A stretch of 36,757 nucleotides of DNA, from the NCBI RefSeq assembly GCF_937871615.1, contig NZ_CALMPA010000047.1, positions 1 through 36,757 of the forward strand, written 5' to 3'. Below the pieces are notes generated by a model. That model made no database searches. It was given only the letters and a program-made list of their open reading frames with translations, and had not been told where the DNA came from. A program made the translations under genes and the position numbers. Below are positions 1 to 36,757 of this stretch, in pieces (position 1 is the stretch's first letter; every line of letters begins with the position of its first letter). Source of the stretch: an uncultured Sphingomonas sp. (GTDB taxonomy: Bacteria; Pseudomonadota; Alphaproteobacteria; Sphingomonadales; Sphingomonadaceae).

Positions 1-6
1 GGTGAA

Positions 7-1455
7 TCAGGAAACCGGCTGCGATTCAAGAGGCTGATTGAGTTTTGACCCTAGGCGCTGTGCCTGCTCATTGGTTACCGCAGCTGCCTTGGTCATTGCT
101 TCACTCAGCGGAGCCGCCGTATTCGCCAACAACGCAAGACGTTCAACCAACTCGTCGCTCGACTTCGTCATCTTTTCGCCGAACTTCGCGAATGCCGAGC
201 CGATAGCTTCCCCACTTGTGTCGGTGACTGCCTTTATGGTTTCCTGCAACTTGGTTGCAAGTTCGTCGGAAAATTGACCCGTCACTCCTCCTAGTTTCTC
301 GGCCAGTTCACTGAGCTGGGCAGACATTTGCTCCCCGGCTTCTGCCTGGCGGCGGCGGGTAGCCTCTTGCTCGCTTTCGAATTGCTCGCGCATCTCTCGA
401 AGCGAATTTTCCAGCGACGCAGGAACACCAGCGAGGCCATTTGACAGATCGTCGAACTTGGTAGCCATTACCGCCAAGGTCTGACCAAGCTGTTGCATTT
501 CTCGGCCCGCGTGCTCGCCGAGCGCCTTGCCCAAATCCTGGCTAATCTGGTTGAATCCACCCTTCCCGAACTGTTCAATACTTTCGCTGATGCTACCCAG
601 TACCGACACGACCGGAGACATGCGGTTGGTCAGCGCGTTGTCGATTGCAGTGGCGAGATCGGTACCCAACGTCTGGAACGCTTCCGTTTGACGCTTCATC
701 TCGCGCAACTGATCTGCGGCCAGCCTTTGTGCCGGAGTGAAGAGCGTCCCACGATCAAGGATTTGGCATATCGTCTCGATATGGTGCTGCAACTGCTCGT
801 GCCAGCGGCGATCAGTGCGCCGCAGAACAATCGAGCAGATGATACCGGTAACGGAGGTCCAAAATTTTGCCGCCGTGATTTTGAGAAGCCCCTGAAGAGC
901 TGCCGCAGTCTCGGTCCCGTTGGATGCGCCAGACAGCACATCCATAGCGGATGTCAGCGCAGCGATCAGACCCAGAAAGGTAGCGGTCAGGCCGAGACCA
1001 ACGGCGATATTCGCCCCCCAAGCCAGAACACGCGTATCATCTGCCAAGTGCAGAAAATATGCCTCGGCCCTTGCGGTCGTTCGGATGGTAGTCTCATTTT
1101 CGTCGATGAACGTCTCGCGAAACTGCTCCCAAGCTAGCGCCAGTTCCTTCCGATCCTGTCGCGCCATTACGTCGGCAATGGTGTCGAAATCCTCAGAAAA
1201 CCTGACCTGAGCTTCGACCGGATCACTGGCAGCCGCGACTTTCGATAAGGCGTCTTCACGGCTCAACAATCCGGCCATTGCTTCGTCGAAATGCGCAACC
1301 CTGTTTCGTCGAATGAAGTGCCAGCACCACACAGCACCGAGCACGCAGAGCAAGAACACACTTGCGTCGTATCGAAGTACAAATAACAGGGCCTGGCTTG
1401 CCCAATGAATTGGCGCGCCCATGCCATCGAGTATGCTGCCAAATACCCCATCCAT
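7..1455 (-). CDS. MotA/TolQ/ExbB-like protein, ZorA-like
   Basis: This is a predicted inner-membrane channel subunit of about 482 aa. Hydrophobic segments lie near residues 32-48, 144-169 (with the motif GLGLTATFLGLIAAL) and 197-212 (FWTSVTGIICSIVL). The last two are the hallmark pair of the MotA/TolQ/ExbB proton-channel fold. The remaining ~260 residues are polar, rich in Glu, Gln and Ala, and heptad-like, suggesting a long cytoplasmic coiled tail as in ZorA of the Zorya anti-phage system. A TTG 27 nt upstream (1482) is possible, but the ATG at 1455 has an AGGGG at 11 nt and is preferred. It follows the DUF262 gene by about 31 nt, so it is probably co-transcribed. A ZorB/OmpA-like partner would lie left of the window and was not seen. 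The MotA-like fold is fairly sure; the Zorya link is an inference. Confidence 0.72.
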   Translation of the reverse strand: MDGVFGSILDGMGAPIHWASQALLFVLRYDASVFLLCVLGAVWCWHFIRRNRVAHFDEAMAGLLSREDALSKVAAASDPVEAQVRFSEDFDTIADVMARQDRKELALAWEQFRETFIDENETTIRTTARAEAYFLHLADDTRVLAWGANIAVGLGLTATFLGLIAALTSAMDVLSGASNGTETAAALQGLLKITAAKFWTSVTGIICSIVLRRTDRRWHEQLQHHIETICQILDRGTLFTPAQRLAADQLREMKRQTEAFQTLGTDLATAIDNALTNRMSPVVSVLGSISESIEQFGKGGFNQISQDLGKALGEHAGREMQQLGQTLAVMATKFDDLSNGLAGVPASLENSLREMREQFESEQEATRRRQAEAGEQMSAQLSELAEKLGGVTGQFSDELATKLQETIKAVTDTSGEAIGSAFAKFGEKMTKSSDELVERLALLANTAAPLSEAMTKAAAVTNEQAQRLGSKLNQPLESQPVS

Positions 1456-1486
1456 AAAATTCTTTGCCCCTATCAGCAGCAATCAA

Positions 1487-3727
1487 TCAAAACCGGTGCT
1501 TGACGTAATCCGTCACCGCATTTCCAGACAATTCGGTAGTGGCATTTCCGCCTCTGACGTAAAAGCGCTGGACGTTTCCATCCTTTACGAATGCAGGCTT
1601 TGGTCCTTGTTCGCAGCGCACTGCTAGAATCCTCGTACCTTCCTGTTCTTCGAAATGCGGATGCACGTAGGGCATGAACAGCTCGCCGATCCGATCCTTG
1701 ATGAGATTAACTAGGTGCAGCCCCATCTTGTCCTCATTGGGGAAGCCATCAGCTGCAAGGCCAAGGACCTGCCCGTTGTCATCAACACCAATCAGGAGCG
1801 AACCACCTTTCGCATTCAAAAATGCTGCGATGGTCTTGAGGACGGACAAGTGCATCTTCTCGTCGGGCTGTCCGGTATGCAGGTTGGTGCGAAGAGTGGA
1901 CTTGAACTCCACGGCTCCATTCTCACCGGATGCGATCAATTCGCTCACTGTAGGGGGCGTAGCGGGTTCCAACGGCTTGTCGCCGGTAAGCGCCTTCCAT
2001 GCGTCCCGAACCACTAGAGCCATTCTCTTCCGGCGTTCGACCAGGAATTCGTCGTACGGCATTTCCCACCACGCGGATGGAAGCGCGTGGAAGCGATTTG
2101 CAAGATCACGTTCTGACTGGCTTTGCGCAGCGTCAAGCGCGGGGACATACAGGCTCGGCGATTGCTTTCCGATCTTGATGTTGGCAGGCCATTCCACGGG
2201 TGCGAAATTCGCTATCTGATTGATAAGCTTAAGATCACTGATGCCTTGCTCCTCGAGAAAGCCCCGCGGGAAAAGATGATGTTGCTCGAGTGCCGCTTTT
2301 GATCCTTTGATTGCTGGGTCAACCATTGCGGCAAGCTTCATCGGGCTGAAGAGTGCTGGAGCGTCCAACTTGATCAGCGCGGCCTGGTAAGCGAATAACG
2401 ACGGGCTTCGGGCAGCTGACGTAGCGAGCTGGCTGGGGAGCGTAATTTCCCAATAGTCGTTCGTCAGCGTAGTCGCGCAAATCTCGCGGAGTTTAGCCAG
2501 AAAAGCTTGGCCGTTCGTTAGATCCCGAACCGCCGCTAGATCCGCCTCGAACCGGGTTTCCGGAGAATTTGTATATCGTCCGGTCATAGCGGACATGAAG
2601 AAGTATTCTGCGATTGCCTGTCGCGCGTCCGACCGATCGATGCCGTAGTCTCGGATGCCGATAAGATAGAGAACGTAGCAGTAGATGATCGCAGTCTCGG
2701 AGCTGATCATTTTCTGACCACGATAGCCGGCAAGTTTGAGGCCATCGAGAAAGTGGTGCCAGTTGGTCAGATTCAGCACTGCCTTCTGAGCTTCGCGCAT
2801 CAGTGCAAACTGGCCGTCGCGCTTTTCGGGGTTATCCAGCCCCGTCGCCGCATCACGCCCTCTCAACGCGCTATACACGTTTTCAAGCCGCGCCCGCTTC
2901 AGGGCCAAGCCAACCGTCGCTCGCAGCATCTGATCGGGTGACGGCTTGATGAAATGATTGAATGGAGACGATTGGCCATCGCTGGGCAGCACAGATTTTT
3001 GCGCAAAGTCCTCCAGTTCGAAGCGGCCTTCATCCCAGAACACGGACATCAAAGTCATGATGAAGTCCGCCTGGTTAAGGGCTTTGCCCTTGCCATTGAT
3101 GCGGACGAAAACCTCGGCAATGGTCTCCTCGTTGACGGAGGAGGCGAGCGTCAGGGCGACGAAATTGTAGTTGGGCAAATTTCGAAGGTGGTCGATTGAG
3201 TCTTCAATCGTGGATTCCTCCTCGTCGCTCAGCTCTCTGATCTCCGACAACTGGCTGATGAACGCCTTTCGGAAGGCCCCAGCTTTGAAATCTGGGGCCC
3301 ATATGGCCGAGATATCAGGGATGTATCCTCGATCTTTGCGTATGGCCGCATCTGCGACATCAAAGCGCCCCGAGAGTGGATTGAAGGCGATTTGAATCCG
3401 TTCCTTCTTGAAATTGGCCCTCAAAACCTCGGCGCCTTTGATCACAGCATAAAGGGACGTTAGCCTTTGCTGACCGTCAACTATCGCGAGTTCCGGGACA
3501 GATTGCTTCTGCCCAGTGCCGATAATCTTCAGCCCGCCTTCTGCCCCAGTTTTCCAGAACAGCAAAAACCCGGCCGGATAGCCTCGGTACAGCGAGTCAA
3601 ACAGGTCTCGAACATTGACGTTGGGCCAGACGAAAGGTCGCTGCAATTCCGGCAATCCGATCTTACCCATGTCGATGTCTTCGATCAGGGAAAGGATCGG
3701 AATGGTGCTCGTGGTGAAGATTGCCAT
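1487..3727 (-). CDS. DUF262 / HNH / AlbA_2 (Schlafen-type) three-domain protein
   Basis: This 746-aa protein probably acts as a cytoplasmic nucleotide-dependent nuclease related to GmrSD/BrxU type IV restriction enzymes. The N-terminus is a DUF262 (ParB-like, GmrS) domain, with LPELQRPFVW at 25-34 and the diagnostic VDGQQRLTSLY at 83-93. The middle carries the GmrD-type HNH (DUF1524), with EQHHLFPRGFL at 481-491 followed by NQIANFAPVEW. The C-terminus (about 594-746) is an AlbA_2/Schlafen-type putative DNA-binding domain, with AVEFKSTLR, AFLNAKGGSLLIGVDD and RFYVRGGNAT. The fusion of a complete DUF262-HNH with AlbA_2 is longer than the usual GmrSD polypeptide. It sits directly upstream of the ZorA-like gene, so the two may act together. 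A perfect TATAAT lies 68 nt upstream of the ATG. Domain calls are from motifs; a defence role is inferred. Confidence 0.82.
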   Translation of the reverse strand: MAIFTTSTIPILSLIEDIDMGKIGLPELQRPFVWPNVNVRDLFDSLYRGYPAGFLLFWKTGAEGGLKIIGTGQKQSVPELAIVDGQQRLTSLYAVIKGAEVLRANFKKERIQIAFNPLSGRFDVADAAIRKDRGYIPDISAIWAPDFKAGAFRKAFISQLSEIRELSDEEESTIEDSIDHLRNLPNYNFVALTLASSVNEETIAEVFVRINGKGKALNQADFIMTLMSVFWDEGRFELEDFAQKSVLPSDGQSSPFNHFIKPSPDQMLRATVGLALKRARLENVYSALRGRDAATGLDNPEKRDGQFALMREAQKAVLNLTNWHHFLDGLKLAGYRGQKMISSETAIIYCYVLYLIGIRDYGIDRSDARQAIAEYFFMSAMTGRYTNSPETRFEADLAAVRDLTNGQAFLAKLREICATTLTNDYWEITLPSQLATSAARSPSLFAYQAALIKLDAPALFSPMKLAAMVDPAIKGSKAALEQHHLFPRGFLEEQGISDLKLINQIANFAPVEWPANIKIGKQSPSLYVPALDAAQSQSERDLANRFHALPSAWWEMPYDEFLVERRKRMALVVRDAWKALTGDKPLEPATPPTVSELIASGENGAVEFKSTLRTNLHTGQPDEKMHLSVLKTIAAFLNAKGGSLLIGVDDNGQVLGLAADGFPNEDKMGLHLVNLIKDRIGELFMPYVHPHFEEQEGTRILAVRCEQGPKPAFVKDGNVQRFYVRGGNATTELSGNAVTDYVKHRF

Positions 3728-3794
3728 ATACTTGCTCGGTCTCCCGTTGGAGAGGGCCGGGATGCGAAAATTTCCAGGATCTTGCGAAACTGGA

Positions 3795-3800
3795 ATTATA
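3795..3800 (-). promoter_or_regulatory. -10-like box upstream of the DUF262 gene
   Basis: The minus strand reads TATAAT here, 68 nt before the ATG at 3727. No good -35 hexamer was found at 16-18 nt, so this is only a candidate. It lies in the 294-base gene-free gap 3728-4021 that separates the beta/ImmA pair from the DUF262/ZorA-like pair, suggesting that the two pairs are separate transcription units. Nothing else was seen in the gap. Confidence 0.4.
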
Positions 3801-4021
3801 GTCGCCGATCCTGTTGAACCCCCTATTCAGGGACTTAACAACGGAAGTCGACGCGCGGCAATAGTGCTTTACTCACGAAGATCGCTTACTGGTAGCCGAA
3901 GCGACGGGGCTCTCCGCAACCGGCAAAAGCCCCCTTGTGCTGGACGATAGAATTTCGCCTCGGCGCAATTTCTCTCGAGAGCCTTCAGCTAACTCCTTCG
4001 TGTAAGCGCGCAGAGCGCCGG

Positions 4022-5164
4022 CTACGCCAAGTCAGGCAAGACCATCTGGACTTCGGTATCCACGGTCGGTGCTTTGATACCGATCCCGCGAACACGTGCG
4101 ATGTCGTTCACAACCTGGGTAATGTGGTGGGTCGTGTTGATCTCTCGCCAGATCTTGGCATTGCCGTGCGGGGCATTCAAGTTGGCCGCAGCTTGGGCGA
4201 TGTAGGCGTCAGCTTTTGAAAACCCGGCGCCAGCAAAGTCGGTGCTGCCTGCGATCTTGGAAAAGACCCGGTGCATAGCCTCCCGATCAGAACCTGTCTT
4301 CGGCCCTCGCTCGACACGCCAGCTATCGCCGACCGTATATCGAAGATGGCTGATAGCCTTCCCGCCAGTTCCTCCGAACTCGATACGCGAACAGTCAGCC
4401 GCAAAATCGCCGAATATCATGTGTTCTGCCGTCGTAGGATCGAACCTGACCGCGAGCTTCCATGCTCGCCATTCGTTTCGAGGCCAGAATTCCGTCGTTC
4501 CAGGCTCAGCAGGATTTTTGTCGGGATAATGGCTGCCTTGGAAAACGATGTACTGCCACAAACCGCATTCCTGGAGAGTTTCCAAGGTTCCGCTGATAAT
4601 CGGCGCAACGATGCTGGGTTCGGAGAACTCGACATCTGCGAACTCGGCAACGACGACACATTCGTCTGCCTTGAGGCCCAACGAAACCAATGCTGTATTC
4701 AAGGACGCCTGCAAGTCAGGCCCCACCATCTCATCGGAAGAGATGAGAAGCGCGAATTTGGTGTCAGCGCCTCGGTCGATCGCTGCACGTAATGCGGTCG
4801 AACAGTCGGCAATATCGCTCAGGAACGCGGCGGGAATGACATCGACGCCCTTCGCCCTAGCCATCCTGACCATTGCAGGAAGCCAATGTGATGCTTGATC
4901 CCGTCCGAATTCATCAAGGATGTATGTCGCGTCGATCAGCGCCGGACGCCCCCGCCATGCTCCAGCCAATGCTGCCGAAATATCCGGAACCCGGTCCATG
5001 GAAAGGGGGAGTGGCATGTCTGGGTCGCGCTCACCAAATGGCGGCACAATGAAGCGCGGGAGGACGCAGTCGGCTACATCACTCGCGAGAAGCCGAACAC
5101 CTTCAAGTTCGCCTGCCTTCATACGAAGCGCCGGCGCGTACAGAGGGGCCTTTCTTGTGGTCAT
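4022..5164 (-). CDS. Beta family protein (Beta_protein, PF14350-like)
   Basis: The 380-aa product matches the pattern of the 'beta family protein' group, whose biochemical role is unknown to me. It opens with the family signature YAPALRMKAGELEGVRLL and IVPPFGERD (a proline-rich turn after a K-x-GE motif). The middle part has alternating sheet and helix like a TIM-type barrel (LIDATYILDEFG, VDVIPAAFL). The end has the typical FGDFAAD, HLRYTVGDSWRVERG and NTTHHITQVVNDI blocks. Its ATG overlaps the stop of the ImmA/IrrE gene by ATGA (5161-5164), so translation of the two is coupled. Members of this family often sit in defence islands beside XRE/ImmA proteins; that is family knowledge, and the defence role here is inferred. 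No transmembrane segment or signal peptide is visible. Confidence 0.8.
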   Translation of the reverse strand: MTTRKAPLYAPALRMKAGELEGVRLLASDVADCVLPRFIVPPFGERDPDMPLPLSMDRVPDISAALAGAWRGRPALIDATYILDEFGRDQASHWLPAMVRMARAKGVDVIPAAFLSDIADCSTALRAAIDRGADTKFALLISSDEMVGPDLQASLNTALVSLGLKADECVVVAEFADVEFSEPSIVAPIISGTLETLQECGLWQYIVFQGSHYPDKNPAEPGTTEFWPRNEWRAWKLAVRFDPTTAEHMIFGDFAADCSRIEFGGTGGKAISHLRYTVGDSWRVERGPKTGSDREAMHRVFSKIAGSTDFAGAGFSKADAYIAQAAANLNAPHGNAKIWREINTTHHITQVVNDIARVRGIGIKAPTVDTEVQMVLPDLA

Positions 5165-6462
5165 TGGGTATTCTCCAATTGCCGGGCATCGAACGATTTG
5201 CGGACCTTACCCGCGCCGAGCTTGTTCGCGAAAATCGTGTAGTTTTTTCGTTCCATCCGCACACGACCAAAGACAATGGCCGGTGCAATCCCCAGTTGTG
5301 CCGCGAGCCTTTCAAGCGGCTCCGGACTCTTGGCAATTCGGGCAGGTGAGCGCACCCAAAGTTCTTCCGGGATCAGAATGTTGCTCGCAAACTCGTCTGC
5401 CTGCCGCTCAAATTCATCAACCGCGAAGTCCTCGGTGCTATCGAAGAAGCCAGCTGAAAGCCCCGTACGGTAGTGAAGGATCACATGCCCCAACTCATGC
5501 ATCAGCGTGAACCAGAAATTGTCGATCCTGTCGTGACGCAGTGTCATTCCAATCACTGGCGTTTCGTCGACGAGGAACGCAGCTCCATCGACACTCATAC
5601 CCGCAATTTGCCGTTCAATGATCAGCACGATGCCGTGATCGGCGAGCAGCTTTTCAGCCAGCTTAGGGCCATCGTCATGGGCGCTGAGCCGTGCAAGTTC
5701 CATGACCCAGCTTACATCGAGCGCCTTGTACTTCGGCTTAGTCCGTTGGATCTGGGCTTGCGCGCGTCGCGTCACCTGGGCTTTCCACGATAGCAGCAGC
5801 CAGTCCCCTGAATGATCCTCCACGTTGAGGCCTGTCCGCAGGAGGGACGGCGTACCGTGGTCAGCGACATGTTCGGCGACAGTGCGCTTTAGCTGGCTAA
5901 GTCCACTCTCATCGGACTGATCTGCCTTATCGAGCCATCCTTCAGCGCGCGCATGCTTCAAGACCTTTTGCGCCTCGGCCTGCGTCATCTCGTATGAGGG
6001 TAGCCATTGTTCATGGGACTGGGCCGGGAGGTCCGCAGTCAATTTCACGCCAAGTGTCCGTGCGACTCGGATAAGATTGCCGAGGCTAATGCTCCGATAT
6101 CGCTCAGCCTCGTAGCGCTGGACCTGCTGCTCTGGGATGAAGAGGCGGCGCGCCAGCTCTTTTTGCGACCATCCCCGCGCGACTCGCGCGACCACCAAGA
6201 GCCCACCTGGATCGTTACCAATCCGCTCGCGAAGCTGCTCTGGACGACCCAGCTTTGCTTCGTTGTACGCGGCAAGAAGCGCAGCAAGCTCCTCCCTCTC
6301 GGTCAGGAGCGATCGTCGGACGCTCGCGATCACCTCTTTCGGCAACCCTTCGACGATAGACTTAAGTGCCTGAACCGATGACAAAGCCGCAGAAATCTGC
6401 TCTATGGCTGACGCAGTGTCACGAGCTTGGCGATCATTGGCTATGATGGATTTCGCGACCAT
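5161..6462 (-). CDS. XRE-family regulator with ImmA/IrrE metallopeptidase domain
   Basis: This is a 433-aa two-domain protein. An N-terminal helical stretch (1-75) precedes an XRE helix-turn-helix at about 88-141 (ARGWSQKELARRLFIPEQQ, then RYEAERYRSISLGNLIRVA). The C-terminal part carries the gluzincin motif HELGH at 322-326, followed by a second acidic helix (FERQADEFASNILIP) typical of ImmA/IrrE peptidases. Such proteins usually sense a signal and cleave or displace a repressor. Here both functions are in one chain, so it probably regulates its own operon. A perfect 8-bp inverted repeat 14 nt upstream of the ATG is the likely operator. It is followed with a 4-nt overlap by the beta family gene. 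Alternative view: the pair is a toxin-antitoxin-like unit. Confidence 0.88.
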   Translation of the reverse strand: MVAKSIIANDRQARDTASAIEQISAALSSVQALKSIVEGLPKEVIASVRRSLLTEREELAALLAAYNEAKLGRPEQLRERIGNDPGGLLVVARVARGWSQKELARRLFIPEQQVQRYEAERYRSISLGNLIRVARTLGVKLTADLPAQSHEQWLPSYEMTQAEAQKVLKHARAEGWLDKADQSDESGLSQLKRTVAEHVADHGTPSLLRTGLNVEDHSGDWLLLSWKAQVTRRAQAQIQRTKPKYKALDVSWVMELARLSAHDDGPKLAEKLLADHGIVLIIERQIAGMSVDGAAFLVDETPVIGMTLRHDRIDNFWFTLMHELGHVILHYRTGLSAGFFDSTEDFAVDEFERQADEFASNILIPEELWVRSPARIAKSPEPLERLAAQLGIAPAIVFGRVRMERKNYTIFANKLGAGKVRKSFDARQLENTQ

Positions 6463-6475
6463 TGGAAGTCGAGTA

Positions 6476-6495
6476 ACACATCATATCTGATGTGT
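6476..6495 (-). promoter_or_regulatory. Inverted-repeat operator overlapping a -10-like box
   Basis: ACACATCA and TGATGTGT form perfect 8-bp arms around a 4-nt spacer, 14 nt before the XRE-ImmA start. The minus strand reads TATGAT across the centre, one base from a consensus -10. A dimeric XRE protein bound here would block its own promoter. Seen: the palindrome and the box. Inferred: autoregulation. Confidence 0.62.
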
Positions 6496-6496
6496 G

Positions 6497-6816
6497 AAGC
6501 TGGGGCTTTAAGAGAGTTTGAACTTTTCCACATGTACGCTATATGGATTGCAGCAACGCACGAGCCGACCGGCTGCGAGCAGCATCGCTGTTGGCAGTTT
6601 GGGAAGCCAGTCGAGTGTAAGATAGTTACTTGCGGCTCTCTTGCACGTGCGCGGTTTGGTTAGACGTCAAATGTGGCCCTGCAGGGTTCGTTTGGGGTGG
6701 TCGAATTCGCGACAGTAGGTGTGAGGATGATACGAGACTAACCGTCCGTGATTGTCCGTGATGCTGAAAAGCAAGCATGTTTCGCGGCGGGCTCGAAAGG
6801 GTCCGCCGTAAACGTT
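6497..6816. other. Gene-free spacer
   Basis: About 320 bases separate the operator from the end of the unknown gene at 6817. Base composition is visibly more AT-rich than further right. A short tandem repeat of the motif TGTCCGTGAT is seen around 6743-6762. No convincing open frame, terminator or RNA was found. Confidence 0.5.
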
Positions 6817-7707
6817 TCAGCGTATGTAATCATTCGGAGCAATGTTCACATTGTCCGCATGAGCAGGGCGCGTCTCCTCATTGTGACAATTGGGATAGCT
6901 CCGGTCGACGCCACCCCTGCGGTCGCAACAATCATAGTGGAATTGAGAATCGAATGGGCCGCCGAGCCGCACGCGGGCACCAATCAAACACTTTTGATTG
7001 TGCCCCTCTGTCAGTGCTCGGGCCATCCCGTGCCGGTCACTGCCAGGGCTGTGGAAGCAAAGTGATCGGTCGTCTTCAAAGAAACGCCTCCTCTTCTCTC
7101 CCTTAGCCTCTTCCAATCTAATCGGATGAGCCGCCAAGAGCGCGGCTTTGGCCTGTTTGAGACGGAATGCTGGATCGTTGTCGATGCCAAGTTCTTGATA
7201 TAAATCGCTAATCGATGGAGAAAGAACGTCAGACCGAAAATTGCAAAGCGGAAGAAGTAGCGGCGAGAAGTTCTGCCCACTCAACTGATCTCGAACAATT
7301 CTGGCTCTGGAAACTAGCGCCTGGACATGATCTTCCAAGCTTCCGACGAATTCCATAAGTGCCCGCCGTCGTTCATTTTTAGGTGCTACGTCGGGATAGA
7401 ATGGTTCAATTGGCGCGCAAAGCGCAAAGGGGAAGAAGCTCCTGACAAAAGCTTTTGTCCCTGCGTGATCAAAATTTGCATATGCGACAACAACCGCGAT
7501 CTCATCTCTCGGATTAAGTTCCGAAACCTCTCTCGCCAAATCGGTGAGAAACGGAGCAGCCATCCCATCACGAAAATTAAAGGGCTCTTTGATCCTTTTG
7601 ATGATGATTCGACTGTCTTTGCTTCCTGTGAAGCGTTCCACGGGCTTCGACTGGACAGCCTCCACCACCTCTTGAGGAAATCCTGCTACGCAGCAGAGTA
7701 TCTTCAT
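6817..7707 (-). CDS. Unknown protein, second gene of a two-gene unit
   Basis: This 296-aa protein is not recognised. The N-terminal half looks like an alpha/beta fold (MKILCCVAGFP at the start; DEIAVVVAYANFDHAGTKAFV at about 92-112). The C-terminal part is rich in Arg, Asp, His and Cys (RRRFFEDDRSLCFHSPGS; later HYDCCDRRGG), which may bind metal or nucleic acid. It starts with ATG 4 nt after the stop of the gene at 7712, and no strong ribosome site precedes it, so it is probably translated by coupling. The AT-richer composition than the recombinases next door suggests recent arrival. The last ~60 residues look less protein-like, so a frameshift near the 3' end cannot be excluded. Confidence 0.6.
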   Translation of the reverse strand: MKILCCVAGFPQEVVEAVQSKPVERFTGSKDSRIIIKRIKEPFNFRDGMAAPFLTDLAREVSELNPRDEIAVVVAYANFDHAGTKAFVRSFFPFALCAPIEPFYPDVAPKNERRRALMEFVGSLEDHVQALVSRARIVRDQLSGQNFSPLLLPLCNFRSDVLSPSISDLYQELGIDNDPAFRLKQAKAALLAAHPIRLEEAKGEKRRRFFEDDRSLCFHSPGSDRHGMARALTEGHNQKCLIGARVRLGGPFDSQFHYDCCDRRGGVDRSYPNCHNEETRPAHADNVNIAPNDYIR

Positions 7708-7711
7708 TGGA

Positions 7712-8386
7712 TCAACGTGATCTGGAACTAAGCGTCTGTATCACATCGAGAGGAAGGCAGACCCTTTTCAATTGATCTTTGTCTAGCACGGTGATGATCT
7801 CAGCGAGTAAGCTCTTGCCGTTCTCAGTCGGACGCTTTCGTCGGGCAATGGTGAATTGCTCCACATCGAGCCTCTGCACTTCAGCCCATGCTCTGATTTC
7901 CTCCGCGACTTGAGCCGGGGTTCGAGATTCATTTGCTGTCGGGAGGTAGCGGGCTTCAATTTCGCGTATGTCATGCCCTTCGGATCCCAGATCTTCGCGG
8001 TGGGGGCCAAAATTCAGATTACTCAAATCCAGAAAGCGGCGCTCCCCTTCCGGCAAGGGAACAGAAAATGCAGCCCAGAATCTCTTATTAAACCGAGGCA
8101 GGGCGGGCGCCGGCTTCTCTGGATTCGCACCAGGTGCTACAATAAAAAGCACATTGTTATGGGAGCCAGTCCGCCCAATCTCGTACTGAAATTCATCCTG
8201 AACGAACTCGGACACCTTCTTCCGCGTAAGGCGTTCCAGAGTTTTGCGATCATCTTTCAACTCGTTTCCAAGCTGAGAAAGATAATAAGACGTTGCGCCT
8301 TCGGAAAAATGCCCATCAATAAGGCCCGCTATCCTGGCGCGAATGCGATCAATCTCTCCCGAAATGTCGCCATCTTCCGCGTTCAT
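7712..8386 (-). CDS. Unknown protein, first gene of a two-gene unit
   Basis: This 224-aa protein is not recognised. The first ~60 residues are predicted helical and charged (GEIDRIRARIAGLIDGHF; LGNELKDDRKTLERLTRKK) and could be a winged-helix or OST-HTH-like module, although that is only an impression. A central segment (HNNVLFIVAP) is strand-like, and the C-terminus (KSLLAEIITVLDKDQLKRV) is helical. No signal peptide or membrane segment is visible. It begins 117 bases downstream of the recombinase stop, in the same direction, and is followed after 4 nt by the gene at 6817. The two therefore look like one transcription unit carried next to the recombinase pair. Confidence 0.62.
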   Translation of the reverse strand: MNAEDGDISGEIDRIRARIAGLIDGHFSEGATSYYLSQLGNELKDDRKTLERLTRKKVSEFVQDEFQYEIGRTGSHNNVLFIVAPGANPEKPAPALPRFNKRFWAAFSVPLPEGERRFLDLSNLNFGPHREDLGSEGHDIREIEARYLPTANESRTPAQVAEEIRAWAEVQRLDVEQFTIARRKRPTENGKSLLAEIITVLDKDQLKRVCLPLDVIQTLSSRSR

Positions 8387-8445
8387 TTAAGTCCCCTAGA
8401 GATTCGATAAACCCGATTACCGAGAATTTGCGCCCACCCCAAGGA

Positions 8446-8469
8446 AGTTTTCACCCAGGCGCGAAAACT
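8446..8469. repeat. Short inverted repeat between recombinase and cargo
   Basis: AGTTTTC and GAAAACT form 7-bp arms around a 10-nt loop, in the 117-bp gap after the recombinase gene. It could be a weak terminator or part of a recombination site; there is no evidence to choose. Confidence 0.3.
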
Positions 8470-8503
8470 GCGGCAGCGGAGCCAATGGAATACTGGAAAG
8501 GCT

Positions 8504-9712
8504 TCAAAACCTACCTGTTCGCATCGCCCGTTCGATCGCGATTCCGATCGCCTCCGCCGCCTCCAACAGGTGCGCGTCCTCGAAATGGGCGTACCGAGAT
8601 GTGGATTTGACCGTAGCATGTCCGAGCAGCCGACCGATCATAGGCAGACTCTCCCGGCCCATCACGGCGTGGCTGGCGTAAGTATGCCGCAAATCGTGAG
8701 GCCTGACGTCCTTCAAACGAGCCTCATCGCGAAACTTGACCCAAGGGCTTTGGATTGTCTGAATTGGTCGATGACAGCGCCAATTCCAGAAAATCCACGG
8801 ATTCTTGCCGCAGCGCGGTAGGGCAAGGATCAGGTCGCGCGCCTCGTCACCCAGCCAGACGGTTCGCGGGCCGGTCTTGCTGTCCCGGAGGTTTAGGCGG
8901 AGACCTTTAAGGTCCGACCATTGCAGGGAAAGAATTTCACCAACCCGGCATCCTGTCAGCGTTAGCAGCAAGATCGCCGAGGCATAGGCTTGCTCTGTTC
9001 GGTCCTCACCTGCACGTGCCTTGGCCAGGACTGCTCCAAGTCGGGCCAACTCGTCATCGGACAGGAATCGGTTGCGATGGTTTTTCCGGTTCTGCCGGAT
9101 TCCATAGCAAGGGTTCGTGTTTTCGACGCGATACCCCCATTCTTCCGCCTTGTTCAGTGCGGCGCGCAGGATTTCAAGGCAACGGTTTGCCGCGCCGGGG
9201 CCAGACTTGTCGGTCAGGGCGACGAACCACTTGGTAACTTCGGCCTCGCTCAAACTATCCACGAACGCTTCCGGGAAGGCGCCGTCGATATGGCTCCGGC
9301 GATAGCCCGTAGCTGTTTCCTGCGTGGACGGCTTCCAAGCTGGGGAACACTTCTCCCAATACTCCCGCAGAAAGTCGTCCATGCGCGGTGCATTGCGAAC
9401 GCGCTGGCGCGTAGTCGCCGGATCGTGACCAACACGGGCGTGGGCAAGAACCTGGCGCGCCACCATCACCGCTTGATGCCGCGTGAGGACTGACGCCGGA
9501 CCTATCGTAATCGTCCGAACCCGCCCGCCCATCCGCGTCTGAACGATGTAGACATGCCGACCACTGGGGTAGTGGCGGATGCCGAACCCGTTCTCCACGG
9601 CAATCCAGGTGGTCGTTCGCGCCTTGCCCTTCGGTGTCTGCGACAGCTTCGGATTGACGCCGATCTCCGCAAGCGCCTTTTCGACGATTTGCTTGAGCGA
9701 GAGGCTGGTCAT
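8504..9712 (-). CDS. Tyrosine recombinase/integrase (second of a tandem pair)
   Basis: This is a phage-type integrase of 402 aa. The catalytic set is visible: Arg256 (TGCRVGEILSL), Lys279 (DSKTGPRTVWL), His339-x-x-Arg342 (HDLRHTYASHAV), His365 (LLGHATVKST) and the nucleophile Tyr374 (SRYAHF). An N-terminal beta arm-type region (about 30-75) precedes a SAM-like core-binding domain (about 108-205). The open frame extends 79 codons further upstream, but the ATG at 9712 is chosen because it overlaps the TGA of the upstream recombinase as ATGA. All catalytic residues are present, so it should be active. It is followed by cargo genes in the same direction. Confidence 0.93.
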   Translation of the reverse strand: MTSLSLKQIVEKALAEIGVNPKLSQTPKGKARTTTWIAVENGFGIRHYPSGRHVYIVQTRMGGRVRTITIGPASVLTRHQAVMVARQVLAHARVGHDPATTRQRVRNAPRMDDFLREYWEKCSPAWKPSTQETATGYRRSHIDGAFPEAFVDSLSEAEVTKWFVALTDKSGPGAANRCLEILRAALNKAEEWGYRVENTNPCYGIRQNRKNHRNRFLSDDELARLGAVLAKARAGEDRTEQAYASAILLLTLTGCRVGEILSLQWSDLKGLRLNLRDSKTGPRTVWLGDEARDLILALPRCGKNPWIFWNWRCHRPIQTIQSPWVKFRDEARLKDVRPHDLRHTYASHAVMGRESLPMIGRLLGHATVKSTSRYAHFEDAHLLEAAEAIGIAIERAMRTGRF

Positions 9713-11022
9713 GCGGACAGGCCCAATGATCCAGCGATTCCGCTCGAAACACGCGAAGCCGCGTCGGCAATCGTCTCGTCGGCCAGGTGGGCATATCGTG
9801 CGGTCGTTTCCGGCAAGACGTGTCCCAGCAGGCCGCCGATGGTCGCAAGTGGAACCCTCTCCCTTATCGCGACCGAGGCGAAGCTGTGGCGAAGATCGTG
9901 GATGCGGACATCCGGCAAGGCGCAGCGCTTGCGGAAGGGAAACCACCAATTGTCGATGTTGACGGGGCGCGCGCCGGACTGGTTGGCGAAGACGTATTTG
10001 CTGTCTTCCCGTCTTTTGATCCCTTCCACGATCTTCACGGCCTGGCTGTTGAGCCAGATGGTCTTAGGGCCGGTCTTGCTGTCGGGCAGGAGAAGACGGG
10101 GCAATTGGACCCAGTCCCATTCCAGGTCCCGAATTTCTCCAATGCGCGCGCCGGTAAAGATCAGCAGGCGTGTAACCGCAACCTGCGCCGGATAGGTTGC
10201 CTCGTCAGCGTCCAGCTCTCGGGCCAGACGGCGGAACTCCTGGGGGCAGAGGTAGCGCTCCTTCGGCTTGGTCTTGAAGCGCGGCATGCCCCGGCAAGGA
10301 TTCGAGCCCTTCCGGACATAGCCAAGCTGGGCGGCGTACTTGAACATTGCCGCAAGGACCGGGACAGCACGGTTGAACTTGCCCTCGCTCACGTTCGCGC
10401 AATCGTCGCGCCAACGCACGACGTCGGACTTGCCGATCAGGTCGATCCGCATCTTCCCAAATCGCGGCATCAGGTCGCGGTTGATCGCATCCAGGTTGCG
10501 CTTCTGGGTCGATCCCTTCCAATGCCGTGCGTAGTCGGCCCAGAATTCATCGGCGTAATCCGAAAACAGAGGAGCGACCTTCACCGCCACCCGGCGTGGC
10601 AAACCATCGAGCGCGACTTCGGCGAGGCGCTTACGCGCCTCGCCCCGAGCGGTCAGGGCATCGACCTCGTCGACCTTGCCCAGCGAGACACGGCAATGCC
10701 TGCCGCGTCGCCGCACCCGCACGAACCAGTAGCGATTGCCCGATGACCGGACTCGCATTCCAAAGCCTGCAAGCTCCGCATCCCAGATGACATAGTCACT
10801 GGGTGCGGGCGGCATCTTCCGGCGAGCCAGATTGCCGTCAAGGAATGCCCGGTTCCCGGGCAAATGCCGCTTGGGGACCATATAGCCATCAGAACTACCG
10901 GAACTGCTCGACAAAGTCTCGGAATTATTGCCAATTCTGGGGACCAGGCAGCCATCAGCAGCAGTCAAGCTGTCGAGGGCTTCCAAGGTTGCCTTAATTG
11001 ATTTTGCTGCACTTTTTCCCAT
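9709..11022 (-). CDS. Tyrosine recombinase/integrase (first of a tandem pair)
   Basis: This 437-aa integrase has an N-terminal arm-binding region of the DUF4102 style (ELAGFGMRVRSSGNRYWFVR at about 83-102), a core-binding domain (about 150-245) and a complete catalytic domain. The active residues are Arg293 (TGARIGEIRDL), Lys316 (DSKTGPKTIWL), His375 and Arg378 (HDLRHSFASVAI), His401 (LLGHVLPETT) and Tyr410 (ARYAHL). The first ~75 residues are low in structure and Ser-rich, so a later start is possible. It is about as divergent from its partner as two unrelated family members, so this is not a simple recent duplication. Translation of the second recombinase is coupled through the ATGA at 9709-9712. 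Confidence 0.92.
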   Translation of the reverse strand: MGKSAAKSIKATLEALDSLTAADGCLVPRIGNNSETLSSSSGSSDGYMVPKRHLPGNRAFLDGNLARRKMPPAPSDYVIWDAELAGFGMRVRSSGNRYWFVRVRRRGRHCRVSLGKVDEVDALTARGEARKRLAEVALDGLPRRVAVKVAPLFSDYADEFWADYARHWKGSTQKRNLDAINRDLMPRFGKMRIDLIGKSDVVRWRDDCANVSEGKFNRAVPVLAAMFKYAAQLGYVRKGSNPCRGMPRFKTKPKERYLCPQEFRRLARELDADEATYPAQVAVTRLLIFTGARIGEIRDLEWDWVQLPRLLLPDSKTGPKTIWLNSQAVKIVEGIKRREDSKYVFANQSGARPVNIDNWWFPFRKRCALPDVRIHDLRHSFASVAIRERVPLATIGGLLGHVLPETTARYAHLADETIADAASRVSSGIAGSLGLSA

Positions 11023-11249
11023 TTTTGCGACTTAAGCCGCGTAGGGTGTGCTAATCCCAAGAGCCCGATCCCCTGTCCCTGGGTCTGTCTTGATGTCGTC
11101 GGAGAGGAGCCGGTTGCCGGGACCGGCGAGTTACGCGCCGCCGTAAGGCGGAACGCGCGAGGCGGGCGTCACCGATCCGATCAGGGTGGGAAAAGCCCCG
11201 AAGCACAGCATCAACGTCGGCCAAAGGGCCGCGTTGGAAAGGCGAGGAT

Positions 11250-11372
11250 CGTGACCCGAAGGGCGGAGACAAGGCGCATGCCTTGGCTCCGTGAGGTTGG
11301 GCTCCCGTTGCCTGAAGGGCATCGGGAGCCCTAGCGAATAGAGCCGTCATCGGGCGCAGGCCCGATGCGCCC
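11250..11372 (+). repeat. Structured intergenic element R1 (copy 1 of 2)
   Basis: This spacer copy shares ordered blocks with 15105-15208: CGTGACCCG (11250-11258), GGGCGGAGAC (11261-11270), TGGCTCCG (11284-11291), GCGAATAGAGC (11334-11344) and CCCGATGCGCC (11361-11371). It contains a hairpin CGGAG..CTCCG with an inner AGGC/GCCT, a 9-bp stem GGGCTCCCG/CGGGAGCCC (11299-11331) and ATCGGGC/GCCCGAT (11349-11366). It ends about 90 nt before the plus-strand gene at 11462, so it could be its leader. No function is known to me. The rest of the gap 11023-11249 shows nothing definite. Confidence 0.55.
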
Positions 11373-11461
11373 AGCCCTATGAATCTTCTTCTTCCTGCCC
11401 TCACCAACCGGCGCTATGCTTGCCCCGTTCATAGCCCGATTAGCCTTCACAAGAGGCACCT

Positions 11462-11680
11462 ATGGCAAAGACACTGGAACAGGAGAGACAGGCTCTCGAA
11501 GAGGATCAGCGCCGGCTGGAAGAGCGGCGCAGGAAGCTCGAAGAGAAGGAGCGTGAGCAGGCGATCGCGACGATCGAGAAATCCGGACTGCTGAAGCTTG
11601 AACCTAAGCGGCTTGCCGATCTGACGGGCCGCATCAAGACACTGGGTTTCGAGGAAGTCGAGAAGCGCCTCAAGGCCTGA
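11462..11680 (+). CDS. Small coiled-coil protein
   Basis: This 72-aa protein is almost entirely charged helix for its first 45 residues (EEDQRRLEERRRKLEEKERE), a probable dimeric coiled coil. A compact end follows (KSGLLKLEPKRLADLTGRIK), resembling small regulator-like proteins found on sphingomonad mobile elements; I cannot name the family with confidence. The ATG is preceded by GAGG 5-8 nt upstream. It is one of very few plus-strand genes in the window and is preceded by element R1. A strong stem-loop 30 nt after the stop ends the unit. It could bind DNA or act as an adaptor; function unknown. Confidence 0.72.
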   Translation: MAKTLEQERQALEEDQRRLEERRRKLEEKEREQAIATIEKSGLLKLEPKRLADLTGRIKTLGFEEVEKRLKA

Positions 11681-11710
11681 ACCACCCCCGGCCGCGGCAA
11701 CGCCGCGGCA

Positions 11711-11743
11711 CGGTCATGGGGGGCTCGATGCCCCCCATGACCG
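11711..11743. terminator. Perfect 14-bp stem-loop between convergent genes
   Basis: CGGTCATGGGGGGC pairs perfectly with GCCCCCCATGACCG around a TCGAT loop. It lies between the convergent genes ending at 11680 and 11793, so it probably serves as a bidirectional terminator. A GC-rich half-palindrome (CCGCGG..CCGCGG) lies just before it. Confidence 0.7.
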
Positions 11744-11756
11744 TTCCTCTCCCAGC

Positions 11757-11785
11757 AAAAAAAGGGAGAGGCCGTAGCCCCTCCC
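11757..11785 (-). terminator. Rho-independent terminator for the 75-aa gene
   Basis: On the minus strand a 9-bp stem (GGGAGGGGC/GCCTCTCCC, one G-U) with a TACG loop is followed by seven T. It lies 8 nt past the stop of the gene at 11793. Confidence 0.82.
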
Positions 11786-11792
11786 CTGTCGT

Positions 11793-12020
11793 TCAGAACT
11801 CGTCGATGATGCCGCCCGGCGCGGTGTAGACGATCCGGTCGATCATCGCATGTCCGAGCGCGCCGTAGTCGCCCTCGTCGATGGCGAGGAACCCCAGCTC
11901 ATCGTCTTCGACCACATGCTGGTCGAAGTAGCTGTGCATCGCGCGGCGCTCGGCATTGGCGACGGCGGCGAAGTAGGCGGCGTGCTGATCGGCGGCGGCG
12001 ATGTTCGTGATCGTCTGCAT
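11793..12020 (-). CDS. Small hypothetical protein, 75 aa
   Basis: The family is not recognised. The protein is acidic, with a helical N-terminal half (ADQHAAYFAAVANAERRAM) and a hydrophobic C-terminal half (LGHAMIDRIVYTAPGGIIDEF). It is supported as a real gene by AGGAGA 6 nt before the ATG and by an intrinsic terminator right after the stop. Structured element E1 lies 38-211 nt upstream of the ATG, which may affect expression. It stands alone as a transcription unit convergent with the coiled-coil gene. No signal peptide or membrane helix was seen. Confidence 0.72.
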   Translation of the reverse strand: MQTITNIAAADQHAAYFAAVANAERRAMHSYFDQHVVEDDELGFLAIDEGDYGALGHAMIDRIVYTAPGGIIDEF

Positions 12021-12057
12021 GTTCGTCTCCTGTCGTCTTGAATGACAGGGGAATGGC

Positions 12058-12231
12058 GTCGGGCGGGCGGGACCGTGTCAGGCCTCGCCGGCTTGCCGGC
12101 GACCGCGAAGCGGCGGTGGGGGTCACGATTTTCTTCGGCGGCCACCCCGGCCGCCGATGATGCGCAGCGCCCGCTCCGCCGAAGAAAATGGTGGGGCCCC
12201 GCCGGGCTTGAGACGGTCTCGTCCGCCCGAC
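12058..12231 (+). ncRNA. Candidate structured element E1 (copy 1 of 2)
   Basis: This 174-base element shares architecture with 14812-14945. Its outer stems are GTCGGGCGG/CCGCCCGAC and GACCG/CGGTC. Next come the single-strand marks TGTCAGG and, at the other side, CTTGAGA, which flank the inside. A hairpin TCGCCGGC-TT-GCCGGCGA (12085-12102) follows. Then comes a perfect 14-bp stem from 12128-12141 to 12176-12189 (ATTTTCTTCGGCGG), enclosing GCGCAGCG. The plus strand is chosen because the G-T pairs of the sister copy would be lost on the other strand. It may instead act as DNA (cruciform or binding site) or as a leader of the minus-strand gene at 12020. Confidence 0.5.
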
Positions 12232-12649
12232 AGAATGGGAAGACTGTGAGAGATTTTTCCTCTCAGGCGTGCGCCACGGCAATGCGTAGCGACGCGCGAG
12301 CTGACGGGTCCGTGCGGTACGCAAGCGAGCCAGAGAGTCCCTGCGTCGTGACGCATTTTGGGCGGCCCAGCGTCACCAATCGTAACGTTCGATTTTCGGC
12401 GGACCACCAACCTCCCTGATGGATTAACAATTTGGCTGTGGGCAAGGGTCCATCGAGCCGAACTCACTTCATCTTGGTGCGACGATCGGTCTGTGTTAGG
12501 CGCGGGGTTGCGCTGCGAAGGCTGCGGCGCCGGGACTGGTAATCCCGTCGAGAAAGGCAACTCGGTGTGATCTCACGCCGGGGTGCCTGCGCATATGTCC
12601 AGGTGCCTCGGTGCTAAAAGCGTAGGCGCATGTCTCGACGTGTTACCAG
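12232..12649. other. Gene-free spacer
   Basis: No convincing gene is present. A small hairpin, TGAGAG/CTCTCA with a T-rich loop, sits at about 12246-12264 just after E1. Open frames on either strand here lack ribosome sites and have atypical composition, so they were not called. Confidence 0.5.
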
Positions 12650-12686
12650 CCCCGGCTCCCGCGCTCAGCGCGGGAGCTCTCCGGGG
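12650..12686. promoter_or_regulatory. Long GC-rich hairpin upstream of a small gene
   Basis: CCCCGG pairs with CCGGGG on the outside, and GCTCCCGCGC with GCGCGGGAGC inside, around a TCA loop. It ends 27 nt before the ATG at 12714. No T-run follows on the plus strand, so it is more likely a leader structure or factor-binding site than a terminator. Confidence 0.45.
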
Positions 12687-12713
12687 AGGAGCGACGGCCC
12701 GGAAGTTTCCAGG

Positions 12714-12902
12714 ATGTATCGCGCTCGAGGCGGCGAAGTGGACACTTTTGAAACCGACCCGACGATGACGCGGGCGCTTGCGCTGGCATTGATGCGCCAG
12801 GCGAAGGAGTATCTGACGGCGACGAAGGATGGCGATGCCGCCGACCAGTTGCAGCGCGCGATCGACACCCTTCTGACACCGCGAACGCCGGTCGCAGCAT
12901 AG
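12714..12902 (+). CDS. Small hypothetical protein, 62 aa
   Basis: The family is not recognised. The chosen ATG has GGAAG 8 nt upstream; an open frame extends 28 codons further back, but that part has low-complexity composition and no ribosome site. The C-terminal 45 residues form an amphipathic helical hairpin (ALALALMRQAKEYLTATKDG, then DQLQRAIDTLL), typical of short regulators or anti-factor proteins. The gene sits alone on the plus strand between E1 and the convergent minus-strand gene at 12975. Downstream of a strong hairpin, its expression may be conditional. Confidence is moderate because the only support is the ribosome site and protein-like composition. Confidence 0.5.
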   Translation: MYRARGGEVDTFETDPTMTRALALALMRQAKEYLTATKDGDAADQLQRAIDTLLTPRTPVAA

Positions 12903-12974
12903 GCGCGGAAAAGCATTGCGGTGCGCGCCGCACGCGGCGACGCGTCCCTTTCCGACGTCTGGTCCGTGCGGAGG

Positions 12975-13553
12975 CTAAGCCCATTGCAGACGGGAACTGT
13001 CGTCGAGACTTCCGGTCGCGATCAGGCGGTCGAGCCGGGACAGATATCCGGCCGCACCCTGCGCTTCGACGCTGCGGCGGATGGCGGGATCAGCGAGGCG
13101 GGCGCGGACATTATCGACCGGGATTTCGCCGACGCTGTCCGGCTGCAGTCCCAGTCCTTCGAGCAGCGCAAATGCGTTCTGATAGGCCAGATCGAGTTCG
13201 AGGGCGAGATCGGAGGTCAGCCCGACCGACAGGGTGATCGGGCCAGTGTCGCCCTCGCGATAGACGCTGACCCGGCGGCCGCGAAACTGGGCCTCATCCA
13301 GCACAGTGATGACATCGGTCTGATAGTCGAAGATGCGCGCGATGCTGGCGAGCGCCAGCGGGCAGACGCGCGCCTCGAACCGGTAGGAGAGATAGTCGTC
13401 TTCCGCGAAATCCGGGTCCAGCAGGATCGTGTCGAGACGCTCGCCCTCACGGCGCAGGAATTCCCGGAAGGCGGCGAGCTCGCGGGCGTTGATGACGGCG
13501 GTCTGGCGTTCCTGATGGTCGGCCGATGTGGTGATGCGAAATACAATGGACAT
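12975..13553 (-). CDS. Conserved hypothetical protein, 192 aa
   Basis: This protein is not assigned to a named family. It looks soluble and globular: an N-terminal strand (MSIVFRITTSADHQER), then helices with charged patterns (ARELAAFREFLRREGERLDT), then LSYRFEARVCPLALASIARIF, and a C-terminal helical region (IRRSVEAQGAAGYLSRLDRL). The start is supported by GGAGGA 5 nt upstream of the ATG. It follows DUF2493 in the same direction, but a terminator lies between them, so it has its own promoter somewhere in 13554-13669. Function unknown; the context suggests a mobile-element housekeeping role. Confidence 0.72.
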   Translation of the reverse strand: MSIVFRITTSADHQERQTAVINARELAAFREFLRREGERLDTILLDPDFAEDDYLSYRFEARVCPLALASIARIFDYQTDVITVLDEAQFRGRRVSVYREGDTGPITLSVGLTSDLALELDLAYQNAFALLEGLGLQPDSVGEIPVDNVRARLADPAIRRSVEAQGAAGYLSRLDRLIATGSLDDSSRLQWA

Positions 13554-13669
13554 CTCGTCCTCCCTTGCTGAACGCAGCGCCCATTCCCTCTCCCCTCTGA
13601 CCGCATTGCGGGGCGAAGTCGGCGCGATCAGCGGGCCATTGCGTGAGCGCGCCAGCGCTCAGTCCCCGA

Positions 13670-13702
13670 CGGCGCGAAGGGGCTCGATGCCCCTGAGCGC
13701 CG
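13670..13702. repeat. Stem-loop with GGGGCTCGATGCCCC core
   Basis: CGGCGC pairs with GCGCCG outside and GGGGC with GCCCC inside, around TCGAT. The same core and loop occur in the terminator at 11711-11743. It is probably a terminator-like intergenic repeat. Confidence 0.45.
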
Positions 13703-13715
13703 TATCTCCACGCAG

Positions 13716-13755
13716 AAAAAGATGGAGAGGCCCCGGCCGAAGCCGGAGCCCCTCC
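13716..13755 (-). terminator. Rho-independent terminator for the DUF2493 gene
   Basis: On the minus strand a 14-bp stem with two G-U pairs closes a TTCG tetraloop and is followed by ATCTTTTTC. It starts about 10 nt past the DUF2493 stop. Confidence 0.85.
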
Positions 13756-13765
13756 AAGCGAGCGC

Positions 13766-14740
13766 TCACGCGCTGCGCTGGGTGCGCTGGTGCGCGAGGC
13801 GGACGATGTGCAGCGGCACCCCGGCCTGCCGCAGCTTCTGGGCGAGGTTCTGCTGGATGCCGGAGCCTTCGCAGATGACGGCTTCCACCGGCTTGAGACC
13901 GAGGATGCGGTCATTGCGGACGAAGGCGGCGCGGTTGCCCTGACTGCGATCGAGGCGGAACTGGATGACCTTGACGCCGCGCGACGCCGCCCATGCGTGC
14001 GCCACGGCATCGCAGCCTTTGGCCTGCGCGGTGGTCGCGAGGATCATCTCCGGGATGCGCGCCTTGATGCTGTCGAGACCGTTCCAGAGCAGGTCCGCGT
14101 CCTCCCACACCTGACCGCCGGAGAAGGCCACGACCGGGCCTTCCGGGGCGAACTGCTCGCGCCGCTCCCGGGCGCGGGAGGCGAGATAGTCGCGGGCTTC
14201 GATCATCGACGCGTTGAGGGCGCTGGAAACCCGGCTTCCCCGCACTGGCGAGAAGGGCTTGCCGGTTTCGACACGATAGACCTCGGCAGCGTGGTCACGC
14301 ATGCATTCCATCGCCTCGCGGCAACCCTGCAGGGTCTGGCAGAGGAGCTGGGTATCTTCGAGTTCAGTCGCGTAGATCTCGGACGGATCATAGCTGCGTG
14401 CGAGATCGCCGAGCTTCTTGGCGGCGTCATCCTCGCGGCCCTCGATGCGCTTTGCAACGACGTGGAAGCTGTTGGCGAAACCCCATGCCAGGTCGGCCGC
14501 GAACGGCTCCATGCGGGTGTCGCGCAGCACGTCGAACATGGTCTGCATCATCATCTCGGTGGCGGCCCGCACCTGCTCGGGATCGGGCATGTCGAGCGCT
14601 TCCGGCGCCTCGACGATGCTGAGCTTGGCCATCTCGCTATGTTCGATGAACGCGCCCTCGTAGGTCTGGGTCAGTCCGTCATTTTCACGCGACGCGGCGA
14701 CGAAACTGGCAAGGTCGGCGAAGTTGTTGAAAGAAGTCAT
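13766..14740 (-). CDS. DUF2493 (SLOG-type) domain protein
   Basis: This 324-aa protein has an N-terminal helical region of about 200 residues and a C-terminal DUF2493 Rossmann-like domain. That domain starts near residue 205 with VVAFSGGQVWEDADLLWNGL and continues with ILATTAQAKGCDAVAHAWAA, GVKVIQFRLD and AVICEGSGIQQNL. DUF2493 belongs to the SLOG superfamily, thought to bind nucleotides or nucleotide-derived signals. The long N-terminal extension is usual for the plasmid/ICE versions. The start is well supported (GGAGG 5 nt before the ATG). An intrinsic terminator ends the gene, and element E2 lies 72-205 nt upstream, so it forms a single-gene unit with a structured upstream region. The role on mobile elements is unproven. 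Confidence 0.85.
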   Translation of the reverse strand: MTSFNNFADLASFVAASRENDGLTQTYEGAFIEHSEMAKLSIVEAPEALDMPDPEQVRAATEMMMQTMFDVLRDTRMEPFAADLAWGFANSFHVVAKRIEGREDDAAKKLGDLARSYDPSEIYATELEDTQLLCQTLQGCREAMECMRDHAAEVYRVETGKPFSPVRGSRVSSALNASMIEARDYLASRARERREQFAPEGPVVAFSGGQVWEDADLLWNGLDSIKARIPEMILATTAQAKGCDAVAHAWAASRGVKVIQFRLDRSQGNRAAFVRNDRILGLKPVEAVICEGSGIQQNLAQKLRQAGVPLHIVRLAHQRTQRSA

Positions 14741-14811
14741 AAAAGCCTCCGAACAAGTCGATCTCTCATCCGGGATTGGATGAAAGATGAAATCTCATCG
14801 GATGGGCCGAC

Positions 14812-14945
14812 GGGGCTTTGTCAGGGACGCGGGGCTTGTCCCCGCGCCGCCTCGGCGGGGCGTGGGGGAACCGATTTTCTTGGGGCCAGAGCGCAGCGAC
14901 GGTCCCGGGAAAATTGGGGGGACCGCGCATCCTTGAGAAAGCCCC
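14812..14945 (+). ncRNA. Candidate structured element E2 (copy 2 of 2)
   Basis: This is the sister of 12058-12231. The outer stem GGGGCTTT/AAAGCCCC is flush against the same inner marks TGTCAGG and CTTGAGA. A hairpin CGCGGGG/CCCCGCG (14828-14846) occupies the place of the TCGCCGGC hairpin in E1. The 14-bp stem 14874-14887 to 14901-14914 has eleven Watson-Crick and three G-T pairs and encloses the same GCGCAGCG. Bases differ from E1 while pairing is kept. The three G-T pairs would be A-C mismatches on the minus strand, which favours a plus-strand transcript. It lies upstream of the minus-strand DUF2493 gene. Confidence 0.52.
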
Positions 14946-15104
14946 CAAAGGCACATCACACTACGGCGATGAAGCTTGTCTGATACCGAGATGTTAGAGA
15001 GAGAATTGGATTTGCCCCGGCCGCGCCAGCGGGCGGGTTAACAGCAAATCGCTCCTGACTGATCAGGACGAAACCCCTCCCCAAATCGCCCCTCGCAAGG
15101 TGAT

Positions 15105-15208
15105 CGTCACCCGGCAGGGCGGAGACGCGGCAAGGCCGTGGCTCCGGGAGCCGGAGGCGAGTAGAGCGCCGGTCCCGGCCTGAGCCTGTCGAAGGCCCGG
15201 GATGCGCC
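15105..15208 (+). repeat. Structured intergenic element R2 (copy 2 of 2)
   Basis: This is the sister of 11250-11372. The shared blocks are CGTCACCCG (15105-15113), GGGCGGAGAC (15117-15126), TGGCTCCG (15139-15146), GCGAGTAGAGC (15157-15167) and GATGCGCC (15201-15208). The middle hairpin of R1 is missing; in its place is TGAGCCTGTCGAAGG, a sequence scattered in many sphingomonad genomes. It ends 46 nt before the GTG of the HEPN gene. Confidence 0.55.
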
Positions 15209-15254
15209 GAATGATCGAGCACCGACGCCGCAGGCAATGTTGAAGGAATGAAGA

Positions 15255-15902
15255 GTGAAGGCCCAGATTCAGGCGAACTATGAGGAGCGTCTATCGCGAT
15301 ATGCTGCGCTGTTGCATGGCAATGAGCCATCGGGGCTGGCGGCGAAACTCGCCGTCTATCAGCAGCTCCTGCGACAGCGGGATATTCACGGCGACCGTCT
15401 GTGGCAGATCGAGCCAATCCTCTGTCCGCTGATCCTGTCCGCCGAGACGGACCTGCACCTGGCCGTGGGCCGACTGCTTGAGAATCCGCGCCGGGCGGAG
15501 GGCAGCCTTTTCGCTTTCCTTGAGTTCTGCGTGAAGAACCGGACCAACATCACCTGGAAGTCCGGCACGCCGCCTGAGGGCGAGTTCGAGCGGCAGATTG
15601 GGGAGCTGGAATCCCAGCGCGCGACGATCGACGCCATCATGGGCCGGCGGGACAAATTCTTTGCCCATCTGGACAAGCGATACCTGCGGGAGCCGGAGCG
15701 CATCTACACCGACTATCCGCTGGCGGAGCAAGACGTGATCGCGCTGGTGAACAGCGTGATCAAGGTCGTCACCGACCAGGAGTGGAAGCTCCGGGATGGG
15801 GCGAGCTTCCACGTCGGCGAGTTCTACGCGATCGGCGTCGAGAACATGGTGCGCAACCTCGAGACGGGGCGACGCGCGAACTTCCCGGGCCAATTGAGCT
15901 GA
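15255..15902 (+). CDS. HEPN-domain (AbiU2-like) protein
   Basis: This 215-aa, largely helical protein carries the HEPN RNase signature Rx5H in RRDKFFAHLDKRY (Arg132, His138). Helices typical of the AbiU2 HEPN group lie before it (EPILCPLILSAETDLHLAV, ESQRATIDAIMG), and a helix follows (DVIALVNSVIKVV). HEPN proteins of this sort are usually RNases of abortive-infection or toxin-antitoxin systems. No partner antitoxin (MNT-type nucleotidyltransferase) is next to it, which is unusual for a toxin. The start is GTG with AAGGA 8 nt upstream. It is one of few plus-strand genes and follows element R2. The family call rests on the motif and fold pattern only; catalytic activity is inferred. Confidence 0.68.
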   Translation: MKAQIQANYEERLSRYAALLHGNEPSGLAAKLAVYQQLLRQRDIHGDRLWQIEPILCPLILSAETDLHLAVGRLLENPRRAEGSLFAFLEFCVKNRTNITWKSGTPPEGEFERQIGELESQRATIDAIMGRRDKFFAHLDKRYLREPERIYTDYPLAEQDVIALVNSVIKVVTDQEWKLRDGASFHVGEFYAIGVENMVRNLETGRRANFPGQLS

Positions 15903-15904
15903 CC

Positions 15905-15926
15905 GGCGGCGCCGTCAGGCGCCGCC
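15905..15926. terminator. Stem-loop between convergent HEPN and SSB genes
   Basis: GGCGGCGCC pairs perfectly with GGCGCCGCC around GTCA. It occupies the 32-base gap between the two convergent stops, so it probably serves both. No T-run is present. Confidence 0.55.
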
Positions 15927-15934
15927 CCTTCGGG

Positions 15935-16255
15935 TCAGAAGAAGTCGATCTTGTCGGCGATGATCTCGCAACCGTACCGGGTGACGCCGTCGCGATCCTC
16001 CCAGCTCGAATAGTGCAGCCGGCCGGTGATGGCGACGACATCGCCCTTCTTGCGCGAGGCACCGGCCTTGCCGAGGCCGTTGAAGCAGGTGACCTTGTGG
16101 AACTCGGTCTCCTTGGCGGTGTAGCCGGTGGCCTCGTCGACATAGGTCTTGCCGTCCCTGAGCTTCACGTGATCGGTCGCGACGATGAGGGTGGTGACGG
16201 CGCCGCGGGTTTCGGGGTCCTTGGCAACGCGGCCGGCGAGATTGACGTTGTTCAT
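15935..16255 (-). CDS. ssb: Single-stranded DNA-binding protein (short, element-type)
   Basis: This 106-aa OB-fold protein of the SSB family coats single-stranded DNA during replication or transfer. The N-terminal MNNVNLAGRVAKDPETR is followed by EFHKVTCFNGLGK and GDVVAITGRLHYSSWED, the usual SSB order. It lacks the flexible acidic tail and DDDIPF-type tip that recruit partner proteins in chromosomal SSB, ending instead at IIADKIDFF. It is therefore likely an element-encoded version. The open frame continues 25 codons upstream, but the ATG at 16255 has GAGGAG 8 nt before it. No neighbouring gene overlaps; the first upstream gene is 400 nt away. Confidence 0.86.
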   Translation of the reverse strand: MNNVNLAGRVAKDPETRGAVTTLIVATDHVKLRDGKTYVDEATGYTAKETEFHKVTCFNGLGKAGASRKKGDVVAITGRLHYSSWEDRDGVTRYGCEIIADKIDFF

Positions 16256-16654
16256 GGTAGTGCTCCTCGTTGGGTCCAGCGGCCTTCCCGCCGGTGGCAC
16301 CGAAGAGCGGCGTGCGGAGACGGCCCGCACCGGAGCGCCAGCGGAGGGGAACCCCTGGCGGGAGTTGGCGCGGGCAGCCGCGCAGCGGCAACACGGGCGA
16401 CCGGAAGGGGTTGCGGGACGTCTTCGTCTCGCCGCAGGTGTCAGGAACAGGCGAAGGAAGGCCGCAGGTCGCAGCGCGGCTCTATCCGGTGGACGATGTC
16501 GCGCTGCGCTGCCGATGGTCCGATCTCACGCCGGAAAGAACGTATGGCGCCGCTCGAACAGCGATCAGACAGGCCGGCACCTTTGGGTCGACGTGTGCGG
16601 AACGCCACGTCCGTGTTCTAGGTCAATCGGCGATGCTGCCCGGCCGAGACGGCC
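16256..16654. other. Gene-free spacer upstream of SSB
   Basis: About 400 bases of GC-rich sequence. A 437-aa plus-strand open frame crosses it but runs antisense to three well supported genes and is not accepted. The SSB promoter should be here; no clear -35/-10 pair was found. Confidence 0.5.
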
Positions 16655-16846
16655 TCAGGTTCGGAAGGGTAGTCGGAGCTTCGCCCGGCGGGACTTTTCA
16701 GGTGCGATTTCGGGCTCGTCGGCCCAGCGGTCGGCGGCGATCTCCGCTGCCGTCGGTCGCGATGCCGCAAGCTCGGCCCGCTGCTCGTCGTTCATGGTCT
16801 CGGCCGCGATTGCCGTTCGATTGCCGCGCTGATCGTTGGCTCCCAT
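16655..16846 (-). CDS. Small hypothetical protein, 63 aa
   Basis: This small charged protein (start MGANDQRGNRTAIAAE; end EKSRRAKLRLPFRT) has a helical middle (NDEQRAELAASRPTAAEIAA). No family is recognised. GGAG lies 9 nt upstream of the ATG. It follows the toxin gene by 65 nt in the same direction, so it may be part of that transcript. The basic, aromatic C-terminus could bind nucleic acid. An overlapping open frame (16698-16889) is less protein-like. Confidence is limited by length. Confidence 0.45.
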   Translation of the reverse strand: MGANDQRGNRTAIAAETMNDEQRAELAASRPTAAEIAADRWADEPEIAPEKSRRAKLRLPFRT

Positions 16847-16911
16847 GGAATCGTACTCCGAAGTCGCGACGGGCCGCGCTGCATGGCAAATGCGGGCGCG
16901 GCCGATACTGG

Positions 16912-17349
16912 TCAGGAGGTGCGCTTGACCTGCGTCACCTTGCCGGCGTCGTAGGCGGCGAGCCAGCGTGTGCGGATGGTTTCGTAAAGCGCGGACGGAA
17001 GGTGCCCATAGGCCACCTCGCCGGAGGCATCGCCCGGCACCGGCCGAAGATCAGGCCCGGGCCACTGGAAATGATTGATCTCCGTCAGGACAACCCACGA
17101 GCGATCATCGTCCAGGCCGAGACGCGCCTTTGTGGCGTGCGGGATTTCGACGGCAAGGCTCGTGTCGGACGGCGGTGTATGGGTCACAGGCAGGATGGTG
17201 ACCATCTTGGCGCCTGCCTTGTTCGTCGTCGCGAGCAGCACGGCGCAGGGACGGTCCTTGCTGCCCTCTTCGTGACCTGCCTTTGCTTCGTGGCTCCAGA
17301 GATAGGAATAGCGAATTACGAGACCGGGAACTGGATCAGGAATCTGCAC
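16912..17349 (-). CDS. PemK/MazF-like growth inhibitor (toxin)
   Basis: This 145-aa protein is probably a ribosome-associated or free mRNA endonuclease of the PemK/MazF group. It begins with a beta-barrel pattern (PGLVIRYSYLWSHEAKAGHEE), then GSKDRPCAVLLATTNKAG with the conserved RP, VTILPVTHTPP, the strand LAVEIPHATKARLGLDDDRS and SWVVLTEINHFQWPG. It starts with GTG 3 nt after the antitoxin stop, so the two are co-translated in the usual antitoxin-first order. It is longer than MazF (~110 aa) but matches the plasmid/ICE 'growth inhibitor PemK' form. The target sequence cannot be read from the protein. Confidence 0.78.
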   Translation of the reverse strand: MQIPDPVPGLVIRYSYLWSHEAKAGHEEGSKDRPCAVLLATTNKAGAKMVTILPVTHTPPSDTSLAVEIPHATKARLGLDDDRSWVVLTEINHFQWPGPDLRPVPGDASGEVAYGHLPSALYETIRTRWLAAYDAGKVTQVKRTS

Positions 17350-17352
17350 TCG

Positions 17353-17613
17353 TCAGGATCCGACCTCGTGATTGAACGCATCGGCTTCAGCAGGCGCGCG
17401 CGCAGACCGAACGGCATCCGCGATCTCCTCCGGCACCTCATTCAGCGCGTAGACTTCGCGATCGCGCCGCTTGAGCCGCTGATATTCAGCGGCCGACATC
17501 AGCACGAGGCTATCATGGCCATGGTGCGTGATGGTAAGAGGCGCAACAAGCGCCTGGCGGCTGATGCGGCCGAAGGCCTTTGACGCCTCAACGGAACTGA
17601 CAGTCTGGGGCAT
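17353..17613 (-). CDS. Phd/YefM-type antitoxin
   Basis: This 86-aa antitoxin neutralises the downstream toxin and represses the operon. The N-terminal Phd fold is seen in QTVSSVEASKAFGRISRQAL, TITHHGHDSLVLMSAAEYQRL, the typical 'prosthesis' of Phd/YefM proteins. The C-terminal tail (VYALNEVPEEIADAVRSARA) should wrap the toxin. The open frame reaches back to 17991, but the ATG at 17613 has AGGAG 8 nt upstream and a promoter and operator directly before it. Pairing of a Phd-fold antitoxin with a PemK-fold toxin is a hybrid arrangement, known in plasmid modules. Confidence 0.82.
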   Translation of the reverse strand: MPQTVSSVEASKAFGRISRQALVAPLTITHHGHDSLVLMSAAEYQRLKRRDREVYALNEVPEEIADAVRSARAPAEADAFNHEVGS

Positions 17614-17626
17614 GGTGATTCTCCTA

Positions 17627-17663
17627 TCCGGAAAGTACGGAGTTTCCGGACAAATTTCAAGTC
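17627..17663 (-). promoter_or_regulatory. Promoter and inverted-repeat operator of the toxin-antitoxin operon
   Basis: On the minus strand TTGAAA and TACTTT are 17 nt apart. TCCGGAAA and TTTCCGGA (17627-17634, 17643-17650) form perfect 8-bp arms around 8 nt and cover the -10 region. The site starts 14 nt before the antitoxin ATG. Autorepression by the Phd-type antitoxin is the likely use. Confidence 0.68.
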
Positions 17664-17719
17664 TGCTGTTCCGACTGCGATCAGACCATAGCCGAGGGCA
17701 TGATCGGAGGGAAACGAAA

Positions 17720-17755
17720 GCAGGGCCCGCTTGTGCCGAGACAAGCGAGCCCTGC
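17720..17755 (-). terminator. 15-bp stem-loop after the DUF736 gene
   Basis: GCAGGGCCCGCTTGT pairs with ACAAGCGAGCCCTGC (one mismatch) around GCCGAG. On the minus strand it is followed by TTTCGTTTCC. It separates DUF736 from the toxin-antitoxin promoter. Confidence 0.72.
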
Positions 17756-17803
17756 GGGGATGCCGCGCGCCAGGGGGAGACGCGCGGCCGGGGGAGAGGA
17801 TCG

Positions 17804-18316
17804 TCAGTCCGCCATTTCGGGCGTGCGCCGACGGCGACCGTTGCCCTGGGCGGGCTCGCTGCCGAACGCGCCTGCGGCCGAGGATTCACCCAGTCCGTCA
17901 GGGCCAGCGGGACCGTTCGGCGCAGCCGGCTCGTCCGCGCCGGGCAGCGGCGGCAGACCGTCATCGGCCGCAGCGGTGTCGGTCGGCGCATCCCGACGGC
18001 GGTTCGGCCGCGACCAGACGATGTTGTACGAGCCGTCCTCCTGGCGGAAGGCCGAGATGTAGAGCGGCTTGTCGAGGCTGGGATCCTCGATCTTGCCGTT
18101 GAGGAACATCTCGCCGGTCGAGTTGGAGGACAGTTCGAAAAGCGCGCCGACCTGGACCCACTGACGGGCAGCCGAGAGCGCGAGGATCTCGAACTTGGGT
18201 GCGCGCGGGTTGGCGGACTGGACGGTGCGCAAGGCGATGACGATGGCGACCGTGAGGGTCGAGATCTTGCCGGTGTAGGTGCCGCTGGCGTTCTGGGTGA
18301 TGGTGCCGATGTTCAT
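17804..18316 (-). CDS. DUF736 family protein with disordered tail
   Basis: This 170-aa protein has an N-terminal DUF736 domain (about 1-105), a small beta fold common on alphaproteobacterial plasmids and ICEs but without a proven function. Key blocks are MNIGTITQNASGTYTGKIST, FEILALSAARQWVQVGALFE, EMFLNGKIEDPSLDKPLYIS and SYNIVWSRPNRRR. The last ~65 residues are rich in Pro, Gly, Ala and Asp and probably disordered. CAGGAGA 6 nt before the ATG fixes the start over the open frame's first Met (18361). DUF736 often sits near conjugation or partition genes, which fits this context. It is ended by the stem-loop at 17720. Confidence 0.88.
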   Translation of the reverse strand: MNIGTITQNASGTYTGKISTLTVAIVIALRTVQSANPRAPKFEILALSAARQWVQVGALFELSSNSTGEMFLNGKIEDPSLDKPLYISAFRQEDGSYNIVWSRPNRRRDAPTDTAAADDGLPPLPGADEPAAPNGPAGPDGLGESSAAGAFGSEPAQGNGRRRRTPEMAD

Positions 18317-18382
18317 GGGATGTCTCCTGAGATAGTGCGCTCGAACCCCTTGTCCGAACACCTTCTCTCTCCCACTCCTCTC

Positions 18383-18447
18383 CTCGGCCGTTCGGCCGAG
18401 TAAGGCGCGCCAGCGCCGCTCCGACGCGCCACTTCGGCGCCGTCGGA
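18383..18447 (-). terminator. Two stem-loops in the gap before DUF736
   Basis: CTCGGCCG/CGGCCGAG (18383-18400) is a near-continuous palindrome. TCCGACGCGCC pairs with GGCGCCGTCGGA (18420-18447, one bulge). They lie between the stop at 18479 and the DUF736 start. The second could end the upstream unit, although no T-run follows. Confidence 0.45.
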
Positions 18448-18478
18448 TCCGCCGTGGGATATCAACCCAGACTGTGGG

Positions 18479-18799
18479 TCAATCCTCCTGCGACTGTGCC
18501 GAGGATCGCCAGCGAGCGATGATGTCCTGCATCTCTTCGGCAAAGCCCAAACCGTCGATATAGACAGCACCGCGATCATTCTGGCCGAGGAAGCCGATGA
18601 TGGTGGTGATGTCGTTGGCGACAGCGACGTCGAGGCCGAACAGGTCGGCGATCTCGAAATGGCCGAGGGCGGGACCATTCCACCAGGCCATCAGGAAGTT
18701 GGCGACGCGGCGGGCCTGACCTGTGTCGCTCATCGCGAGAGGGATGAGGCGCGTCAGCGCCGCCCGGGCAGAATCATAATCGGTCGGAACAGACGTCAT
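18479..18799 (-). CDS. Conserved small protein, possibly DUF7673
   Basis: This 106-aa helical protein has the pattern LTRLIPLAMSDTGQARRVANFLMAWWNG followed by FEIADLFGLDVAVANDITTIIGFL and ends in MQDIIARWRS. I recall this as the plasmid-borne DUF7673 type, but the name should be treated as tentative. The ATG at 18799 is preferred over the first Met at 18838, since GGGGA lies 8 nt upstream and the extra residues look non-coding. No catalytic motif is visible; the Trp-Trp-Asn segment may form a binding surface. It is 73 nt downstream of the 109-aa gene and may share its transcript. Confidence 0.72.
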   Translation of the reverse strand: MTSVPTDYDSARAALTRLIPLAMSDTGQARRVANFLMAWWNGPALGHFEIADLFGLDVAVANDITTIIGFLGQNDRGAVYIDGLGFAEEMQDIIARWRSSAQSQED

Positions 18800-18872
18800 C
18801 GGCTTTCCCCTAGGTGCGAGGCTATCGAGCGCACGCACCCGCGCAAGCGATTATGTGCCGAAAGGCTTGATT

Positions 18873-19202
18873 CTAATGGATCGAGCCGAACAAGCGCCGC
18901 TTCATTTCAGCCTGATACTGGCCATCCTTCTCGCCGATCGTCGCACGCATATCGTCCGCGAGCCGCTCGGCGAGGTCGGCCGGAACCTCCACATAGGGCG
19001 CGACGACGGCGATCGCGGCCTCGGGGGTGGGCAGTTCGCCCGGTTCGGTTCCCTGCCAGATCAGGGCCTCTCCCTCCTCTGGCTCATCTTCGGTGCGGAA
19101 ACACACCTGCGCAAAGAAGGTCTGGAGCGGCCGATCCCATCCGACCGCTGCGCAGATGACATCGGGATGGCCGACCCTGGGCGGGAGAATGTGCCTGCTC
19201 AT
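18873..19202 (-). CDS. Hypothetical protein, 109 aa
   Basis: Not recognised by family. The N-terminal part is beta-rich and aromatic (AVGWDRPLQTFFAQVCFRTE), followed by an acidic stretch (DEPEEGEALIWQG), a Pro-rich link and a C-terminal helix (LAERLADDMRATIGEKDGQY). GGAGGA 8 nt before the ATG supports the start, which also overlaps the stop of the 68-aa gene as ATGA. Composition and the overlap make it a real gene of the DUF3768 operon. Function unknown; probably cytoplasmic. Confidence 0.68.
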   Translation of the reverse strand: MSRHILPPRVGHPDVICAAVGWDRPLQTFFAQVCFRTEDEPEEGEALIWQGTEPGELPTPEAAIAVVAPYVEVPADLAERLADDMRATIGEKDGQYQAEMKRRLFGSIH

Positions 19203-19405
19203 GGAAGAGTCCTCCGCATTCTATGCGCGACGTGACGCGCGGCGCCTTCGGCGCTGTTGATGGCCTGGCCTGCCGCCGATGCGGCTCGGCGCGCGCCTGC
19301 CCTGCGCAGCAGGGTACGGGCTTCGCGCAGGCGTTCAACGGCAATCGCGATGGCTTGTCCGTCTTCGGACGTCGCAGGTGTTATGCGGCGCAAAGTTACC
19401 TCCAT
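19199..19405 (-). CDS. Small basic protein, 68 aa
   Basis: This is a short Arg/Ala-rich helical protein (AIAIAVERLREARTLLRRAG, then a basic tail RHVAHRMRRTLP). It has no clear ribosome site, but its TGA overlaps the ATG of the following 109-aa gene (19199-19202), and it sits 33 nt after DUF3768 in the same direction. It could bind nucleic acid. The family is unknown to me. Confidence 0.52.
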   Translation of the reverse strand: MEVTLRRITPATSEDGQAIAIAVERLREARTLLRRAGARRAASAAGQAINSAEGAARHVAHRMRRTLP

Positions 19406-19438
19406 TTTGGATGCGAATTGGCGGGGCTCGTGCCGGGC

Positions 19439-19789
19439 TCAGTCGTCGCTGGGCAGCATGATGGTCATGACGCGGACGGTCGCCGCGGCATCGGCCGGGT
19501 CTTCCGAGCCCCATTCGAGCGAGGGGTCATAATAGTCGATGCGGAAGCGCACCGCGTGACCCTCGATCTCGAACTGCCCATAGTTGCGTTCCGGGCCGTC
19601 GTCGGGCTTGAACTCGTAGCGCCGGACGGCCGCGAGGACGGCGGCCTGGGCTATTGCTTCACTGACGATCCTGTTGTCGCCCGCCAGCGTGGCGAGACAG
19701 GTCGCCGTCATCACGATGCGCGCATTGCGATCGAGTCCGAGGCGCACACGATCGTTGAGCTCGGCGATCCGGGATATGGTGCTGGTCAT
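19439..19789 (-). CDS. DUF3768 family protein
   Basis: This 116-aa protein matches DUF3768: RIAELNDRVRLGLDRNARIV, then VLAAVRRYEFKPDDGPERNYG, and the signature FRIDYYDPSLEWGSEDP plus TVRVMTIMLPSDD. DUF3768 proteins are small, unstudied and typical of rhizobial and sphingomonad plasmids. The family usually ends exactly with a (V)LTIML motif, as here. Its ATG overlaps the TGA of the PP-loop gene (19786-19789), so the two are coupled. The frame's earlier Met (19828) would lie inside the upstream gene and is rejected. Confidence 0.86.
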   Translation of the reverse strand: MTSTISRIAELNDRVRLGLDRNARIVMTATCLATLAGDNRIVSEAIAQAAVLAAVRRYEFKPDDGPERNYGQFEIEGHAVRFRIDYYDPSLEWGSEDPADAAATVRVMTIMLPSDD

Positions 19790-20736
19790 GCTGCCTCCAT
19801 CAGGCCGGTGTTGAAGGTCTCGATCCACTCTTCCATCGTCGGCCGTTCGGAGAGCGGCACGATGCTGGCTGCGTCCTGGAAGCGGATGAGGTCGGTCGGT
19901 GCATCGCGCCGGATGGCGTCAATCTCGGCCTCGGCCAGCAGCCGTTCGGCGCGGATGAAATCGGTGATCCTGCCGGGTCTGGTCTTGGTCGACCGTCGCC
20001 ACAGCCCTTCGACGGTGCGCAGCCGTGGCTCAGCGCGGGCTTCGATCAGGACGATCAGGCGCAGGCACCACACTGGCAAGGCGCGCACTTCGTCGGGCCG
20101 GATGGCGCCGCAGAAAAAGCAGCTCGACTTGGGCGGCACCGGGAGGCCGGCGGCCTCGATCCGGGCGATGCAGCGATCGCGCGTCCAGTTCCATTCGCGC
20201 AGCGGATAGCGGCACTCGAACAGCGGATCGTCCAGCGCTGCGGCATGGGCATAGCGCCGCGTATCGGCGGCGGACACGTCATAGCCGATCAGACGAATGA
20301 CCTTCTGCCCATTCGCCCATGCCGCCTGGGCAGGCGCCCATTGTTTCAGGAACGCGTCCTGGGGCGCCACCTTCCATTTGAGGCTGCAACTGTGCCGACC
20401 CAGACTGATGCTGGGCAGGGTCGCGTTCGTCAGGACATTGGCGAGGATCGAATAATAGGGCGGCCAGTGCTTGAAGCGCCTGGGGACATAGCGAACCACC
20501 TCGTAAGGGATGCCGCGCGCGCGCATCCAGGCCGCGATCATCGCCTGATATTCGTAGGTCTCCGGCTTTTCCGCGCCGGGATCGGCGGAAAGGACCAGGT
20601 CGGGGGCTTCGCCGCGGGCCTCGAGTTCGATCAGGAGCGCCGTCGAATCGACCCCGATGCCATAGGCGAGGACGACAGGCGGCGGGGCGGCCACCAATAT
20701 GGTGTCCACCAATCGTCGGTTGCTGGGAATGTGCAT
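19786..20736 (-). CDS. PP-loop (PAPS-reductase-like) protein
   Basis: This 316-aa protein is a predicted ATP-pyrophosphatase-fold enzyme. The PP-loop is AYGIGVDSTALL (24-35), matching the SGGxDS type with a Tyr in place of Ser. The conserved block LPSISLGRHSCSLKWKVAP contains Cys117, and SSCFFCGA carries Cys206 and Cys209. Three such cysteines could hold an Fe-S cluster or act in sulfur transfer, as in PAPS reductase, DndC-like or tRNA-thiolation enzymes. The reaction cannot be deduced. GAGAA precedes the ATG, and the DUF3768 gene overlaps its stop by 4 nt. A link to DNA or RNA modification is an inference from the fold and from the DpdA-like gene in the same run. Confidence 0.78.
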   Translation of the reverse strand: MHIPSNRRLVDTILVAAPPPVVLAYGIGVDSTALLIELEARGEAPDLVLSADPGAEKPETYEYQAMIAAWMRARGIPYEVVRYVPRRFKHWPPYYSILANVLTNATLPSISLGRHSCSLKWKVAPQDAFLKQWAPAQAAWANGQKVIRLIGYDVSAADTRRYAHAAALDDPLFECRYPLREWNWTRDRCIARIEAAGLPVPPKSSCFFCGAIRPDEVRALPVWCLRLIVLIEARAEPRLRTVEGLWRRSTKTRPGRITDFIRAERLLAEAEIDAIRRDAPTDLIRFQDAASIVPLSERPTMEEWIETFNTGLMEAA

Positions 20737-20805
20737 GGGGTTCTCGGCCTCGATCGCGGCCCATCGCCGCGACCATCAAGATCCCCCTCCCCTCAGTCTC
20801 AGGGA

Positions 20806-22089
20806 TCAGAGAGCGTCGAACCTCGTTGCGCCACCGAAGAGGCGAAGCGCCCGCGCCATCTCGTCGCGCAGCCGGGCTTTGCTCCCGACGATTAGCGTCG
20901 GCGCGAGGAGTTTTCCGCTGGGGTCGATGAAGCCATGCGCGGGAGCACCGCCCTGTTCGATTGAAACGAGATGCCCTCTTCCAGGCCCAGGCCCCTGATA
21001 GTGGGCCGTCAACTCGCCAAGCTTGGCGGTGAGGCCCTTGGTCGCCTTGGACCAACGGATGTGCCCGGCGCCGAGATTGCTCCCGGCCTCGCGGCCTCGG
21101 TCCAGCCAGAGCTTCAGATGAGCCTTGACCTGTAGGGGCGTGTTACGCGTGCGCTCACGATTTCGACAGATCGGAAGGGCAACCGAGTGAGCGTCGAGAA
21201 CCCGAAGATACTCGCCGTGCAGCGCGACCAAAATGTCCTCGACGTCGATGCCCGACAAAAGAGCGCGAAGGCGGTCAGCCTGTTCGGGGCTGGCGATGAG
21301 TTCATCGGCACGAGCCGCCGTCAATTCCTCGGCCTCGGGCGATATCCCGGTCGATGAGACGAAGCCTCGCGCCGCTGTCAGGATGATCGCGTGGCCGCCA
21401 AAGCGACCGCCCGTCTCACGAAAGCGCTCTAGGACTCCGGTTCGGCCGAGCGCTGCCACCGGGTGATCACCGAGAATGATGACGCGCCGCGGCCATGGCG
21501 TCGGTCGAGGGCGGTCGCTGGGTTTCGGCCAGTCCGAGGGTAGTGATCGCGCCGCGCCCTGCGACAGCACTGGGGCGGCCGATCGTCCGGCGGCAAGGTT
21601 GGTCCGGCGCGCCGCATCGAAGAGATCATCGACGTCGCCGCCGCCATCGGCAAACCCGCGATCATAGGCCGGCCGTTCTGCGGCCTTGGCTGGCGCCCGG
21701 TGATCCCAACCGGCATGGGCTGCGTACCAGCCATCGGCATAGCGGACTGCCTGATTCCAGTCATAGCCATAGCGATCGCGTCCACGCAGGATCGCAGCAT
21801 CACGCTCGTCGCCGTGTGGCGACACGGCCCGGCTCTCGGTGAAGCCGAAATTGCGCACCTGACGCTCGGCCTCGGTAGCGGCGGCAATGGCATCGTTGAC
21901 CGGCCTCATTGCGACGACACGTTCGCGGGTGCGCGCCATCCGGTCTGCCGCCGGCGATGTTGGCGGAAGATCGGGATAGTCACGCCAGGCCTTCGCGATC
22001 GCCTCGGCGTGATTGGGTGCCCGCCCTCGGGCAAGCCAGGTGGCGGCCGAGCAAGGATCGAAAGGCGCGATGTTCACTGCGCGGCTCAT
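20806..22089 (-). CDS. Large conserved hypothetical protein, 427 aa
   Basis: No family was recognised. The N-terminal half is rich in Arg, Ala, Asp and Tyr (ILRGRDRYGYDWNQAVRYAD; YDRGFADGGGDVDDLFDAAR). The C-terminal half has a nucleotide-fold-like stretch (RRVIILGDHPVAALGRTGVL; GGHAIILTAARGFVSSTG) and ends with KARLRDEMARALRLFGGATR. The start at 22089 is chosen for GGAGG 8 nt upstream; the open frame runs back to 22791 but covers the 214-aa gene on a different frame. It is 20 nt downstream of that gene, so the two belong to the PRTRC-led run. No membrane segment is visible. Confidence 0.66.
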   Translation of the reverse strand: MSRAVNIAPFDPCSAATWLARGRAPNHAEAIAKAWRDYPDLPPTSPAADRMARTRERVVAMRPVNDAIAAATEAERQVRNFGFTESRAVSPHGDERDAAILRGRDRYGYDWNQAVRYADGWYAAHAGWDHRAPAKAAERPAYDRGFADGGGDVDDLFDAARRTNLAAGRSAAPVLSQGAARSLPSDWPKPSDRPRPTPWPRRVIILGDHPVAALGRTGVLERFRETGGRFGGHAIILTAARGFVSSTGISPEAEELTAARADELIASPEQADRLRALLSGIDVEDILVALHGEYLRVLDAHSVALPICRNRERTRNTPLQVKAHLKLWLDRGREAGSNLGAGHIRWSKATKGLTAKLGELTAHYQGPGPGRGHLVSIEQGGAPAHGFIDPSGKLLAPTLIVGSKARLRDEMARALRLFGGATRFDAL

Positions 22090-22109
22090 ACGCTCGGCCT
22101 CCATCGGTA

Positions 22110-22754
22110 TCAGGCAAAGAGGCGCATGGGCTGCGCAACCGGTGGGGTCAGGCGTAGGTCGCGCTGAAGGCGCGTGGCGAAACGGTCGGGCGCCATGAGG
22201 TCGTTGACCGATGCCCAGTGATTGCGATCGCCGCAGTGATCGTCGCGGCCGCGAACACGGCGATAGAGGACTTCCCGGCCCGGCCCCGAACAGCCGAGCG
22301 AGAGCTGTACCCATGCCTCCTCGCCGTGGAGCGTGATTTCGCCTGAGACCGCGGGCCCGCCCTTGTTGGAGCGAATATCGTAACTTCCATCGCAGAGGCC
22401 CAAGGCGTCGGCCAGGCGTCGCATCGCGGAGCGGCCCTCGGAATGAAAGAGGCGCTTTGCCGCCTCGTCGTAGCTCACGCCGCGATAGGCGAGATTGCGC
22501 AGCACCGGGGTTCGGCGGATTTCGGCGATCTGGTCCATGCAGGTGCGCCGAAGCTCCAGACTGGACGGCCGATCCTCGCACACCGCGCTGAGGTGGCGAA
22601 CGAGCAGGATTACGGCGGGATCGGTCTCGGCATCCTTGCCGGCATTGCGGCAATCCTTGATGGCCGCGCCGATGGCATGGAGGGTGGTGCCGACCGTGAT
22701 CAGCGAACTGGGGTCGAGCGCTTGCTGATGGCGCATGGCGACGTCGTAAGTCAT
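22110..22754 (-). CDS. Conserved hypothetical protein, 214 aa
   Basis: This soluble 214-aa protein is mostly helical in its first half (SLITVGTTLHAIGAAIKDCR, DPAVILLVRHLSAVCEDR, RRTCMDQIAEIRRTP). A more strand-rich second half follows (ISGEITLHGEEAWVQLSLG-like, with GREVLYRRVRGRDD and CGDRNHWASVNDL). It is not a family I can name. It sits directly downstream of ThiF, with a 93-base spacer that carries a long hairpin and a G-rich tract. The start has GGAGG 8 nt before the ATG, partly inside that hairpin, which suggests controlled translation. It is probably a PRTRC-associated accessory gene. Confidence 0.72.
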   Translation of the reverse strand: MTYDVAMRHQQALDPSSLITVGTTLHAIGAAIKDCRNAGKDAETDPAVILLVRHLSAVCEDRPSSLELRRTCMDQIAEIRRTPVLRNLAYRGVSYDEAAKRLFHSEGRSAMRRLADALGLCDGSYDIRSNKGGPAVSGEITLHGEEAWVQLSLGCSGPGREVLYRRVRGRDDHCGDRNHWASVNDLMAPDRFATRLQRDLRLTPPVAQPMRLFA

Positions 22755-22803
22755 GGGAAGGGCCTCCGGTCTTGAGCGAAAATCCGCTCAAACGGCCCTT
22801 CCC
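22755..22803 (-). promoter_or_regulatory. Hairpin covering the ribosome site of the 214-aa gene
   Basis: GGGAAGGGCC pairs with GGCCCTTCCC and encloses a second stem TTGAGCG/CGCTCAA. On the minus strand the 3' arm touches the ATG at 22754 and overlaps the GGAGG ribosome site. Translation may depend on melting or competing structure. No T-run is present, so it is unlikely to be a simple terminator. Confidence 0.55.
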
Positions 22804-22819
22804 CCCTCCCCTTTCTCCC
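22796..22819 (-). repeat. G-quadruplex-capable tract (PRTRC spacer 1)
   Basis: The minus strand has four G runs of 3, 4, 6 and 3 bases with loops of 5, 1 and 2 nt. It overlaps one arm of the hairpin at 22755-22803, so the two folds would compete. Confidence 0.55.
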
Positions 22820-22847
22820 GTGGGCGGCCTCGGGGCGGCGCTTCCCT

Positions 22848-23606
22848 TCAGGTGGTGATCGGCAGCGGAATGGGAACGCTCTGTCCGGTGGCGATGTTGA
22901 TGAAGGCGCCGGCATGACCGATCGATCCTCGACCAAGAAGGTCAAAGAGAAGAGCCAGGGCGTGGCTCGCCACCACCCTGTTCACGAAGAGCGACTGGCG
23001 CTCCAGGGCCTCGGCGACCGAGCACGACGGAGCATCGTCATCCGGCAAGGTCTCGTCCGCGATCTCGGGGAAATATTCGAGGACGGTGGGCAGGGATGGC
23101 TGATCGGCTTCGGTCTCGCGGTTCGGGCAGCCGAGAAGGAACTGCCCGTCGCCCGCCCGATTGCCGAGATCCATCCAATAGGTCGGCGCGTTTCGCGCCG
23201 CGGCGAGCGCCGTGCCTATGCTGCGACGTGCGGATGCGGTGTCGACGCAGGTGATGATGAGATCGGCGCCGTCGAGCTTGACGGCCTCGGGGGCACGACC
23301 GTGCAGCGCCGTCCAGTCGAGGCCGTGCGCGAGATTGATCCGCTCGGTCAGGGTGCGGGCCTTCGAACTGCCAATGTCGCATCGATAGAAAGGCTGTCGG
23401 CCAAGATTGGCTTCGTTGACGGTATCATCGTCGACGACGGTCACGTCGAGCGAGCGGGTGGAGATGGCGCGCAGCGCCGTGTCCAGCGAGGCGAGCCCCA
23501 TCAGTATCTGCGCACCGTTTCCGCCGCAGCCGACGAGCACAACCTTGATCGCGCGGTTGCCAAGGGCCGCCGGCAGAAAGTGACGGGCGGGCATATCAGA
23601 GGTCAT
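22848..23606 (-). CDS. PRTRC system ThiF-family (E1-like) protein
   Basis: This 252-aa E1-like adenylating enzyme has the Rossmann ATP-loop VVLVGCGGNG (22-31), the acidic end of strand 2 with VVDDDTVNEANLGRQ (57-71), and IITCVDTASARR with Asp122. Cys195 sits in PSCSVAEALERQSLF, a candidate catalytic cysteine for thioester chemistry. In the PRTRC family it is the 'ThiF-related' member. The open frame begins at 23783, but AGGAGA before the ATG at 23606 sets the start. That start overlaps the A gene by 11 nt. By analogy to E1 enzymes it should activate a small modifier, here most likely PRTRC C; the target is unknown. Confidence 0.9.
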   Translation of the reverse strand: MTSDMPARHFLPAALGNRAIKVVLVGCGGNGAQILMGLASLDTALRAISTRSLDVTVVDDDTVNEANLGRQPFYRCDIGSSKARTLTERINLAHGLDWTALHGRAPEAVKLDGADLIITCVDTASARRSIGTALAAARNAPTYWMDLGNRAGDGQFLLGCPNRETEADQPSLPTVLEYFPEIADETLPDDDAPSCSVAEALERQSLFVNRVVASHALALLFDLLGRGSIGHAGAFINIATGQSVPIPLPITT

Positions 23607-24255
23607 GATAGTCTCCTGAAAAGGGGCTGCGCGGAAGCGGCAGGAACATCCCGCCGGCGCACAGCCGGGAGGCAATTGCCGGACCGCCCGCATGACCGAG
23701 ACGGCCGACCACCAAAGAAATCTTGGTCGCGTGCGCGTCGTCAGCATCGTCGGTCGCGCTGAAGAAGGCCGGACCATGGCCATGGCTGTGAATGTCGCAG
23801 ACGATATGGTGATGCGGCGGCAGGACGGGTGTGCGGTAGGTCAGGTGCGACGGCGTCGCGCGGTCGATCTGGGGAAAATCCAGCGCGAACTGCCGATCGT
23901 CTTCATTCCAGACGATGAAGGCCGCGGCCTCGTTCGGCAGGGCGTCCCGGAAATGCTCGAGAATTTGTTGAAACAGCTCCGCCGGTATCAAGCCGCAGCG
24001 TAAGTCCGCGCGCCCGGTGCCAATGCTTCCGTAGGGCAGATAGGCTGGAATGGGCGGGGTCAGTGGCAGGTCCAGCGAGAGCCAGGCCCGGCGCAGAATC
24101 AGGCAGACGCCGTCACGTCCGACGGCGAGGCAATTGCCGACACGGGCGCCGCGAACCGCGTCAATCGCGGGGGATCGGCCATTGGGGGGCACCGGATAAC
24201 ATGGCGCGGCCTCAAGGATGGCTGCGGCGGTTGGATCTTCGGCGAGGGCTGTCAT
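23596..24255 (-). CDS. PRTRC system protein A (JAB/MPN peptidase)
   Basis: This 219-aa protein carries a full JAMM zinc signature. HSHGHGPAFFSATD gives H-x-H-x7-S-x2-D at 156-169, with a Glu at 109 in NEAAAFIVW as the upstream acid. JAB/MPN peptidases remove ubiquitin-like proteins or process their C-termini. In PRTRC nomenclature this is protein A. The ATG at 24255 overlaps the TGA of B as ATGA, although the open frame runs 72 codons further. The C-terminal GGMFLPLPRSPFSGDYHDL is polar. Its partners C, B and ThiF are all within 3 kb. The substrate is unknown. Confidence 0.88.
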   Translation of the reverse strand: MTALAEDPTAAAILEAAPCYPVPPNGRSPAIDAVRGARVGNCLAVGRDGVCLILRRAWLSLDLPLTPPIPAYLPYGSIGTGRADLRCGLIPAELFQQILEHFRDALPNEAAAFIVWNEDDRQFALDFPQIDRATPSHLTYRTPVLPPHHHIVCDIHSHGHGPAFFSATDDADDAHATKISLVVGRLGHAGGPAIASRLCAGGMFLPLPRSPFSGDYHDL

Positions 24256-25082
24256 CGACGGGCCTTTCCATAGATGAGGTCGCCGAGCGTCACCGGCTCG
24301 GCCTTGAGGCCGCCTCGTGGTGCTGTCTGACGACGATCGCCGAGGAATGGCTTCAGGCGTTTGACCGGAAAGCGTGTTGCACCGGTTGCCGCGAGATTGT
24401 CCCAGAGACGCACGAGACCGCCCTTCCCCGTGACCGTCAGCTCCTGACCCGGATTCGGATGCGTCGACCATGAGTCGAACAGCGCGCGCTCGAATTCGGG
24501 AATGGCCGCCACCTCAAGCGAAGTCGGCCTCGGGATATTGCCCCAGCAGAGCGAGCCATTGAGGAAGACGTTGAGGATGGGCGAATGAAGAAGGACAGTC
24601 TCGGCCGTGGGCCGTTCACTGCACCCAAGCGCGTAGACGCCGAGCCGGCGCCGCGAAGCGACAAGGACGTGTGCCGGATAGGCGACCGGAACAACGGTGC
24701 GGCCAGCGAGCGCCCGCAGGCCCGTCGGCGTGGTCGAGAGATTGAAATACGCTGGCCGCACCTGGGCGGGAACCCACCAGACAAGCAGATCGGGATGGGC
24801 GACCAGCACTGTCTCGGGGAGAATTCGAGGCGGAGCTACTCGGCCGAGAGACTGCGACCAATGCCGCAAATGTGCCCTGGTCAGAGGAGTGCCGGCGGCG
24901 ATGGTCGGCGCGCCGGTGGCGTCATGATCGATCTGGTGGATGCTGGCGAATGCCTCGGCATCTTCACCAGGGGTAAGATGGGAGCCGAGCCCGCGGGCCC
25001 CGTCGCTTCTGTAGAGCAGGATGGCGTTGGTCAGCACCATGCCGCCTGCGGTTCGCTCGAACTGCACGCTATGGTCGGTCAT
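24252..25082 (-). CDS. PRTRC system protein B (E2-like)
   Basis: This 276-aa protein matches PRTRC B, which I recall as belonging to the prokaryotic E2 family D fold. The conserved block is HSPILNVFLNGSLCWGNIPRP, with Cys179 followed by W-G-N as the likely acceptor cysteine. Upstream are VAHPDLLVWWVPAQVRPAYF and a strand-rich N-terminus. GAGG before the ATG at 25082 fixes the start. It begins 10 nt after F ends and overlaps A by 4 nt. The E2-like role is family-based; the Cys is seen. Confidence 0.86.
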   Translation of the reverse strand: MTDHSVQFERTAGGMVLTNAILLYRSDGARGLGSHLTPGEDAEAFASIHQIDHDATGAPTIAAGTPLTRAHLRHWSQSLGRVAPPRILPETVLVAHPDLLVWWVPAQVRPAYFNLSTTPTGLRALAGRTVVPVAYPAHVLVASRRRLGVYALGCSERPTAETVLLHSPILNVFLNGSLCWGNIPRPTSLEVAAIPEFERALFDSWSTHPNPGQELTVTGKGGLVRLWDNLAATGATRFPVKRLKPFLGDRRQTAPRGGLKAEPVTLGDLIYGKARR

Positions 25083-25092
25083 GTCGGCCTCG

Positions 25093-26187
25093 TTATTCGG
25101 GGGGATAAAGTTCGATGAGGTGCTTGGCGGCCCGGAGCAGCCGCGCGCCAACCGCGAGGGAGGCAAGCCAGGCGTCGATCGCCACGGCCTGCGTCATCGG
25201 GCAGAGGCCTGTCACGTCCATGAAGCCGTACTCCATGCCGTGGCGGCCGACGTCGTCGACCTCGACCCCGAACTGCTCGACAGGAACGAGGGTTAGCGGC
25301 GGGAGAGGCGAGCACTCCTCGATGCCGGGGACATATTCGTAGAGAACGTCCATCTCGAGGTGCCAGGCATGATCTTCGTTCGGCAGGTTGGAGAGGGCTG
25401 CGTGGGCGTCTCGCAGTTCGCGCAAGGCCCGGCGAAGGGCAGTTGGTAGCTTCGACAGGGGCGCCGCCTGCGCCGCAAGCATCCAGTCCGGTCGCTTGGC
25501 GTTCATGGCGGACGGCATGATCTGGGCCTCGATTTCGCTATCGTCAGCCCCGTGAAGTGCCATGAGGGCTTCGCGGGCGGCGTCATCCTCGGTTTCGCCA
25601 TCCCAATAATACATCGAGATATTGTCAAAGAGGTCGTCGTAGCAGAAGACCGGGAGAACACTTCCGAGCGTTCGCTCAAGCGCCCGGTAGGCGGCCGCGC
25701 GCCATGGGATGGGCCGGTTGCTGTCTTCGATCCATCCAAGATCCAGTTGCCCGATGCTGTCGCAGACGATGGCGATCGCCGGCGCGCCGCAGGATTCGCC
25801 GTTGAGGAGGACGACGCGCAGGTCCGCGATCGGACAGCTTCGCAGGATCTCCAGAACCTTCGCCGTGAAGACCTGTTCGATGTGACGCCGGGCCTCGGGG
25901 CGCGTTAGACAGGTGATCGCCCCCTCCTGTGATGCGACCCAGCTGCCCACCAGCTTGTGATGCGCGACCAGCGGTCGATCGAAGATCACGGGAATATCGG
26001 GCGATAGGCCGACGGACCGCCCAGCCAGATCAGCCGAGCGGAGGGAGGCGCAGTCCGGTGGGCGGAGGGATGGGATCGGCGGGACCGTCCTCTTGCGCGC
26101 CCGCGCAAAGGACGATCTGCGCATGGAGGGCCTGGGCCTGTTTGCTGCAGGATGGGCGGGAAAGTCCGGGAGTGTCGCCATGATCAT
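25093..26187 (-). CDS. PRTRC system protein F
   Basis: This 364-aa protein corresponds in length, order and composition to PRTRC F, whose role is unknown. A strand-rich N-terminal half (VGLSPDIPVIFDRPLVAHHK, GSWVASQEGAITCLTRPEA) leads into FCYDDLFDNISMYYWDGETE, a family-like segment. A C-terminal helical part ends in AWLASLAVGARLLRAAKHLIELYP. Two Met codons (26187 and 26181) are close; the second has a GAGA 6 nt upstream and could be the true start. It follows C after 68 nt and precedes B by 10 nt. No catalytic signature was seen. Confidence 0.82.
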   Translation of the reverse strand: MIMATLPDFPAHPAANRPRPSMRRSSFARARKRTVPPIPSLRPPDCASLRSADLAGRSVGLSPDIPVIFDRPLVAHHKLVGSWVASQEGAITCLTRPEARRHIEQVFTAKVLEILRSCPIADLRVVLLNGESCGAPAIAIVCDSIGQLDLGWIEDSNRPIPWRAAAYRALERTLGSVLPVFCYDDLFDNISMYYWDGETEDDAAREALMALHGADDSEIEAQIMPSAMNAKRPDWMLAAQAAPLSKLPTALRRALRELRDAHAALSNLPNEDHAWHLEMDVLYEYVPGIEECSPLPPLTLVPVEQFGVEVDDVGRHGMEYGFMDVTGLCPMTQAVAIDAWLASLAVGARLLRAAKHLIELYPPE

Positions 26188-26255
26188 TCTCGATCCATTC
26201 GAGGAGCGTCTTGCGCGGTGCGGCGGGGATGGCCGCCGATTGAGGGCGCGCCACG

Positions 26256-26462
26256 TCAGCCCTTCGTGCCGATAGCTCGGCGATATTCGGTGACGTGGAC
26301 ACCGCCCGTAACCCCGGCATCGACCAGGTCGGCATTGAGGATCGCCGGGTAGAGGGTGGCGTGGTAAGCGCGCAGCCCCTGCGGGTCATTGGCAAGATGG
26401 GGCGGCTGCGGGAGGTCGATACCGTCATAGCGGTAGACGCGGGCAAGATGGTCGATCTGCAT
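26256..26462 (-). CDS. PRTRC system protein C (ubiquitin-like modifier)
   Basis: This 68-aa protein fits PRTRC C, a small beta-grasp, ubiquitin-like family (Prok_Ub type). The pattern is RVYRYDGIDLPQPPHLANDP, GLRAYHATLYPAILNAD and VHVTEYRRAIGTKG. It ends in GTKG with no further residues, so the C-terminal Gly would be free for adenylation by ThiF without processing. GAGGA lies 6 nt before the ATG. In the cassette it lies between E and F. Modification of a target has not been shown for this family as far as I know. Confidence 0.88.
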   Translation of the reverse strand: MQIDHLARVYRYDGIDLPQPPHLANDPQGLRAYHATLYPAILNADLVDAGVTGGVHVTEYRRAIGTKG

Positions 26463-26508
26463 CGGAATGTCCTCGTTGGAATTGCAAAGGGGTGTCGGCT
26501 GCTTCCGA

Positions 26509-26940
26509 TCACCAGAGACTGGCCGGCTCCTCCGATTTTGCGTCGGCCGGCAGGGCTCCCGGCGCTGGCGCTGCCGGAGCGCTGGTGGCGACCGCCGGTT
26601 TGGGAGACGGCGATGCTGCTTTTGCCTTCGCGGCCTCGGCGGAGGCAGCGCGGACGGCCTCGGCCGCGTCCCGCTGGGTGGCGATCTGGTCGGCCAGCGT
26701 CTTGCGCGTGGCTATCAGTCCGCCGAGCGCACCTTCAGCGCCCTTTGCAAGTTCGGCGTCGATCTCGGCGGCGGTCGCGATGATAGAGATCGGGTGCAGC
26801 TCGCCGGCCTCGGCCTTTTGCGATTTGCCCTCGGCTACACGGGGAATGATGATGAGGGTGACAACGCCGTCGGCGCCGGCGACCAGGTCGAAGGCGAGCG
26901 AATAGCTGCCCAGCAAGGGCAGGAGATTTGTGATCAGCAT
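26509..26940 (-). CDS. PRTRC system protein E
   Basis: This 143-aa protein has an N-terminal beta domain (MLITNLLPLLGSYSLAFDLV, VVTLIIIPRVAEGKSQKAE). A long helical, Ala- and Lys-rich middle follows (ELAKGAEGALGGLIATRKTL, AEAVRAASAEAAKAKAA), then a Pro/Ala-rich disordered tail. This is the usual layout of PRTRC E. AAGGA lies 10 nt before the ATG at 26940; the open frame to 27048 overlaps ParB and is rejected. It is 34 nt downstream of ParB in the same operon. Function unknown; it may scaffold the cassette proteins. Confidence 0.86.
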   Translation of the reverse strand: MLITNLLPLLGSYSLAFDLVAGADGVVTLIIIPRVAEGKSQKAEAGELHPISIIATAAEIDAELAKGAEGALGGLIATRKTLADQIATQRDAAEAVRAASAEAAKAKAASPSPKPAVATSAPAAPAPGALPADAKSEEPASLW

Positions 26941-26974
26941 TTTGGTGATTCCTTGATTGGAAAGCGGGGTGGGC

Positions 26975-28585
26975 TCAGGCAGCCAGATCGGCCACCACCT
27001 CCTGGGTCTTCGCAGGCGTAAGGGGCTGGGGCGGCGAATAGCGGCCATCGAGGGTCATCGCGCTCGGCACTCGGCCAGCCCAGTCGAACCCGACCGCGTT
27101 CAACATGCCCGTGATGAGGTCGCCCTTCTTGGCGCCGAGCAGCTTGGCGAAGGCTTTCTCCCCCGTATGCGCCACAAGGCCGCACTCGCCGGCGATGAAC
27201 TTCAGCTCGTCCTTCGTGTAGCGTTCGAGGAATGCGCGATCGACCTGCCAGACCGTCCGGATGTCGATACCGAAGGCGCTCGAAAGATCAGCGACGTGGG
27301 TAAACGACTGGACGTCCCGGGCATATGCGGCCCCGATTGCAGCGAGCACCGTCGTGGCCTGGCCCTCGGACAGCTCGCGGATCTCCGCGATCTTTTCCTT
27401 GAAGCCGCGATCGGGGAACGCTGCGTCGACCAGCAGCGCAGCGCGCGAGGTCAAGGTCCCTGCCTTGATGTGCGAAAGCGTGCCGGTCAGCGCTGCCACG
27501 AGGATCGCCGCCTGGGCGTTTGATGGATCGTCAGCCAGCCCGCGGGCGAGTGCCGTTCGCCACGTCGCCTCCCGCAGGTCGGCCGTGCGGCTTGCGATGG
27601 ACTTTGCGGTGATGCTGGGGCCGGTGCTGGTGGAAACCTTGCGCACGACGGTTCCGCGACCGACCAGAGGCGCGGAAGGCGCCGCGTCATCGATCAGACC
27701 GCCGATCTCGCCATCATCCTCGTTTTCGTCGCCATCCTCAGCGGGATCGTCATCATCGGGCTCGATCGCTGCAGCGGCATCCTCGGCCTCGGCCGCCGCC
27801 TCCGCTTCACGGCGTGCGGCTTCGACGGCCTCGGTCTTGAGCTGAAAGCAGGTGGCGTTGGTGCAGTGTCCATCGTCGACATGGGTGTCGAACAAGGCAC
27901 GTTGTGTGCCCGAATTGAACGGACAGGTGGTGCATTCCGTCTTGTCGAAAATGGCATCGGCGAGGCGCTGCGTGACCTTCATAAGAAGATCGCGGGTCTT
28001 GGCGATATCCAGGCCGGCGGCGATGATCGTCTCGAGCGCCTTGTCCTGCTTGTCGGCGGGGACGGCGGCGAGCAGCTCGGCGTGTCCGACCTTGATCCGG
28101 CGCTCGTCGAGCGCGGTTTTGACGGTCTCGGAAAGGTCTGCGAGGGCGAGGCGGCGATCGAGCTTCGCGCGAGACCAGCCAAGCCGCCGGGCAGTTTCGG
28201 CTCGGTCGCCTTGGCACGCCGCGAGATAGCGGACGGCCGCGTCCGCCTGCTCGGTCTCGGAAGGGTCGTCTCGATCATCGTTTTCGGCAATCGCCGCGTC
28301 GAGCGCCTCCTGGTCGGTCATCTCCCGTATGAGGACCGGCACCTCGCCGTTGTCGCCGAATGCCTCCATTGCCGCCCGGTAGCGGCGACCGCCTGCGACG
28401 ATCGTGAAATGCTCCGGCAGGTCGGCGGCGGGCCGCACCAGCATCGGCTGCAACATGCCCCGCAAACGCAGGGAAGCGACGAGTTCGTCATGTTTCTTCC
28501 GGTCGAAATAGCGGCGCGGATTATAACCAACGGCGATCCGGGCGAGCGGGACCATGGCGGTCCCTGCAGGGTGCGGTGCGGTCAA
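26975..28585 (-). CDS. PRTRC system ParB-family protein
   Basis: This 536-aa ParB-like protein has an N-terminal ParB/Srx CTPase-type domain (NPRRYFDRKKHDELVASLR, then GGRRYRAAMEAF at 65-76). A KorB/ParB-like helix-turn-helix follows (GDRAETARRLGWSRAKLDRR). A zinc-finger-like patch comes next (CTTCPFNSGT, then CTNATCFQ), then an acidic linker (about 285-320) and a C-terminal domain of the PRTRC type. The start is taken as TTG with AGGAG 7 nt upstream (28585); an ATG at 28555 is the alternative. It leads the PRTRC genes and follows a G-quadruplex-capable spacer. It probably binds DNA; whether it partitions a replicon is unproven. Confidence 0.9.
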   Translation of the reverse strand: MTAPHPAGTAMVPLARIAVGYNPRRYFDRKKHDELVASLRLRGMLQPMLVRPAADLPEHFTIVAGGRRYRAAMEAFGDNGEVPVLIREMTDQEALDAAIAENDDRDDPSETEQADAAVRYLAACQGDRAETARRLGWSRAKLDRRLALADLSETVKTALDERRIKVGHAELLAAVPADKQDKALETIIAAGLDIAKTRDLLMKVTQRLADAIFDKTECTTCPFNSGTQRALFDTHVDDGHCTNATCFQLKTEAVEAARREAEAAAEAEDAAAAIEPDDDDPAEDGDENEDDGEIGGLIDDAAPSAPLVGRGTVVRKVSTSTGPSITAKSIASRTADLREATWRTALARGLADDPSNAQAAILVAALTGTLSHIKAGTLTSRAALLVDAAFPDRGFKEKIAEIRELSEGQATTVLAAIGAAYARDVQSFTHVADLSSAFGIDIRTVWQVDRAFLERYTKDELKFIAGECGLVAHTGEKAFAKLLGAKKGDLITGMLNAVGFDWAGRVPSAMTLDGRYSPPQPLTPAKTQEVVADLAA

Positions 28586-28660
28586 GGCAGTTCTCCTGAT
28601 GGGAATGGCGGCGCACGCGCTTGCCCGCGACATGCACACTTTCGATGAGCCTGATGCTCA

Positions 28661-28680
28661 CCCTCCCATCCCCCCTCCCC
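28661..28680 (-). repeat. G-quadruplex-capable tract (PRTRC leader)
   Basis: The minus strand has G runs of 4, 6, 3 and 3 with loops of 1, 2 and 1 nt, directly after the stop of the DpdA-like gene and about 75 nt before the ParB start. A small stem, TGAGC/GCTCA, lies next to it. This is the tightest of the three such tracts. Confidence 0.6.
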
Positions 28681-28682
28681 TT

Positions 28683-29696
28683 TCACCGCTGGGCCGTCTC
28701 GCCATGGAAGATGTCGGCCGCCCATTGCTCGATCCACGGCTCGAACACCTCGTCATGATCGAGATCGCCGGACTCGATGAGCTCGCGGATTTCGATACGG
28801 GCCTGTGCGATCGCGGCCTCCCAGGGGTCGATCGGCAGAGGCTCTGCGACCGCAGGCCGTTGCTGCGGAAGGCGTCGTGGCCGCCCGGCAAGCCGGTTGC
28901 GCTGACCGGCCAGCCATTTCTCCATGTGATCGGCCACCATGCGATCCGTTTTGGAGATGCCAGTCCTCAAAGCCTCCCGCCGGGCTCCGACGCCATAGGC
29001 CTGGCTGTCGATCGAGGTGATCCGGTGCGAGAAAGGCAGGAGATAGGGCAGCGCTGTGCCTTTGACGCCAAATGCGTGAAGACGCACACCGCGAGGCAGG
29101 ATTTGATCGAGGTGATCGATGACCGCAATCAGGCCTTCCGGTCCGTGGATATCGCGCCGGCACATGCTGCCGATACCGATCAGCGCCCCGGGGCGGATGG
29201 AGCCCCAGAGCGCATCGATGCAACGTTCATAGTCGGACGGTCGCCGGCCCTGGATCACCGGCATCAACCTGTCCGCGATGCCGGCATCCTCCCCCAAGGT
29301 GCGACAATCGCGGTTTGCGCGGATGGTCCGCGCCAGGCGGTCGATCACAGCATCGCGATCGTGGGCGATTTCGGCCTCGACGCAATAATCGGCGCTCGCC
29401 CACCAATGAAAGGGATAGGCCGCCGCCAGCGATACATAGTCCGCCAGTGACCAGGGGAAGCCGCCATAGCGGGCCGCCGCGACAAAGCCGGCGGAATCCA
29501 GGCAGAGGCCGGGCAAGCCCCGTGCGTTGTGAAGCTGACCAAGGCGCCAACCCGCCCACTCGCGCCAGCCCCGCTTTTCGGACCAGCGCGAAAGAGCGTT
29601 CACCGAGATCAGCGCAGTCCGACCCAGCGTGCGTGCGCGCTGCAGGATTGGTCCCTCATTGAGATGCGGCAGGCCGACGATGACGTTGATGGGCAT
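28683..29696 (-). CDS. DpdA/TGT-like protein (DUF7221-type)
   Basis: This 337-aa protein resembles the tRNA-guanine transglycosylase fold used by DpdA, which inserts 7-deazaguanine bases into DNA. Supporting blocks are LCLDSAGFVAAARYGGFPWS (65-84), IGIGSMCRRDI (173-183) and HAFGVKGTALPYL followed by SIDSQAYGVGAR (228-239), whose Asp230 is placed like the TGT catalytic Asp. The zinc-binding cysteine set of tRNA TGTs is not seen. No other dpd or queuosine genes lie in the window. The ATG at 29696 has GGAG 8 nt upstream. It heads the long minus-strand run that includes PRTRC. Activity on DNA is an inference. Confidence 0.78.
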   Translation of the reverse strand: MPINVIVGLPHLNEGPILQRARTLGRTALISVNALSRWSEKRGWREWAGWRLGQLHNARGLPGLCLDSAGFVAAARYGGFPWSLADYVSLAAAYPFHWWASADYCVEAEIAHDRDAVIDRLARTIRANRDCRTLGEDAGIADRLMPVIQGRRPSDYERCIDALWGSIRPGALIGIGSMCRRDIHGPEGLIAVIDHLDQILPRGVRLHAFGVKGTALPYLLPFSHRITSIDSQAYGVGARREALRTGISKTDRMVADHMEKWLAGQRNRLAGRPRRLPQQRPAVAEPLPIDPWEAAIAQARIEIRELIESGDLDHDEVFEPWIEQWAADIFHGETAQR

Positions 29697-29734
29697 GATG
29701 CATGCTCCGCTCGCAACCGACAGCACGACGACAA

Positions 29735-29763
29735 TTGACGGTCGCGCATGTTCACGTTACGTT
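29735..29763 (+). promoter_or_regulatory. Candidate promoter for the 162-aa gene
   Basis: TTGACG and TACGTT are 17 nt apart, ending 21 nt before the ATG at 29785. It lies in the 88-base divergent gap shared with the DpdA-like gene. Confidence 0.5.
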
Positions 29764-29784
29764 CTAGTGAGTAGGAGATTTGCC

Positions 29785-30273
29785 ATGACGACGCCCAGCT
29801 TCCGACACCTGTTCGACCTCGACATCACGTTGCGGGATGCGGCGCTGGACATGGAGCACCGGCCGACCCGGCGGATGATCGCCAACGCGGCGATCGGCAT
29901 CCATGTTGAGGACGCCTATTATTCGGTGCGCGAGCTGCGCGAGGCGGTGAGCTGGGTGCATGAAGGCGTCCCGGCGGGCAAGCTGAAGCTGGCGGAGATC
30001 CTCGGCAATGATGGTGCCGATGATTTCCAGCGCTGCGTCTATTTCTGCCTCGCGGGCCGCGGCGTGGTGTCCATGCTCGACGATCTCGAATGGCTGGAGG
30101 ATCTGCTGGAGCGGCGCGGACGTGTTGCTGGTGAGCAGAAGCGTCTGAAGGCGACGGTGATGCCGCTGGCGAACCCCTATGTGGCCGACGCGCCTGACGG
30201 GCCGCTGGTCAGGATGGACGGGAACTTCGAGCAAGGGCCTTCGTGGTGGGCCGACCCGACTTTGTCGGCCTGA
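29785..30273 (+). CDS. Conserved hypothetical protein, 162 aa
   Basis: This is a soluble, mostly helical protein, starting with FRHLFDLDITLRDAALDMEH, then a region of alternating helices (IANAAIGIHVEDAYYSVREL, DDLEWLEDLLERRGRVAGEQ) and a hydrophilic tail (MDGNFEQGPSWWADPTLSA). No named family. GGAG 7 nt before the ATG at 29785 fixes the start within a longer frame. It is the only plus-strand gene in the right half. It diverges from the DpdA-like gene and converges on the thermonuclease gene with 4 bp between the stops. It could regulate the divergent operon, but no DNA-binding motif was recognised. Confidence 0.74.
   Translation: MTTPSFRHLFDLDITLRDAALDMEHRPTRRMIANAAIGIHVEDAYYSVRELREAVSWVHEGVPAGKLKLAEILGNDGADDFQRCVYFCLAGRGVVSMLDDLEWLEDLLERRGRVAGEQKRLKATVMPLANPYVADAPDGPLVRMDGNFEQGPSWWADPTLSA
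30249..30270. terminator. Stem-loop at the convergent gene ends
   Basis: GGCCGAC pairs with GTCGGCC around 8 nt, inside the last codons of the 162-aa gene. It could stop transcripts from both sides, since the two stops are only 4 bp apart. No T-run. Confidence 0.45.
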
Positions 30274-30277
30274 CCTG

Positions 30278-30781
30278 TCACCGCTCGCAGCTCAAGCGGT
30301 CGCCGTGCCGCCAGCGCGAGGGCTCAAGCCAGACCCCGGCGAAGGCCCCTACCCTTTGGCTCCTGGCCGAAGCAAACGCCATATTGTAGGCGCGCAGCCG
30401 CGCTGGATCGTCCCGGAGAAAGCTCGCCTGCGGGGTCGCGAGGCCCGCGCGGATGAGACGTACTCCCAGGTCCTCACCATCGACCGTCACGACCGCCACG
30501 GGCCGTCCATAGGAGGACGAGGGCATGAGCCGGATCGTCGCGGCCTTGGAACGAAGGGCATTGGCCGCGAAATCCTGCGCCGCCTTGCCGCACTGCCAGC
30601 AACCAGACTCGCGCTGACAAAGCTGCCCCCGCTCGAAGGCATCGACGCCGAGCAGGCGAAGGTCGACCGCCACCGTATCCCCATCGATCGCTCGGGCCTT
30701 GGCGTCGAATGTCTGCGACCATGCGGCCGACGAAAGAAGCGCGCCGCTGATGAGCGCGATGGTCGTCGCAGCCCGGATCAA
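30278..30781 (-). CDS. Secreted thermonuclease-family protein (SNase-like)
   Basis: This 167-aa protein begins with a signal peptide (IRAATTIALISGALLSSAAW), so it should act in the periplasm or outside. The SNase-like OB fold follows: ARAIDGDTVAVDLRLLGVDA with Arg42, AFERGQLC with Glu50, and SSYGRPVAVVTV with Arg93, the three places used for catalysis in staphylococcal nuclease. Four cysteines (55-64) may form disulfides. The start is TTG, overlapping the TGA of the upstream 66-aa gene by 4 nt, with GGAG 8 nt before it. Periplasmic nucleases of this kind are frequent on conjugative elements. The role may be in DNA entry or in nutrient use. Confidence 0.82.
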   Translation of the reverse strand: MIRAATTIALISGALLSSAAWSQTFDAKARAIDGDTVAVDLRLLGVDAFERGQLCQRESGCWQCGKAAQDFAANALRSKAATIRLMPSSSYGRPVAVVTVDGEDLGVRLIRAGLATPQASFLRDDPARLRAYNMAFASARSQRVGAFAGVWLEPSRWRHGDRLSCER

Positions 30782-30978
30782 AATGTCATCTCCACCTCGA
30801 CGTGATCATCGGCCGTCGGCGCGGTGCAGACCCGGAAAGGTTGCAGCGGGTCTCCAGTCCGGACGATCGACACACGGCCCGGTCGATCGTCGAACAGGCG
30901 GCCGGCGACGCGATTGGCGTTCTCGCGGCTGCAGAGCTGGAGGCGCTTGGGCGACAGTTTAAGACACGCGGCGAACAT
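30778..30978 (-). CDS. Small hypothetical protein, 66 aa
   Basis: This 66-aa basic protein (FAACLKLSPKRLQLCSRENA, then GRVSIVRTGDPLQPFRVCTA) looks strand-rich and globular. GGAGG and a second GGAG precede the ATG at 30978, a strong ribosome site. It overlaps the thermonuclease start by 4 nt, so it is translated first and coupled to it. The family is not recognised. It lies 42 nt downstream of the DUF6927-like gene, in the same transcript. Confidence 0.7.
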   Translation of the reverse strand: MFAACLKLSPKRLQLCSRENANRVAGRLFDDRPGRVSIVRTGDPLQPFRVCTAPTADDHVEVEMTF

Positions 30979-31020
30979 GATGGCTCCTCCCTGCTGCGGG
31001 AATGATACTGGCTGATGCAC

Positions 31021-31629
31021 TCATGCAAAGATCGTCTTGTGAACTTTGGTCACGGGGACAATCGCCCATTCGCGCTCCATGAACCGGCTGATCGCATAGC
31101 CGCAGCGGGTCTCGGGATCGCGGAAGCTCAGGCGGCGGCCGCGCTTCACGACGATAAATTCGTCGCCCACATGGCCATCGGAGAAGGTCAGGGCCTGGGC
31201 TAGCTTGATCCGGTCGCCGTCCTCGATCCTGCGCGCTCGGCGGGCAAGATTGGCGCGGCACCGGGCGCGCCAGTCCAGGGCGTGCTCTCGGTCCGTCGGC
31301 GTGAGAAGATCGAGGATGTGGCCCGGGCAGCTATCCTCACAGGGTCCGACGGATTCGTCCATATCCTTGTAGCCGAAGTGCTCGCCCGATTTGCTTTTCG
31401 GATTCCACATCACCTTGCAGACGATGGCAAAGACCTCTTTGCCGATGCCGTCGACCATCACCTGAGCCGCGGCATAATAGGTGCGGTTCTGTGGGCAGGA
31501 CGAGGCGAGTACCTTCAGGCCCTTGATGGTCCCGTCCGCCTCACGGCTGTAGGTGAACTGCGCGTCCAGATAGTCCTTGGCGGTCTTGTGACCGCCCATG
31601 TGGTAGCGGGACATGGTGAGCCAGCCCAT
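31021..31629 (-). CDS. DUF6927-like protein
   Basis: This 202-aa protein has the N-terminus MGWLTMSRYHMGGHKTAKDY, continuing LDAQFTYSRE, which I recall from the DUF6927 type; the name is tentative. Later blocks are YYAAAQVMVDGIGKEVFAIV, a Cys pair in VGPCEDSCPGHILDLL, and a basic helical segment (ARCRANLARRARRIEDGDRI). The C-terminal part (DEFIVVKRGRRLSFRDPETR) is beta-rich. AGGAGA lies before the ATG at 31629; the open frame to 31851 overlaps ArdC and is rejected. The neighbours (ArdC upstream by 43 nt, 66-aa gene downstream) suggest one operon with anti-restriction functions. No catalytic role known. Confidence 0.76.
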   Translation of the reverse strand: MGWLTMSRYHMGGHKTAKDYLDAQFTYSREADGTIKGLKVLASSCPQNRTYYAAAQVMVDGIGKEVFAIVCKVMWNPKSKSGEHFGYKDMDESVGPCEDSCPGHILDLLTPTDREHALDWRARCRANLARRARRIEDGDRIKLAQALTFSDGHVGDEFIVVKRGRRLSFRDPETRCGYAISRFMEREWAIVPVTKVHKTIFA

Positions 31630-31672
31630 CGGTGTCTCCTGTGGTGTCGAGGGAAGATAGGATCGCGACAGC

Positions 31673-32614
31673 TCATGCCGCCTGCGGGATTGGCGCCACG
31701 GCCTCGGTCGGTGCCTCGATCCCGCTGCCGTCGCCGAAGGCGAGCAGGTAGTTGAAGGCTTGTTCGGCCTTGGAGGAGGCGTGGATGATCGCGGTCTTGT
31801 CGGCGCGCAAAATGCCGAGCCAATGGGCAACGTAGCTCGCATGATTGTCATGCAATTCGTTGGGCAGGCCCAGATTGGCGCAGATCAGGCCGCTTCCGAT
31901 CTCGGCCACGAGCTCTTCGAAACTATAGGCTCGATCGCCGAACCTTTTGCCGAAAGTCCGCGCCAGGCGCGAGCTACCGCCTGACCAATGCACGGTCTCG
32001 TGCGCCCTCACCGATGCGTAATGATCCATCGTGGTGAATGACCGGCGATGTGGCATCTGGATGTAGTCGAATGTCGGGTGAAAAAAGGCCCGGTCGCCGC
32101 CATGACGAACCTCGGCCGGCACCCGGTCGAAGAACTGGTCGATGGCGCATTGCCGGGCGGATGGATCGATCGGCGCAAGCGCCTCGGCGTCAGGGTAGAA
32201 ATAGGCCGGGAGCCCGTCGATCTGATCGGCGTTGAACACGAGATAGTGCCTAAGAAAGCGGATGCTGCGCTCGCTCTCGGCACCGGTTACGGGGTCCGCC
32301 TCGGTCTTCTTGAAATTCGAGTAGTAGACGGAAAGCGACCCGTGCTCGCCGCGGCGGACATGGCCGCCAAGCGCTTCGGCCTGGCGGTAAGTCATCCAGA
32401 AACGCGAGCGATAGCCGTTCGCGTCCGCGATCGCCCAGAGGTAGACCGTGTTGATGCCCGTGTACGGCGTGCCGCAATGGCGCAGCGGACGGCCACCGGC
32501 ACCGGCCACGCGCCAGGGCCGGGTCCAGGGCGGAACGCCCTCCTCGAGCTTGCGGATGATGAGATCAGTGATTTCGGCCGCGACATCGCGGCTCGGACGG
32601 GCTTTCACGGACAT
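31673..32614 (-). CDS. ArdC-type anti-restriction protein (zincin-like)
   Basis: This 313-aa protein matches the ArdC family. The N-terminal domain (DVAAEITDLIIRKLEEGVPP, PWTRPWR, GTPYTGINTVYLW) binds single-stranded DNA in studied members. The C-terminal metallopeptidase-like domain has HETVHWSG, giving the HExxH at 205-209, and Glu238 in FEELVAEIGSGLICAN. ArdC proteins protect incoming DNA from restriction during conjugation. GGAG lies 8 nt before the ATG at 32614. It is 97 nt downstream of the large ParB-like gene and belongs to the same leftward run. Confidence 0.9.
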   Translation of the reverse strand: MSVKARPSRDVAAEITDLIIRKLEEGVPPWTRPWRVAGAGGRPLRHCGTPYTGINTVYLWAIADANGYRSRFWMTYRQAEALGGHVRRGEHGSLSVYYSNFKKTEADPVTGAESERSIRFLRHYLVFNADQIDGLPAYFYPDAEALAPIDPSARQCAIDQFFDRVPAEVRHGGDRAFFHPTFDYIQMPHRRSFTTMDHYASVRAHETVHWSGGSSRLARTFGKRFGDRAYSFEELVAEIGSGLICANLGLPNELHDNHASYVAHWLGILRADKTAIIHASSKAEQAFNYLLAFGDGSGIEAPTEAVAPIPQAA

Positions 32615-32711
32615 AGCTGATGCTCCGGCGAGGTGAGGATGGTTCGGGCACGGGCGGGGACGATCTGACCATCGGCGGTGACGCGAGGTGGATCGCCCCT
32701 CCCCCACCAGG

Positions 32712-34817
32712 TCAGGCTTCGACCGGCTCGATCACCGTGTCGTCAGCCATGGGCTCGCCGTCGGCCTCGCCCGCAATCGGCATTTCGAGGGTATCGGGGT
32801 CTTCGCCACGACGATCGGTCGGGCACGGCTCCGCAGCACCAAAGCGCATCACGTCAGGCACCCATGCAAGCACGGCCTCCTTCGTCTCCGGCTCGACGAT
32901 GGCGGCGCCGGCGAAGAGCTTCTCGCAGCTCTCGGAGATCTCCGTCTTCTTGAGGGTGGCGTGCCGGGCCGTCAGTGCGCCGCCGCCGACCTCGTGGAGC
33001 AGGCTCAAGATGCTGCCCTTGTTGACCCGATCGAAGAAGTTTTCCGCGGTCGGGCGCCACCAGCTCGCAACGTCGATCTCAAGGATCGAGGCCAACCGAT
33101 TGTGGATGGCTACCTGGCCACCGGCACCGCGCGGCTTTGCCTCGATCGACATGGCAACGATGTAGGCCAGCCATTGTGCCTTGCTGTCGTCGTCGAGCGC
33201 GCGAAAGCCTTCGAACCGATCAATCTCGTGATCGTGATCGCACCATCCGGCGTCGAGCCCGTCATGGGCTTCAGCCAGATATGAGCGCGCCCGGGAGCCG
33301 GGCAGGTCCGTCGAGACGGGGTCCTGAGGCGCATCGGCACAGATCGTCGTGCCATATTGGACGATCTCATCGGTCGAACCGCCACCGGCAAAGACGCGTG
33401 CGTCGATCATGACGAACAGAGCGTAATCGAGCGCGAGTGCCGGCTGTGCGAGCAGACAGGAGGCGAGGATGTCGCGGCGTTGTATGGCAAGCTCGTCGTA
33501 GAGCCGATTGCTGAGCGGCTTGCCGCCTGGTCCCACGGCCTCGGGTCTGCGTGCTGGCTCGGATGCATCCTTCACGCCGACGCGGAACCTGCCCACACTG
33601 CCCTCGTCGGGCTCGCCCTGCTCGTCGTCCTCAGCGTCGTCGGCCGCATCGGGTTCCTCGATGATGAGCTCCTGTTCACTGTAGAATTCGGAATCGAGGC
33701 GCATTTCACCCTGGGGGGTCAAGAGCAGAAACGCGCCCACATACGGCCGTAATTCATCGGGGAGCACGGGAGCGCGGTGTTCGATCGCATGGACCTCGGC
33801 AATCAGCCGATCGTCCTCCTGATCGAGCGCCTTGTAAGCTTCCTGCGAGATGGTCTCGTCCTGCATCTCGATTTCGAGCTGGCTGCGGCGCGCCTCGATC
33901 TCGCTCAGACGGGCGGACTGTTCGTCCGTCAGCGCGGGCGGCTGAAGGATGGCGCGATACAGGCCATGGGCGGCGTTTTGGGCATAATTGCTAGCAATCG
34001 GCCTGATCCAGGCGAGGCCCGTTTCCTCACCGATGCGCCGGGCCTCGGCTTCCATGATGTCGCCGGCGAGCCGATGCGCGATTTCCGGATTGTTCCAACG
34101 ATCATTGCCGTCGGAGAAGAGATCGCCGTCGACCTTACCCCCGGCTGCGCGATACCGCTCCTCGCCAACGAGGATAGCGATCGGATCGCTGGCCTTGAGT
34201 GTGTCGTTCGCGATGACGCGCCGGATGGTATCAGCCGTGACGTGGCCGTTCTGGTAGCTTTTCCAGACGAGGAGCTGCTTGTCGTGGTTTTCGGTCGATG
34301 CATAGGCCTTGGCGATATCGAGGGTGATCTCGCCCTTGCTCAGCGCATCGAAGATCGGCGCCGAGAGGGAAGCCAGGCGGAGCCGTCCTTCCACGAAGCG
34401 ACGTGTCACACCGAAACGCTTGGCGACCGCATCGAGATCGCCGGTCGAGCCGATGAAGTGCTGGAACGCGCGGCATTCCTCCGCAGGCGTCATCTTGAGC
34501 TGATGGAAATTGGTGGCGGTGGAGGTCTCGGACAATTCAGCATCGTCGCCGGTCAGGACCATGACGGGGACGTCGAAATCGACTTCCGAGATCGTGCCGC
34601 GCTCGGCGAGAAGACGCAGCGCGCGCCAACGGCGACCGCCGTCGAACACCTCGTAGGTGCCGCGCGGCTTCTTGGCCGGGGTGACGAGCAGGTTCTGAAG
34701 GACGCCCTTGGCCTCGATACTGGCGGCCATGGGCTCGATCTGCAGTTGCTCGTCGGGCGCCGTGCGGACGTTGATCGGCGAAAGCCGCAGCTTGGCAAGT
34801 TTGATGGTCTGAATCAC
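32712..34817 (-). CDS. Large ParB/RepB/Spo0J-like protein
   Basis: This 701-aa protein has an N-terminal ParB domain (RLSPINVRTAPDEQLQIEPM, ASIEAKGVLQNLLV, FDGGRRWRALRLL). A helix-turn-helix region follows (LDAVAKRFGVTRRFVEGRLR). The long C-terminal half has a charged central region (ALDQEDDRLIAEVHAIEHRA), an acidic linker (PDAADDAEDDEQGEPDEGS) and a conserved end domain. Length is over twice that of chromosomal ParB, typical of plasmid and ICE 'ParB-like' proteins. The start is taken as GTG (34817) with GAGGAG 8 nt upstream; the ATG at 34859 sits inside the G-rich spacer. No ParA is in the window. Role: DNA binding, possibly regulatory or for stability. Confidence 0.88.
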   Translation of the reverse strand: MIQTIKLAKLRLSPINVRTAPDEQLQIEPMAASIEAKGVLQNLLVTPAKKPRGTYEVFDGGRRWRALRLLAERGTISEVDFDVPVMVLTGDDAELSETSTATNFHQLKMTPAEECRAFQHFIGSTGDLDAVAKRFGVTRRFVEGRLRLASLSAPIFDALSKGEITLDIAKAYASTENHDKQLLVWKSYQNGHVTADTIRRVIANDTLKASDPIAILVGEERYRAAGGKVDGDLFSDGNDRWNNPEIAHRLAGDIMEAEARRIGEETGLAWIRPIASNYAQNAAHGLYRAILQPPALTDEQSARLSEIEARRSQLEIEMQDETISQEAYKALDQEDDRLIAEVHAIEHRAPVLPDELRPYVGAFLLLTPQGEMRLDSEFYSEQELIIEEPDAADDAEDDEQGEPDEGSVGRFRVGVKDASEPARRPEAVGPGGKPLSNRLYDELAIQRRDILASCLLAQPALALDYALFVMIDARVFAGGGSTDEIVQYGTTICADAPQDPVSTDLPGSRARSYLAEAHDGLDAGWCDHDHEIDRFEGFRALDDDSKAQWLAYIVAMSIEAKPRGAGGQVAIHNRLASILEIDVASWWRPTAENFFDRVNKGSILSLLHEVGGGALTARHATLKKTEISESCEKLFAGAAIVEPETKEAVLAWVPDVMRFGAAEPCPTDRRGEDPDTLEMPIAGEADGEPMADDTVIEPVEA

Positions 34818-34858
34818 CGGGGTCACTCCTCTTGGCGTCCGGCAATTCCCGGACACCA

Positions 34859-34891
34859 CCCCGCTCCCCCTTCCCTCTTTCCCAAGAGCGG
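34859..34891 (-). repeat. G-quadruplex-capable tract with hairpin before ParB-like gene
   Basis: On the minus strand G runs of 3, 3, 5 and 4 (34859-34883) have loops of 5, 2 and 3 nt. The same stretch is framed by CCGCTC/GAGCGG and holds CTCTT/AAGAG. It lies about 40 nt upstream of the GTG at 34817. The rest of the gap to 34925 shows nothing further. Confidence 0.52.
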
Positions 34892-34925
34892 CCCCGGGGC
34901 ACGATTCACCAAGGACGAACCGCGC

Positions 34926-36757
34926 TCATCCAGGGCCGCCAAGGATGCGTCCCAGGATGTCCGCGGCCTCGTTCACCGGCAGGAACACCCGTGTGCGGTA
35001 CTGGATGACCTCGGTGAAGCACCCCAGGGATTTCAGCCAGGCGAGCTGATCCGAGGGCGCGCCGATCAACTCGACGCGATGATGCCGGTTCACCATCGAG
35101 CGGCGGATCGTCATGGGGAACGGGCGGCCAATATCGACGCTGCGACCGGAATGAGCCGACTTGATGATGTCGGCGGGCGGAAGATTCTCGGCACGATCAA
35201 TGCCGAGCTTGGTGAAGAGCTGAACGACATGTTCGTCGAAAACGAGCCTGCCGAGCCAGCTATTGCCCGCCTTGTCGGCGATGCGGTTGACCACAAGATG
35301 ATCGCTGGGCAACGCCGACCAGATCGGCAGGAGCAATCCAGTCGCGAGGCGGATCGTCTCGGTATCGACCTTGTTCGCCGCTTCGTCGGCTTCCGTCTGC
35401 CAGTTCTCGCAGAAGGCGTCGCGGCCGATGATCTTCCACGCGCTCTCGAACAGCTCATGTTCGCGAATATATTCGCGCCGGGTTGGCCGGGTGAGTTCGA
35501 AGCGCGGGATCGGCGTCCCGTCCTTCTCCTCCATGAGCGCCCGAGCGCGAGTTTGCAGAGCAACCATCCCGGACTTGGCATTGATCAGAAACACGGCCGT
35601 GCTGTCGCTCTCGGCGATGCGTAGCACGCGCTCCAGGGTGACGGGTGTGCGCCGCCGTGCGATTTCGATGGTCAGCAAGTGCGATGTCGCACCGCTGACC
35701 GGGTCGGTTCGTAGCAGCGTGTCGTCGATCAACGTGGCGGAATCGACGAGGATGGTCTCGACCCCGACATCGAGCCGGCCAGCCTCTCGCGCGGCCGAGA
35801 CGCGGGTTTCGACCAAAGACAGGAATTCCTCGAAAATGCTGTTCTGCAAGCCAATCGGAAGCGCGAGGATACGGTTGAGCCACCGCTGGATGGGCGGCAA
35901 CTCGTCCTTCATGACACCATCCTTGTCACAGAGTTCGAGACCGGTTCGGTCCTCGAAATCCGCGTGCGAGATGCTGGTCAGCTTGCCGTCGACAAGAAGA
36001 TGGAACCAGGTGACCAGCGCGGCGCAGGCATATTCGCTTTCAAGATTGTCGGCCGGATCGAACAGGTTCTGGCCGCCGGTTTGACGCTGGCCCCGCGTGA
36101 GGGCGCCGAGGCTGTCGAGCCGCCGCGCGATCGTGCTGGTGAAGCGCAGCTCGCCCTTGCAGTCCGTTGTGACAGGCCGAAACAGCGGGGTGCTCGCCTG
36201 ATGGGTGCGATGGGTGCGGCCGAGACCCTGGATCGCCCGGTCGGCGCGCCAGCCCGGCTCGAGCAACAGGTGCACGCGCTGCTCCTGGTTCGGCACATCC
36301 CTTGACGCGTGATAGGATCGGCCCGTCCCACCGGCGTCCGAGAAGATGAGGATGCGCTTCAACCCCTGCATGAAGGCCGCGGCCTCTGCCTGGCTGGTGC
36401 GGGTCGAGCGGGTCTCCAGCTTCTGGCGGCCATCGCCGGTCGAGATCAGGCGCTTGGTCCTGCCGGTGACTTCGGCCACGCAGTCATGCCCGAAATGCTC
36501 CAGCACACCGTCGAGCGCCGACATGATCGGTGGCAGCGAACACAGATGTTCGATCATCAGTGCCCGGGCAGCCTCCGCCTCCGGATTATAGACGGGATTG
36601 CCGGCATCATCCGTCATCGGCTCCGATCGCTGCGTACCGGTGTCGTCGGTGAAAACGCGCATCTGACGGGTCGGGAAGGCACGTTCGAGATAGTCGATGA
36701 CATATTCTTTGCAGTCGCAGTTTATGTCGAGCGTGGCAGCGGGAGGCGCAGATTTCC
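34926..36757 (-). CDS. Strawberry-notch-type helicase, C-terminal part (cut by edge)
   Basis: This is the C-terminal ~610 residues of a long protein that enters from the right edge. The frame is open from base 36757 and reads LDYLERAFPTRQ-like (IDYLERAFPTRQMRVF) into the first internal Met at 36662, so that Met is not the true start. Counting from that Met, the helicase-C core is visible: RILIFSDAGGTGRSYHAS (103-120), VHLLLEPGWRADRAIQGLG (130-148) and RTHRTHQ (149-155, motif VI). ARRLDSLGALTRGQRQTGGQ follows. This pattern is that of strawberry-notch-like proteins, on mobile elements often fused to a DNA methylase; an upstream domain is outside the window. It leads the ParB/ArdC run and ends 108 nt before the ParB-like start. 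Confidence 0.88.
   Translation of the reverse strand, partial: KSAPPAATLDINCDCKEYVIDYLERAFPTRQMRVFTDDTGTQRSEPMTDDAGNPVYNPEAEAARALMIEHLCSLPPIMSALDGVLEHFGHDCVAEVTGRTKRLISTGDGRQKLETRSTRTSQAEAAAFMQGLKRILIFSDAGGTGRSYHASRDVPNQEQRVHLLLEPGWRADRAIQGLGRTHRTHQASTPLFRPVTTDCKGELRFTSTIARRLDSLGALTRGQRQTGGQNLFDPADNLESEYACAALVTWFHLLVDGKLTSISHADFEDRTGLELCDKDGVMKDELPPIQRWLNRILALPIGLQNSIFEEFLSLVETRVSAAREAGRLDVGVETILVDSATLIDDTLLRTDPVSGATSHLLTIEIARRRTPVTLERVLRIAESDSTAVFLINAKSGMVALQTRARALMEEKDGTPIPRFELTRPTRREYIREHELFESAWKIIGRDAFCENWQTEADEAANKVDTETIRLATGLLLPIWSALPSDHLVVNRIADKAGNSWLGRLVFDEHVVQLFTKLGIDRAENLPPADIIKSAHSGRSVDIGRPFPMTIRRSMVNRHHRVELIGAPSDQLAWLKSLGCFTEVIQYRTRVFLPVNEAADILGRILGGPG

Follow-up and report, generated by a model that had tools for sequence, protein, structure and literature searches.

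A predicted family of Frpo-like single-stranded DNA promoters on alphaproteobacterial plasmids

The window analysed here, a 36,757-nt stretch of DNA from an uncultured Sphingomonas sp. (contig NZ_CALMPA010000047.1), contains two copies of a structured element, copy 1 at 12058 to 12231 and copy 2 at 14812 to 14945, both on the plus strand. The stretch appears to be a segment of a conjugative plasmid. Each of the elements is very probably a promoter that acts in single-stranded DNA (ssDNA) in the manner of Frpo, active only during entry of the plasmid into a new cell, and belongs to a separate alphaproteobacterial family. The published precedent for such promoters is the Frpo1/Frpo2 pair of plasmid F, as described in PMC9849209.

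The elements and their family

Copy 1 is predicted to fold into a domain of the transferred strand (T-strand) with an outer stem P1 (12058-12076 paired with 12213-12231), a helix P2, hairpins P3 and P4, and a long arm. The ssDNA folds of 12050-12240 and 14800-14955 both contain the outer stem, a TCAGG/CTTGA helix, side hairpins and the long arm. They agree with the sequence and with the preliminary description, which had listed the same order of parts at these positions and the TCAGG/CTTGA pairing. The GC hairpin is separated from the long arm by a further small hairpin (12103-12113 in copy 1). The extents proposed earlier hold, except that the −10 boxes discussed below place the 3' end about 5 to 22 nt further out. 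Model R1 matches copy 1 at 12065-12223 (77.4 bits) and copy 2 at 14808-14948 (120.2 bits), scores that are not independent, as both copies are included in its seed alignment. Copy 1 diverges from the rest of the family in having G·G at a pair that is G·T in 27 of 28 alignment rows.

The family is found on 17 plasmids besides the window, so the two elements are more than a chance resemblance. It is large: a blastn search with one copy matches 672 PLSDB records, and of 397 genomes sampled from the Sphingomonadaceae, to which the window belongs, at least 143 contain covariance-model matches; the genome searches used strict filters, and their counts are lower bounds. Among 18 whole plasmids, 17 have R1 matches (35 in all), and at least two copies are present in 11 of the 17. 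Copies within one record share a strand and sit close together; on further contigs, neighbouring copies do so in 36/36 pairs and in another 8/8. A phage search gives no match. A motif-pair scan gives 36 hits in the real sequences versus 5 in five shuffled sets combined; without two duplicates offset from other hits and one hit that is probably due to chance (L010 30786), and with an R1 match added (L009 22361-22480), the set has 34 copies. A hold-out set of 28 copies comes from 73 loci (the 35 with minus-strand matches reverse-oriented); 40 loci whose similarity to a preceding one exceeded 0.85 were excluded, as were 5 that lack the anchor (L022, L042, L047, L059 and L087).

The covariance-model search proposed in the preliminary description returned many homologues, and the suggested retention of helices under base change is borne out across the family. 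In an alignment of 28 rows, hand-picked from 33 copies so that near duplicates and a broken copy were left out, 93.3% of the paired cells can pair, versus 75.8 ± 0.9% after shuffling. Changes on both sides are seen at 24 of 35 pairs, a level reached in none of 500 shuffles. Related plasmids contribute copies that are not independent of one another, and these statistics do not take phylogeny into account. The plus strand is the better folder in 34/34 copies and again in 28/28 hold-out copies, and wobble positions read G·T on the plus strand in 93 cells versus A·C in 6, which supports plus as the functional strand. The fold z-scores in the window are −6.05 (plus) and −4.99 (minus) for copy 1 and −3.28 and −1.67 for copy 2. 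Copy 1 also folds well on the minus strand, just less so than on the plus strand.

Searches of the window against Rfam 15 give no match at the gathering score. A scan at relaxed thresholds gives weak hits alone, and two of these, both far below threshold, overlap the elements and were rejected: MIR7510 with copy 1 (12109-12207, plus; 21 bits, threshold 93) and BcKCsr2 with copy 2 (14822-14934, minus; 17.1 bits, threshold 40).

Promoter boxes, transferred strand and neighbouring genes

Along the 3' arm the family shows a fixed series: a CTTGA[C/G] −35 box in the inner helix, a spacer of 15-20 nt (the range across 61 copies) in the outer stem, a [C/T]ANN[A/C]T −10 box, and GG. In copy 1 these are TTGAGA (12208-12213, within CTTGAGA and overlapping P2), the −10-like CAGAAT at the base of P1 (12231-12236, spacing 17) and a GGG discriminator (12237-12239), all on the plus strand. 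Copy 2 has TTGAGA at 14933-14938, also within CTTGAGA, and the −10-like CACACT at 14957-14962 (spacing 18); the ACGGC after it makes a poor discriminator. In 33 of the 34 copies (L013 18033, which has no −35 anchor, was left out), the best −10 score 14-20 nt past TTGANN averages 4.96, versus 3.70 ± 0.14 for shuffled flanks; the weights were chosen by us and applied identically to the controls. The mirrored site in the 5' flank scores 2.71 (its own shuffles, 3.08), and the 3' arm is higher in 33/33. For the GG discriminator, carried by most copies but not all, the counts are 27 versus 4 in the 33 scored copies. The hold-out copies behave alike (5.03 versus 3.41 ± 0.16; mirror, 2.50; 3' arm higher in 28/28), with A2 and T6 of the −10 box both present in 27 versus 2 and GG in 22 versus 13, less distinctive than in the first set. 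Elsewhere in this DNA, CTTGA[CG] sites have a mean −10 score of 3.07 (n = 596; Mann-Whitney p = 7e-29). The −10 box is weak, with C as its first base in 41 of 61 copies, and the TT of the −35 box is partly imposed by the anchor rule. Complementarity in P1 is 10.0 for a copy's own flanks versus 3.1 for swapped flanks; it lies above the 95th percentile of the swaps in 21 of 33 copies but not in the other 12, and is poor in several rhizobial copies.

An F-like oriT nic core, GCGTAGGGTGTGCTAATC, is located at 11039-11056 on the plus strand, which implies that the T-strand is the plus strand, running right. An identical or similar core lies on the plus strand to the left of the elements in L002, L003, L012 and L018, as in the window; the F core is on the minus strand of L019 and itself gives a matching geometry. 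Ti-like cores are on the plus strand, again to the left, in L006 and L008, and a weaker one in L005; a second Ti-like site in L006, with one mismatch, is elsewhere on the minus strand (16582). The search, from which L004, L007 and other loci such as L017 were left out, found no core at up to three mismatches in L009, L010, L011, L014 and L015; for L009-L011 the leading side was judged from the side of the relaxase operon alone. Wherever a nic core was found, the strand transferred is the folding plus strand, and the leading region contains the elements.

The predicted first genes served are, for copy 1, a 75-aa ORF without a Pfam family (11793-12020, minus) and, for copy 2, a DUF2493-type gene (13766-14740, minus; Pfam YAcAr, SLOG family), whose counterpart on the related plasmid L002 is annotated DUF2493. 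Other minus-strand genes are a 192-aa ORF without a Pfam family (12975-13553) and genes for a single-stranded DNA-binding protein (15935-16255; Pfam SSB) and a DUF736 protein (17804-18316; Pfam), all in the leading region, and for an ArdC-type protein (31673-32620; Pfam ArdcN and MPTase-PolyVal). R1 finds no confident copy upstream of the SSB gene in the window; a candidate at 16347-16444 (16.2 bits, E 3.3) was rejected, the minus strand of copy 2 itself scoring 24.1 bits. The position upstream of minus-strand genes, noted earlier for the two window copies, is a family trait. An ATG with at least 40 open codons and a Shine-Dalgarno (SD)-like site lies 15-110 nt to the left in 33/34 copies and to the right in 4/34 (33/34 and 14/34 without the SD condition); the hold-out figures are 27/28 and 2/28, with right-side open frames in 8/28 once the SD condition is dropped. 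Annotated minus-strand genes begin 30-68 nt downstream of the element in 32/34 copies.

Proposed mechanism and alternatives

The boxes face the neighbouring minus-strand gene only if the plus strand is present as folded ssDNA. The T-strand would enter the recipient as ssDNA, and P1 and P2 would rebuild a duplex promoter, with the 3' arm as the non-template and the 5' arm as the template strand and the −10 box where the stem opens at its base. The host's sigma-70 RNA polymerase would then start on the 5' flank and transcribe leftward, reaching the leading genes (the 75-aa ORF, DUF2493 and those behind them) ahead of second-strand synthesis. Once the DNA is duplex, the boxes are directed rightward and away from the gene, and conversion to double-stranded DNA would therefore end transcription of the leading genes. 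The leftward RNA could also prime synthesis of the complementary strand, as is reported for Frpo.

Priming might even be the main role, the folded T-strand serving as a single-strand initiation site that recruits primase or RNA polymerase, with the closeness of genes secondary. The placement of T-strand hairpins in leading regions would suit such a site, and Masai and Arai reportedly observed in 1997 that Frpo itself primes DNA synthesis. However, at least two copies are present in 11 of 17 records, and an ATG with an SD site is a short way off in 33 of 34 copies; gene expression therefore fits better than priming alone, and this alternative, which is compatible with the promoter reading, appears unlikely. 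The boxes can also be read rightward in duplex DNA, where open frames follow in 14/34 and 8/28 copies, and might form an ordinary double-stranded promoter with an incidental upstream cruciform. Yet SD-like sites on that side are found in just 4/34 and 2/28, and the pairing of the spacer with its own 5' flank (10.0 versus 3.1) is not needed by a duplex promoter, which makes this quite improbable.

The two RNA alternatives are the least probable of all. A structured 5' leader on the minus-strand mRNAs, whether riboswitch, attenuator or thermosensor, would account for the element 30-68 nt upstream of annotated genes in 32/34 copies and for the minus-strand fold of copy 1 (z −4.99), but the minus strand folds worse in every copy of both sets (34/34 and 28/28), the wobbles would become A·C there (93 versus 6 cells), and the promoter boxes are on the plus strand. 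A plus-strand RNA, the idea raised in the preliminary description, taken here as non-coding and made from a promoter to the left, agrees with the plus-strand fold and its covariation but leaves the CTTGAC/−10/GG series with its limited spacing unexplained and has no Rfam match at the gathering score. ssDNA is a better reading than RNA because the boxes lie on the 3' arm and the folding strand, where testable, is the conjugatively transferred one. The cruciform suggested alongside that RNA likewise fails to explain the boxes.

Relation to Frpo and implications

Like the new elements, Frpo1/Frpo2 of F and the Frpo-like sequences of ColIb-P9, as described in PMC9849209 and PMC11541004, lie in the leading region, fold on the T-strand with −35 and −10 boxes rebuilt in the fold, serve genes with the T-strand as template, and have SSB and anti-restriction genes nearby. 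The gene order and nic orientation of plasmid F, checked in its sequence, agree with the geometry of the elements. Those features of the Frpo class that can be read from sequence are found here too: location in the leading region and on the transferred strand, a strand-specific fold, spaced boxes (with a weak −10), and use of the T-strand as template. Initiation by RNA polymerase on the ssDNA form, with an early and transient expression in transconjugants, would be expected as well. Judged from sequence, the elements look like F Frpo promoters without recognisable sequence similarity to them. Blastn with F Frpo (word sizes 7 and 11, E ≤ 0.01) hits neither the window nor any of 19 plasmid loci, and R1 has no match in F. 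The box scoring, with its analyst-chosen weights, detects no convincing boxes in F Frpo either. F Frpo is described as a stem-loop. By contrast, members of the new family combine two side hairpins with a G-rich internal loop that is conserved, and they carry a CCGATTTT/AAAATTGG arm above a −35 box of the CTTGAC type.

Two published surveys, PMC11541004 among them, look for ssDNA promoters by BLAST with Frpo-like sequences; among the best 5000 plasmid matches of an F Frpo query, nearly all are enterobacterial. Samuel et al. (2024, PMC11541004) report candidate ssDNA promoters named Frpo' and Frpo*, also upstream of leading genes and with −35, −10 and UP elements, which came from BLAST with five Frpo/ssi sequences already known and from detailed inspection of four islands. 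The main text of that paper mentions neither alphaproteobacteria nor MOBQ, and single candidates in its supplement may overlap the new family.

We tentatively suggest, with rather less confidence than the promoter assignment itself, that this is an independently evolved class of ssDNA promoters on MOBF and Ti-type MOBQ alphaproteobacterial plasmids, whose direction reverses when the DNA becomes double-stranded. Its conserved junction domain, composed of the two hairpins, the G-rich internal loop and the A/T arm, may do more than display the boxes, for example as an UP-element mimic or a docking site of a dedicated factor.

According to PMC9849209 and PMC11541004, single-strand promoters explain how plasmid anti-defence and SSB genes are expressed while the DNA still lacks its second strand. 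With its covariance model and defined boxes, a separate family would reveal leading regions, T-strand direction and early genes on alphaproteobacterial plasmids, including Ti, At and rhizobial plasmids, and would suggest repeated origin, or repeated remodelling, of the ssDNA-promoter strategy.

Fold and covariation of the element

The two stretches named in the preliminary description, 12058..12231 (copy 1) and 14812..14945 (copy 2), were confirmed in the window, and as single-stranded DNA both adopt one plan on the plus strand. Its helices are an outer stem (P1) and P2, in which GTCAGG.. pairs with ..CTTGA, followed by P3, a hairpin whose sequence varies, P4, a small hairpin (for example, CCGC-GAA-GCGG), and a long arm composed of P5, a G-rich internal loop, the A/T helix P6, and P7, its variable tip. 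The z-scores of the DNA folds are -6.05 (copy 1) and -3.28 (copy 2) on plus and -4.99 and -1.67, respectively, on minus. Rfam has no match at gathering score anywhere in the window. In copy 1 (window 12118-12200), the A/T arm has G·G in place of its G·T wobble, and the sequence ACGATTTT/AAAATGGT differs from the family consensus. The minimal copy at 27991-28106 of plasmid locus L009 has its variable arm reduced to CGATTTGCGAAGCAAATTGG, a tiny tip, and so hints that the tip of this arm is dispensable.

Retrieval of 17 plasmid regions allowed 28 copies to be aligned (alignment A1), from which the covariance model R1 was built. Of the cells in the 35 consensus pairs, 93.3% form a pair (75.8 +/- 0.9 when shuffled), 24 pairs are changed on both sides (15.2 +/- 1.2 shuffled), and the covariation score is 0.422 (0.130 +/- 0.011 shuffled), all of these statistics being calculated regardless of the relatedness of the copies. 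None of 500 shuffles reached the observed value on any pairing or covariation measure. Sliding the structure along the alignment lowers the paired cells to 34-49%. On plus, wobble cells comprise 93 G·T versus 6 A·C, with G·T in excess in all 28 rows, and wobbles are kept at three column pairs (G·U in 20 and A·U in 8; U·G in 15 and C·G in 11; G·U in 27 of 28). Folding with DNA parameters favors plus in all 34 copies, by 11 kcal/mol on average, and in all 28 of the hold-out set. Therefore, plus is the strand selected to fold.

Distribution of the family

Two blastn searches of PLSDB gave 44 and 135 plasmid records with copies, and with an Agrobacterium copy as the query the number was 672 (Rhizobium, 264; Agrobacterium, 195; Sinorhizobium, 73; and others). 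In the window and the 17 plasmid regions, R1 detects 34 copies at E < 1e-9, every one on plus; 28 of these are seed sequences and each region had been oriented by one match, so that only the additional copies carry strand information. Scanning of 18 whole records, F included, gave 35 matches spread over 17 records and none in the whole F plasmid record. Within any of these records, the copies are close together and on a common strand; CP000700 has two copy clusters, and typing assigns it two MOBF relaxases. R1 also matches all five further records examined (Ti C58, At C58, Rhizobium etli p42d, and Methylocella and Xanthobacter plasmids; E up to 0.01). Species genomes with matches number 143 of 397 in a sample of the window's family (E up to 1e-6), 11 of 385 in one of its class (E up to 1e-4), and 17 of 398 in one of its phylum, at E up to 1e-5 and with each of the 17 belonging to the class; these counts include the window's own genome, which is absent from a further set of 82 genomes of another family, 17 of them with matches. 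Of neighboring copies up to 25 kb apart on one contig, all 36 pairs of a first count and all 8 pairs added to it share a strand, although some of the contigs duplicate plasmids counted before.

The window's own genome has a third copy on another contig (G000:C45:43555-43716; 65 bits), where the standard -35 anchor was not found. R1 gives no more than 16.2 bits to window 16347-16444, upstream of SSB, and to 21341-21443 of plasmid locus L002; the window site is possibly a decayed or different element.

Adjacent genes and the transferred strand

The preliminary description placed both copies upstream of minus-strand genes, and annotation tables, tabulated by hand, bear this out: the CDS nearest to each of the 34 copies on the left is a minus-strand one, and for 32 its start is 30-68 nt away. 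An ATG followed by at least 40 open codons, with a Shine-Dalgarno-like site, lies 15-110 nt to the left on minus in 33 of 34 copies; by identical criteria, 4 of 34 have one on the right, on plus (33 and 14 when the Shine-Dalgarno condition is dropped). The hold-out copies give 27 of 28 versus 2 of 28 (27 and 8 without that condition). At the exception, L017 19959, the ATG and Shine-Dalgarno site are present and the open frame is short; in L016, the 48-codon frame is unannotated. In the window, copy 1 precedes a 75-aa ORF without a Pfam match (11793..12020, minus) and copy 2 a DUF2493 gene (Pfam YAcAr; 13766..14740, minus), and beyond them, in the same direction, are SSB, DUF736, ArdC, and part of a strawberry-notch-like helicase. 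Immediately 3' of these two genes, at 11712-11787 and 13670-13757, respectively, are two alike inverted-repeat pairs (a hairpin with GGGCTCGATGCCC, then another hairpin), which look like repeated terminators. Three collinear pieces of window 11031-31909 align, at 85-92% identity, with the leading region of Rhizorhabdus dicambivorans plasmid p2.

The nic cores and cut sites used as queries were those of the F and Ti types. In the F stretch, the nic core is on minus, near traM, and ssb and psiB are on plus; thus, the conjugatively transferred strand (T-strand) of F is the template of its leading genes. The F-homologous core, GCGTAGGGTGTGCTAATC, occurs on plus exactly at window 11039 and L002 16231, with 2 mismatches at L003 16442 and L018 15753, and with 3 at L012 14361. 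These cores fall between the TraI/TraD operon, whose place integrases occupy in the window, and the first element; none was found in one shuffled sequence set or in L009, L010, L011, L014, and L015. L006 and L008 each have a Ti-type core with 1 mismatch in the interval from traA to traC, and L005 has a weak one with 2 mismatches adjoining traA, all on plus; L006 has a second site with 1 mismatch on minus, at 16582. Hence, at the loci that allowed the test, plus is the T-strand and enters the elements, 5' to 3', from the oriT side.

Leftward, the p2 homology extends 8 nt past the F-like nic core (11039), ending at 11031, and two tyrosine integrases (minus, 8504-9715 and 9709-11022) occupy the place of p2's TraI/TraD, pointing to integration or recombination adjoining oriT (window 8504-11056).

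Putative promoter boxes and comparison with Frpo

The 3' arm carries, in order, an A/T-rich AAAATT, CTTGA[C/G] inside P2, the 3' strand of P1, [C/T]ANN[A/C]T, and mostly GG. The -35 boxes of alphaproteobacterial promoters follow the consensus CTTGAC, and GGGA is a favorable discriminator. In 61 copies (33 plus 28 hold-out), the -35 counts are C 56, T 61, T 61, G 58, and A 56, the TT being all but required by the anchor rule that located the boxes; those of the -10 are A2 58 and T6 61, at a spacing of 15-20, chiefly 15 and 17-19. With self-chosen weights that favor A2 and T6, the -10 score is 5.0, versus 3.07 at 596 other CTTGA[CG] sites in the same DNA, 143 of which have A2 and T6 together. 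The first set scores 4.96 (flank shuffles, 3.70 +/- 0.14; 5'-side mirror position, 2.71) and the hold-out copies, whose similarity to those before them does not exceed 0.85 but which are members of the same family, 5.03 (3.41 +/- 0.16; 2.50). The -10 was not selected by the R1 search, because the seed alignment stops 12 nt past TTGA, short of this box. GG follows the -10 in 27 of 33 copies (mirror, 4) and, less markedly, in 22 of 28 hold-out copies (mirror, 13). The -10 boxes are weak, and the same self-chosen scoring did not recover the boxes of F Frpo. The end of P1 frequently coincides with the -10 (e.g., in copy 1, L007, L010a, and L012a). P1 pairing scores 10.0 with its own partner versus 3.1 with swapped partners, exceeding the 95th percentile of swaps in only 21 of 33 copies; the stem is uneven across copies and weak in some rhizobial ones.

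According to PMC9849209, Frpo1 and Frpo2, the single-stranded-DNA promoters of F, rebuild -10 and -35 by folding, early leading-gene expression requires them, and conversion to duplex switches them off. Frpo-like promoters in leading regions were detected via BLAST with five known sequences and island candidates (PMC11541004), and PLSDB was searched with 5 plus 13 such sequences (PMC12826799). The word "alphaproteobacteria" is absent from both main texts, and "rhizobi" and "sphingo" from that of PMC12826799. Among the papers listed by literature searches, which reached a minority of subscription papers and no bioRxiv preprints, none dealt with promoters of this kind on plasmids of alphaproteobacteria. 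F Frpo had no blastn match in the window and 19 plasmid loci. The likeness therefore lies in the mode of action, by inference, and homology is unsupported.

In such a mode of action, the folded T-strand would supply a duplex -35 and spacer; the -10 would be open, and single-stranded template would continue from it to the leading genes. After synthesis of the complementary strand, the boxes would face away from these genes. Together, the fold, strand bias, boxes, gene side, and T-strand fit a single-stranded-DNA promoter, and the elements are very probably such promoters, relatives in kind of Frpo but a distinct variant.
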